A stretch of 64,000 nt of DNA from Paramarasmius palmivorus (lineage: Eukaryota > Basidiomycota > Agaricomycetes > Agaricales > Marasmiaceae): contig JAYKXP010000016.1 of NCBI GenBank assembly GCA_037176845.1, positions 248,001-312,000 of the forward strand. The letters run 5' to 3'. The notes beneath the pieces were generated by a model. The model was not told the origin of the DNA, searched no databases, and saw nothing but the letters and a program-made list of their open reading frames with translations. Position 1 is the stretch's first letter, and each line of letters starts with the position of its first letter. Below, one piece after another: positions 1-64,000 of this stretch. The translations under genes and the position numbers were made by a program.

Positions 1-3000
1 GAAGGGAAAGAAACTCAAAGGAACGTTGGGAGTTGGAAATGGTGCTGTCTTTTTTGCGAGCGAGACCAGCAAGGTGAGTACCATACTGCGCATGCCTCCT
101 ATTGCAATGCTGTATTAACACCATTCTACCAGGCCGCAGTACAGAAATGGCAGACAGCAGACATCACCAATATCAGTATAGACAAGTCCAAGCATGTAAC
201 ATTCGACGTCGGAGGTGCCAACCCCACGAGCCTTCATTTCCATGCCGGTTCAAAGGATAATGCCGAGGCCATTGCGGAAAAACTGGAAAGCTCAAAGGCA
301 ATATCTACCGCATCACAATCACCCGCCGCAAACGATACCCCCAATAAGAGTCCACCAAAGAAAGCCAGCGTTCACTTCTCACCAGCCTCTCCTACAATAA
401 TACCTCCTCGAGAACCATCGGAAGATGGCTCTTACGAAGAGCAGGAAGAGGATCAGCCCGTCAATGGTGCCGATCGTGATGACGATGATGACGGAGAGAA
501 AGTTGTGGTGCTCTATGATTTTACGGCAGACGGTGATGACGAGTTGACAGTTGCCGAGGGAGAACACTTGGTTGTCCTTGAAAAGGACGATGAATGGTGG
601 AAATGTCGGAATCAGAAAGGTCGCGAGGGTGTGGTTCCTGCCCAATACGTCGAGGTGAGTAGCAGAGGAGTGTTGACATGCTATGACTAACCCCTTGTTA
701 GGCTATTGCATCGAGTTCGGGTGCTTCCAGTGCAAGCGCAAATGCTGCTAAAGTTGCTAAGGAAGCCGCGGAGGCACAAGCAAAGGCCGAATCACAACGA
801 AGAGCCGAAGAAGCCCGGGCCAAAGCTGAGGCTGAGGCGAAAGCCCGAGCTGAAGCAGAGGCGGAGGCAGAAGCCCAAGCTGAAGCAGAACGTGCACAGA
901 AAGAGGAAGAAGAACGAAAGGCGCGAAAGAAGCAAGAGGCTAAGCAGCGTGCAGAGGCTGCACAAGCCGCTGCTGAGGCCGAACGAAAAAAGCGACAAGA
1001 GGCTGCAGCTGCTCGTGCTGAGCAATCGTCACCTGCTCCATCTCCGTACGTGAAGCACCCCTTCTAAAGGCTTCAGCACTGACATGATTTTAGTCGAGAG
1101 GATAAACGCCGTTCGACGTCTAATGCTGGGAGCAAGGCAAACGACAATGGCTGTAAGTGACCTCATCGCTCTTCAAAAATTATCTATGCTCATTATACTA
1201 TGAATCCAGTCCCACCAGCAGAACGTGTACGGACATGGCATGATCGTAGTGGTCAATTCCGAGTGGATGCTGCTCTACTGGGCTTCAAGGACGGCAAGCT
1301 CAGACTGCACAAGACGAACGGCGTTATCGTCGAAGTTCCCTCTGAGAAGATGTCTGTGGAGGACATGAAGTACATTGAGAAGTCGTACAATAAGAAGCCG
1401 AAACCGAAGGAAGATGATGACGACAATATACCCTTGGCTCATCAGAAGCGCGCGTCCACGATCAGGCAAGCGCCCAAGAAAGGACCTACGGTGGATTGGT
1501 TCGACTTTTTCCTGTCTGCAGGATGCGATCTCGACGACTGCACGAGATATGCTGCAGCTTTCGAAAGGGATAAGATCGACGAGGCAATTCTTCCTGATAT
1601 CACTGAGGGTACCATGCGCTCTCTGGGCCTACGAGAAGGCGATATCATTCGGGTTAAAAAGGCAATCGATTCACGAAAGCCACCGAAGAAGGACGCAGAT
1701 CCTAGGGAGGCTCAGATCGCTAATGATGAAGCCCTTGCTCGACAACTGGAGGCACAGGAAAAGAGTGGCTCGAAAGCTGCACCTAACCTGTTCGCTTCCC
1801 CTGGAGGAGCCTTGAAAACCTCCAGGCGGGGCAGGCCCCAACCCAGCAAGAGTTTGCCTGCATCCGTCGATATTAATGCGATCAACACCGTATCTGAACA
1901 AATACAGCGGACTAGTTCACCCCAGCTACTCAGTCCGGAGAGTGCTCGCGCTTCCACTTCTACACCAGTGCAACCTCCACCACGATCGAGCTCTGCCTTG
2001 GCAACAACAAGCGGCTTTGATGACGACGCTTGGACAAATCGGCCAAGTTCAACAAAGCCCATTGCTCCTTCACCGCCTGCCACTACTGCTCGTGCACCTT
2101 CCGCGCCCCCAGCTACAGCCACAGCCACAACAACGGCTGCACCTGCCGCACCTGCTGCAGCGCCTGAACCGCCCAAACCGGCTGCACCGGCCACCACTTC
2201 ATCACCGAATTCCCTTGCAAAGACGACCGAATCCGACATTTTCGATCAACTCGCTAGGTTGAGTGAGCTTCGCAAGCTCACTCCGCAGGCACCGGTCGTA
2301 GCAGCAGCGCCAGCACCTGTAATGGCTCCGGCTCAGGTCCCGACACCTATCTCGAATCCAGCTTCGCCGCCCCCAGCAAGCTTCATGTCCGGGCTCGGCG
2401 TCAACAATTCACCGCTTTCTATGGGACAACACTTGCAGAACCAGCAAACTGGTATTCTACCCCAGACTACAGCATACAACGGGCCCAGAGGTCCTTTTGC
2501 TCCCGTTCCTGCCAACCAGTCGTTGCTGCAACCACTGGTTCCCACTCAAACCGGCTTCAACGGTTTTGTGCCCACACGGCCCGGCTCCACTCCTTCTTTC
2601 CTTTCGTCTCAACCAACTGGAATGCCGGGCACGCAGCCACTCATGAGCCAACCAACTGGAATGCCTTTCAATGGCTTCAACAATAACCCAAGCCCCTTCC
2701 AGGCAAATGGTGGCTTCCAGTCTAGTGGAAACTTTAATGGGCCGAGCCCAATCATGTCTAGTATGTTCTAGTCTACTTTTTGCCTTCTTCGTGTTGCTGA
2801 GAACTTCTCCAGACCCTACAGGGTTCAATCCTAGTCCGAATTTCGGCCAGTCTCCCTTTAATCAGTCTCCTTTCAACCAGTCTCCCTTTAATAATCCTAT
2901 TTCTTCACCTCCACCTGTTCCACCTTTACCTTCATCTAATGCACCATCCACTACGGATACAAGTCCAGGTGCGTAAAACTTCGATCCTGAACGGGGGTAT

Positions 3001-3280
3001 ATCTGACTTCTCGACAGCTAATATCTTTGCTCAAATGAAATCGGGCACATTTGCGAACGATAATCAATCGGGACCTCAAGGTTCTGGTATGTCGCTATAT
3101 CCTCATTTTTCGGTTTGAAACTGAGTACTGTCAAAGATAAATACGATGCGTTACGGCCGAATCGTAAGTTATTTCCACACGTACATAAGCAGTTTTCTGA
3201 CTAGTGCATACGCAGCTATGGTACCCCAGGCTACAGGGTGGGGCAACTTCCAGGGCTCGTCTTTTGTCGGATATCGTTGA
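1..3280 (+). CDS. SLA1: SLA1-like actin/endocytosis adaptor (5' end outside window)
   Basis: SLA1 links clathrin-mediated endocytosis to cortical actin: its SH3 domains bind Pan1/Las17-type partners and its SHD1 domain reads cargo sorting signals. The window opens inside an exon (frame begins KGKKLKGTLGVGNG, a PH-like stretch continued after an intron near 82-132). In order I see one SH3 domain at about 502-652 (VVLYDFTADGDDEL, EWWKCRNQKGREG), an Ala/Glu/Arg-rich coiled coil (about 710-1040), SHD1 at about 1218-1380 (RTWHDRSGQFRVDA), a SAM-like SHD2 at about 1485-1680, then a long Pro/Ala-rich tail with QPTGMP and QSPFN repeats. The last exon ends WGNFQGSSFVGYR with TGA at 3278-3280. About seven introns are visible. 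The N-terminal SH3 domains must lie to the left of the window. The family call is secure from SHD1 plus SH3 plus the repeat tail. Confidence 0.88.
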
Positions 3281-3378
3281 TTGGGCTTAATGATACGGAC
3301 GGAATAATATACGATTCCAGCAATGTGCAATATCAGTGCTTGACTATAAAAACAGTGAATATACATATACAGTGTGAA

Positions 3379-6300
3379 TTACGACGACTCTATGATGCCC
3401 TGTGCAAGTCCAACCTTGATGAAATATGTCTTCAAGCTTTGCCGCAGCTCTGGTGTCAGTTCTCTGCCTATTAATTCGGCAACGAGAGGGTAAATCGCAG
3501 GCATGTATCTAGTGAACTGAACAAAGCACACGAATTAGTCGTAGCAACGCTGGAAAAGAGGGTGGACGTACAGCTTTATTTTCAAAACGGCAAAATCCAT
3601 CCAATATCTCTGCAACTACCGGTGTCCATGCGGCGATATTCTTGCCCTGTGTATCTGTGCGCAACTTGTTGAAATCTTGGATAACACCGAGGCTGAGTCT
3701 GAGAGAGTTGTTCAGCTTGTAGTAAACAGAGATAATAAAGATACTAACGGCATAATACGCTCGGCAATTTGACCACGCGCTGCTTGGTGCTCGGGACGAG
3801 GGTCATAATACATTCGGAAGAGGACATGTACCAGGGTGGAGGCACTACTTGACTCCTGCTTGAGAAGGTTGGGTAGGTGTTTCATGAAGCCTTGTATTGC
3901 ATTAGACTTTTACGCAAATCAACGGATAGCTAATGAGATACTGACCAACTTTCCACAGACCAGTTCGAAGATCTTTGTCTTCATTGAACATGCGAGCAAA
4001 CTGATAACTGTGATCCAGGACGCCCATTAGCCTCAATAGCTGGTCTGGTGGGATCATGTCGTAGACGTCTTTGTTTCGAAGCAGGTCATTTGTTGTCTCT
4101 ATTAACAGAAGCTGCAAGACACATTTGACGATTATCTGCTTGAAGATCCGACGTCTATCACTCGCGGTATGTTGCGATCCCGGGTTGACTTGGTCATTAC
4201 CGGACAACAGCGGTGCTGGAAGAATTGCCTGTCCATTTGCGTCTGCAAAAATCCTTGCTTTAGTACAGGATATCGGTATGACACGTGACCTACCATTAGC
4301 ATCGGCCAACTCGGGACTGTTTTGGTCGCCAATTTGCACACGTAGGTCATCGTCAAATAATTGGTGAGGAGTGGTCGTTTTGAAGAGTCGGACGAAGGTG
4401 GTGGCTACGCGTTCCCACCGTGCAGGGCTGAGCTTTGCAACATTGTTCTCGAGTAGCTGTTGCAAACATGAAGTTCCTATCCGTGCTAAAGTGTCGTTCT
4501 CTAGAACAAGTTGAGAACTTGAACAGGTATTTGTGAAAGATAGAACGGACCTTGACATATGCAAACACATAATAAATCAAGTAATCCGTCGAGGAACCGT
4601 TCTAAAGTGTCAAAGAAGAATGTGTAAAGATCAATGAGATCGCGGAGTGCTTGTATCATGGTCGTCGATAACCATACACTCATGTCTTCTTGTGTACTGA
4701 ACCGTGATAGGTCTTGACTAGACTTGAGGACGGAGAAGATGGGGAAGAGTAGTTCTTGACATACAGTATCCCAAAAATTGACGGGATACGATGTGCCGTA
4801 GGTTTTGAGTGTAGTGAATAACGAATCCAACGCACTAGGTCATTGCTTCAGAACACGGAGGAACAGAGTTCAGAACCACTTACAGACGTCGAACCTCAAG
4901 ATCTTCCCCGTTCATGATAATATCGTAGAAGGCGAAGAGTACAGGGTACCAATACTTGATCATGTTATCATCCATGGATTCTGTCGACCAACCACACTCT
5001 GGACACTCCAGCATTACAGGAATAACCCCGCGAAGCATTCCTATGGCCAACAAACTAACTTTTTGGTACTTGCTCGATTTGCAGAAATCGGTGATGCAAA
5101 CTGTGAGGTCGGCAAAGGCACCGTGTCGAACGATTGCATTAAAGTGATCCTTATTCAAGCGCGTGACGATCTCGAAAGCAGAATTGGCGATTCGTTCTGT
5201 ATGACAGGTGAGTATGGGAAATGATAGGTATGGGGTGATCTACCTGTAAGAACTTTGGACGCGGCTTGGAAGACACCAAACATAGTCCGCCAGCCGGAAC
5301 GCATGTTCTGAACTCTAGCTTGGATCATTTGTTGGAGGCATTGCAGTACCTACGAGTGCTAGTCAGTACGACGCAGGTTATAAGCGGGAGCACAATCTAC
5401 CATGTCCCTGATGTCCGGATTGGAATTGTGTATCATCGTGTGCTCAAAAGGCTTTAAGAAGTCTTTTTGGAACTTAAAGTGCGGTAGTTCTTCCTTCTCC
5501 AGGAATCGCATAGCTAGTTGTCGGAGAGAATCCAAGGCGAAAGATGCGACGTGTGGGTTGTTATGACAGCATACCTAATCCATTGATTAGCGCATATTTC
5601 CTAGAGCACAATTGACAAACCTGATTGAAGTGCTCCCCAAGAATGTCCCAAAGGTTTGACCATTCTAGACGGATTCGATTCATGTTGTAGTACGATATCT
5701 CGACCAGCTTCTGCAAACTGAACAACCGCGGATGCTGAGATAACCCAGAAGATTGTATTTCCTCCCAAGATACATCACTGAGGGCCTGCACGAAGTCGAC
5801 GATGGCAGTCTACATGGACGTTAGTTTGGTTGTTACCAAAGATCCGAAAGTCTTACACCAGACAGATAATGACTCAGAGAGAAGACCATATCAGCAGCCA
5901 CAGTGATGTGGGTTGATCGACTCTCATTAGCAAGCTCTTCGTTTGGCAACTTCTTTCCGCGTCTATAGGTGTTTTAGTGGGGAAAATATGGCACCAGAAA
6001 AATCACTCACCCTTTCTTTGCGTCAGGAACGTCAACCCCACCGCTTATAAGCTGCATGTGTTCGAGCTGACTGACACAAGTCAACACTTCGTGCCAGGAG
6101 CCCTTGAGGTTGTTGCCTTCTGTAACGGCTACATCAAGAAGGGCCTTGATTGCTTCCATGTTCTTCGTTTTCATCTCGCCGAGATTATTCAAGAACGTGA
6201 ATTTGGCAAGAGTGGTGACGAACGCATTGCGCTCCAGCTCCAGATCAAAGAAGCAAACAATACGGATAGCACTCTTAAAACCGTCTAGACATAGTTCAAC

Positions 6301-9300
6301 GATCTCAAGGTCATCCGTATCTTGAAGGGGGCCTGATAAGCCAGCTAGGAAAGGAATCCAAGCCACCTCGAACATGGGACGAACGTGGACGAAATGTGAA
6401 GCACTGAAGAATTGTTCTCCCCCTTTAGACCCTTTACGTTGAGTGCGCATCATTGTTCGGAAGAGAGCCTACCAAAAGTAGTGAGAAAAGAACCGCCGAC
6501 TTCAAACAAGATACGGACCTCAGTTTTGTTGGCCATCCCGCTGGACTGCATCACGTATGCTTCCTTTTGGAGGTCTCGCCCCATGTTGGCTAAAGCGCTT
6601 GCCAAACCAGGACCAGTAGCGCTAGTAGTTATTCCTACTTCGTCTTTCATCTTGATTTCGTTGTTGACAATGTCATCGTAGATCTCGTTAAGGAAATCTT
6701 CTGGCAAATCAGCACCGTCGTTGATGCCTCGGTTGTTCTTGATGAAGTCAGTCTTTGTCATGCGTTTCTTCACTTGCGGGTTATGAGCATCCGTGTTCAG
6801 AAGAATAGTCGAATATGCTAGAACATAAGCAGCATCTGCAAGAACCGGCACAGGTTAGATGTGGTAGTAGAAAGATCACGAAGACGACGCACCTGCATTG
6901 GCAAAAACGGTCTGATTGTTCTCGGCAATATAGCGCTCAGCAAACTTGAGCATATATCGATCAATCTTTTGCGCTTCACCAGGTAGGCGGAAAGACTGAA
7001 GAAAGATGCGAAGCGCCTCCACAAAGGGAAGGTTACCAAATTCAAGCATATCGACGAATGCGTGCATGATGGCAATATTTTCTTCTTCTCTACATACGAA
7101 TGAGCGTAAGCACCTGATACTAGGTCTATAGCAATGGCACATACCCTTCACCTAAATACTCTCCTATTGCTGCCTTATTGAGACCGTCCGTATTCAAGAG
7201 GAATCTAGCGATATCCTGAGGGGCACGACTAGGAATAAAACCAGTCTCGATGAGGAATTGTACGCCCTGTGAACAACGATCATCAGTAAATCACAATGTA
7301 GACGTATGTATACTCGGGCACAAACCCTCTTTGGTTTGAAGTTGAACTTCTTGATACCCTCTAACAATGTTGTCTTCTTCTGCTTGGCACTCTCAAACTT
7401 ACTGGGGTCGTCCGTGAGTTCGGGCGTCGGCTGGCGTAACGTTTCCATACTTGGATCAGCAGATACTTTATCCAATGACGGATCAGGTGTCAGCGAACTG
7501 CGCCGTATATCCTCGCCTGTTTGCGAAGGCGTTGAAGATACGAGTGTAGTGTCGTCCGCCATTTTGCCGGAAGCGGTACCCCATGCAACTAGCGACCGCA
7601 ACACTGTCACAAGGCATTCAAGTCCTTGCCTTCGAAGATGTGCTTCCGACTGTCCCATGGACGAAGTGTCCATCGATCCAGAGACTGACATCGCAGTCGT
7701 ACTAAGTGATGGTGGTACGGCGTTGTTTGAGTTGTTTTTAGTTGTTGGCGTAACCGCAGGACTCCCAGGTTCATTAGCTTTAGGATGCGTGGTTGCAGAT
7801 GGTATTGTGCCAATCTTGGATATGATATTCATGAGACTAGGAATAAGAGAGATCAGAGACGCACGCAATATAAATCCAAGAGACAAACTGTTCATAGATA
7901 TTATCTGCCGATTCACTGTCGCAGTCGTAATTAAGATATATCTCTACCAATGCTTGCGGATCTTGACATAAGCGAGAAAGCATCCCTAGAATTACGGCCT
8001 TTTGCTTGAGCGTTGAAGTCCTCATTTCAAGGATAGGAATGAAGATCTCATGTAGAAGAACTTCGATCTCTTTCTGCAGCGGGAATTAGTCGGACATACT
8101 ATGAATTGTGAAAATAAGTGTGCGATACCTTCAGTTTCGTTCGCATTCCCGATAAGACGCGCCAGAATATCTCGACACTGATTTCAAAGACTTGAGGCAC
8201 AGGGCTTACTGCGTTCCGACTCAACGTCAAGCAGAGGTACTGGTTGATTGCCTGAACAAAACTAGTTGCCTCATTTGAGGAACTGGAGTAGATGATTGCA
8301 GAAGGATCCACGAAAAGTGGCATATGAGAGTTTAGAACCGTAAGAACGAGGTGCAGCGATAGTAACTTGGATCGCATGGCATGGGATTTCATGTCTCGTT
8401 CACTATGGCCATATTATTAGAGAGAAGCCCATGTTTCCGAGCAGCTGACACATACCTCTCGTTGTTAAGCGGCTTCATTGTCAATTTACATAGTGCCCTA
8501 AATACTAAGAATGCATCCTTGACGAAGAGGTCGTTCGTGGTCAAAGATTTGTGGCCATTCGCTTCGTGTGATAGCTCACGAGCACTGAGCGGTATTTCGC
8601 TATGATTGAAATCAGTCTTCGATTGCGCAGCGCAAAAGGGGTCTAACCTCGACTGTCGCACTTCATCTTGTAGGAAAGCGCTGTTGGTTTCTTCCGACTC
8701 GACTACAGATGAACGAGTATTGTCAGGTGGGTGCAAGGATGTAGTCGAAGCCGATGGATCACCAGTCTTCTCTTCTTCGGGCAAGGGCCCGTTTGGAGTT
8801 TTAGGGGTTGCCGGATCCGTGGGTAAAGAGAAAGACGTGAATTTGGCCGAAGGGAAACTTTCCTGACTTGGGCTTCGTAATGGAGAAGAGCCTGAAGGCG
8901 CTGGCTTCGTGCTGCCCCCAACCCTACAACGCGTGAAAACATGATGTACCATTTGCGTCAAACCGCCCTGTGCGACCATTTGATTGACAGGATCAGTGCT
9001 CAAAAGGAACACATTGTAGACAGTTCGGACGGCTTTGAGTAGAGAGGAATGGTGGACTAAAACTGTCGGCGAGAGAACCAATGATAACAGCGCTTTCACA
9101 ATCTGTAGTGAAACAGCTTCTGGGGTGGCTTCTGAATGACAGGCGGCGATGGTGTTTGTCACAAGGTCAACGAGTGATGGTGGGTGTTCCTGCGGTGTTT
9201 TGCCAGATGGACCGGGGGACGCAGGAGGAGACGAATAATCGTGATGTGGTGACGGGGGTTCGGCGAAGAATGAGTAAGATATGAGCTTGGAAATACAGTC

Positions 9301-9969
9301 CAAGCTAGCGATCATCAACTTCTCGTTCTTGGTCTCGCAGGCTAATCGTAAAGGCTCGAAGATGTCCCGTGGATGATTGCCACCTTGGTCACTGCGAATA
9401 AGTTCCAATGCATGCTGCGTGCTCTCCCGGAGGGGTGTAGAGCGCTTAGCCTCCCTTGAAGCTGCAATAGTCTCTAACGCCGAAGTAATCAACACCACTG
9501 ACACGGAATTTCCGCTGCCGCCGATGGTAAGCGACCGACGGTGAGTTGCTGACATTGGTGAACCAACTCTTGGGCCGGGGCTGGATGGCATATCGGGAAG
9601 ATGTGAAGGCCGTTCAACTGTACGTGCTGGAATGTTTTGAGGCGGTATTTGAGGCGGAGAATCGCGTCCATTGGGGTCGACAGGTGGTGTAGGGGGTAAC
9701 GGTGGCTCTGAACGAATATTCGTGTCAGGCTGAGCGGTCTCGACTGTCTCGACCTGGTCTGTGCTCGCATTTTCCGACTTGTCCTCCATCTCCTGGGCTT
9801 CTATTCGAGACTCCACCTCGAGTGATTCAGCATCCTGGGGTACAATATTGTGCGATTCGTCATCGTTATTAGGTGGTTGTACACGTTCTTGGGCGTCGAA
9901 TTCCGGTGATTTTTGGGAAGGGGGAGACATGGGGAGAGGAACCTGACTTGGAAGAGATTGGTCGTCCAT
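3379..9969 (-). CDS. SEC7: SEC7-family guanine nucleotide exchange factor for ARF GTPases (BIG/Sec7 type)
   Basis: This protein activates ARF GTPases at the trans-Golgi to drive vesicle formation. ATG at 9969 begins [13 protein letters not shown]. An in-frame reading continues upstream, but the ATG chosen here is the first that follows a plausible leader. After an acidic, Pro-rich N-terminus comes a DCB-like helical domain ([14 protein letters not shown], about residues 150-260), a HUS region, then the Sec7 domain encoded across about 7260-6660. The catalytic glutamate finger sits in [14 protein letters not shown], and [20 protein letters not shown] is the second Sec7 hallmark. The C-terminal HDS repeats fill the rest, ending LAQGIIESS with TAA at 3379-3381. 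Roughly 20 short introns break the gene. Length and domain order fit large Sec7/BIG exchange factors rather than the smaller ARNO or GBF forms. Confidence 0.9.
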
Positions 9970-10117
9970 TATGAACGCCAAACAGCTCGTCGTCGAGCCA
10001 GTATAGAATGGGCGTTGCTGTCGTGGACGTTGAGCTCGGCTCAAGCCTAGAGTATTACCGCTTGACTACCGTCACGGCGCCTTGTCACACGCACTCAATT
10101 TTTTTTTCCACTCTCCC

Positions 10118-11476
10118 ATGTCTTCCACTCAGGTCCCAGGGACAGCCTCTGCCGCTGTTCTTCTGCGCTCAGAACCTGTCCCGGACTCTTATGTATCTGT
10201 GCAGGGCCCCGACTTTGAAAAACCTCTTTCCCTCCAAGATTTCCTGGGATCCTATGAGCGTATTGGTTTTCAAGCAAATAGTCTCGGAAAAGCCATCGAT
10301 GTCGTCAACCGAATGGTATGCTTGCCTTAGCACGTCTGCAATCCTATTTTTGACAACTTCTCAGCGATCCTGGCGTCTTTCAGATGATCCTATAGCGGAA
10401 GACGAAATAGATGAATACCGCGACCCAGAACTTCGCGCTCAAACGCGATGCAACGTCTTCTTAGGTTATACTTCCAACTTGATCTCTTCCGGTCTTCGCG
10501 AGGTCATTAAATATCTCGTGAAGCATAAACACGTCTCGGCCATTGTCACTACCGCAGGCGGAATCGAAGAGGATTTCATCAAATGTTTAGGCCACACCTA
10601 TCTCGCAGACTTCAACCTTGATGGTGCCGATTTGCGCAGGCGAGGAATGAATAGAATTGGGAACCTAATCGTACCCAATGACAACTATTGCAAGTTTGAG
10701 GATTGGCTCACTCCAATTCTGGATACCATGTTGGCCGAGCAACAAGCAAGTGGTCAAGTATGGACTCCAAGTAGTTTCATTCGGCGGCTTGGGAAGGAAA
10801 TCAATAACGAAGAATCTGTGTATTACTGGGCTTACAAAGTGAATAAACAGCATTCTTCCTCCCGCGACTATGTCTCTGAGGAACTTTTTCTCAGAACGAC
10901 ATACCCGTATTTTGCCCCGCCCTGACGGACGGGTCGATAGGCGACATGATATATTTCCATTCTTTCCGCAATCCTGGTCTTATTCTCGACATTGTACGAG
11001 ATATTCGGGACCTGAATGAATTGTCAAGAAAATCAAGAAAAGCTGGGATGATAATCCTGGGTGGAGGCGTTTGCAAACATCAAATCGCTAATGCGATGCT
11101 CATAGTAACATTCCCTTACCCCTTTTCATATTATTGGACCTCATATATATATCTTGCAGCGGAACGGAGCCGATTACTCTGTCTTCATCGTAAGCACCTA
11201 TTCGAGCACTTCGACCCCCGCATCCTGATTTGTTCCTTGCCTTGTCAGAACACTGGACAAGAATTCGACGGATCGGACTCGGGTGCCCGACCTGACGAAG
11301 CCATCTCATGGGGAAAAATACGCGCGGGCGCTGAATCGGTAAAGGTAAGGATCATAATACATTCACAATTACAGGCGGGCATAAAACTAAACATATGTAA
11401 GGTACACGGCGACGCGACTATTATCTTCCCTATGGTTGTCGCTGCAACATTCGCCAGGGAGGCTCAGAACGAGTAG
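10118..11476 (+). CDS. Deoxyhypusine synthase
   Basis: This enzyme transfers the 4-aminobutyl group of spermidine to one lysine of eIF5A, the first step of hypusine formation, in the cytosol and dependent on NAD. ATG at 10118 starts [15 protein letters not shown]. The next exons give [66 protein letters not shown] and [17 protein letters not shown], all hallmarks of the family. The catalytic lysine lies in [14 protein letters not shown] (usually KVYADAS). TAG at 11474-11476 closes the gene after FAREAQNE. Five or six introns are present; one splits the catalytic-lysine segment just after VK (donor near 11346). It is convergent with the 14-3-3 gene, whose alternative 3' exon would overlap these last bases. 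Confidence 0.93.
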
Positions 11477-11569
11477 GCATAGATGGAGGAGTCGAAGGAG
11501 TAGGGGTTGTCCAGAAGACTGTCACCCTCCTGTAGTTGTGCTGTAAGAACCCTGACACTAATGGATGTA

Positions 11570-12492
11570 TTAATGATGCTTACAGTCCTGAATTTCCTTC
11601 GACCAAAGTATGAGATCATCTTTCAATAATTGTAAGATTTGGAGCGCATCGCGAACAGTCTGCGTTAATTCTGGGTCTGTCGCCTCCGGTGAACGAACCG
11701 CATCGTCGAAGGCACTTTTCGCCAAATGACAAGCGCGATCAGGGCTCTTCCTGACATCTAAATTACATGTAATGAGCGGAAGTGATCCGACCATTCATAC
11801 AATGGCTCTTACCGTGGTAGAAGACAGCAAAATTCAACGCGAGACCCAGTCTCGTCGGATGAATTGGCTCCAATGTCGATAAAGCATGCTGATAGGCATA
11901 TTTATACGCATTCAAGGATGCTTCGGCGTATCGGTCAAAGTCTTGGGGCGAACAAAATTCTGCCAGATATCGGTAGTAATCACCCTTCATCTTCGAGTAA
12001 AATACCCGCTCTTCTCCACTGGCCGCAGCAGGTAGAAGCTTCTTGTCTGTTAGCTGTACGATATCCTTGCACACATCGGCAAGCTCCCTCTCGATCTTCG
12101 TCCGCTGACGACGGATGAGAGAAAGCTGCCTCGTCATCGAAGGTGAACGTGCTGCCTGCATCTTCCCTAGTGTGTCGACAATCCGCCAGCTGTTTCGTAG
12201 ATTATTCGTCATGTTCTTGTAGGCCACTGAGAGTAGATTTCGCTCGTCTGTCGTCAAATTGCCACCGAACCTGTCGATGATAGCTTTAATCTGTGCAACG
12301 ACATCTAAAAACCGAGTGTTGGCGAAAGCATGATTATAGTAAATTATGCAAGAACCTTCGTAACGTTCCGCTTCACCAGCCAACTCCGCGATGAATAGAA
12401 GCTCCGTTCTCTTCGAAAATTTCGTCTAAAGTGGAGCTTGAAAGTGAGAAAGTCGCGGGAACACACTAGGGGAGACATACAGTAGCTGGCAT
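11570..12492 (-). CDS. 14-3-3 family phosphopeptide-binding adaptor
   Basis: 14-3-3 dimers bind phosphoserine/phosphothreonine motifs of many signalling proteins. The start is a short exon M-P-A-T at 12492, spliced to TKFSKRTELLFIAELAG and then, after a second intron, to the helix carrying LLSVAYKNMTNNLRNSWR. The four groove residues are present: Lys and Arg in this helix (K49 and R56 equivalents) and Arg-Tyr in GDYYRYLAEF (R127/Y128). The last conserved helix is LLKDDLILWSKEIQDC. Reading straight on gives a stop at 11570. Alternatively an intron (gtaagc...ttacag) joins a further exon ending SIYAYSF at 11464, inside the 3' end of the deoxyhypusine synthase gene. The protein is more divergent than typical Bmh/Rad24 (FAVFYHDV replaces FSVFYYEI), so it may be a second, specialised 14-3-3. 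Confidence 0.85.
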
Positions 12493-12815
12493 CGCCGAGC
12501 TCATGAAAGAAGTTCCGCTGGAGTGGACTGGGGAGGAACGGCATCTCACAACTCAACTTGCACGCCTTTTGATCGTTGTTCACGGGCAAAGGGCACGGGC
12601 AAAGGGCACGAACAGCAATGTGAAAGCATCGGATTTCTAGATTCTGTCATTTCTATATGGAGCCAATCAAACCGACTTTTTACTCGACCGTAAAAGAATC
12701 ATGGGCACGTTGTACCAATGTACGTTTCACATGGCGGAAGCATCCGAATAAATAGCTCTGGGTGCATGTGTAAGTACGGTTACAAAGAAGACGGTATTTC
12801 ACTGTAGAGAATCTA
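12493..12815. other. Intergenic spacer with a short tandem duplication
   Basis: This is the upstream region of the 14-3-3 gene and the 3' flank of the aminotransferase gene. A 12-nt unit (gggcaaagggca) occurs twice in tandem near 12585-12610, so the local sequence reads cacgggcaaagggcacggg and so on. I see no other gene or RNA here. Confidence 0.5.
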
Positions 12816-15130
12816 TCACGCAGGAATCGTGGTATCCTTCATGAACTGCTGGAGGACTGTGGAGAATATCTTCACTGCCTTCTTCATGACATCAAACTGA
12901 ATGGGGAAGAGCAATCAGATGCCCGGTTTGTCAAACATGAGGAAATGAGGGAGATGCTCACCTCTGTGTTGCTGAAGCTGATGCGGAAGTGACCGTGTGG
13001 TGACGCCCCGTTCTGTCCAGGATGTGCCGAGAACATATCACCTAAAAAGAAGGCTCGTCTTGTATCATAAGTGGAGGGGATAGGCGCTAAAAGACTAACC
13101 TGGACCCACGATCAAACCTGCTTCGGCAAGAGCTGTCCACAGTTTCAACTCAAGGGCGGTGGAGTCTAATTGTCCATATAACGGGTGATCCTCGAGATGA
13201 AGTTGCAGCTAAGATCAGAAATATTAAATAAAGCGCTTCTCCGGATTCTGAGACACGTTGATCTCACCCAGATGAACATGCCAGCAGTCGGAGGCACAAA
13301 CGAGAATACTCTTCGTTGATTCATCACACTCTTCTCGTTGACGAAGTTGCTCTTAGACTTGAGGAAGCCTTCGTAGACAACATTACCTTCCCGGAAACCA
13401 TCTTGAGCATGGGTTTTCTGGAGGTGGAACTCTTCATCCAAACAGTCAATGAAGTAATCGCGTCTTTCCCTGTATTGAACACGAAGAGCTAGCCCAGATA
13501 ATGTTAGCCACATATCACTATCATCCCGGAAAGCGGACCTTTGAGCCAGCGGATGTAGCCTTGGTACTTCCATTTCAATAGAGTGGATGTTACGAATACC
13601 TAATATCGCCAGTCAATCGATGAGCACAACAAACTAGAATCGTGTCCTACCTGGCCGAAACCGCATGGTGCTTGTGTAGACGTCTCTGCTGCACGTTCAA
13701 TCCTCTCGGCAAACACGGGGTTGCATGTAAACCAGCCTAAACGTGAGCCGGGCGCGATTGTCTACAGCCACTGGATAAATATGGAAGGGAATGATAAGGC
13801 CGAAGCTGACCTTGGAAAAGGTATCAAGGCGTAGAACACGCCCTTGATAGTCGAATCTAAAGAGTGGTCCATAAACCATATTGAGGTGCGTGATGGGCGT
13901 GGTTCTTACTGGAGGTAACTTGGAGCTAGTCGAGCAATATACTCTTCGTCTCCTAGCGTCGAAATGTTTGAATGATTGTGGCGCACTCCTTTCGGCTCAT
14001 ACGGCCCTGCTTGAAGGAAATAATACGGGTCATCTTCCACAATTATAACATCTTTATCTCTGGTATTAATAGCCAAAACCCACGGTTGTGATAACCACTC
14101 ACCAAACTCCACGCAAACGTCGTAAATCTCTTTCTTTCTCTGGCGCTCGACAGTCTGCAGATGGCTTGAATCGATAGCAAGGTTATAGATAGACCTACAC
14201 TTACAACGCCTGTCGGGTTTTGTCCAACGGGAACTGTGTATAGGACATGTGGTCTGAGGCAGATATTCTTGTTATTAGGCTGATTCGTTGCGGGACGGCG
14301 CGTTGGGGCTTACCGCGGCATGCCCCTTTCAGACTCATTCCAATTGGACAATATTGCGCGTAAATCATCACTTCGCATGCCTTGGCCATCCATCTTCACT
14401 GATACCATTTTCGCGCCCAAAGGCGTCATGCTCTGAGAAGAGTTAGCGGATTCGTATGACCAAAAAGGTAATACGCACTGCAATAGCGCTGGGGTATGTC
14501 CATTCCGAAACTAATACACCATCCCCAGGATTGATGAAGGTCCACGCAACTTTTGCGATACCATCCGTATTCCCTGTGTGTACCAAGGTCGTCCAGTTGT
14601 TGTATGCTGGCTTGTAAACCTTCTCCGTAAACTCTTTAATGATATTGTTGAGTTGCGGTAGTCCCTTGGCCATACCTATCGCAAGTTCTAGATTAGACAG
14701 TGGAAACCAAAAGTTCAAATGAAAGCACCGTATTGCAACGAAGTAGCCAAGGTCAAATCTTCTGGGTCGTCCGAAAAACGGTTGACAGTGAAAGGTACCG
14801 TCTTTTCCTTATTGGACTTGCTGAACAGTTTCCAGAACCATGACAGAGACGAAGATTCTTCAGACGTTTCTAGCGGAAAGCTGTCGGGGACTAGAACCTC
14901 TCCAGACACAGACGAAAGTGGGAAGTAGCCCTCGTTTGGAAGCCCTTTAACCAATGTTAGTGCGAGACGCGTCTTATCTAGTGAAGGTACGTACCTCCAG
15001 CGAGACTTATTAGTCCCGGCCTCCCCAGGTACCTTTGCAGACCCTTGAGAGGAGATGTTGCTCTGGCTCGTGCAATAGCAGACAAATGGTGCGACAGGTC
15101 AATGGCATCACCGTGCTTTTCAGATGACAT
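12816..15130 (-). CDS. PLP-dependent class I/II aminotransferase, aromatic/2-aminoadipate type (ARO8-like)
   Basis: This is probably a cytosolic transaminase of aromatic amino acids or 2-aminoadipate, the ARO8/ARO9 role. ATG at 15130 begins MSSEKHGDAIDLSHHLS, and the next exon gives the family's opening motif RYLGRPGLISLAGG. Further landmarks are PLSNLELAIGMAKGLPQL, LVHTGNTDGIAKVAWTFI, PGDGVLVSEWTYPSA, DVIIVEDDPYYFLQ (the Asp that contacts the PLP ring nitrogen lies in this segment) and LRLDTFSK followed, after an intron, by TIAPGSRLGWFTCNP. The FSK lysine is the Schiff-base lysine. TGA at 12816-12818 follows QQFMKDTTIPA. About ten introns break the frame. Substrate specificity cannot be read from sequence alone. 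Confidence 0.87.
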
Positions 15131-16148
15131 ATTGTAGAGAGGATAAGAACGAGTCAGGAAGCACAGAGATAAGTAACCTCCAGGGTACCCCCTTGTGCAT
15201 TTTGCCTTATTAAATGCCGGTGAGAAAAGTGCTTAATCATGCAAGGGAGAGATAGCGACTTGGCAAGCAATCGGGTGTGACTAAGAGTGCTGATGTCAAC
15301 TTGACCTTGAACGGCCGTAGTCAACCTGGATTTGGAAAGGTGCCTGGACAAGGGTTTGATAGGCTTGAACAACCAAGTGAAATACTGGAGCCTGAGGTCA
15401 AATACCATGACCGGTCAAAGCAATTCGTAGTGAAAGCAGGAAGGGAAGGCGAGATCTTTTACAAATTGTACTTTTATTTCATTGCTCGGTTCGGCAAATA
15501 CCGCGATCATGTTCGTTTTACAATAATACAAAAGTAGATGCGTTACTTAACGTTTCGAATTCCGTCTTGAGCGCTTGAGCTTAAGAGTCATTTTTCGCCC
15601 TGGTGCTGGAGGAACCAGAATGAAACTATGCCCAGGTCGTGCTTCCATTTTCCCCTCTTCAAACTCTTTGCTTTGGCTAATCTGTGCGCATACTGTACAT
15701 GGAAGCTATTGTTCGGTGGTAGCCGCGGTGAATCCGGCCGGCTGGATTTCGTAGGCGTCGTAAGGCGGTTTCTCGAGACGTCAGTACTTCAGTTCTGACG
15801 CCTTTGAGCCATATTCAGCTGCAATATTGCAAAGGTACAATTATCATTCGGATCCAAGCATACCATGAGGGGTTGGTAGGGGTTGGTCGAAAACTCGAAA
15901 CTTCGGCTATTTCCTATCGATTTGCCGCCGGCGGACACAAACTAGGCCAAACTAATGGAGTCGAAGAGTACAGCCTGTTAAACTTCTCTTGACTCATCAA
16001 CCAACACTGAAAGACTTTTCCACTTCTTCAAAAGGAGGAGGTAGAGACGTTTAGTGGATAGCTGGAAGAGGGTGAAGTGTGGTGCGTGGACCAGGCTCAA
16101 TTTTCTCACCCAGAACTGACCGAAATCCCCAAGCAGCTTCGTTCGAGT
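15131..16148. other. Intergenic region, no gene recognised
   Basis: This is about 1 kb between two divergent genes (aminotransferase on the minus strand, zinc-knuckle protein on the plus strand). The open frames here are short, lack family motifs and do not splice into either neighbour. The region presumably holds both promoters; I see no clear TATA box. Confidence 0.5.
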
Positions 16149-17005
16149 ATGGCGTATCAGTTTTCTAGGAAGGGCTGCTTCAAGTGTGGCAATCGTGCGT
16201 GGCTGGTTCTCTTTTTTCCTGAATTGGTATATTCAACTTCCATGCAGTCGGTCATATTGCCGAGAATTGCTCTTCCGAGCAGCGACTCTGCTACAATTGC
16301 AGACAGCCCGGACACGAATCGTCGGCATGCCCTTCTCCCAGGACCGTTTCGGCGAAGCAGTGCTATTCTTGTGGTGGCGTTGGACATATTCAGGGTAACT
16401 ACCCCTTTCCTTTTGCCAAAGCAAAGAGCTTAATGTGCATTTAGCTGAATGCCCCAGTCTGAGGATTCAGCAGGGTAGCAACCAAAAGTGCTACGTATGT
16501 GTTGAATATCCTTTTCAATTCACACTGGTCTCATGATCATCAAAGAATTGCGGTCGTTTCGGGCATATTGCTCGCGCTTGTACGAGCGGTGCTGGTGGAG
16601 CATTCGCCTCTAGGGCGCCTCCTCCTGGCCGCGCGCTGAACACCTCGACTTTGCCTCCAGTCAAGTGCTACAGATGCGGTGGACCCAATCACAGTACGTT
16701 ATGAGCCCATATATGGTTATGAGACATACTAAGCAAGATTCTAGTGGCAAGGTAATATTTTGGACGGCAATCCCACGCGCTCAGTAGGCTCATAATTCTT
16801 GTAGGGATTGTTTAGCTGCTCCAGGAACCTCGGTAGCCGATACTACGCCTACTGGACCTTCCGCGGCGAACAAGAATAAGACGTGCTACAAATGTCAACA
16901 GGAAGGACATGTGAGTGATCTATGCACCGTTTATTTCATAGATATTGACTCGAATCGCAACAGATTGCTCGAGACTGTCCCGAAAACAGCGAATTTGTCG
17001 GTTGA
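16149..17005 (+). CDS. CCHC zinc-knuckle nucleic-acid-binding protein (GIS2/CNBP type)
   Basis: Small all-knuckle proteins of this kind bind single-stranded RNA or DNA and act in translation and mRNA control (GIS2 in yeast, CNBP in animals). ATG at 16149 opens MAYQFSRKGCFKCGN. After splicing I count six C-x2-C-x4-H-x4-C knuckles: CFKCGNLGHIAENC, CYNCRQPGHESSAC, CYSCGGVGHIQAEC, CYNCGRFGHIARAC, CYRCGGPNHMARDC and CYKCQQEGHIARDC. A Gly/Ala/Pro linker lies between knuckles four and five and another between five and six. The protein ends PENSEFVG with TGA at 17003-17005. Introns interrupt most knuckles, so no single open frame covers the gene. Confidence 0.88.
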
Positions 17006-17232
17006 ATGCGAGATACCTTTCCTTAAATCAGTTCTGTGTCCGTGTTACAAATGTACTGAAATGAATGAATGCTCGACTTCTGAAGATCCAGTCCAACTAC
17101 ATTGGATAACTCTGTGTACCAGTAGTCACTTGAGGGTCGAGAATAAAGAATATCACTTTGCCTAGAGATTGCAGTCGCCATCACCGCGGCGTGTCAAAGT
17201 TCCGGTCCACCCTGTCTTCACTCTTCCATCCC

Positions 17233-17958
17233 ATGTTGGGACTGAGAACCCCTGCAATAAGATCACAACATCTTCGCAGGACATTCTTCTCAGCTCCGTC
17301 ATTCTCGCCATTCAAGAACGACGTCCAAAGATATTCAGAGCGAAAGATATTCCCGTACGATCACATTTTCTGTTGTTTGTCACCACATATTCACGCCGCT
17401 TCCCATGGACTCTCCAGCTACCATGAAAAGCAACTCTACGACGTAGTCTCCAATGTTTCGTTATATCCAAAGTTCATACCATTCTGCACCGAATGCCGGG
17501 TTTTGTCGTCATCAAATCAAGGTCGACAGGATACAGACCCATACACCATGGAGGTGGAACTAACTGCGGGTTTCATGTCGTTCAACGAAAGCTATGTGAG
17601 CAAAGTGACGTGTATCCCTTACAAGTCGGTAGAGGTGCGTATAGTTCCTTTACTGCAGGAAAGTACACCGAGGAACTGAAAGGGTATTTGACTTTAGGCT
17701 GTCGCAACATCTTCAACACCTCTATTCAAAAGTCTATCTACGATTTGGAAATTCCAGCCTGCCTCAAGCAACACCCAGCAGACCCTTCAAGACCCTTCCA
17801 AACCCCACAGTACATTGGTCACTTTTGACTTAATCTACGCCTTCTCGAATCCCATCCACGCTGCCGTCTCTTCCGCGTTCTTTGGGCAGATTTCGAAGCA
17901 AATGATTGCCGCGTTCGAGAAACGGTGTATAGAGGTTTATGGGCCAGGAAACCGGTAG
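17233..17958 (+). CDS. COQ10: Coenzyme Q-binding protein COQ10, mitochondrial (START-like fold)
   Basis: COQ10 binds ubiquinone in the inner mitochondrial membrane and supports its delivery to the respiratory chain and its synthesis. ATG at 17233 gives MLGLRTPAIRSQHLRRTFFS, a basic amphipathic presequence; an in-frame ATG further upstream at 17158 would add a less typical leader. An intron at 17355-17417 removes an in-frame stretch and joins YSERKIFPY directly to HEKQLYDVVSNVSLYP, matching the family. Next come KFIPFCTECRVLSS, MEVELTAGFMSFNESYVS and, after a second intron, LVTFDLIYAFSNPIHA. TAG at 17956-17958 follows EVYGPGNR. The gene sits 228 bp downstream of, and in the same direction as, the zinc-knuckle gene. 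Confidence 0.9.
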
Positions 17959-18062
17959 AAAACACTAGAGGTAGAGGGAGAGGATCCTAATAGCCGTACT
18001 ATAATAGCGCATGAATGTAATATCCATAGACCATGACAGAAAACACACCACTATCCCTCGTG

Positions 18063-18711
18063 CTACCGTCGCAGTCCAAATTTCGCATCCTGCGGGGGTA
18101 ATTGATGACCTTTCTTTTTCCCATGACGAGGACCATCTTTTCGAGAGGTGCTTTGCGCCTCCCGAACTTCGGCGGGATCTGGATCTGGTGTGTCTACTGG
18201 GACGTGTCCTGGTGTTAGTCTCCAGCGCCAATGCCCATCATCTGGAGAAAGGACTATGGGTACAGTTTCCACACCACCTTGTTTCCCCTGGAGAATCTTG
18301 ATTTGGCTCTTTTCATCGTTGATTCTGCTAACGCGCAAACGCTCAACATCCCCCCGTTCCACCATTTGCTCCAGAATTGTTCTCTTCAGCAAGCTGCGAA
18401 TTACTGTTATACCTCAAATACGTCGAAGAAGACACGGAGACGCACCTCATAGACCGTATGGGATGCTCGACATGAGGTACATCCAAATGCTTCAACCGAA
18501 AATTCGCTCCAGTCGCGTTATTCTGGAGGATGAGCTTTACAGAAGGTGGTAAGAAGTCGGGGTTTTCTTTGGCGTTGGGAAACTGTGTGTGGGCTCGTTC
18601 GTAGATTTGTTGAGTGGTGAGACCAACTTGGGGGTGTGGTTTGAGAACTTCATGGACTATCTGTCTGGCCGAACGTGAGGCGAATGAGATGAAGGCTTTT
18701 GCGGTGGTCAT
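18063..18711 (-). CDS. Unrecognised protein, probably mitochondrial
   Basis: I do not recognise the family. ATG at 18711 begins MTTAKAFISFASRSARQIVH, a basic, Ser/Ala-rich N-terminus that could be a mitochondrial targeting sequence. The first exon continues HPQVGLTTQQIYERA and FLPPSVKLILQNNATG. One intron (donor gtgcgt near 18451) joins it to SLLKRTILEQMVERGDVER, and the gene ends KFGLRR with TAG at 18063-18065. The product is about 190 residues. The first half could form a winged-helix-like fold (helix, then a TTQQIYERA-type turn, then helix); the C-terminal 60 residues are Pro/Asp/Lys-rich and probably disordered. Clean splicing, no stops and normal composition argue that it is real. A mitochondrial ribosomal or assembly role is only a guess. 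Confidence 0.6.
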
Positions 18712-18979
18712 GGACCTATGCAAGGTTCTTGCGCGGCTGTGACTTGAGAATAGCCGCCGATGTAGACGCCGAGGACCTTCTGCAGTCAACTTCTTGCAAT
18801 TGTATACTATTCACGAGTTCTTTAATGTTGACACTATACATAGCTATGTTCCAAAATACAAATACATAGATCGACTTAGAGCTAATGTTTTCCCGCTCAA
18901 ACTCCGACAAAAAGCGATCCATACATCTGCACTGCATCGTAGCCCGTGCAGTGACCACACAACATGGTAGTGCTGCGTA

Positions 18980-20369
18980 CTACAGTTTACTTGCAGAAAA
19001 GGGCCTTACGGTAAATCCGATCCGAGGGAAATGACAACGGAAGGTGCCAGCGGTTCCTTTAATCTCAATGCAATATTCCTCGTGATTGAGAGCCACGAGT
19101 TTGCCTACGGTGGGGTTATTTCGTCCTTGAAAAAGTGAACATGAGGTGCGGGCCATGCTAATGAGAAGCCTTGGACCTACCGGTGTCGTCGGGGGTCACC
19201 GATACAGTCTGCCCGAGTTGTAAATTGAGCCTATTGGCCTCGGTCTTGTCGAACCCGACAATATTGTAGGGCTCGAACGGAGCGGATGCGATGACTTTCG
19301 CAGCCTCTTCTCCATTAATTCGCTTGGGTTCTTGCTTCTTCTTTTCCTTGGCGAGCCGTGTGCTTAATCGATCAAGCCACTGTCAAGACCAGAACTTTAA
19401 GCGAAAGGCTAGATTCATGGCGAAGAGAGAGCAATACCTTCAACGCATTGGGAAACCTGGACTCGTCAAATAAAGGTTTGACATTCTTCATTGGCCGAAT
19501 CCAGTTATACACAAAATGAACAGCCACATCAGCCAAGCTAGGTGATTCAGTGTCAAACAACCATTCGCGCCCGTCAACCAGTTGTTCCTCAATCAGTGCC
19601 TGTTGAGAAGTGAATCGATGTATCAATGGCAATCAGTGAACATGAAACACTACCAGGTGCGCTGAGAGGTCGCTCATGGATTTGCCGCGAGACGCGACGA
19701 TTCCTTGTACGTTTATAGGAGCACCACGAAGCTGGTAAAGAGCGTGTCAGGGTTGATGATCGGTGAGACGAAATAACTTGAGCGGCTCACTGAAGACCTA
19801 TCATCAATAAAAGGCTTTGGAATCTTTTCCCAAGGTAAATGTGCGGTTGCAGGAGGGAACAAGGTAGAATCTGCATAGTGCTTTGCAAAAGCTTTGATGA
19901 GACCTGTGTCGACGCGAGTGGAATTCTTTCTCGGAGGAAAAACACTGCCGTAACCCGTGGTTGGAGGGAAACGGCGCTCTAAAGCAGGGATGATGAGGCT
20001 TACAGGCCGTTTCAATTCAGATATTGGTCTGGTATCAAGGGAGACACACACCTGGTGTCACAATAGATGTCGTTGTCTATCGCAAGGATTGGGATACGTC
20101 GATACCCGAGACCCAGTACATCTGTGATTTCGGGACGAGGGAGAGATGAAGAGACCTGTGTGATGGGTGATGTTGAGCTGGCGAATCAAGGTCATGTATA
20201 TACCACTCCTCACATGCACTGTTTGATGTGGGACAGACTTGAGAAGTAATACGTGGTCAACTTTTACGCTGAAAGGCGATCCATCGTATCTGGTTACGCG
20301 TCAGAACGGAAATGCGCAGCCGCTGGTAGGTAAAAATACTTGCCGGTAAAGGATTACTTGTGGGGCCAT
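18980..20369 (-). CDS. Glutathione S-transferase-like protein with C-terminal extension
   Basis: The N-terminal thioredoxin-like GST domain reads MAPQVILYRYDGSPFSVK, then SSSLPRPEITDVLGLGYRRI and PILAIDNDIYCDT (the cis-Pro/glutathione-site region). The all-helical GST C-domain follows: LADVAVHFVYNWIRPMKNV. About 75 extra residues beyond the GST fold end GFTVRPFSASKL (TAG at 18980-18982); basidiomycete GST-like proteins with such a tail are common. ATG at 20369 is separated from the rest by a 54-nt intron (20290-20343) that starts with GC instead of GT; the junction restores LYR-YDG. About five other introns are GT-AG. The likely role is detoxification or a ligandin-like function; the substrate is unknown. 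Confidence 0.82.
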
Positions 20370-20689
20370 TGTGCAGTCTCTTGTGCTGCTTTCTGGCCAG
20401 TTTTACTAGTTTTCTGAGGCCCTGAATTCAGCTTTACTTGCCTTGTCACCGCTGAACCCGACGTGCGCTGTCTTGAGTTGATCCCGCGTCACCGCCCTAT
20501 TTGTGGCTGCCTCGTTGTTGTGGGAGCACGCTAAGCTGCCTTATGAAATTATTGATGCTGTGCTTGCCTGCTTTCCTTTTTTACCCCATCACCATTTCTC
20601 TCTCCTTGCCTTACTCTTGTCACGCCCCCATCGCTGTTTCTCTGCTATTCTCCCTTTTTTTTCTTCTCATTTTCGCAGATTAACTAGTC
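20370..20689. promoter_or_regulatory. Divergent promoter region, GST-like / chitin synthase
   Basis: These 320 bp separate the two start codons. The chitin synthase side (about 20540-20680) is strongly pyrimidine-rich, with long C/T tracts directly before the ATG, as in many highly expressed fungal genes. No TATA box is obvious. Confidence 0.45.
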
Positions 20690-23600
20690 ATGGCGAATCG
20701 CCCACCGCTCCCTTCAGTCTCTTCTCATAACACTGACGATACTTATGCCGACCCATTCGCAGACCGTCCACGGCAAACACACTTTACTGAACCCCAGCAC
20801 CCTTACCCTTCTCAATCCAGCATGCCTCGTCCTTTCGAGAGCACTGCTACTTTGTCGCAGGAATTTGGAGCGCGCGACCAACCTTATGACGAAGATGAAT
20901 ATGTAGAGAAGCAACCGTTGACAGGCGGACAAGCATTCGCTGGCGGGTTCTATCCTCCAGGGTGAGCTGTCATTTTAGTCGCATGTTTTGTTCTGTGGCT
21001 CACACTAAACCTCTACAGCCCGGTCGATCCCGATAGCTTTGGCGATCCTTACGGTCGTCCTTCTTCGGTCGTATCCTCATCTACAAATGGTGTGGAAAGT
21101 GCATGGCGACGCCGACAAACGATCAAGCGAGGTGTCACCCGTAAAGTCAAGCTTACAAAGGGCAACTTTATTGCTGAATACGCAGTCCCGACACCTGTTC
21201 TAAGTGCAATCGAGGAAAAATACAAGGCAACCAACACCACCGAGTTTTCGTAAGTGTAACAATCGGTTGCATGTTACTCGCTCCTCACCCATTGTTCAGG
21301 CATATGCGATATACCGCTGCCACAGTCGACCCAGATGAATTCTCAGAGGCAACCGGTTACTCACTTCGAACAAAGCTCTACAACCGTGAGACCGAGCTTC
21401 TCATTGCGGTTACGTCATACAATGAAGACAAGACGTTGTATGCTCGTACCTTGCATGGTGTCATGTTGAACATTCGTGACATTTGCAAGACAAAGCAATC
21501 CAAATACTGGCGGCGACAGGCGGAAGAAGGCAACCCGGGTTGGCAGAAGATTACTGTCGCGTTGATTGTCGATGGTCTAGAACCAATGGATAAAAGTGTC
21601 CTGGATATTTTGGCCACCGTCGGTGTTTACCAGGATGGTATCATGAAAAAGCAAGTCGATGGCAAGGACACAGTTGCCCACATCTTTGAGGTCCGTTGCA
21701 CCACCCGTTGATCAAATTGTGGATACTCACATCTCCGAATAGTACACGACACAATTGTCAGTTGATGCCTCGCCCCAACTGGTCCTTCCTCAAGCCAACG
21801 ACCCGAACAACCTGGTTCCCGTCCAAATCATCTTCGTGCTCAAGGCTAAGAACCAGAAGAAGATTAATTCTCACCGATGGCTATTCAATGCTATTGGGAA
21901 AATGCTCAACGTATGTTCTTTCGTTATTCCTTCAAAGCTGTTCTTGACGCGGTATCAACAGCCCGAAGTTTGTGTTCTGATCGATGCCGGTACCAAACCC
22001 GGGCACAAGTCTATCTACTACCTCTGGGAAGCTTTCTACAACGATCCCCATCTGGGTGGTTGCTGTGGTGAAATCCACGCCATGATCAAGGGTGGAAAGA
22101 AGCTCCTGAATCCATTGGTCGCTGCACAGAACTTTGAGTACAAGATGTCAAATATCTTGGGTGCGTTCTACAATAACTCTTGTGTCTACTCTTCTCATCA
22201 TCTCGCCACAGATAAACCATTGGAAAGTTCCTTTGGCTACGTGTCTGTGTTGCCCGGTGCTTTCTCAGCTTACCGTTACCGTGCTATTCTCGGACGTCCC
22301 TTGGAGCAGTATTTCCATGGTGACCACTCATTGGCAGACCGTCTTGGAGCGAAAGGTATTTACGGAATGAACATCTTCACCAAGAACATGTTCTTGGCCG
22401 AAGATCGTATTCTGTGCTTCGAGCTCGTCGCAAAGAAGGGTGATAGGTGGACCTTGACCTACGTCAAGCCAAGTAAGGCCGAGACAGATGTGCCGGAATC
22501 TGCTCCAGAGTTGATCGGTCAACGTCGTCGTTGGTTGAACGGTTCTTTTGCTGCCTCTGTGGTATGTCATCTGTATCGTTCTAGTTATCAATGTTGCTCA
22601 AAGGTGGCTTCGTAGTACGCACTTGTCAACTTCTTCAAACTCTACCAGTCAGGTCATGGTATCTTCCGCATGTTCTTCTTCCATGTCCAAGCCCTCGTGA
22701 GTGTTGATCCCGTTAGCGGTTGGACATGTGCTCATCTCGTGCATAGTACAACGTCTTCTCACTGGTCTTCTCCTGGTTTGCGCTCGCCAACATCTGGTTA
22801 ACTTTCAGTATCATCATTGATCTCCTGCCCAACATGACGGAAAATCCTATCATCATCTTTGGTACCAAGGAAGTTGTACGTGTGGTGCTCTTAATGAGTG
22901 ATGCGCGCAAGCTGAGAAATATTTTCAGACGCATTGGGTAAACCTCGGATTCAAATGGTTGTACTTGGCTTTCCTGGCTCTACAATTCATTCTGGCTCTC
23001 GGAAATCGACCCAAGGGTGAACGTGCAGCATACACCACTACTTTATGGGTCTATGCCATTCTTGCGGTATACCTGCTTGTGTGCTCTTTCTGGCTCACCA
23101 TCCAAGCTTTCGCGGTACGTTACTCCTACGCCTTCATGAGTCGTGTAATCTCATATTATGATTGGTAGAACATCCCCAATCTGATCAAGCAAAACGATGG
23201 TGACGCACTCAAGACGTTCTTCCAAGGTCCGGTGGGAGCACTTATTGCAGCTATGTTCTCGACATATGGTAAGGTGTTTTGTTCTTGCGGTAGGGTTGGT
23301 GCTAATCGTCGACTGCAGGTATTTACATCATCGCATCGTTCCTCTACGTATGTCCTCTGCTTCCTCACACAGTACTCGCACTCATTTCTCTATTCAGCGC
23401 GATCCTTGGCACATGTTCTCGAGTTTCTTCCAGTACCTCTTGTTGGCGCCCAGTTTCACAAATGTGCTCAATGTCTACGCTTTCTGCAATCTTCACGATG
23501 TATGCATCCCAGTTCATTGTCTTATTTTGAGAGGTCTAACCCCTCTTTCTAGGTGTCATGGGGTACCAAGGGTAGCGACAAGGCCGAAGCATTGCCTTCA

Positions 23601-24073
23601 GTATCATCGTCCAAGACCAAGGATGCCGATGCACCTGTTGTTGAGGATACTCAAAAGGTCCAGGAAGATGTCGATGCAGCCTTCAAGGAGACCGTCACAC
23701 GTGCCGTCACCAAGGTTGAGACCAAGGAAGAAATCGAAAAGCCAACGATGGATGACCAGAACAAGACTTTCCGTACCCGTTTGGTGTCCTTCTGGATGCT
23801 GTCTAATGCAACACTCGCCATTGCTATTGCCAACTTGAACGGTCTACCCAGTGGCGATGCCGACGCCGATGCAAAGGCTTTGGCTGCTAAACAGAGCACT
23901 TACTTCAACATCATTTTGTATTCAACATTTGGCCTTGCTTTCGTTCGTTTCATGGGAGTACGTCTTTTTCAGCACAAACTCTTGACTTGGGCCTTGCTGA
24001 CGTGATTCATTTATCGCAGTGTCTGTGGTACTTTTTCAAGCGCAACCTCTTCAGATGTTGCAGGAGGAACTAA
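20690..24073 (+). CDS. Chitin synthase (class I-III, GT2 family)
   Basis: This membrane enzyme polymerises UDP-N-acetylglucosamine into cell-wall chitin. ATG at 20690 starts [17 protein letters not shown], followed by a disordered N-tail with [12 protein letters not shown]. The chitin synthase N-domain begins around [20 protein letters not shown]. The catalytic core carries [57 protein letters not shown], the [21 protein letters not shown] segment, and finally [14 protein letters not shown], the QRRRW signature. Several transmembrane helices follow, e.g. [17 protein letters not shown] and [21 protein letters not shown] cytosolic loop with [13 protein letters not shown] precedes the last helices. 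It ends [15 protein letters not shown] with TAA at 24071-24073. More than ten introns lie mainly in the membrane half. No myosin motor is present, so it is not class V. Confidence 0.93.
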
Positions 24074-24335
24074 ACATAGAGCCCTTGACGGACTCACTAG
24101 TATATGGAGTATCTCATGGTGGACTCGGGAACGGACAATGTGCTTTCCTTTTGCTTGCAATTTTCTTTCTTTTTGTCTCTCGCACCATATGATTACCGAC
24201 CTCACTAGTTCAGTATTCCCTCCGAGTACTTGAAAAATCTAACGTACTGCTTGTCATCGACACCTTATATATTTTATACCATCATTTACGGATTCCACAT
24301 GTAACGAGATAAATACGGACAAGGACTTTTTTCTT

Positions 24336-25182
24336 TCATGAATACATTGAAGAGTATTCGTTTCTACTATCATCGCTACGTGCTCTTCCCGGGCCCATTC
24401 CAAAGATGAATGAGAAGGGGTCTCTTTGGGAATGAGCGGTGTCAGAACCGTCTTCAGTAGACCTATCGGTCCTATTTGACAAGAGCTCAAGTATACTGGC
24501 AAAGTCCGCTGGAGTGTAAGCGTCTCCGGGATGCTCGTCGGGGCCTTCTGGTTCATTTCGCGATTCGACAAGACGCCGTCGACAGGTGGGACATGAATCG
24601 TGCTAGTGATCCTAGAATCAGACGCTCCATCTTGTACAATAAGATGGTGAACTCACTCCATCTAGAATCCATCTAGAGATGCTACAGATACCCAAATTAG
24701 CATCCCATTCAAAACGAGGTTGGCAGTTTGACCTACTCTTTCCTGCAAAAGATGTGACCGCATTGCCACGGCTGGGATAATCGAGTGACACCTAGTTCCT
24801 CAATGGGATGGGCTGGAGAGTCCATGGCTATAGCCATTTCTTCCTCTGCTATAATGGCAAGCAGGGATGTGAAACAGACTGGACAGACGGAATCTATACG
24901 CAGGAGTTGAGTACGTCGAGTCGTTCATTGATCGTATCTGTAAATAGCTGGTACCTTGGTGTCCGAGGTCATGAATCTGTTTCTCTTGAAGCCTCGGAAG
25001 ACCACTAATGATTTCGCGTTGCCGCCTGAAACAAAGTCAGGAAACCTCAATCAAATGAATCCAAAGGCATACTGGTAAGAAAGCGCGCCCGGTTGCTGGT
25101 TTGAAGCTAGAAATTCAGTAACCAGCTCTCGAATCTCATCAGGGTTAGTTGGAAAGTCTAGGATCGAGGGAAGACTAGTCAT
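24336..25182 (-). CDS. RING finger protein, putative E3 ubiquitin ligase (paralogue of the gene at 48.3-49.1 kb)
   Basis: ATG at 25182 begins MTSLPSILDFPTNPDEIREL. After two introns comes a RING domain: CPVC, a long insert (about 36 residues), CGHIFCRKD, then ISRWILDGHDSCPTCRRR. The position usually held by the sixth Cys ligand is Asp (RKD), so the zinc set would be C3HCD plus the last two Cys. The acidic, Ser-rich C-terminus reads DAYTPADFASILELLSN and SFIFGMGPGRARSDDS, ending NEYSSMYS (TGA at 24336-24338). The introns inside the RING split the Asp codon (GA|C) and fall between Gly and His of DGH. The RING2 gene at 48345-49139 has introns at exactly these two places. Ligase activity is inferred from the domain only. 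Confidence 0.75.
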
Positions 25183-25446
25183 GGTGAACGATGGGAAAGG
25201 GAAACTTTTGTGATGACGCGTCGCCAAATCATGTTCGCAGATACATAGCAGCCGTGGGAAAGTAGTACAGGTTGAACATCATATTGTCATAAAAATCGTG
25301 GACAGTGGGTACAGTTACAATCGAGAACGAGACTGGGAATATAAAGATCGACAGCTGAGGAGGGATAAACGAGGAGTGTCCGTATGTATATATCGGAGTG
25401 AGCGGTGCCTGCCTGCTCGGAGAATGTAGGTCGCAGGTGGCGAGGT

Positions 25447-25946
25447 CTAAAATGGGTTCTCGTCGTCATCCTGGAGTGTCGATTGTTCGTTCTTCTCCGA
25501 GGGGTTTGTGGATTCGGCTTCTTCTGTGTCGCTGCTGTTCGCTTCTTTCTGGGCAAAGAGTTGAACCGGCTTGCTACTTCTGCGAGCGAATGCTAAGTTG
25601 ATGATACTGGCTGCTTGTGACCGGATAACTCACTTTGTGAAGTGCTTCTTTTTGGCTGCAGATAACTTTTGTGTACAAGGAGTCATCATGTTGTCTGTCG
25701 GTGAAACATAGGCTGGGTTACTGGTGAGGAGAAATAATTAGTATCGACCAGACTGACATGGAAAACAACGCACTGAGATTTAGCCATCTTCTTCGCTAAT
25801 AGTGCCTTTGCACCCATTCCCGGAGCATTCACAACATTCCCTAGAGGTGCTTGGGGTACGACGACGTGAGCGGCGTTGGCTGGGTTGTGAAGGGGTTGGA
25901 TGGGGGTGGCATTGGGAGAGTCATTTGGAGTGGTTGTGTTCGACAT
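25447..25946 (-). CDS. Spo12-family protein (mitotic-exit regulator)
   Basis: Spo12/Bns1 proteins act in the FEAR branch of mitotic exit in yeast. ATG at 25946 begins MSNTTTPNDSPNATPIQPL and continues through NVVNAPGMGAKALLAKKMAK. Splicing to the second exon gives HNPAYVSPTDNMMTPCTQKL, and the third exon completes AAKKKHFTKSSKPVQLFAQK, which matches the short Spo12 core (TPxTxKL, then KKKHFxK, then KPxxLF). The tail is acidic: LQDDDENPF, TAG at 25447-25449. The product is about 120 residues, usual for the family. Naming rests on this one short motif. Confidence 0.62.
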
Positions 25947-26172
25947 TGTTACTGTAAAGCAGAGAGCAGATTCTTGGGCGAGTTTCAGAGAGAAAAGACT
26001 TTGAAAAGAACGATGATGAAGGTAAAGATGAGAGAGCAGAACGAAAAATGATCATGAGCTAAAGGCGTTTTCAACATCACGTGGGCGCTATGCCGGCGCT
26101 CGTTGCTAAGCACAATAGTGAACACTTTGCAAATTTATCAGAATCAGATCTTGTCCTCTCAGATCACTGATA

Positions 26173-26298
26173 ATGAGAAAGAAAAAATCCAAGTCATCGC
26201 GAGAGAAGGCTATGGACCGTTTCTCAACTCTCCCTACTGAAATCATCTGCCTCATTTTGGCGGACCTTGACACCGTGAGCGTCGCTCGTTGCGCCCAG
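26173..26298 (+). CDS. F-box protein gene, first exon, cut off from the rest by a mobile element
   Basis: ATG at 26173 reads MRKKKSKSSREKAMDRFSTL, then an F-box core PTEIICLILADLDTVSVARC and AQ at the exon end (26298). F-box proteins recruit substrates to SCF ubiquitin ligases through Skp1. The donor site GTAACG follows immediately at 26299, and the mobile element starts 10 nt later. The continuation (VCRRLESVAKTSRIY) begins at 37078. A second in-frame Met at 26212 (MDRFSTLPTE) is also a possible start. The F-box is complete in this exon apart from its last helix, VCRRLES, which lies in the next exon beyond the element. Confidence 0.72.
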
Positions 26299-26301
26299 GT
26301 A

Positions 26302-26308
26302 ACGTGTC
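26302..26308. repeat. Target-site duplication, left copy (ACGTGTC)
   Basis: The 7-mer ACGTGTC directly precedes the left terminal inverted repeat and recurs at 37028-37034 directly after the right one. The flanking bases differ (a before the left copy; t after the right copy), so seven is the full length seen here. Confidence 0.85.
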
Positions 26309-26680
26309 CACCTTTGGTTCCCAAGTAAGCCGTCATATTTGATGGGCCTACGGGGGTACACTGGCCCATCAAATCAGACTCAAAAACTTTTACGCACCTG
26401 CCCTTCTTTTCCACCCTCGGATATCTCAAATAATTTTCTTTAATTCTCACCTTTCGCAGCCAAAGTCGCGACTCAGCTTCAAGTCTCTGTTTGCTCAAAG
26501 TCGGCAACTCCCGTTCCGCGGTCTCGTTACCTCCTTCCTAAACCGTCTTGCCGTTGCACATGTGCAACGGCAGTTCTTTTCCTCTCGAGTCTTTTCATCA
26601 TCTTTCATCATTCCCTTCGCGCGCGACTTCCCGACAACCGTATCCCGCCCCCTTCCTTATCAAGAAATTTCGCCGACGTT
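26309..26680 (+). repeat. Left terminal inverted repeat of the KDZ element
   Basis: Base n in this repeat pairs with base 63336-n on the right. Mismatches are seen near 26415 and at 26667-26668 only. It contains two internal palindromic parts: an 11-nt stem (TTTGATGGGCC at 26338-26348 with its complement at 26363-26373) and a perfect 24-bp palindrome at 26549-26572 (GCCGTTGCACATGTGCAACGGC plus one base each side). The transposase ATG lies only 36 bp inside, so the repeat probably carries its promoter. Confidence 0.9.
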
Positions 26681-26715
26681 TCCTCAAGACCATCTATTTT
26701 CTGTTTCGTTTACAT

Positions 26716-29700
26716 ATGGGCCGCAACAAGAAACGATATGGCTCTTCAAGAAGTGTCTCTTTCATCTACGGAGACCCGGTGAAAAGGAATGGGAAGCCGG
26801 TCCTGCAGGAGCAGGTCCAATTAACGCAGAGAAAGGAAGCTTGGGAGGCAGATAGGGATAAGGCAGCGGCTCTGTTCAGTGGTACGTCGCCATGTTTTTG
26901 TCATCAATTCATTTTTTGAATCACGGAATCTCAGCAATGTCCTATCCTGCTCGTGATACTGTCGGCGATCCTGGACCAGCAGGGGACTATGACTCCGACA
27001 ATGACAGCCACAACATCACGGGCGATACCACCGATAGCCAAGCAATTGATATGAGCAATCTGCCACCTCCGCCTGGTCAAGAAGGCCTCATCAACAGTCA
27101 TGCTGGAGGGGAATATGATATGTACACGCTAACAAGCACATTGACTTCCAAAACTCGGTGAGTGTTCTCATTGTATCATTCAAGTCGGCTTCTTATTCAT
27201 TACCCACCCAGTCGTTCCGATGACAGAACTCGCGCCGATCGGATTCAAAAGCAAGTTGAATCGTGGGCATCACAGCTTCCCATGATCATCAAATCATACC
27301 TTGCCCACAAGGCAAGAGGTACTCCCACAAACGGTTCTATAGAGGAGACGTTCACAATGCCTGTCATTGACTTGAACGGTATGTCTTGTTATTCATTCAG
27401 CGGCCTGCCATTCATCGACACTAATAATTTGGTCTACAGAAAGTCGTACTCGGACCTTTTTCCATCCGGCCGGATCCTCGGGTGTGAATGACAGTCTTGC
27501 GCAGCATGGTTACCTTGGCGCGACGCCTGACAGACCTCAAATTGCTTTTCCGTTCCATATGTTTCATGTTTTTCGCCAAATTCGTCGTGTATGTCCAAAG
27601 TTCAATATAGATGCTCTTTCAAAGGCCCTTCAACATATACATGGTGTGAGTGACAAACATAGTACAGTAGAATCCGTTCATTTATTCTGGTCATCAGCTA
27701 CCTAGAGACGAACATCTAGAAAATCAATTACGCGGTGCCTACGACACTTATCTCGCTATTCAACGGCAACTCAAGACGCGAACGTTGCAATCACTAAGCC
27801 GTGATGACTTCAAGTCTTTCACGTCACACATATGTCCGCCGTGCACCTATGAACTTCAGGGTGAAGTTCCTTTGCAGCCGAGGATGCTAATATCCATAGA
27901 CGGCAATAATTCAGCGAAGCTTGTAGCTTCGGAGGTCCGCTCAGGTCAGGAGCGTATTGACACAAGACACCTCCCAAGTTTTCGGTGGCTGGAACCTGAG
28001 GAGGTTGATAGATTTGCTAATGAGGTAAAGGCAGGGCGAACCCATACCAGTGCCGTGAGTCATTGATTTGGCCGCCGACTCCTGTTAACGGCTAAAACAT
28101 CAATCAGACCGATGCGATGGATGTTGATCAAGGCGTCAATCGTCCTACCGACAACTCAGGCCCCGACAGTTCCGATGAAGTGGCATGGCTCAACAAGAAC
28201 GAGACAGAGGAACTAGCGTCCTGCGATGATACATGTGTTGAACGCTGGAAGGCTGCAGGTCCTGAGTCGCAGAAGAAAATGTTCTCACTCTTCGCGATCT
28301 CGGGTGTTTTCATAGCCGTTTGCCGACATGGACACATTCTTTCCTTATGTGACATGATACGGAGTGGTGAATTGTGCGTCATTGCTACTTTTGATCATTC
28401 CATGGAACTAACATAACGAGAATCAGAATGAAATACCCTCTTGCAACTGTTAACGCGCTCATCGACGGCTATGGTGACAATCTTGGAATTGGTTACGATA
28501 TCTGGTGTGCCTTTACCAAGACCATCAAACGAAGTCCCTTGTTAGGCAGAAAATTCATGGAGAGCAAGATGACAGGTGTGGTCCCAGCCTTCCATGGATA
28601 TGCGCACAACCGCCCATGTCAGACTGGGTATCATCCCAAGTACAGAGAGGGTGTCGGGATCGAAGACTTCGAAGGCTGTGAACGGATCAATTCTCTTTCC
28701 AACCAATATGCATCAACGACACGGCTCACAACCCGATTTCATCGGCGGCAGACTTACCAGGAGTTCATGGACTTCAATGACGAAGACAAGTTTGCATCAT
28801 CTGGTACGTGTTTCATGTGATGTTAATGCCTAATAGGTTAAACGTGTCTGCTAGCCGACTTCATCTACCAGAATTATCGTCAGGCAGTTGAGCATCTTGC
28901 ACGAAACCAACATGTTTTCGAAGAACTTTGTGAAACGCTCAAGATATCTCCAGCTGACTGCGAGAGTTTCTTGGAGATGGAGATTCAGTACTTCAAGACT
29001 CCATCAACTCTTTCCGAGGATCTGGACAAGGAAGAGGAATATGTCAACTTGCTCCGAAAGCTCTGGGCGGCCGAGTACGTATGATTTGTTCCTTATCAAC
29101 GTTGCTTCATTATGTCTTACAGGAAGGCATCTACCACCGCACATGCCGAATGGAAAAAGCTCGGCACATCTGCAGCGCGTGGTTGGACTGATAAGCAAAT
29201 TCGGAGGGTAAAGGCACGGAATACGTCAACATTCACCAATCTCGGGACACTTCAGGAGCAAGTTGCTTGTTTTGAGGACGACCATGGAATATATCCTCGA
29301 TGGAATCCATTCGATCCTGAATTCCTTACCGCTCAAGACAACATCCACGAGGCTGAATATCGTCGTGCCGTTGAGGAATTGCATCATTCTGTCGCGGCTC
29401 GGCTATTGGAAATGTCAAAACTTTCCGCAAGTGGACTTTGTGAGTTCCCTGTTACTGTTTTCAGTAGAAATTCTGATCGAATCTAGGTTATAAACAACGC
29501 GACAAGATCACCAATGCCCTCAAGGCGCGTGCTGGTGCTGTCCGCAGTGCGCTAGATCGCCATAATGCTGCTGCTGCAAAGATCCAAGGCCGTGAACCAA
29601 TCGTCTGGGACGATATCGTAAAAATGGTCTCTCTAGCTGACTTGGACTATCTGAAGGACACACGCCTTGACATCCGGACAGTTCCCTGGGCCAAGCCGGA

Positions 29701-30294
29701 GAACCGGAATGCAATGGAGCTCTACTTTGGTCTGGAACGTGCAAGGGAAGAAATCAATCGTCTGAATGTCGAGATTAAGCGGCTTATCACATTCATGATT
29801 GATGATGAAGCTGATTTCTGGCTCGCGATTGAAGAGATCGTTACCGGGGATACAGAGCCAACGCAGGAGCAATTGGATTTCAAGATGCACTTACAGCGGG
29901 AATATTGGAGGAGAAAGGCACTTCATTGGAGAATGGCAGAGCGTCTTCTGCTTATAAGCAGACTTCCAGGATTCAATGGTATGTTATGAACTTATTTTCT
30001 GAATCTATTTGTTGACTCTCAGCTGGATTTACAGGTGATTTGATACCCGGACATCGTGTAGACCGGGTGACGTTCAAAACGGCATTGGCACCGCTACCCC
30101 AATGGGCATCTCAAGTTCTTGGAATTTCGCGTGAGCCGTTGGCTTGGGAGAGTGACACTCCTCCCATGTATACACATTCGTCAACTGTGTCTGGCAGGGC
30201 GTCATTGGAAGGTGAGACTTTAGAGCTGTTTAATGAGCGAGGAATAGAGCCAGAACATCTAGTTACATTCATGGAAAAGGTCTCGCTAGAATAG
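26716..30294 (+). CDS. KDZ (Kyakuja-Dileera-Zisupton) family transposase
   Basis: This is presumed to cut and move the surrounding element; KDZ enzymes have an RNase H-like fold. ATG at 26716 begins MGRNKKRYGSSRSVSFIYGD. After an acidic N-region come MFHVFRQIRRVCPKFNID, HICPPCTYELQG, then RMLISIDGNNSAKLV with the first candidate catalytic Asp. The strongest family block follows: KYPLATVNALIDGYGDNLGI, YDIWCAF (second candidate Asp), VVPAFHGYAHNRPCQTGYHP and GIEDFEGCERINSLSN. A helical C-terminal region contains WDDIVKMVSLADLDYLKD and AREEINRLNVEIKRLI. The gene ends FMEKVSLE with TAG at 30292-30294. About nine introns are removed, and I find no stop or frameshift in the joined frame, so it may be functional. 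Its stop lies 6 bp from the stop of the next, opposite gene. Confidence 0.88.
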
Positions 30295-30299
30295 TCACG

Positions 30300-31212
30300 T
30301 CATGTAGTCAAAATTTGTCTGATATATTTACTCGTCCCTATCCCGCGTTGGTCTGTTTTCCTAAGATTTGAATCAGACGTTTGCAGTATTCCTTCAAGTT
30401 GGCAATCTTCACACTCACTGAGTCGTCGCATTCTTTCCTTCTCTGACAAAATTGAACGATGAGATGCACGATACTTGGCAGCAGCTTCATTTGCCTTTGC
30501 TCGTGAACGCTTCCTGGTCACTTGTATCAGCCTTTGAGGACAGAAAACAAGTATTGAACACGCGCCTATTAGTCGTCTTGGGTAACTCCATACTGTCATT
30601 GCCATTGGAAGTGCTCTCCTTATTGGGCCTGATTGATTAACAGTCGAATCAGAATCCTTGCACTCGCAGAAATTCGGTGACACGTACTCTAACCCCTGTT
30701 GAGTAGTCACAGAAATCTCCGAGTCCATCTTGTGTTGCTGAACCTTCTCCTTGAGCCGGTCAATGAGTTTCCTATTGCCTATGCTTCTGTCAGTAACAAA
30801 AGGACCCGAATAACATGCTGTACATACTCTCATTGGTTGCTTGTTCAACCTCAAGTTTGGTTTGTAGGGCATTGATAGACGACAGCAATTCATCTACGTC
30901 GCCACGCTCATCGCTAAGCGACTTCTCCAACTTCTTGATCATCCCGCGCTGCTCCTTGATGACTTCTTTCAAACGGATAGCCTTCTCCTGGTATGTTTCT
31001 GCCAGTCCTCGTGACTCTTCAACCTGATCTATCAGGGTGTCTTGATCTGATATATAGTGGAAGAGACGATTGTTCAATTCATACACCTTTTCCTTGAGTT
31101 CGTCATATGTGAGCTCAAGGTCATCAGGGAAATCATTGACAGGGCGGGATAGTGAGGGAGAGGGAGAGGGAGAAGGAGAGTAACCGGGTGAGGATGGTGG
31201 GTGTGGATCCAT
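30300..31212 (-). CDS. Coiled-coil protein carried by the KDZ element, function unknown
   Basis: ATG at 31212 starts MDPHPPSSPGYSPSPSPSPS, a Pro/Ser-rich head. A long coiled coil follows: LELTYDELKEKVYELNNRLF, YQEKAIRLKEVIKEQRGMIK and ALQTKLEVEQA. After one intron (donor near 30827) it continues IGNRKLIDRLKEKVQQHKM. A Cys-containing stretch (PNFCECKDSD) and a basic block (TRKRSRAKANEAAAKYR, then SECEDCQLEGIL) precede the stop at 30300-30302. The middle of the second exon may contain another intron; I could not settle it. I recognise no family. The location inside the element and the opposite strand to the transposase suggest an accessory protein, perhaps for dimerisation or DNA binding. Confidence 0.6.
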
Positions 31213-32190
31213 AACACGGTAGACGTTTAGAGACAAATGTCTATTTGAAATATTATGCACGCGGAGGAGGAAGTATAGCATGGGCGCTTACTGTGCGCTT
31301 ACTCACAGCGTTTGTACTTGAATTATCGTTCAGGCTTTGTATATGCAGATAGAGTGACAACCAAAGGCTATAGCATAAGAGAATACATATCAACTCAATA
31401 ATCACGCAGTCAATAGCAGCCTGAATCATGCTGGCAACACATTACAGTGAAATTATCACCACGGAATCACCACGGAATCACCACGGAATCACCACGGCAT
31501 CACCACAGAATCACCACGCTCGAATGTTTTGCTAGTCCGCTGTTATTTAATGCTCTGCTACCGACTAAATAGGTTTCTGTATCATTCATATTACCATTCA
31601 ATGCTTTTCCGCGTGTTTTCTTGCTACCCTCCAGACTGTACTCGATGATATATCTCAGTGAAGGTAAAGCGTTCACGCGGAAGTATAATCTTAACAATCA
31701 CAGTACGAACATGTCGAGTTGAACCTAGCTATAACTTGACTTACACAAGTCTAATGTAATGGTGAGTAGAGATTCCAATGCCAAACTACAATGAGTATTC
31801 TAACACTTATTCCCAGTTCATAAGATCATGAATGGATGTAACTGGCAATGCGAATGTTGCAGAAGAACTTTGACTAGTATAGCCGCATGACAAATTGTCA
31901 ACCTAATTTGACGAAATCTCGACTTGTCCAGCTATATTTCTATTTTCCTGGGATGTACTCAGGTTGGTGCACCTGCTTGGGGGGTCAACTTTGGTTCAAT
32001 AGTGGTTATGCAGAAAGCTGAGTCCGAGCATGTTGTGCAACCGTTGATTTAGGAGGTGTGAATCTTTAGCCAAATATATCACCGGCAAGCTCGGCTCGAT
32101 CATATCAGGCGCACTGATTGGGATGATAAAAGGAATCACCTTGCCTCTTTCTTCACGCCACTCGCCTTTGCGACCCACTACATTTCTGTC
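31213..32190. other. Internal spacer of the KDZ element between divergent genes
   Basis: This roughly 980-bp, A/T-rich stretch separates the coiled-coil gene (-) from the next gene (+). It holds the 11-bp tandem repeat at 31455-31520 and presumably both promoters. The short open frames here show no family signal. Confidence 0.5.
31455..31520. repeat. Tandem repeat, six copies of an 11-bp unit
   Basis: The unit ATCACCACGGA occurs six times head to tail, with changes only in copies 4-6 (ending GGC, AGA, GCT). It lies in the middle of the element's spacer, about 240 bp upstream of the coiled-coil gene's start codon. It could be a protein-binding array. Confidence 0.85.
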
Positions 32191-33487
32191 ATGTCCAAGC
32201 CAACCCCCAATTCCTCTGCAAAAGCCTTTGACGGTGATGATGACATTGTTGTCATCTTCGTCTATCCTCGGGACCGGGTCTACACAACCTCTTGGGGAGC
32301 CTCTCGATATGGTGTCTATAATATATCTGACTAGTGCGTCCCTGTTGACAAGATAAAGCCATAACCTCAGCTAATAGTTTTATAGCCCGTTCGTTCTCGG
32401 AGGCGCAAATCACCCGCCATTTCCCCTCAATATCGTTTGTCGCCGGTCTATCGCAAATCGGGTCTTTCCCTTGGTGATCAGCATGGTCGAAGAGATCTTC
32501 ACCGCCGGCATTCAGGACAGCGCCGACAATGTAATATCCTTCCTGCATACGTCCGACTCCTTTCTGGAAGTCTGCCGTATCATGGATGAGGAATCGGTTC
32601 TATTCTGGGCCATTATTCTGGGCAAGCGTGTGGGTGTCTATACTAACGAGTAAGTATCCGTCTTATCAACCTGGCACTTGCACTGAAAATAATATAGGCA
32701 TGCCGCTGAAACCTCTTGGGCCATGCGTTCAGGCCTATCCAACAAGACCATCCAGACCCACAGCTCATTTATGGGGGCTGTTTTTGCCATGATTAATCAT
32801 GGCCGGAGCCCTCGTTACGACTGGGTGTCATCTGTGTTGACCCCAGTATCGGCTGCCGGCAACGTACCACCATCCGAGGCAGCTTCACCATTGGGTCAAC
32901 AACCAGATGTGCCCCAGACTCCGAGTCGAAAGAAGGGCAAGGGCAAACGGTCTCCATCGCCGGATGAGTACGATAAGATTCTGGAAGCCGGTAAGTCAAC
33001 ACTATTATTTTTTTTGACAACTATTAACTCATTCTCAGAAGCTAAGGCTGAGCAAGCTGCTGCTGCAGCATCCTTACTTCGTCAGTCACCCGCTCGGACA
33101 AGGTTAGGATCACCGGCAACCCCTTCAAGACATGGTGCAGCCTCTACTTCTAGCAGCCGTCTTCCATCTACGCCCACCACTACGAGCAAAGCACCCTCTT
33201 CCACCATCAAATCCTCGCGCCAGCTAGAGGGATTTGATGGTGTACGTGCTGTTGATGGAGAAGGTATTCAGCCGCGCGACTTTACGGCTCGACTTGGTGA
33301 TGCGGGCTGGGCGTTTTTCAACTGCTTCCGCTTTTCCCGACGCGTGGTAGATCAGATAGGCGTCCTTTTTGCAACTTCGGATTCAATGGAGGACTTTATT
33401 GACACCATGGCCATTTGCTTTGTCGAGGATGATCTGCCTCGGGCTCAAGTTGAATACATCTATTTCTTGTTCCATTCCCGCCTGTAA
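32191..33487 (+). CDS. KDZ-element cargo protein with a candidate RNase H1-N/viroplasmin-like segment
   Basis: ATG at 32191 begins MSKPTPNSSAKAFDGDDDIV. Three introns are removed (donors near 32332, 32649 and 32990). Around residues 135-170 the sequence FWAIILGKRVGVYTNE, WAMRSGLSNKTIQTHSSF and MGAVFAMI follows the pattern of the RNase H1 N-terminal (hybrid-binding, viroplasmin-like) domain: aromatic, hydrophobic, GKxxGVY, then SGxSN, then a small-hydrophobic end. This resemblance is by eye only. A disordered Ser/Pro/Lys region (SRKKGKGKRSPSPDEYDK) and a C-terminal region (GWAFFNCFRFSRRVVDQIGV, MEDFIDTMAICFVEDDLP) follow; the gene ends YFLFHSRL at 33487. The C-terminal part I do not recognise. 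An RNA/DNA-hybrid-binding accessory role is only a hypothesis. Confidence 0.6.
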
Positions 33488-33730
33488 TGTATAACTAGCC
33501 ATCGACACTTGTATCAAGCCTAAGCCAATCTCTCTATCAATAACAATTTGACTATCTGTTGTCCGAGTTTATCGCATTCATATAGAGTCGCATGGATTGT
33601 GTCCAAAATAAGTTATACCGAAATTCTGATGGAATGTCCGTAGTCAGGAACACTCGTCAAATATATCTGTACATCAAATTTGTGTCATAGCTTGCTCTTA
33701 TTTTCAAGCCACATTCAGCCACTGCTAACA

Positions 33731-34298
33731 ATGCCAGTCGAACACATTGTACGAAACGGCAAGCGTCTGGTTAGGGTGAGTGTGTATGATACTCATTAAT
33801 GTTGAGATACTAACCATTGTCAGATTACTGAGCCTAAACCACCACTGCTGACTCCGGTCACTCCAGAATATCTTGAGGAGTGTCGGCGTCGCGACCAAGG
33901 TGAGATAAATCATTGTTAATGCTCCTGACCTTTGGCTAATCTAATACATAGAGGAAAAGCGAGAGCGTCGAAGGAAAGAGAGGAATGAGACTTATCTGGA
34001 ACGCATGCTGAGACAGCAAAGGAAGGCTGCTTGGGAGCTTCGCTATTATGGAGAAATTGCACGAGGTCAGCTTGAGCAAGGTGTCTCTCGCAATCGGTTG
34101 CCAAAACATCTTCTCCAAGGGTTGGAGCATCTGGAGATTGTTGAGGAGATGTCTGCTCGCACGGCAGAATATTCAAGCCGGTTTGAGAGCGTGCCGGAGG
34201 ATGGTTCTGGGGACGCAGAATCGGACCTTGAGATCTCTGACGGCGGGATTTCAAATGCGTCCCCGAATATCACACCTGGAAACGCAAATGTAGAGTAG
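33731..34298 (+). CDS. Small charged KDZ-element protein, function unknown
   Basis: ATG at 33731 gives MPVEHIVRNGKRLVR. Two short introns join it to ITEPKPPLLTPVTPEYLEEC and to a strongly charged helix (EEKRERRRKERNETYLERML). The rest contains LPKHLLQGLEHLEIVEEMSA and an acidic tail (GSGDAESDLEISDGG), ending ITPGNANVE with TAG at 34296-34298. It is about 150 residues. I recognise no domain. The basic helix with an acidic tail would suit a nucleic-acid or protein bridging role. It lies in the same direction as, and close to, the genes on both sides. Confidence 0.55.
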
Positions 34299-34399
34299 AT
34301 ACTTTGTAACAGTCGTACCTATCCCTGCTCTTGAGCCCAGAATTTGGTGTCTTTGGTGTTCCTTCGTCGTTTCACCATTTCGCATCTCCCATTTCCAAC

Positions 34400-36568
34400 A
34401 TGCCTCGTCTAAAAAAGCCCAAGGCCCCAGTACCTCGCAATGTTATCTCCCCTCGTCTACGTATCACAAAAAAGGTCTATGTCAAGCTTACTGCGGCTGA
34501 GAAGCAGCGACGCTCAGAGGCAGCAAGCGAAAAGCGCGAGGAAATAAGGCAGGCCGTCGATACGTGGCTGGTGGACATTCTAGGACATGCACAAACACTT
34601 GCCGACAGGTTCAAGAAGAAGCCACGATACTTTCTCAATATGCTCTTCCAAAACAATATCCGAATGTCCAAGAAACAGACAAAGACCAACTCTTTCAATG
34701 CATGGAAGTCGGAGAAGGCGCTCGAGCTCAAAGAAGGTACGTATTTGTTACTCAAACCTTGACCTTAAGCTTATCTTCATTCCACTATAGCGGGGGAGCC
34801 TCCAATGGATGTCGAAGACCTGGTGGCGACATATCGACATGAGTACGACACGCTTGATGAGAAACAGAAGGCAGAAATGGTTCACGCCTTCGAGACGCGT
34901 CGTCAGATTGAAGAGTGGGAAAAAATCAAGTTCCCAACCCTCAAGTCTCGTATTCGAGGTGCAGCTGAGATTGTTCATGCTGTCGTCGAGCTTGTGAGCC
35001 TTGAACCAATTCTCTTCTGCCTCTGAACTGACCTCAATAAAGCTCAAGGTTGCAAAGCTTCGTTGTGGAATCGAAGCCATGTTTTTGATGGTCCGAAGTG
35101 ATCCAGACCCATTCATGGATCCAAAGTGGTTCTGGACGAACCCGAATTGGGTGGATTACATGAAGGCTATCTTGCGTCAAGGCCGTGGATTTGACCCCAA
35201 GATCATGGCGGCAAAGCTCGAGTCCTTTTCTATTGCGGGTTGTGATCCAAATAGTAAGTCGACAAATGAAGGTGTCAAAGATTTACTGACATTTCTTAGA
35301 TATGCTCAAGACCGTTGACGACCAGTCGAAATGGTACAAGACCTTGATTCGGGAGGAGATGCTGAGCCGACTTCGTGAGTACATTATCAATCTTTACATA
35401 CTCAGGAACTCACCATTCTCGCGCAGTCGACGCTGTTAATGAAGGATCGACACTCAAAATGGACTTTACGACCGTACCTTACGAGAAGTTCGACAAACTG
35501 GTCACATTCCCTCATGGCGTCGTTGTCAAGAACTGGCCATTTCCACAGTTCCAAAACCCCAGCAAACTGAGCAATACAGTCGAGCCACTCAAAGAGCTGT
35601 ATAACGGTCTTCGGAATGGCTCAATTGGGTTCGAACGGCTTTCTGACAAAGAGCATAAGGAGTGGGTGACAAAGTATGAGGAGGGGCTGAAGAGTGGTGC
35701 TATTCAGGTCAAGGCTCGCCGAGTGAGATCAGATGCCGGAAAGAAGCGAGGCCCACAGAAGGGGAAGCGTAAACGGACTGGGCCTGATGTTGGCAGGGAG
35801 GATGGCGAATGGGAAGACGTTGGTAGTGGGGATGAAGAAGAGGAGGATGCAGAGGAGGAATGGACTGGAATTGGTGGAGGAGATGATGAGCATGGTGTAG
35901 ATGGTGAAGACGAACGGCCTCGCAAGCGTACCAAGACGGCTGCTGCAAAACCTGCAGCTAAGACCAAGACTTCGAAGAAACCATCATCCAAACCACCTCG
36001 AGCTTCAAGATCCACTACTCAAACTTCAAGCAAGCCAAAGATGAAGCCGACATCGACACCCATACAGGAAGAAGACGAGCGTAGAGAAGGTGCAGGAGAA
36101 GAGATGCTGAACGAGCACCCCTCCGGCCTTACACCATCACCGAACAGTTCCGTCCCCGACGAGTGTCGAGTCTCTCCACGTTCTGCTTCCCCTCTTCATC
36201 CTATCCCTCCAACTCCTGACGAAGGCGATGTTGAACACGTTGATGGAGACCAAGGTGGAAGTAAAGGCAGTGGGAAAGGTGTTGACGCTGATGGAAACGT
36301 TGGTGATGGGATCATTGTCAATGACGTTGACGTTGACAGAGCAACGGGTAACGCACGTCGAGCTCCGCAGCCAAAGGTGGTGAAGCATTTTGGAGACGAT
36401 TGGCCTGGCCGACCACCACCTGGGAAGAAGCGTAAAGCGAACGGTGGTACTTTGACTAAGAAAGTGGGTACTGTGGGCAACAACGGATCAGCTAAAGGCA
36501 AGCCAAAACCCAAACCCGTAGGAAAAGCTGCCGAAGATCGTCAGAATAGACTTCAGCAGGACAGTTAG
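34400..36568 (+). CDS. KDZ-element protein with HMG-like N-terminal half and long disordered charged tail
   Basis: ATG at 34400 begins MPRLKKPKAPVPRNVISPRL. The N-half has an HMG-box-like layout: FLNMLFQNNIRMSKKQTKTN, FNAWKSEKALELKE and, after an intron, DLVATYRHEYDTLDEKQKAE. Central helical sequence includes AEIVHAVVELLKVAKLRCGI and FWTNPNWVDYMKAILRQGRG. A globular segment with FTTVPYEKFDKLVTFPHGVV and WPFPQFQNPSKL comes before the tail. The tail (about 250 residues) alternates Lys/Arg-rich blocks (GKKRGPQKGKRKRTG) with Asp/Glu/Gly-rich blocks and ends AEDRQNRLQQDS at 36568, only 87 bp before the right inverted repeat. About four introns are removed. DNA binding is inferred from the HMG resemblance and from nuclear-localisation-like blocks; I cannot name the family. 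Confidence 0.62.
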
Positions 36569-36655
36569 ATATACTTAGATAGACATGAATTTAAATTGAA
36601 TGATCATTATTATACATTACACTTGGGGGACTACAGAAGATGGCCACAAGGGAGG

Positions 36656-37027
36656 AACGTCGGCGAACGTTCTTGATAAGGAAGGGGGCGGGATACGGTT
36701 GTCGGGAAGTCGCGCGCGAAGGGAATGATGAAAGATGATGAAAAGACTCGAGAGGAAAAGAACTGCCGTTGCACATGTGCAACGGCAAGACGGTTTAGGA
36801 AGGAGGTAACGAGACCGCGGAACGGGAGTTGCCGACTTTGAGCAAACAGAGACTTGAAGCTGAGTCGCGACTTTGGCTGCGAAAGGTGAGAATTAAAGAA
36901 AATTATTTGAGATATCCGACGGTGGAAAAGAAGGGCAGGTGCGTAAAAGTTTTTGAGTCTGATTTGATGGGCCAGTGTACCCCCGTAGGCCCATCAAATA
37001 TGACGGCTTACTTGGGAACCAAAGGTG
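36656..37027 (-). repeat. Right terminal inverted repeat of the KDZ element
   Basis: This is the reverse complement of 26309-26680, with about 369 of 372 positions identical. The 24-bp palindrome falls at 36764-36787 and the 11-nt stem pair lies between 36963 and 36998. Inside 36656 the similarity to the left end is lost. Confidence 0.9.
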
Positions 37028-37034
37028 ACGTGTC
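37028..37034. repeat. Target-site duplication, right copy (ACGTGTC)
   Basis: This is identical to 26302-26308. After it the original intron continues with tctcagcaag and ends CAATTAG at 37077. Confidence 0.85.
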
Positions 37035-37077
37035 TCTCAGCAAGCCCCGTTGTACTTGCTTGTTGATCTTCAATTAG

Positions 37078-38612
37078 GTTTGTCGCAGGCTCGAGTCCGT
37101 CGCGAAAACTTCACGAATATACGAATACAAGCTCAGATTGCCGCTGGCCAATATTTTTGATGAACCTCTGGATTATCATAGCGTTCAGACACGACTTCAA
37201 CAGCTTGATCTCCACCAAACAGCTTGGAGGTCGTTTGACTGGAATTACACCGAAAAGTATCCACTACATAGCATCCGTCTATGGGAGCTCATAGGTGGAG
37301 TGTTGGCTTTCTGCGAAGAAGACAAGCGCACTTTCATGTTTACTCAGATACCCTCGTTGCTCCGAGGAATCGAGCACAAAGCATGGCAGATAGCCGAAAG
37401 CGAAGCCTTTCAGTTTCCTGAAGATTTCACCATAGACCCTTCAAGGAATTTACTCGTCTGTTTGTATAGACACGCTTCCAGGTCAGTTTTCTTTATGTCT
37501 TCAGGTAATGTTAAGCGTTCAACTCTTTTAGACACGACACGGTATTTGAGGTGAAACCATTGTCCGTTGAATCCGGGAAGCCTCACCCCGATGCATCAAA
37601 TCCTTCCCTCCGAGTAACTTGTGAGGACGTGGTATCTCCCACTTGGTCGTACGATATTCGGACCTTCGATCGATTCATTGGCGCCCTGTGCACGCCAGAT
37701 GAAGTAGCCTACTCGGAGCTCATGCTATGGAATTGGGAAACAGGCGAGCTTATCAAGGTGGGATAACTGTGAATATGTGATTTCTTCTGATTGAAGTGCG
37801 TCTAGCGCGTGGAAGGTCCCATGTCTTTTGCATTCCTTAGCGAACGGTACATTATGTACACCGTCGAGCGAATGGAAGACAACGCTACAATACCTATCTT
37901 AGCGTTGTTGAACCTCGATCAAGGCAGTCGTTCTCAGCCGTTTTTGGAGCTTCAGGTGGTCAAGGACTTTATTGGTTTACTCGACGTGTCCATCCACACC
38001 GAGTGTCCGCCTGCGACACAACAACGGTGCAAGGCTCCGTTCGGGACGAACTTTCAAGACAGATTGTTCGTCGTATGCATCCGAATGTTCAATTACAGAG
38101 ACGAGGAGGCGTACCATTTTGCGCTTTTCCTTCGACTATCAGAATTACTCCGGCTTGCCGAAGATGCGGAAGAGATCCTTGTATCTTGGGAAAGCTGGGG
38201 TCCAAAGAGGTCAAAGCTCCTCGAGATAGATTTCTCGGATGTTTGGGTTTGCTTCGTATATGGTCTCAAGGCAGTGGTGATGAATCCTCGACCCAATCCC
38301 TCAGCTATATTTCCCAAAGAATTCCGTCTCCTCGACTTCAACGACTCACCTATCCGTCGTGGTGGTGATGTTGACGACAATGTAGAGGTTTCACTCGAAA
38401 CTGTTACAGGGGCGACACAGTTTCGTACCCCAGTGACTACCAGCTTGCCCTGCCGCATCATAAAGGGATCAGTTCCGGAAAGCTCTAGCGCTATTATGTT
38501 AAGCGAAGATGCTTTATTAACTGTTTCGGTGAGTGCAATAACGGGATGGAATGCACGTACGTTGACACTTTGATAGGACGATGAAAGTGAAATGACATTG
38601 TATTCATTCTAA
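37078..38612 (+). CDS. F-box protein gene, downstream exons
   Basis: After the acceptor CAATTAG (37071-37077) the frame continues VCRRLESVAKTSRIYEYKLR, the usual end of an F-box helix bundle (VCR.L). The following exons read WRSFDWNYTEKYPLHSIRLW, RNLLVCLYRHASR, SPTWSYDIRTFDRFIGAL, LMLWNWETGELIKR and GPMSFAFLSERYIMYTVER, and end VSDDESEMTLYSF with TAA at 38610-38612. Repeated strands with LWNW and F-L-y-V patterns suggest a beta-propeller-like substrate domain, as in many mushroom F-box proteins, but I cannot assign a family. Four introns, no stops. Without the first exon this part lacks its start codon and F-box; whether transcription crosses the 10.7-kb insertion is unknown. Confidence 0.72.
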
Positions 38613-39291
38613 AATGGATGTCTGCCTTCATGTCTCAGGGCTAGCATCCCAGGATGAAGAAATTCAGGACAATGCAGGGATATACCCTCAGTGTTCTGAG
38701 CTGGGATGAAACTCTCCGTCTATGTAGTCCTTCCGTCTTGTGCTAGCGTTGCCGAGTCTCAACTTCTTGCTCTGAAACCCGTTGCTTGGGGTATTCATTT
38801 TTACTCCGTTCTCGCCAAAGGATCCGTCCGAGGAACTTTTATATCTACCCCTTCCTTACGTCTCAATGTCATTTCTCGTACCGTTACACTGCGAACGCGC
38901 GTGCTTTGTAGATAATTATATATTGGATTTCGCACTTTGTGCTGCTTCGTGCCTTAATTGGCAGAGTCGGGAGGAGTATCCAGGTCACAAGGTGTTTCCA
39001 GTGTGCTTGGACGCAAGGGCAATCGGTGGCATATAGTGTCAACGATCGTAAACCGCGGCAAGAACCAGGCCTACCCTTGAGGCGTTTTGAAGGCTATATA
39101 TCTGAAGGAACGTATTTATTCCCCGCCAGTATCACCCCGGTTCTTCTCGGTTTAGGCCTTGGAGACAGTCGACGCAATCTCGGACATATACCTTAAATTT
39201 CACCACCACCATCACCGCATCTGCCGCTCATTCCTTTCCTTTTTGTTCTATCTTCCTCTTCTCTCCTGTATCATCTCTTCTACATTTCATT
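38613..39291. other. Intergenic region upstream of RHEB
   Basis: This is about 680 bp. A TATA-like CTATATAT lies at about 39094-39101, and a pyrimidine-rich leader (about 39225-39285) precedes the RHEB start codon. The small open frames here have no family features. Confidence 0.45.
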
Positions 39292-40088
39292 ATGGCCCCA
39301 GCTGAAAACAAGAAAAGGAAGATTGCTGTCCTAGGCTCTCGTTCAGTTGGTATGGATAAACCCTACGTCATTATCGTGCTTCTGCGCTCACATCAAGCTG
39401 CGACGTCCCAGGCAAATCGTCGCTCGTGATTCAGTTTATCGACAACCAGTTCGTCGAATCCTACTACCCAACCATCGAAAACACGTTTGCGAAGACTGTC
39501 AAATATCGAGGAGCGGAATATGATTGCGAGGTGATTGATACAGCGGGACAAGTGCGTCAGCTCTCAACATGCGAATTTTCCCCGACTGACACAGGAAATT
39601 AGGACGAATTCTCAATCTTCAACTCGAAGCATGCTATTGGAATACATGGATATGTACTCGTTTACTCTGTCACATCGCGGACTTCCTTCGAAATGGTCCA
39701 AGTTGTGTACGACAAAATCATGGATTTCAGTGGAGTGCCAGACATCCCCTGCGTCATTGTCGGCTCCAAAGTCGACCTAGAATCAAAGTACGTTACCAGA
39801 ATCTCTCGAACTTTCGATTACTGAACGTGTTGTCCCTTTGCAGTAGACAAGTGTCCCCTCAAGAGGGTGAGAAGCTTGCCCAAAGTCTCCATGCTGCATT
39901 CATAGAGACTAGTGCCAAGACTAATCTCAACGTCGGTTAGTAACGCTTCTCGATTTCTTCATATACGCACTGGACTTACGCACTATTTTATAGGCAAGGT
40001 ATTCGAGTTGTGCCTTGGCGAAGTTGAGAAACGTGCGCCGAATAGTCAGACCGGAGAACCCCAAGCGAGCCGTTGTACCATTATGTAG
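39292..40088 (+). CDS. RHEB: RHEB small GTPase
   Basis: RHEB is the farnesylated Ras-like switch that activates TORC1. ATG at 39292 begins MAPAENKKRKIAVLGSRSVG, and the P-loop GSRSVGKSS is split by an intron. Next come the effector region ESYYPTIENTFAKTV, switch II DTAGQDEFSIFNSK (identical in style to human RHEB DTAGQDEYSIF), LVYSVTSRTSFEMV, CVIVGSKVDLESK as the guanine-specificity motif and IETSAKTNLNVGKVF. The C-terminus CTIM is a CaaX farnesylation box followed by TAG (40086-40088). The guanine motif reads SKVD instead of NKxD. Five short introns are removed. The RHEB call over Ras rests on the Arg in the P-loop (GxRSVGKS) and the DTAGQDEFSIF block. Confidence 0.93.
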
Positions 40089-40368
40089 AAACTTCAACAG
40101 GACAACATACAGACTTTCCCCTAATACTTCGTTCCCCGTCTTCCCAAACCATGTCGTACTTATGACCCTCGGCAAGACCTTTCCACTTCAGTCCTCTCAT
40201 GCAACAGCTCTTGGGTATTAGCTCCTTTATATGTTCTGCTTGTACTATGTAGCTTAAGTTAAACAGCATCCTTTTTTTTACATTGGTATTATATAGTCAC
40301 GAGAGTAGTAGTTGCTCAACGCAATGTATTCGATTTCCAGTCTTGCTCCATATTCATACATCCTTCCT
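40089..40368. other. Short convergent intergenic spacer
   Basis: This 280-bp stretch holds the 3' ends of RHEB (+) and beta-mannosidase (-). A T-rich tract near 40270 may serve 3'-end formation of RHEB. I see nothing else. Confidence 0.4.
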
Positions 40369-43300
40369 CTATGCAACATCGTCTCCGAGATATCTTATCT
40401 TCAGTGGCCTCCCTTTCAGTCCAATAGCCTTCACGGTCTGGGGATCCCCAGGAGCGAGGTCAATTGCTTGGTCGCTCCAATTGACATCAGGGCCATCCGT
40501 GTCCAGTACAATTCCTTTCACTGGCTTCTTGCATGATAAAACAACCGATTCACCATCTGCAGAAACCTCGGCGCTTAGGGCCACCTCCTTGACAGATGGG
40601 AAGTTGATGAACTTGAAGGGCTCTGGCCTATATTTCTGGGGTTAAAGCTTCCGACGAGGACAAGACCCTGACTACTGACCAGTTGCTGTACCGGCCAAGT
40701 ACTGAACCATCTTCGTCGAGCAAGCGAGCTGATACAACGATTACCTTGGGTTCTTCGCTCTTCTTGTGCCGAGTAGGTTGGCCAGGGACAGATCCCTTGT
40801 GAAGCTCGGTACTTGAGTTGGGAGACAGCGTAACGGATCTAGTGACTTCTCTTTTAATAAAGTGCGCTCCAACTGCGATGCATGCTCACTTTGTCCACTT
40901 GTCAGTCCAATCCGAGTGGAGATCTAAAGAGGTCACTTCGAGAACGGCCTTCTTCTCCACCAGCGTGCTGTTCGTTCCCCAGATCTCCAGGACGCTTTCG
41001 ATAGTAAATTTAGCGGCGGAAAGATCATCTGGAAACTCCGTCTTGTCTTTACGAGTCATACCCACAGTGTAGGGACGCAGTTCCCTTGCGATAGCAAAAT
41101 ATGCGGGTTTAGGCCGTAGGAAATAGTCAACTATAGCCCAGGAGGTCACAGGCCAGCAGTCATTAATCTGTTGTTAATTAGGAGACGGTCCGAGATTGTC
41201 AAAACTAGCTCTTTCACCTGCCACACTGGGATATATTAATCAGAGGCGGCTTTGACGCGGGGGGAGTAAAAATAACACGTACCTAGAGCACCTGCGGTGT
41301 ATTCCCTTCCTTTTCCTGCCCAATTGCGACGCCATAATCTGTACGCAGAGGCAAGAGTCTCTGCTTGCATAACTTGAGTGTAATAAACATAACTTGCAGG
41401 ACTCTTTTAAGAAAAAGACTCTTTGGACTAGATCGGCCTTCTTAACGCACCTGTCCATGTCAAACGAATGTTTGAAGTTCTCCACTAGATATAATTCGAG
41501 CCTCCGCTCGAACCCGTCGGCCTTGTTGTGATTATTGTTCACTCTACACAGTAACATTAACGGCGCGTTCTCCGGAAAAGATGTACTCATACCGGGATTG
41601 AGGGTACCTCTGCTCAGAATTGCCACCGAGCCAGTAATCAACGGTCCGAATGTTGGGATAGCCTTCCCTGCAAGACCCTCAGCGGCGATACAATGACCAG
41701 AAAAAAGGCAACTGACATCCCGAACTCTGAGACAAATCGACCAGCAAGAATATCCCAATTGTGCCATGGCTAGATGGATAGGATGGTTTTCAGCAGGGCC
41801 GAAGACAAAGTGGCCAACTTACCTCTTGTGAACCATGCCATACCTGGTGTACATATATTAGAAAGAGATCAGTAAACAACATGTTCAACATACATTCCAC
41901 TGGTGCAAATCCCCCAACGTTTTGTCGGTTGTCGGTTTTCCTTGACCACTATATGGCGAGGAGCGATGATAGTGAATGTCGGAGTGTTTCTCAACAACGG
42001 ATGGCAAGAGGCGTTCGTAAATGTAACGAGCCGGGAAATTCGTGTCTCTGAAGTCGGAAGTCTCGTCGGAGTAATCGAGTTCCAGCTTAAGGGATTCAGC
42101 TATCTGATAGTCTGAACGAATTCGGCATCAGAAAAATAGTCACGGTTGTGGCGTTGAGAGATACCTTCGTTATTTCCAGCTATTGCAGTAGATTAGATCG
42201 GAATATAGCGGGCGAACGTTTGAATCAAACGTACCAAAGATGACAACAGATGGATGATGGCGCAGTCGCTTCACGTTCTGTTCTGCTTCCTCCTGAACCA
42301 GCTTCAAGAAGCTGTCGTAGGCAGGATACTAAACTTATCTATTAGGCCCAAGACCCCGAGTAGATCGAAAGACGCACTTGTCCACAGCCAAACATGAAAT
42401 CCTGATGATCACTCTGCGTTCAGCATTTGAACCGGGTTATCTAAGGGAAGAAACTCACCTGCCAAACGAGAACTGGTCGAGTGTGTCATCCGTGAGTTTT
42501 TTTTAAAAAATATCATGAATGTATATGCCTTACTTCCGAGTTCTGAGAGACTCGTGAGACGATTCGAATTGTGCAAAGTGATTCACGTACCATCACAGAC
42601 GTCGTAGAAGACGTCCGCCTCGTAAATGCCTCCTCCCCAGATACGGATCATATTTTGATTCCCGTCGACAAGAAGTTGAAGCCATGCCCTATACCGCTCA
42701 GGTGTCATGCTTTGGGATGTCTTTCAGAGGCCGGAAATAGACGGACGGGTGCTGGGAACGTACGTGGTCAAGAAAGAGTCCGCCGGTATCCAATTCGAAC
42801 CTACAGAGACGTCACCTTTGAATATGCAGTTCAAATCATAGCGTACAACACTCACCTCCACAGAAAACCCGGATGTTGTTTATTTCGAACAAGAAGGTGA
42901 GGCCAGGCTGATCTTCCAAAGGCTCTTGAACAACCACAGCTCTTCTGAAAGCGATTCTCTTGGACTGCTTGTCCAGTGGGGTGCTATTCTAAAACAAACG
43001 TTCAGTAAGGTTTCATAAACTGAAGACAGGATATGCGTACTGCGTCGCTAATCTCGACTTCCACAGTATACAAGGGCTGCTTGCCGTATCCAACAGGATA
43101 CCATAATTCAACCTCGCCAGCAGTAAACGAGAACGACACATGACAATGACCACTCTCTGTGGAAATATGACTGTCGGATGCCACCACAGTGCCATCGGGA
43201 CTTTTCAGAGTCACTGAAGCGGTGCCAGCGGCCTTCTCCTGGAACTCCAGCCCGACGCTCATCTGCACATCCAGTTTCTGAGACACTTTGCTTCGCACGT

Positions 43301-44269
43301 CGAGTTCGGTGATGCGATTGTGATAAACCTGAAGGCTAATAGGTTTCCATGGACCGGTTGTCATAAGCACTGGGCCTAAATTGCCATCAGTAGGCAGATG
43401 TGCCGCGATAAAACAATAGACGAACCCCAGTCCCAGCCGTAGCTATAGAAGCGCAGTTAGTACATGTTATTATTCGTGATCAGTCAGCATACTTGTATTG
43501 CGCCTTGCGTACATGAAGTCGGCTGGAGTCGCCGTTCCATAGGTTGAATTTCCCATGTTTCTTCTCGATTTCACGTCCCTAGTAGATATGCCCGTCATTC
43601 GCTAGATTCATCGAGAAATTAAAGGAACTGACCGTTGTGAATGCGCTGTCGAAGTTTATCACAAGGTCATTCTGTGATTTAAGGTGGGGCTTGACATCGA
43701 CACGGTGTGCAACGAATTGGTTCTCAGTTCTGGCCAACACGGTAAATGCATTGTTCGTCACAGAGGCCATGAGTTCACAAACTTGAGTATCTCTGTTCCG
43801 TTCTAGACAGATAGTATCAGTACAGACACATTCTCACTCGTCAAGAACAATGCTCACCAGAAGCACTGAAGCAAATGTATCAAGACCATCGAATACTAAA
43901 TCCAGATGAGGAGCCGCCAGTTCGGCATCTGAGACGGGGAAGGAAGTTTTGAACGCCCAGCGCGCTTCCCCAACCCCTGTAACCTTATTGTTAGAAATGT
44001 GGTCTATAGCCAGAGGCCCCAGACTGACACTGCACATCCCATTCCTGTAGGCCGATGTACTGATAGCGATGCGGATCAGTAATTCGACGATAACATTCAA
44101 AGCATAGCAAGCGCACTGGATCTGGAATCTTTTTCAACTTCAGAAGCTCGACGTGAACTGTCGTCGGGAATTCAGAAACTTGAAGCCATTCACCATCTTT
44201 GGTGCCTTCTCCTCCTCCGATCTGAGTGAAGCTCCAGTCCTGCAGATAACGAGTACTGGATATGCTCAT
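40369..44269 (-). CDS. Beta-mannosidase, glycoside hydrolase family 2 (intracellular MndB type)
   Basis: This enzyme removes beta-1,4-linked mannose from the ends of mannan oligosaccharides or N-glycan cores. ATG at 44269 begins MSISSTRYLQDWSFTQIGGG, with no signal peptide, so it is probably cytosolic like fungal MndB. The jelly-roll sugar-binding domain is followed by an Ig-like domain (SGHCHVSFSFTAGEVELWYP, GYGKQPLYTVEVEISDA). In the TIM barrel the acid/base Glu is in HHPSVVIFAGNNE (split by an intron), and the nucleophile Glu is in AGRFVSEFGM after WHNWDI. The C-terminal beta domains include IDLAPGDPQTVKAIGLKGRP, ending IRYLGDDVA (TAG at 40369-40371). About 20 introns. Size and both catalytic motifs fit family GH2 well. 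Confidence 0.88.
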
Positions 44270-44416
44270 GTTCGCGATTTTCAAACATCGGTACCCCACC
44301 GGCAGTCTTTTAAGAGTCGGATAATGCTCGGGAAATTTTGGTCATCTGGGGTGCCTGAATCATCGATCCGTTATCCGGACCGGCTCTCCTCTTTATATAC
44401 ATTCTTCGCCGTTACT

Positions 44417-46431
44417 TTACAGCATATATTGGGACCCTCGACCGCCATCCTTTGCGTTCAAGAGGATTAGTTGGCGGCGGAAGTACCAGCACATAGCTAA
44501 TCCGATGACACTCGCTAAAATGGAAACGGCAAAAGAGCGATTGTAGGAAGTACCCCAAGAAGATGGCCAAGCATACCTAGAACGTAGAAAACCGTCAATC
44601 TCCATGCATATGACCTTTTCTACAGACTTACGATCCAAATATATTTCCAAAGGATGAAACAGTGTTGATGAGTGCCAACGCAACTGCTCCTTTCGCGGGG
44701 GGTTGAGATATTGAACCACTTGCCCATGCTAACAAGCAAATATAGCCTGCATACGATTGTGCCATAAGGCAGCTACAAACGTAGCTGAGACTAACAAGTG
44801 TGCAGAGCGGTATAGAAGAGGGACTTACAAAGAGCAATAGCGTATCACACCGTTGGACGATAACATACCGAGAAAAAAGCCGACAATCCCAAGGCCGAAC
44901 GAAAAGGTAACGTGCCGACATCGCTCTTCTGATTGATCCGAATGCCTGTGGAGTATTCGTGAGTTCGAATTCTTGCCAGAAGAAGCACGCAGTAAACCCA
45001 CCGAGAGAGAAGAACCGCTGCAAGGGTCGCAAACACCCAAGGAGGGACACAAAGTAATAGTGTAAAGCTGGAATCATAACCAATGGTACCAACTAGGGTC
45101 GGGAAATAGGCATTGAAAGAGAGAGAGAAAACAAGGAATGTTAGAGTTGCTGCCAGCCACCAAACTTTCCAATCCGAGATGGCCAAATAGAATCCTTCTA
45201 TCCAGTTGCTATTGGACCCATTATGCTTTGCGAGCTTTCCTGTGTCTTCAGCCATACGTTTAATGGCAAGGGCTTGTTCTTCAGGTGTAAGCCATCCAGA
45301 AGGTGTTTCGGGGAAGTCGGGGAGAATGAAGATTGCGCAGAGTGCCACAAAAACGGTAAGGCCTCCTTCTATGAAGAAAAGCCATCTCCAAGCCGCGTAA
45401 CCCCATACACCATCTGTACCCGCCAGGATTCCAGATGCAATGAGGGAACCAGTAGCGTTGGAAATCAAACTACCAACCGATAGCATTGCTGTCCTTTGAG
45501 ATAGTTCGCGTCTCTTGTACCATTTCGATATCAGAAACTGTACTTTGAATCAGAAAAATCTAGGAATGTCGTCAAAATTGACTCACTAGAGCGCCAGGAA
45601 AGAAGGCAGCTTCAACGAAACCCAAAAAGAAACGAGTGAAAAGGACCTGGTAAAAGCTAAGTTATGTTGCGTGAGCCAGGGATTACAGGTTCTCGGAGGA
45701 TCAACGGACCTGGTCGCATATCCTACAACATTCCAATGAGAAAGTTTTTGGGGGATAGAATGTCATTTACCTGTAGCGAACGAAAGAACACCCCAGATGG
45801 CCATACATATAGATAGATACAGGGAAGGTTTTCCCATGACATTCAAGAACATGTTACTGTCACGGAAAGCGTTAACGACAGGGATATCATCTTAAAGGAG
45901 GTCGCCGAGCTTACGAGGGAATCTGCATGAGAATGTATCCGCAATAGAGGATTGACAGAATAGTCGAAAATTGTGTTCCGTGAAGGCCGAGGTCTTCCTC
46001 GAATCCGTGCAGCCGTGCAGCACTGATAGAATGAGCTGAGAGTATCTTAGTTGCACTAATGGCAGCTTACGATGCATTATTTCTATCAATGTCTCGAAGA
46101 ACATGAGTAAAGGCAACGGCATCACAATGATAAGGTCACTCACAGTTTAGAATGTAAATTAAAACCAAAATGCTCATCCTAGTATCTAGTTTGCGTAACA
46201 ACTTCTTCTCTAATTTCTCCCGAGCTTCTGTGCCTCCAAATTCCACATCGGATTGGTGTTGTCCGATTCCATGTACACCGACCGTTTCTACCGTCGGCGC
46301 CGCGTCAGTCACCCACTCGACCTTCTAGTATGCCATATCGTACCTATTCCAGTAGCGAGAAGGGGGCTTGTTTCCTCTTCTGTAGACGCCCGGGCTACGC
46401 CTGTGGAGGAGGATGCATGTTGTATAGCCAT
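44417..46431 (-). CDS. MFS transporter, anion:cation symporter family (allantoate/DAL5-like), copy 1
   Basis: This is a plasma-membrane permease for a small organic anion (allantoate, nicotinate, pantothenate or similar). ATG at 46431 starts MAIQHASSSTGVARASTEEE. An intron (ending near 46304) joins GIETVGVHGIGQHQSD to EAREKLEKKLLRKLDTRMSI, the usual pre-TM1 region, then LVLIYILN. Later helices include ASGILAGTDGVWGYAAWRWL, FFIEGGLTVFVALCAIFILP, DFPETPSGWLTPEEQALAIK and VWWLAATLTFLVFSLSFNAY. The last exon reads AWPSSWGTSYNRSFAVSILA and AMCWYFRRQLILLN, ending YML (TAA at 44417-44419). About ten introns. It is clearly related to the transporter at 49.5 kb on the opposite strand. The substrate cannot be read from sequence. 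Confidence 0.87.
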
Positions 46432-46551
46432 CCAATTGCAGAGAATGGCAGGAGAGATAGAGCTGACACGGCAAAAACAGCAACGAAAGCACAAGCGCCC
46501 AAGTATTTGTAGTCGCTTACTGACTCATAACTTGAACTCTGACGACCATCG

Positions 46552-48287
46552 ATGGCTGCTACAGCAATACTTCTACCTCCCACTACTCCTCCCGACTACT
46601 TTAGAATAGTATCCCCCTCATTTGCTGTACCGAATGATCCCCAAGTGCCAATACCAGTCGGAATTTTGGCTTGCCAACGTGTGTCTTCTCCCATCTTATC
46701 TGGGATAATAATTGACACTTAGAATTTCAGGCGACCCTCTCCTTCGTGAGATAGAGACGAACGTGATAAGCTGCAGCGTATATCAGCCCCCGCCTCCCAA
46801 CAAGAAGTCAAAGAATGCTGTTTCTGCGCCGTCCTTACCCAACAAACCCATACTTCTCGTACAGTCTCTTGACTGGTGGAAATATAAGTTCTTGATGACT
46901 CATATTTTTACCTACAGATAAACCTGCACGACACCGTGCTATTTCCCGAGGGAGGGGGACAGCCCACTGACACTGGAATAATCGTTGCAGAAGGAAGGGA
47001 CTGGGAAGTTGTTCAAGTCAAGAGGCATGGCGCGCAAGCTGTTCACTACGTCGTAGTTGATCAAGAGGACGTCGGGCTTTCCGTTTTCTCGCCAGGAGCA
47101 AAAGTTACAGCGCGTTTGGACGCTCAGGGCTGGGATCGTAGATATGACCACGTAAGGCCCATTCAACAATCGACTCATCATTCGTTCGTTGATACAGCTC
47201 TTCAGATGTCAATGCACACGTCTCAACATTTACTCTCCGCACTGCTAGAGTCTAGACTGAACATTCCAACGCTATCGTGGTCACTTACCAACTTTCCTTC
47301 ATTTTGCTATGTCGAGCTTCCACGAGCCATCTCCCAGTCAGAGATCCAGCTCATCCAGGACGAAGCTAATAGGCTTGTGTTTGAAGGTAGGAAAGTACAC
47401 GTAGAAGTAGAAGAACTCGACTGGTCATCTGAGAAAGAAGCGCCTACCTTGGAGAATGGTCGTGCGGTTGGCAAAGCGCTCCCAAAGGATTACACCGGTG
47501 GTGTAAAACGTGTCATCGTCATCGAAGGAGTAGATAAAAACCCGTAAGCGCTCGAACCTTTCTGCTCTACATCGCAATTATTGAATCAAACCTGTTCATT
47601 CTTCGATCTAGCTGTTGCGGAACACACCTACCAAGCATCAGCAACCTGCAGCTATTCCTACTCCCACAAACAGAATCCCTTTCGCGTGCGAATAGTACAT
47701 CGACGAGGTTACACTTCCTATGTGGTCCACGGCTCATCGCACACTTGACGACTACCCAGAGGCTTCTCAGCGAAACGGGATCCATTCTCAGCTGCGGTGC
47801 CCCTTTGGTACCTGAACGAGTTGCTCAGGTGGCGGACGAACGCAAACGAGCTGAGAAAAGGGTTAATGACTTGGAAATTGAGCTTGCCAAGAGTGTCAGC
47901 CGCGGCCTGATAGATGAGGCGATCAAAACCACACAGGGATCGTCATTCAAGAAATACGTGCCAAGGATGGATGATGGGAATGCTCTGGGCCTCTTGTCAG
48001 CGATCGTATTTGCGTTTACCGCAGATGTCGCGGAACAAAACCTTCGCACACCCTACCTAGTCATCATCTCGTCAACACCGTCATCCCAAACCACCAGTAG
48101 CACAACATTGATCATGGTATTTGGATCAGACGACGAATTGGTGAAGAAGGCATGCAATCTTTTGAAAGAGCGCTTGAACGTCAAGGGTGGCGGAAAGGGT
48201 CGATGGAGTGGGAAGTATACTGGTGTGTGGAGAGAAGGCAAAGAGGCCAAGGTGATCGAAGATTTGCTAGAGAACTTGAATAACTAG
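46552..48287 (+). CDS. Alanyl-tRNA editing protein (AlaX / AARSD1 type)
   Basis: This free-standing editing domain hydrolyses mischarged Ser-tRNA(Ala) in the cytosol. ATG at 46552 opens MAATAILLPPTTPPDYFRIV and runs to PVGILACQ, where an intron joins RDPLLREIETNVISC. After a second intron comes the hallmark NLHDTVLFPEGGGQPTDTGI. Zinc ligands are in MHTSQHLLSALLE (HxxxH) and in CCGTHLPSI (C...H, just after an intron following GVDKNP). A C-terminal coiled coil ERVAQVADERKRAEKRVNDL and a DHHA1-like end (GGKGRWSGKYTGVWREGKEA) finish at ENLNN, TAG at 48285-48287. The start is only 120 bp from the divergent MFS start, so the two genes share a promoter region. Confidence 0.9.
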
Positions 48288-48344
48288 TCTTGTACATATA
48301 CAACAGGATGTGGAAATGATAAATACTATGTGTAGAGATAGAGA

Positions 48345-49139
48345 TTACTTTTCTCCAGGAACGTCTTCAAGTACATACGCAGTTTCGCCGTTGTCCTCGT
48401 GAACTGATACCGCGATGTCATCTGAGGAGCGAATGAATAGTCATATCTTTCAGTTACATTCTTTGATGTACTCGAGTCTTTAGCACATACCTATTTCAGA
48501 ATCCCCGAATGCTTCATCCGAGTGAACCATGGAGGAGTCTCCATCAGTGTCAAACTCTACATCCTCCGCGTCAATACAGCCTTCTTCCCAAGCTTCAAAG
48601 TCATCCAGATCCATTCCTTCTGATTCAAAGCCTTCGGCGTCGGTAAAACCATCCGTGTCTATGTAAAAGGAGTCTTCTTCGTCGTCGTCCTCGGTATTTG
48701 GCACATACTCGCCACCATCAGAGGATTCGCCGTCAGATTCAGACGGCGGAGAAATGTCCAAGAAAGCACGTCGGCAGGTGGGGCAATTGCCATGCTATCA
48801 AGTGAGCGTAAGCAGATGTATCTGTGAGGAGTAAAAGAATGGTGCACTGACCAGGCCCCTTATCCATTCCACTAAGCTACAAGGGTATTCTTTCAATGAA
48901 ATATGCAGAGTCAGATACATCTAGACCCACTCCTTCTTGCAGAATATGTGCTTGCATGTTGCTAGCTGAGTAATCCCTATCCATGGATCATTGCTGTTAG
49001 TCTGCTTTTCGTCGAGTAGATCTTGAAAAGAAATGAGGCATATTGGACAACATTCTTCAGAAGTTACTTGTTCCGCGTCGAGAGAAGGGAGAGTGTCGAT
49101 AAACTGAGCAACGAGTTGCTGGTTATCATGGTGGTCCAT
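48345..49139 (-). CDS. RING finger protein, putative E3 ubiquitin ligase (paralogue of the gene at 24.3-25.2 kb)
   Basis: ATG at 49139 begins MDHHDNQQLVAQFIDTLPSL; another in-frame ATG upstream at 49196 would add 19 residues. The RING reads CCPICLISFQDLLDE, a 20-odd-residue insert, ATCKHIFCKKD, then LVEWIRGLHGNCPTCRRAF. As in the other copy, Asp replaces the sixth zinc-ligand Cys, and introns split its codon (GA|C) and fall just before the His that precedes NCPTC. The C-terminal half is highly acidic (SESDGESSDGGEYVPNTEDD, SFYIDTDGFTDAEGFESEGM), ending YVLEDVPGEK with TAA at 48345-48347. It is convergent with the AlaX gene, their stop codons about 57 bp apart. Confidence 0.78.
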
Positions 49140-49440
49140 GTTCACGTTTGTTGATTGAAACTCGTTTGGACGCGTCGCGTAGAGCACGTGATTCAATTGC
49201 GGTATCTTTTATCCGGAGTTCCTCGCGTTCTCCGGTTGTTCCCACAACGGATCTATGTGTTCCATGCGTTGATTTCCCCCATTGCCCCAATGTCCGGGTT
49301 TTTTCTCCTCTTTTTCTCCCGAATTGCTGCTTCTCAAACTCCACGATGCGCCAAGCGGAGGTATGTAACTGTATGTAATCACAATTTCACATCATTTGTT
49401 ACCTCAAATTCTGTCGGAGCTCTGTCCGAGCGAATTGCAA

Positions 49441-49450
49441 TATATAAGGA
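49441..49450 (+). promoter_or_regulatory. TATA-like box upstream of MFS copy 2
   Basis: TATATAAGGA lies 46 bp before the start codon at 49496, in the expected orientation. The short distance implies a very short 5' leader. Confidence 0.5.
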
Positions 49451-49495
49451 GGTCGTTCGTCGAAATTCCACCCCTTGCCTTTTCGCCTGTCCACC

Positions 49496-51886
49496 ATGGC
49501 ACCCTCAGTTCATTCCGAGGACGAAAAGCACGTCGCAGAGTATGCCAGCTCTCCGATTAATGCTCCAGACATCAATGCCGAATATGGCGGTCTCGAAGCA
49601 CGCAAGGCGTTGGAGAAAAAATTACTGAGGAAGATCGATCTCAGGTATGGACCGTGTACTCAAAAGTCCGAACCTATAGCTAATCTGCATGCCCTTAGGA
49701 TGAGCATTCTCATCGTGATCTACATCCTGAACTACGTGAGTGCAGCTCGTATGGCTACTCATGGTCTCCCTGCTCATTGACATTTAGATTGACAGAAACA
49801 ATGCCGCGTACGTTGCTTCCGTTCCTGACTAGAAACATCTAGTCACACGATATCCTTCCTAGTGCCGCTAGGGAGTATGGTTTTGAAATGGAGCTTCAGT
49901 TGAAAGATCAAGGTCAGACCGTCAGTTACCACTCTTGATCATCAACTGACGTTTTTTATCCCCAGAGGTCCGTGTCACGATGTAGTATCATAATAGGACA
50001 CTCGCTGATTGTTGAGTTCCGACGAACAGTTCCCCACACTTTTGAGGTTAGAATCATCTGGTTAAAGTGGTATGTGGACCCGAAAACCTTAACTACGAGT
50101 TGAGTATCTGACGCGACCCCTTTCCACCAGTTTTTATCATATCCTGACGCGCAATGAAGCATTCTTTATGTCGGCTATATCCTCATGCAGATTCCCTCGT
50201 CAGTCTTCCCGGTATACGCAGACTTTAGTCGATCTGACTTATTGAACTCCAGGAACATGTATCTTAACTGGATCGGAAAGCCCTCCATATATCTCCCGGC
50301 TTGCATGCTCATTTGGGGAATGATATCCGTTTTAACCGGTGTGTTCTATATTCAAGAATTTCTGAAGGCCAAGAACTAATTCACCTCACGAACAGGGATC
50401 ACGCACAAGTATGCACATCTAATGACCCTTCTTTCCTTATCAATTTTAACCTTCGACGCCAATAGTTTCGTTGGCGCACTATTGACACGATTCTTCCTTG
50501 GATTCGTCGAAGCAGCGTTCTTCCCTGGTGCCCTGTTCCTTTTGTCCAAAGTGAGTGTGGTTGTTCTCGTTCTTGTCATATTGTTTACCATCAAACGTAG
50601 TGGTATCGTCGCGACGAAATCGGTGAGTTTATGCTACAACTGGAGACATGGATGATTTGCCAATAAAAATACTTAGGGCTGCGTACCGCAATTCTTTTCT
50701 GTGGCAACCTCATCTCCAATGGTTTTGGTATGTCCTGTTTCCGTCTCTTGGGCGCCCTTTGCTAATTGTGTCAAAAGGAACGCTCATAGCATCTGGAATC
50801 TTGGGCATGGGACCAAAGTTGGGTCATTCAGCTTGGAGGTAATTCTGTTTCGTTCGCTTGACAATGTGTCTGCGATAACACTACCTCTTAGATGGCTATT
50901 CTACATTGAAGGCGCGCTCACGATGGCCGTTGCCATCGTCGCCATGTTCGTTCTTCCTGATTTCCCTGAAACCACCAAATGGCTTTCGCCTCTCGAGCGA
51001 AACCTCGCTATTCAGCGTTTGGCAGAGGATGTTGGTGTAGGAGACCAGGATCAGACTGAATCCGGCAGTCATGGCTCGGGCTTCATCCAGTGCATGACAG
51101 ACTGGAAAGTGTGGTGGCTTGCCGTGGCATTGACCTCCCAAGTTATCGCGCTTTCATTCAATGCATATTTCCCAACTTTGACAGCGACACTGGGCTACGA
51201 CAGAACTGGGACTCTGCTTTTGTGTGCTCCACCATGGGGTTTCGCGACCATTATGGCGTTCATTTTCTCCCGGTTCGTACTTGCGTCCTTGAGAAATACA
51301 GTCTAGCTCACCTCGCTTCGATACATAGCCATTCGGATAAAACTGGAGAACGATTCTACCATATTATAACCGCATTCCTGATTGGAATTGTTGGTTTCAT
51401 TATTGCTATAAGTACAATGAACACAGCGGCACGCTACGTCTCACTGTGCGTGTGTTCTTCCAGTGATGTTATGTCGTGCTGAATCCTGACGATTTTCCAG
51501 GTTCTTAATGGCCCAGTCTTACTCTGGCTTTATCGTACTATTTGCCTGGATCAGCAACACCTTCCCAAGGCCTCCTTCGAAACGAGCCGTAGCGCTTGCT
51601 TTCATCAACGCCTTCTCGCAATTGGGCAACGTCGCCGGATCGTCTGTGCTCTTTTATTCTGTGCTTTGTTCAGTGTACTGACGATTCATAAAAATCCAGT
51701 TACGTCTGGCAAAAGCCATGGGGACCTTCATACCGAAACTCATATGGCATCTGTATCGCTACCTCTGGCCTTTCAATATTGATGTGCTTCGTGTTGAAGG
51801 TTCACCTAACTGCTGTGAACAAGAAGTTGGACAGAGAGGACGAAGAAGGTGGAAAGAAGGAGAAAGGATTCAGATACCTAGTCTAG
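49496..51886 (+). CDS. MFS transporter, anion:cation symporter family (allantoate/DAL5-like), copy 2
   Basis: ATG at 49496 begins MAPSVHSEDEKHVAEYASSP, then YGGLEARKALEKKLLRKIDL. Short exons follow: MSILIVIYILNY, IDRNNAA, then a region (49920-50160) that looks broken but reads FPTLLSILYVGYILMQIPS once introns ending near 50030 and 50150 are removed. The frame continues NMYLNWIGKPSIYLPACMLI, FVGALLTRFFLGFVEAAFFP, WYRRDEIGLRTAILFCGNLI, DFPETTKWLSPLERNLAIQR and VWWLAVALTSQVIALSFNAY. The final exon is YVWQKPWGPSYRNSYGICIA with MCFVLKVHLTAVNKKL and a charged tail ending FRYLV (TAG at 51884-51886). About 14 introns. Same family as copy 1; the substrate is unknown. Confidence 0.87.
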
Positions 51887-52067
51887 TTTACTGCTTTCAC
51901 GAATGCTTTCGTTATGTCGACGATCAGAATGTTGTTACACGACTACACCAGCAGACTATCAATGTATCAAGCTTCGAACCGTATGTGAATTTTAGCGAGC
52001 AAATACGTCCACGTGGGAATGTCAAAATTTGTGAAAACGTTCAGTCTCTCGTTCTTGACTGACGTCC

Positions 52068-54786
52068 ATGTGGTTGGCGTCAACATTAAGACGACAGGGA
52101 TGTTCTCAATGTCGCAGCTTTCGCTCTGCTCGTCTCTACTCTGCTCAGAGTGCTCTAGCCACTTCGCTGGAATCCAATACCTCCCATCAACAAGCTGAAC
52201 GCGACTCGGACTCCGCATCGTCTTCCGTCGTCGATCCTGTTGCACCATCCGGATCTGAAAAACCTTCGGCACCAACGTCCAGCACTCGTCGTCGGAAAAA
52301 GAGTACAGTAAAGAAGGCTTCGGGACCGCCTCCCAAGAACATACTCGAGGACAACAAGGTCGAAGAATATTTAGCTGAGATTGCAGCGACCAAAGACACT
52401 GTCACTCTCACGGACCTGAACCGCATCAGACCAAGACGATATGCAGAACCCACTACTCCAGAATACGAGAGGGATTACAATGAACTACTGGACAAGCTCC
52501 AACAATCCTTCAATAAGAAGCAACTGGATTATTTCGTGGAAGCACTCAATGTTCCTCGCCCTAGAGCGAGGACAAAAATCGCGTCGGCAGTACAGATCAT
52601 CGAGAAAGCTTGGGGTTGGCCATCTTTGACGGAGATGCAGAAACGTCGACGTGATTGGAGTGAGGTGGAGACAGAATGTGCGTACCCAATACATCTCATT
52701 TGGTTCCCTGTCTAACTGTTGGGAAATAGTCTTTCCTCTTAATCCGCCTCAGTCATTTTTGATCATGGGAAAAGGTCACTTCATCAAGCCTACCCTAAGG
52801 ACGCGTTTACTGACTGGTATATATATCATGCAGACGGATCCGACCTCTTGAATTTGTCGATGGAATATAATGTTCATCTCATGTTCTCTTCACAACCTCT
52901 GGGACTGAAGGTTGAAGGTTTGCGTGGGGCATTGGAACAGTTCAGCAAGCACGTCGCCTCTCTGAAAGAGGTAAATACTGACCACTTCATTGGACTTCTA
53001 GTTGCTGATGCTTCGTACAGGAAGTTGTAGAAGAACGTCTGGATCTACCCTCTAGAAACCAAATCAGCTCGAGTCTTTTACAGCGTATCTCACGTCTATC
53101 AGGTGCCTTCACAGAAAGAATCGGCGAAAAAGAGGTCGATTCTATCTTTCTCGAGACTGCTTCCATTTGTTCTAATAGATTTTCTACCCAGATACGGATA
53201 TCGTACAAAAGCAGCAATCCACAGGCATCGGCGGTGGCGAAGCGTCTAACAACTCAAGCTTCTTGCAATGTGAGTTCTCCATGTCTTCCTCGTATCTATT
53301 ATTTATCCATCATCGTGTAACAGGTCGCAATTGTCCAGCCACCATTAGTTGCCCACGTCCCTCCGGGTGTACGAAGTGACACACCAATTCCTATGTCTTT
53401 ATTTCCTCACACATACGCTTTGTACCCGTTCTTGTCGGCACGCGCAATCCCGTGGGCATTGGATGCGAAAGCTGCCTTTAGGCTTCGCAGGGTTGGCGAG
53501 TGGCTAGGAATAGAGTCCACAGAAAACATTCAGAAGACCGGTGGTCTCGCACTTGGACGTGGTAATATACTCGATCTGACCCAGTGAGTATCTCGAAGCA
53601 GGAAATCAGGACAGATACTAACCCTGTGCAGGGAAAGCGTGGATGTGAAAACAAGCTTGACCGATGCACTCAAAACCACTTCAAGCGATCGAACACGTAC
53701 TATAACTGCATCGTAAGTCAGTATCACAAGCTGTCTCGTTTATGTATCTCATTTCTCAAGTTTTGGCCATGTTCTCATTACGAGTGGACAGGCATCTCTT
53801 CTGCCACCTCTACGGGGATCATGGCCTTTGGCAAAGTTTCTGAGATGGTTGAAGGAAAGCTCAGCTCGACATATATTCAATACGAGGTGGGTGTAACAAA
53901 GTGTGTGATACGGACAATGGCTCATTTCGTTATAGCATGCCTGCAGCCCTCCTTAGTACTACGCCGCAAGGTCGCAGTGTCCGCCATCGTCTAATCTACC
54001 AAGCGCTTTCTCCGGATCAAGAGAGTCGGGCAGAAAAAGTCATCAAGCTCGAGATTGTCATTTCTCTCTCTCGTGAACATGGAACCGACAATGGAGCCCA
54101 GGAGGTGCAGGTGGCCGAGGAAGTACAGCAAAGTGAGGAAATAGAGCCGTCCTTCCAGCCTACATGTTCCTTTGGAACCGAGACCACGCTGGATATGTTA
54201 TTACCCGACCGGTATGGCTTGTTTTAAACAATGCGAGCATAAGAACCTGACTTCAGGCTTTAGCCCAATGGACATACGATTCTCAACGTATGACTCCGCT
54301 ACACTTGCGGAGACTGACTGGCCAAAGGAACTACAGAACTATGTCAATGAGGTGACGTCGTTGTGAGCAGGCTTGTCCTTCATTTCCCGGATCATTAGCT
54401 CATTTACCCGCGTAGTCTTCGTTACAGTGATCCTAAAGCCCAACAACCCGATACACCGTTGCTATTACACTTCAATGATGAGCCATATCTGCTCCGGTCA
54501 AGTGTAAACGTTCGACAGAATCAGGGACACATTGCTTTTTCCCCGGATCGGGGTGTCACCACTACCACAGAAAGTGTACTCGACCTGGAAGCGAATGAGA
54601 AGACTACAGTTTGTCAGGTAAGGTTCCTGAATCCCGAGCGCGATTTATTATACTGATTTGACACCCCAGGTGACTTGCAGCGATCCTGAATCTGATGAAA
54701 AGTGGCGAACGTTCTTGAAAGGTTGTGATTATCTTTCGAGTTACAGAATAGAACAATCTAGGAAGACCGAGCCGAAACTATTATAA
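52068..54786 (+). CDS. Mitochondrial inner-membrane-bound regulator, SLS1-like
   Basis: SLS1 proteins coordinate mitochondrial transcription and translation at the inner membrane. ATG at 52068 gives MWLASTLRRQGCSQCRSFRS and ARLYSAQSALATS, a typical presequence. A Ser/Pro/Lys linker (TSSTRRRKKSTVKKASG) precedes the conserved region ILEDNKVEEYLAEIAATKDT, FNKKQLDYFVEALNVPRPRA and SAVQIIEKAWGWPSLTEMQK. KH-like segments follow in later exons (e.g. LSMEYNVHLMFSSQPLGLKV), and then SLFPHTYALYPFLSARAIPW. It ends SYRIEQSRKTEPKLL with TAA at 54784-54786. About nine introns. Family assignment rests on the N-terminal conserved block, the presequence and overall length; sequence conservation in this family is low. 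Confidence 0.72.
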
Positions 54787-55204
54787 TCAGATTAAACGTG
54801 CATTTACAATAATAATCTAGATTCAGCATTGATAGCTCTTCATAACCCACCTGATATTAATGATTACAGTTTGAGGAACAGATGTAGACCACATGTATTC
54901 CAAAAATATGGTGTACGCCCGCGGTATACATCGACGGCCACTGGGGAATGGGGTGCCACCTCTTCCCCAAGAAAGTTGAAACTGGCATGATGGTTGACAG
55001 TGGAACTGAATAGATTTAGGCCGAGGGAAGTGATTGGTCGCGGTGACGAATTTCTGGGGAGATGTAATAACGCCATTTGGAATTTTGTGAGCAGCACTTC
55101 GGCGTGCGCAATGACCGTTCTTCACATTGACGCTTGATCTCAAACTTTACCTCTTCTTCTCCCCTTCACCACAGTCCTTTCAGGTCGGGACTTGTGTACA
55201 GAGA
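54787..55204. other. Intergenic region upstream of the NEM1-like gene
   Basis: About 420 bp hold the SLS1-like 3' end and the NEM1-like promoter, with a CT-rich stretch (about 55143-55190) just before the start codon. I see nothing else. Confidence 0.4.
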
Positions 55205-56635
55205 ATGAATTCTCTGGCGTATCTTTCTCGACAATTCGATGTACTAGCTTCCCCAAAGACTCCGCCATCAACACCATCGTCAGAACATCCTCCAGAACTC
55301 CCCTTGAAGCGGGTCAGAACCTGGTCGACCAGGTCATTTCTTATTTCCCCAGAACCTGCTCGTTCTCCTTCACAGAGACGTAGTAGTATCTCTTCAACAT
55401 TCGAAACCCGTTCTCGACCACCACCACTCTCCTTGTCCGCCTCTCAGAAGACCTCTTCTTCAATATCCGTCGAGGCAACGATAATATCGAAATCGCACGA
55501 AGATTCCTTGATAAGTCGGATATATATTGTACGAATATTAACATGGGCATGGGAGACGCTTCGTAGGGCATGGTCATCGTTCATAGAAGGCTGTTTTCCG
55601 GCCAGGAGAGATGGTGCCACTTGGCGTACAGAGACGGAAATGGTATTGGAGGAATCTTCACATGAAACGAGCAGCAGTTCTTCATCTTCGTCAACGGCCA
55701 TCACGACCATTTACACCCATTCACCACCTACCGCCGATTCGTCACCACTCGTAACCAGAGTCAAGGACCAGTCACTCATTCTAAATCCATCGTCACCTAA
55801 CGACCTATATCCACCGAGCCGTGCAACGGACTCTTCATCAAGCACGCCTCGCTCCACAACCCCAGTTCTGTCCACGCGAAAGACACCTTTCCATGCACAG
55901 AAAACGCTTGTTCTTGACCTAGACGAAACCCTCATTCATTCAACCTCACGCCCTATACCTCATGCGGGAAACTCTGGCTTCTTTGGCTTGAGCGTCTTTG
56001 GTAACCGGAAACCAGGACCCGGACACGTCGTCGAAGTGATGCTTGGTGGCCGCAGCACAGTCTATCACGTCTACAAACGACCCTTCGTCGACTTTTTCCT
56101 CCGGACAGTTCGTTTTTCACTTCTGTTTTCCATGTTTTCCACTAACTTGTATTCTCAGGTTTCTGGATGGTACACACTTGTCATATTCACCGCTTCGATG
56201 AGGGAATACGCAGATCCAGTCATAGATTGGCTCGATGCAGGTCGAGGGATATTGGGAAACAGACTCTTCCGTGATGTGAGTACCAGCCTATACCAAGATC
56301 CTATCGGCTCTTACCAGTCCGCCAGTCATGTACGCAACTGCCAAATGGATCGTATACGAAGGATCTTTCAATAATTGAACCGGATCTTGCCCGTGTTTGT
56401 CTCGTGGACAACTCTCCCGTAAGTTACAGGGTTAACGAAGGCAAGTTTCTGCTATCTCCTCTATGTGGCAATAGACTAATTAATCCATGTAGCTAACGGA
56501 ATACCAATTGAAGGTTGGACCCATGATCCGTCAGACGAAGCTCTACTCGATTTGCTCCCTGTCCTCGACTCCCTCCGATTTACCTCTGATGTTCGACGGG
56601 TGCTCGGACTTCGGATAGTCGGAGGGCACTCTTGA
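55205..56635 (+). CDS. NEM1: NEM1-like HAD phosphatase (lipin phosphatase catalytic subunit)
   Basis: NEM1 (Dullard/CTDNEP1) dephosphorylates lipin at the nuclear/ER membrane, with SPO7 as partner, controlling lipid synthesis and nuclear shape. ATG at 55205 begins [21 protein letters not shown] Ser/Pro-rich N-region surrounds a hydrophobic segment ([20 protein letters not shown]). The FCP1/NIF catalytic domain starts [25 protein letters not shown] carries the nucleophile Asp and the acid/base Asp in the DxDxT arrangement. Later exons supply [50 protein letters not shown] and [20 protein letters not shown], ending [10 protein letters not shown] (TGA at 56633-56635). Four introns. Confidence 0.92.
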
Positions 56636-56873
56636 TATTGATGTTGATACACTACTTATTTCTTTGGGCGACGGCTTTAGCATATCCTAACTTAGTTCTA
56701 GCACGCATAAATGATACCAAATGCAGTAGTTCTCATCGTCGACTTGATTTAAACGATCATTAAATTAATCTGTAAGCAAACATACAACGTTCCTATCACC
56801 AGTGAGTAAATGTAGTGTCGAAACAAGATAAAAACTACAATGCAATGCGAAGATGCGTAGGGAGTTGGAGGTA

Positions 56874-57753
56874 CTACATGGCCATGGCTGCCTGCAGCTG
56901 TCTGAGTTCAGCTTCTTCGTCATCTTCGACCGCCGTTGCCGGTGCTATGCGATGTGTCAGAACTGGTACTCTTTGTTCGGGAATGTTCAGGAAACTCACC
57001 TTTCTCAAGCCGGCCCGTGTCTGGTCTATGTATCGGCACATGCTCTGCTCCTTGTAAGCGTTCGTTGAGAGCCTCTTGTTCAAGCTCTCCGAGCTCTGCT
57101 TCCAACTCGTCCTAAACAAAAACCTTCAGCTTGGCGGAGATTCGGAATATGTTGGATCATACCTGATCCACTAGCTCGCCGCCTTGTGGACTCGAGATAA
57201 TGTCCGCTATCTCGTCTGCAACAGCCTTCTGGTCATGGACGGCTGCCATAGTGGCATCGACTTGCTCAACCGTCCTGTGCTTATACTGTTAGCTATGTTC
57301 GCCGTAAAATAAAGCGTACAGCTCACATCTTCCCGTGTATAACCTTCAGTGCATCTGCCGCCTTCTTCATTGCAGCCATGGTTTCGGCGTTAAGGTTGGC
57401 AGACTCGAGGGTGTTCACTTGCATCTCTAGTTGTAACCGAGTTCCTGCTAGTCGATCCAGTTCCACTTCGTGGGCCTTCTTCCGTTTCAGAGCCGCAGTT
57501 GCAACTATCCAGGAGGTTAGCCATTTCGCTTTGCTCCTCGAGAGACGACGTGAAGTGAACAGGATTGCATACCTGCCTTATTGGATACTGCGTTAGCCTT
57601 GGCTTTCTTCAGCTCTTCATCCATCCGCTTCTGTAGATATTCCTCCTTCTTCTCAATCATTTGCAGCTGCTGTCGCAACCCCACGATTGCATCCCTTGCT
57701 GATTGTTTGGGGTCTTTGCGACCACCAAACATACCCATAAAGCTCGCCATCAT
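56874..57753 (-). CDS. SNF7: ESCRT-III subunit SNF7/VPS32 (CHMP4)
   Basis: SNF7 forms the membrane-remodelling filament of ESCRT-III for multivesicular body sorting. ATG at 57753 begins MMASFMGMFGGRKDPKQSAR; the second Met at 57750 is equally possible. The basic N-terminal helices read LRQQLQMIEKKEEYLQKRMD and ELKKAKANAVSNKA, and the core continues ALKRKKAHEVELDRLAGTRL, MAAMKKAADALKVIHGKM, TVEQVDATMAAVHDQKAVAD and EIADIISSPQGGELVDQDEL. The acidic C-terminal region ends RQLQAAMAM (TAG at 56874-56876), in the region of the autoinhibitory and MIM helix. Six or so introns. Length of about 220 residues is usual. Confidence 0.92.
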
Positions 57754-58204
57754 TTGCTGTCGTTGTCGGAGAAAGGTGTGAGGTGCGAAGGGTCGTGGAC
57801 GATGCTGAGAGTTGAAAGAAACTGCGCCGACAACAATGAGGTATGAAGTCAAGATCACCCGATAAGGTAATCACCCGAGTCACGGTTCACGCCATTCCGT
57901 CACTTTTCTACGGGCCTCCATTTCGAGTAGGTAAGTACACTGCGCACTCGATCTCATTTTCGTTCAGAGTCTGTACGGAAAGAGATGCTCTAATCTATTC
58001 GCTAGGAGTCCAAGAACTACCGCTACCTCCGCACAAGCCCACTCTCCTCCAGCCAGCCTCCGAGGATCGAGCTTGTCTACGATGCAAGCCACGTACTCAG
58101 TGTGGGGTATCAATAAGTCTAACGCTTATTCTTCTTTTCCATTTTCATCGTCACTGTGTGAGGAACGAATCAGTTTCACAGATGCTAATTGCAAAAGAAT
58201 AATT
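57754..58204. other. Intergenic region between SNF7 promoter and LAG1 3' end
   Basis: About 450 bp between two minus-strand genes, holding the SNF7 promoter. Short frames on the plus strand here show no family features. Confidence 0.4.
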
Positions 58205-59555
58205 TCACCCTTCGTCCTCGCTACGTTCGTCTGCGGCTCCCTGTCCAGTGATCACTCTCCATGCGACTCGAATGATCATGACGAACCAGGCTATTTGGAT
58301 GACCTGGGTAGGGGCGTAAATGTGAGCTTGATTCTTCAATGTAATATGGTAACATTCTCATACCTCCAGAGCGAGCAAGCATAATATGAACATGGTATAC
58401 GAACCCTTTGTGAGATAATGCCCACGTATGGGATCCCAATCGAATGGAAGAATCCGTGGCATGTCGACGATGACGGATTTTATGACAATGATGAAGAGAA
58501 CATGCCTGGTAATGAACCAAGAGAGAAGGAATATCCCAAACGTGGCATCACATGCGAGTTGAGGAAGGTTCAGGTAACGCATCATTTTTGCTACCTGATA
58601 GAATTGGTTGAACAAAGGAGCATAGCAGGCAACACAAGACATACCGGCAGGAAAATATCGCACAGATCCATTAAAACCATGATTAAACAGCCAATCCGAG
58701 TAAGATTGTAATAGTAACTCATGCCCATTAGGAACACGGTTATAACATGGTGGGTCATCATTTGTACATGGTCCTTTCGTGGTGCTTCGGCATTGAGAAT
58801 TAGCATCTGGTGCGCGTAGAATGCGGTCTGTGTAAGGTAGTAGATTTTGACGGGTGCAGCGAGTTGGACGTGAGGATAATTAATCCACAGTTCGACCGGG
58901 TTAAGTAAGGTAGTTGGGAGATGAGAGTTGACATACTTAATAAAGAAGAAGTGAGCGAAGTTATAAGACATTATTGAAAGCGACTTACGAGACCAAAGGC
59001 CCATTGTAGTGGATAGTACACAGCAGACCATCCTTGCTCTGCGAACCTGAGCACGCTTCTGTGTAGTATGCGACGCTGCTTGGTAGTGATTGGGGGTATA
59101 ACATGTCCGTTTCCGTTGCCGTTTGCGTGTCCGTTCCCGTTACCGTTCATTTTGGGCGAAGCTTTCTTCGTTGCGTTTCGCAGATCCCTGGTGAGCTTCC
59201 ATTCCGCGAATGGTTCGAATACGCCAAGACGGAAGGCATCCCGTAGAACAGCCATGACCGCAATAATGGTGACGATAAGACATAAGTCAAGAAGGCCAGT
59301 GTTATAGTATTGCGAGTCGGGGAAGGAATCGGGGTTCTGTGGGGTATCTGTTGGATAAGAGAGGGTGAAAAATGGGACCAAGTAAGGATGGAGCCATTCG
59401 GAGACGTTATAGGTGGCCATGACGAGCAAAGACCACGAAAGAAAAGGTAAAAAAAATCGAACCTGACCACGTTTTGCAAGCAGCCAGCTGGCGACGAACG
59501 TGAACAAGTGAACCAGATGGGGACTTTTTTCAGGCGCGACGCGGTCGTTCCACAT
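58205..59555 (-). CDS. LAG1: Ceramide synthase (sphingoid base N-acyltransferase), LAG1/LAC1 type
   Basis: This ER membrane enzyme joins a long-chain base to an acyl-CoA to make (dihydro)ceramide. The first ATG, at 59555, gives MWNDRVAPEKSPHLVHLFTF. Membrane helices follow, among them RFFLPFLSWSLLVMATYNVS and DLCLIVTIIAVMAVLRDAFR. A hydrophilic loop carries a Asn-Gly/His low-complexity run (NGNGNGHANGNGNGH) before the TLC domain. The Lag1 motif is present: MTHHVITVFLMGMSYYYNLT with the active-site His pair, then RIGCLIMVLMDLCDIFLP and, after an intron, LAKMMRYLN. It ends VAWRVITGQGAADERSEDEG (TGA at 58205-58207). Six introns or so. The start codon lies 26 bp from that of the divergent RRM gene. 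Confidence 0.93.
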
Positions 59556-59581
59556 TTTCCGTGGGAATTTCAACTTGCACC

Positions 59582-60497
59582 ATGTCTTCCAGCAACCAGC
59601 CCAATAATACTCTCTATATCAATAACCTCAACGACAAGGTCAACAAGGAAGAATTACGCTCACAGCTTCTTGCCCTCTTCACAACATATGGCAGGGTCAT
59701 CGATGTCGTAGCTTCAAAAAGTCCAAAAATGAGGGGTCAGGCGTTTTTGGTTTTCACCGATCTCGCGGGCGCGACTGCCGCAATGCGTGCGTGTGAAGGG
59801 ATGCTTTTCTACGATAAACCACTAGTGAGTCTATAATCGGAGTATTCAGAGTGCGACTGACCTTTTCGTAGCGTATCGATTACGCTAAAACCAAGTCCTA
59901 TGCGACATCACGGCGGGAGGATCCAAACTTTGTACCACCAAACTCTGTCAATGCCAGCGCGTTAGTCGCTCAAAATGGTACTGGTGGGAAACGTCAGAGA
60001 GAAGATGGGGCTACAGGAGAAGAGCCTCAGTCAAAGAAGGAAAGGTCGGATTCTGATGATGAGGAAATGGAGATTGACGACGACGACGATAATACTCCGG
60101 CTCAAAACCCCAGTGCGTTTTCATCTTGGCATATTCATAGATTGCGTCTCAACCAGATCCTCCAGATATGATTCCTACTCAGGCTCATCAACCATCCGCC
60201 CGGTTATTCTGCACGAACTTGCCCCTGGAAGTAACCGACGATGTGCTCTCTGTACTCTTCCAGCAGTACGAACCTTTCTGTTCTTGGTTTTCGTTCCTGC
60301 CATTTATCTCTTTCTACAGGTACCAAGGCTTCCAAACTACACATGTAACACCTTCACCAACACCGAACGCCGATGGCGCCAAGGTCAAAATGGCGCAAGT
60401 TACCTTCGAATCTGCAGAACTGGCTTCCGCCGCAAAGGAGGCCCTCGACGGGTTTACGCTAAAAAAGGGATGGCAGATGTCGGTGGTGTATATATAG
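59582..60497 (+). CDS. Spliceosomal U1A/U2B''-type RNA-binding protein, two RRMs
   Basis: This core snRNP protein binds a stem-loop of U1 or U2 snRNA. ATG at 59582 begins MSSSNQPNNTLYINNLNDKV. RRM1 has RNP2 LYINNL and RNP1 RGQAFLVF, then FYDKPLRIDYAKTKS, as in U1A/U2B''. The linker is acidic with KRQREDGATGEEPQSKKERS and a run of Asp. RRM2 starts ARLFCTNLPLEVTDDVLSVL and ends ALDGFTLKKGWQMSVVYI, TAG at 60495-60497. Four introns, one of which splits RRM2 between FQQ and YQGF. Fungi often have one protein for both snRNPs, so I cannot tell U1A from U2B''. Confidence 0.9.
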
Positions 60498-60658
60498 AGG
60501 TGCCCCACTTTATATTGCTTTCGTGTATCATGCATGTTGATGATTTCATTGATGTAAAGTATCTTTGCTGGATGACGATAACTATTACAATTTGAACTGC
60601 ATTAATCATACACATAATGGTACAGTTGTTCTTTTCAGTTGTCTTCGAATGTTCACAT

Positions 60659-61734
60659 TTACTTCTTCAGTGCGGCAAGGATAGCCTCCCCAATGGGACG
60701 AGCAGAGTTGGGGTTCTGGCCAGTGTAGACGTTGCCGTCGACGACGACCTTTGGCTAGGGAGCATCGTTTGTCAGGACGTATTCAGGGAACAGGGAAAAA
60801 AAGAAAGATTGACACATACTCCCCATGGCTCAGCTGCTTTTTCGTAGTTGCCACCGAGTTCCTTGATTTTGTCTTCGAGCTAATCGCGTATTATTATCAA
60901 GTGTTCCGTGAAATGAAAGAGTACTCACAAGGAATGGAACATCCTTGACCTTCCCAACTTGTTCCTCCTCAAAGTTCGAGAAACCAGTCGCCTTTCTGCC
61001 GGCGAAGATCGATTTACCATCTGCATCAGTAACTTTCGCCAATGCACTACTCGAGGTACGTGATCAGCACTATTTGAAGAGTTTAGATATCGAGAACATA
61101 CGCAGGTCCATGGCAAACTGCAGCAGTGATCTTGCCTGCCCTGTAAAACTATGCGCTGTTGTCAAGATCATGTACCATGGCCACCAGTACTCGGACTCAC
61201 AGTCGAGCCAAGTTTGGCATTATCCTCATCGAAGGCTAGATCGAGAACAGGTCCATGACCACCGGGATAGAAGATAGCGTCATAGTCGTCGGGATTGACT
61301 TCGGTCAGCTTTTTGGCACTGGCAAGCTTGGCCTTGACAGTTTCGTCGTTCAAGAATTGAACAGATTCTTTGTCCTCGGCGAACATCTAAGGTTGCGGTG
61401 ATATGAAGGGTTAAGAAGATGGCAAAGACAGTAGTGATAAGGTGCCTACCTTCACGCTACCTTCGTCAACTGGTGGATTGGCGCCTTTGGGGGCAGCGAA
61501 GTCAATTTTGAAGTGTGGTGCGAGAACATAGTAAGGGTGGGCAGCCTGTCATTCATCACCGATGAATACCTAAAGGCGTAACAGAGTGTTGTCTCAGACT
61601 AACCTCTGGAAGATACCAACCCTGCCAAGACGAATCAGTAATGAACTTCGATACAAATAGGAGTTACTTCTTACAGTCTGGGCACCGGTCAGAGTCTTAT
61701 CCGCAGAGGTAAAGACGAAAAGAATTGAAGGCAT
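60659..61734 (-). CDS. DJ-1/PfpI superfamily protein, HSP31-like (putative glutathione-independent glyoxalase)
   Basis: HSP31-type proteins convert methylglyoxal to D-lactate and protect against stress. ATG at 61734 begins MPSILFVFTSADKTLTGAQT, then GWYLPE, AHPYYVLAPHFKIDFAAPKG and NPPVDEGSVK. The core has EVNPDDYDAIFYPGGHGPVL and KITAAVCHGPAALAKVTDAD, where the Cys-His of AVCHGP is the catalytic nucleophile elbow and Glu/His partners are likely upstream. It ends TGQNPNSARPIGEAILAALK plus K, TAA at 60659-60661. Seven or so introns. Length about 235 residues is normal for the family. Confidence 0.9.
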
Positions 61735-62185
61735 GTTGATCGTGTTTTGAGCGGGTGCTGTTTGTGGTTCTGGAAGAAAGGGAAAGCTTGACAGACACGA
61801 TTGTCATTCCTCTCCGGCTTTTATGCTATCCGAGAGAGGTGTGAGATCATCGACGGAATATGAATTTGCCAATTTCTTCCAAATCATTCCAATCGCATTT
61901 CGCACCGACGCACCTGCTTATGCATCTCAATTGATGAATCATCGAGGACGATATCAAGCCATTTCAAGTCGTGCCCGTTTGCCGAGTAATGCTTGAGCAG
62001 TAGCAATTCCAAATGTTTATCGATGAACGGTATTTTATGAAAGCATGGGTATGTAACAGTGAGGAGGAGGAAAGTGTTTGGATAAACCGTCAAGCGCCCA
62101 AAAGCTCCATCCACGTGCAAGTACATCACAATCTTCCATCTCCCCTCACCCCGAATCACCCCAGGTCCATCCTCAGAGTGATATC
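61735..62185. promoter_or_regulatory. Divergent promoter region, HSP31-like / MOB1
   Basis: This 450-bp stretch lies between the two start codons. The HSP31-like side would be expected to respond to stress, but I see no clear repeated heat-shock element. No gene is visible inside. Confidence 0.4.
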
Positions 62186-63273
62186 ATGTCTTCGTTCTTT
62201 GGATTGTAAGATAATCTGGCTAGCTTTCCTCGCAATATCTCACAAGCTCCATCAATCGACAGAGGCAAGACTCGCACGTTCAAACCTCGCAAGGATGTCC
62301 CTGAAGGAACAAAGCAGTATCAACTGAGAAAGTATGCAGAAGCTACACTGGTGAGTGACCTTTTCTCGAACAAACTTTGAGTTGACGAGCAAGATTTAGG
62401 GATCTGGAAACCTGAGACTAGCTGTGCAACTTCCTGAAGGCGAAGATACAAACGAATGGCTAGCGGTGCACGGTTCGCTACGAATACCTCTGGGTCTTTC
62501 TTGTATCTCAAAGCTGGAATCATAGCGGTCGACTTCTTCAACCATCTCAACATGCTCTACGGAACTGTAACAGAGTTTTGCACGCGTCAGGAGGTGCTTC
62601 CTTCGTCACATCTCCCCTTCTACAGCCTACTCATCGCCTTCCATCTATAGTGCCCTATCATGTCTGCAGGACCAAGGTATTCCTCGAACACCGCATAACA
62701 TCAGCATCAAATTCAACCTTAAAACTGTAGATATGAATATCTCTGGGAAGATGGAGTCAAGTACAAGAGACCAACAAAACTTCCTGCACCAGAATACGTC
62801 GACGCACTCATGAATTGGGTTCAGAATTTGCTTGACGACGAAGCTGTGTTTCCTAACAAAATAGGTGCGGTTCAAAACTCTACCTTCTCTAGTCGTCTAA
62901 CTTTGACCCCCTAAAGGTGTTCCCTTCCCCAAGAACTTTCGGGACACAGTACGGACGATTGTTCGTCGTCTGTTCCGAGTTTACGCGCATATCTATAGCA
63001 ATCACTTTGATCATATCTGCGCACTAGGCATTGAAGGTGGCTGGATCTTTTGGTTTTCCCCTCATTCCATAGACTGATCAGCACCCAATAGCGCATTTGA
63101 ACACTAGCTACAGACACTTTTTCTTATTCATCAACGAGGTGATCCTCCCCGCAATTTTTTTGCTTACAATAAACTCATATATCCGTTAGTTTGATCTCGT
63201 CGACAAGAAGGAGCTTGCGCCCCTGGACGAGCTAAACGAGGCCATCTTGGCTGAAGATAAAATCGGTCGTTGA
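62186..63273 (+). CDS. MOB1: MOB1 kinase activator (mitotic exit / septation network)
   Basis: MOB1 binds and activates NDR/LATS-type kinases (Dbf2/Sid2) for cytokinesis. ATG at 62186 gives a tiny first exon MSSFFGL, spliced to [20 protein letters not shown] and [20 protein letters not shown]. The zinc-binding core follows: [20 protein letters not shown] (after an intron), [12 protein letters not shown], then [20 protein letters not shown], and the two His of the site in [14 protein letters not shown]. It ends [13 protein letters not shown] with TGA at 63271-63273. Seven introns. The sequence matches MOB1 rather than MOB2 or phocein by the opening FKPRK...[15 protein letters not shown] pattern. 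Confidence 0.93.
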
Positions 63274-63767
63274 CTTGTAATATACCCCACCGCCCTTACA
63301 CCCTTCATCTCTGTACCATCACATTTGTATGTACCGACGTTACGACTGCCCTATAGTACTCAACTGGAGGCTTTAATGACAATGCACTGTTATGGATTCA
63401 ATGTCATTATATTCGAGCTACAATGGATGAATTACAAAGGAAAGAGCGAGTCATTATTCGTGTATGATTGACAGTGCTACAAAGATTGCGTGTTTGGTTC
63501 TTTGCTAGAGTAAGAATAAAAAGCTATACTACAAATCACAAACCAAAGAAAAATTGAGCTGTAAGGTATTGGAAATCGAAACATGAGTCGTTGATTTTAT
63601 ACAGCGGGGACACCAAATTCCAAGTCGGGTATCGTGAAACCGTTGGTGTTGAGAGTTCAAGATGGGAAAACCGGAAGGACAATGACGACATATAGTACAC
63701 TTTGGGGATTGAAGGATGCTGATGGGCATGCGGAAATAAACGTTAATGCGACGGCGACGGCTGGGCT

Positions 63768-64000
63768 CTAAGTGGTTCGAAAGCGATAAAGAATGTCGTG
63801 TGTAGGCGATTCGTGTGTATCGGTGCTTCGGAAGACTGGTGAGAGCCAAACCGTACAAACGAGAGCGAGATGAGGACCTAAATGGTCCGCTATTCCCTTT
63901 GTAAGCTAAAGAACCAAGGAAAAAACAGGAGAAATACTCACCTTGACAACAGACCACTGTATAAGCACGTTTTTTATGCGGTCATTCAGGGACTGTTTGC
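63768..64000 (-). CDS. Possible terminal exon of a minus-strand gene running off the right edge
   Basis: Read on the minus strand, GTTGTCAAG is followed by gtgagtatttctcc and a T-rich stretch ending ttctttag, a good intron (about 63905-63941). The joined frame reads VVKLTKGIADHLGPHLALVC, then TVWLSPVFRSTDTHESPTHD and ILYRFRTT with a stop at 63768-63770. No family is recognisable from this short piece. It might equally be 3' UTR. The stretch 63274-63767 shows no gene. Confidence 0.3.

Follow-up and report, generated by a model that had tools for sequence, protein, structure and literature searches.

A complete KDZ transposon with long inverted repeats and four accessory genes in Paramarasmius palmivorus

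Results

Structure and insertion site of the element

The window, a stretch of 64,000 nucleotides from Paramarasmius palmivorus, contains at positions 26309-37027 a complete DNA transposon of 10.7 kb, with terminal inverted repeats, a target duplication, a spliced KDZ transposase gene and four further intact genes. The left repeat (26309..26680, forward strand) starts with CACCTTTGGTTCCC, and the right repeat lies at 36656..37027 on the reverse strand. Both are 372 bp long and identical at 369/372 positions (3 mismatches), and the 7-bp sequence ACGTGTC directly adjoins the element on the left (26302..26308) and on the right (37028..37034), confirming the repeats of about 369 identical positions and the 7-bp duplication given in the initial annotation. 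Repeats of 372 bp at 99% identity with matched target duplications are not a product of chance.

Within the left repeat, a subterminal inverted repeat (ATTTGATGGGCC ... GGCCCATCAAAT; 26337..26374, forward strand) is a candidate protein-binding site. Only 1 of 200 shuffled sequences folded equally well at this window end, and the corresponding counts per 200 were 5 for C147, 0 for C78 and 3 for C36, among the related loci described below, vs 29 for C77, 29 for C3 and 30 for C92. A hairpin conserved across all ends was thus rejected, as the fold stood out from shuffled sequences at four of the seven ends and did not do so in three of the six relatives. The left repeat also holds a perfect 24-bp palindrome (26549..26572; mirror copy at 36764-36787), which is present in C51 too; a scan of seven repeat ends from six other relatives detected no perfect palindrome with arms of at least 7.

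The element occupies an intron (26299..37077, forward strand) of a host F-box gene, whose exon 1 spans 26212-26298 (F-box-like, E=1.3e-9). Joining the flanks restores the start of this gene, with an intron of 53 bp without the element and 10.8 kb with it. The 7-bp duplication corresponds to intron bases 4-10 and the element starts at base 11, which leaves the two splice sites in place. No empty allele was detected in the assembly, where the joined-flank query matched only the two window flanks.

Genes of the element

A splice-aware gene search of the window yielded five spliced, stop-free gene models for the element, those on the forward strand having introns of 44-61 bp with GT..AG ends. The KDZ transposase gene (26716..30294, forward strand) comprises 11 exons encoding 1020 aa. 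The protein matches the KDZ transposase domain PF18758 with E=1.1e-69 and 234.9 bits (cut-off 26.6), in agreement with the stop-free spliced transposase annotated initially, while its CxC1 match (E=0.086, 13.4 bits) falls below the cut-off of 26.9. The claim of four further intact genes was likewise borne out: all four models are free of stops, and those of g3 and g5 equal the full NCBI P. palmivorus proteins VNI00_005590 and VNI00_005592.

Adjoining the transposase gene on the reverse strand is a gene for a coiled-coil protein with a basic C-terminal KANEAAAKYRASHR motif (30300..31212). Its preferred predicted model has two exons (31212-30828 and 30778-30300) and 287 aa. This one-intron reading is favoured because C77 has a counterpart of the KANEAAAKYRASHR motif, KANEAAARYRATHR; a 205-aa model was set aside, its 3' end being probably wrong. 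A spacer (31213..32190) separates this gene from the divergent g3, and the related loci C3, C36 and C78 have a dioxygenase-like gene at the corresponding place. Tandem 11-bp units (ATCACCACGGA) occur in the spacer at 31455-31518, where the alignment with C51 has an 11-base gap.

The remaining three genes lie on the forward strand. The model of g3 (32191..33487; 4 exons, 382 aa) was obtained after adding one intron and has no known domain. The RNase H1-N-like character proposed for it initially is unsupported, as Pfam-domain and structure searches gave no RNase H1-N model or structure match, and its predicted fold is of low confidence (mean pLDDT 39.7), as is the g5 model. The small charged protein g4 (33731..34298; 3 exons, 155 aa) has no recognisable domain. 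For g5 (34400..36568; 5 exons, 655 aa), described earlier as HMG-like, an HMG-box-like region at about residues 95-151 lends this identity moderate support, while the full-length protein gave no Pfam match. A scan of viral contigs, made with poor patterns, detected no g5 relatives.

Related elements in the genome

When the genome was searched with the transposase, g3 and g5, matches to g5 were obtained on 11 contigs. Relatives of the transposase and g5 lie within 16 kb of each other at eight loci (the window, C51, C77, C3, C36, C78, C92 and C147); g5 matches with no transposase match nearby occur at C31, C82 and C167, and transposase matches without g5 at, for example, C13, C39 and C262. Both ends are in view at six elements (window, C77, C3, C78, C92 and C147), whose inverted repeats range from about 130 bp to 372 bp. 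All six have CACCTWWG ends (CACCT..AGGTG), and all except C78 have a perfect 7-bp duplication. In an unrooted tree built from transposases of this genome only, a branch with 100% support separates the window, C51 and C77 from the eight remaining loci.

Same-genome copies with the five genes in order, for which the initial annotation had suggested a search, were found. The C77 element (206048-216501) is bounded by inverted repeats and the duplication ACCATTC and preserves the order of the five genes, whose exons are between 27% (coiled-coil gene) and 84% (one g5 exon) identical to those of the window. The C51 copy (388127-396603) is 88% identical to the window at the DNA level and shares the gene order, with a truncated transposase: it lacks the first 2.26 kb, corresponding to a fifth of the element and half of the transposase. 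Further elements are found at C3 (1077702-1089994; inverted repeats of about 130 bp, duplication CCGGCTC), C92 (inverted repeats, duplication CTGAAGT) and C147 (inverted repeats, duplication TCGTTGA, with the end position shifted by two bases). C36 was counted without its left end, which lies outside the sequence examined. The C36 transposase seems to hold a retrotransposon-like insert: in translation, the KDZ transposase (exons at 147.9-153.5 kb) is interrupted by a Copia-gag-like segment that has the same piece on either side.

The C78 element (57848-71096) has 284-bp repeats and unlike flanks. A similar copy, C262 (8241-13182), is 96.6% identical over 4436 aligned positions, and 99.3% at the repeat end. 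The two appear to have exchanged halves, either in the genome by ectopic recombination or in the assembly, because the 7 bases adjacent to the left end of C262, AGTCTTA, are also the right flank of C78; the left flanks of the two differ. Such an exchanged appearance can arise when reads join at repeats, and the contig of C51 stops one base past its repeat. Both observations would fit an assembly artefact in which misjoining produced the inverted repeats or the gene set of the window element, an eventuality that the initial annotation had raised for the repeats. This explanation is nevertheless highly improbable, since like ends and 7-bp duplications recur at independent genome sites; the window's own duplication is perfect, its flanks match only themselves in the genome and join into the F-box intron, and relatives on other contigs share the plan of the element.

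Sequence exchange between copies

Alignment of the window with C51 revealed a 1.1-kb tract (30825..31929) with 11/1094 differences (1.0%), vs 881/7307 (12.1%) in the rest of the aligned element, where the lowest 1000-base stretch has 76 differences. The edges of the tract are sharp, and one of them falls within the coiled-coil gene. We read the tract as a probable product of recombination or gene conversion between element copies.

The initial description of the element as young is only partly right, as the nearest copy is 12% diverged and no second full-length copy of the window element was found in the genome. Together with the exchanged tract, these observations are what would be expected of a fossil, kept intact by chance or through gene conversion and now immobile. 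We regard this as rather unlikely, though well short of negligible: the reading frames and splice sites are intact, the target duplication is perfect and the repeats differ at only three positions, and the C78/C262 pair with its different left flanks points to recent movement or recombination in the wider group. The window element is possibly young and active.

A dioxygenase-like gene in other elements

At C3, C36 and C78, the order is a forward transposase, a reverse basic-motif gene, a reverse dioxygenase-like gene, and forward g3 and g5; the gene finder had fused neighbouring genes at these loci, and the models were split by eye. A small charged gene, also in reverse, follows the transposase in this order at C3 and C78 only. 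The g3 proteins of the three loci (those of C36 and C78 being our own models) share 22-23% identity with window g3, and those of C36 and C78 gave no hit in the genome search with g3. No g4 match was detected in C3, where the protein compared with window g4 was equalled by 288/500 shuffles. The small protein of C78 gave a weak, charge-rich match to g4, equalled by 0/500 shuffles for window g4 and 200/500 for C77 g4; g4 may be a moved relative of it. These comparisons of g3 and g4 covered C51, C77, C3, C36 and C78 and left out the middles of C92 and C147.

The dioxygenase-like gene is present at five other loci (C3, C36, C78, C92 and C147). At C92 and C147 the match lies between the transposase and g5, on the transposase strand in C147. 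The window element contains no dioxygenase or remnant of one, the best match of the C3 dioxygenase-like protein having E=2.7, and none was found in C51 or C77 among the matches listed. We considered the coiled-coil gene as a replacement for the dioxygenase and rejected this; its basic C-terminal part rather resembles the reverse-strand gene adjoining the transposase. From residue 201 on, the coiled-coil protein was matched as well by 1/1000 shuffles in comparison with that gene of C36 and by 0/1000 with that of C78, vs 6/1000 for the whole protein against C78; the comparison with C3 gave 120/1000.

By eye, an HxD..H..R motif can be read in the dioxygenase-like gene. The C3 and C36 proteins matched no Pfam family, no relevant PDB match was obtained for the dioxygenase-like proteins, and the genome matches to PF20515 (4) and PF12851 (2) are located away from the dioxygenase-like genes of C3, C36 and C78. 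For these reasons a TET/JBP identity was not assigned to the gene at these three loci and the name 'dioxygenase-like' was kept. The gene is plausibly of TET/JBP type and may be used against methylation.

Both this gene family and the KDZ family are greatly expanded in this genome, with at least 91 and at least 178 matches, respectively, counted exon by exon. The association of the two was assessed with 87 of the 91 dioxygenase-like matches (four second exons were dropped) and 145 of the at least 178 KDZ matches, a set that omits some matches and some second exons. Of the 87 dioxygenase-like loci, 44 lie within 5 kb of a KDZ hit of this set, vs about 1.9 expected by uniform chance, a figure that is too low because transposons cluster; 35 have no such hit within 8 kb. 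Because dioxygenase-like genes lie near KDZ hits genome-wide, we lean towards an old association. The dioxygenase may have been lost in the clade of the window or may have been gained in its sister group, since the transposase tree is unrooted and neither C13 (within 8 kb) nor C262 has a dioxygenase match among those listed.

Selection on the accessory genes

Selection was measured on the window/C51 pair, the synonymous sites of C77 being saturated. The dN/dS values were 0.106 for the shared part of the transposase, 0.136 for g3, 0.190 for g4 and 0.152 for g5, with dS for whole genes of 0.26-0.47. Within g5, residues 1-395 gave 0.062 and the remainder 0.359. No value is given for the coiled-coil gene because the copies exchanged its stretch. 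Thus g3, g4 and g5 are under purifying selection and, at 0.14-0.19, are constrained nearly as strictly as the transposase. Together with intact reading frames and recurrence in related copies, this suggests that the accessory genes are working parts of the element.

The alternative, that the element picked up all four genes as passenger cargo and that they would benefit, if anything, the host, draws on the variation of g4 and the dioxygenase-like gene between relatives, and a link to transposition is proven for none of the four. It is improbable given this constraint, the shared gene content and order of the diverged C77, and the g5 relatives that accompany the transposase at eight loci.

Discussion

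Placement in the KDZ superfamily follows from the PF18758 domain and from defined ends with a short duplication around the transposase, repeated in relatives. Iyer et al. 2014 reportedly found that KDZ elements as a rule encode further proteins, a divergent HMG domain among them, and that they are linked to TET/JBP genes; the window element differs from the elements so described in having no dioxygenase, and hence is not a TET-positive KDZ with a TET/JBP gene inside the element.

Among described groups, Kyakuja elements duplicate 7 bp of target, end in CA..TG, lack inverted repeats and carry TET/JBP genes (Kojima 2025, PMC12730594). The window element resembles the Kyakuja of Agaricomycetes in its KDZ transposase, 7-bp duplications (shared by four of the five relatives with both ends in view), CA..TG ends (in 6/6 elements) and possession of genes beyond the transposase. 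It differs from the two Laccaria Kyakuja families, reported to have no terminal inverted repeats and a TET/JBP gene (PMC12730594), in its 372-bp repeats and lack of a dioxygenase. Because of these repeats, we file it as KDZ and Kyakuja-like, not as Kyakuja. The mobile KDZ1, KDZ2 and KDZ3 of Cryptococcus (about 9-11 kb, 139-241-bp inverted repeats; PMC12810828) are similar in size, long inverted repeats and KDZ transposase, but are described with duplications of 8 bp (KDZ1) or 4-8 bp (KDZ2 and KDZ3) and a CxC1 domain, vs 7 bp and a sub-threshold CxC1 match in the window. Zisupton, of the same superfamily and likewise with inverted repeats, has 8-bp duplications (PMC12730594), vs 7 bp in the window element. 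In other Agaricomycetes, Marasmius oreades is described as rich in KDZ and Plavaka, with an inverted-repeat motif characterised by the authors (PMC8290104), and Pleurotus ostreatus as having 36 KDZ-type elements, with a CxC2 region ahead of those that are intact (PMC7641404).

The main text of PMC12730594 uses none of the words HMG, cargo and accessory, nor are KDZ and HMG mentioned in the accessible text of PMC8889193. No description of the exact five-gene set was found in the KDZ literature searched, which excluded one key paper, and we do not claim its absence from print. Large KDZ elements with extra genes are already known; what is new is a variant that lacks the dioxygenase and has a helper set under constraint.

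We conclude that the element is probably a complete cut-and-paste KDZ transposon of Kyakuja-like build with long repeats, whose accessory genes act as transposition helpers serving the element rather than the host. In the proposed mechanism, the KDZ transposase would cut at the CACCTWWG ends and insert them into target DNA with a stagger of 7 bp. Some other transposases and recombinases are assisted by HMG proteins in bringing ends together. The HMG-like g5 may bend or bridge the long repeats and thereby pair the ends, with the subterminal inverted repeat as a candidate binding site. The coiled-coil/basic protein and g4, the small charged protein, could be DNA-binding or regulatory partners, and g3 a conserved helper with no fold assigned. 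Counting against a helper role is the difference in accessory set between relatives, as seen in the missing g4 match of C3 and the low g3 identity. As a more tentative extension, which we think could well be wrong, the transposase, coiled-coil/basic protein, g3 and HMG-like bender might be obligate partners that co-evolve and perhaps act at the subterminal repeats, with the TET-like dioxygenase optional and dispensable in the window clade.

This mushroom genome is rich in KDZ elements (at least 178 exon-level domain matches), and their extra genes have been discussed in the literature consulted by way of TET/JBP dioxygenases. A constrained helper set without a dioxygenase would separate what such elements need for movement from what they need for escaping silencing. 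As the element is compact and has exact ends, one could reconstitute its transposition and delete the accessory genes one at a time.
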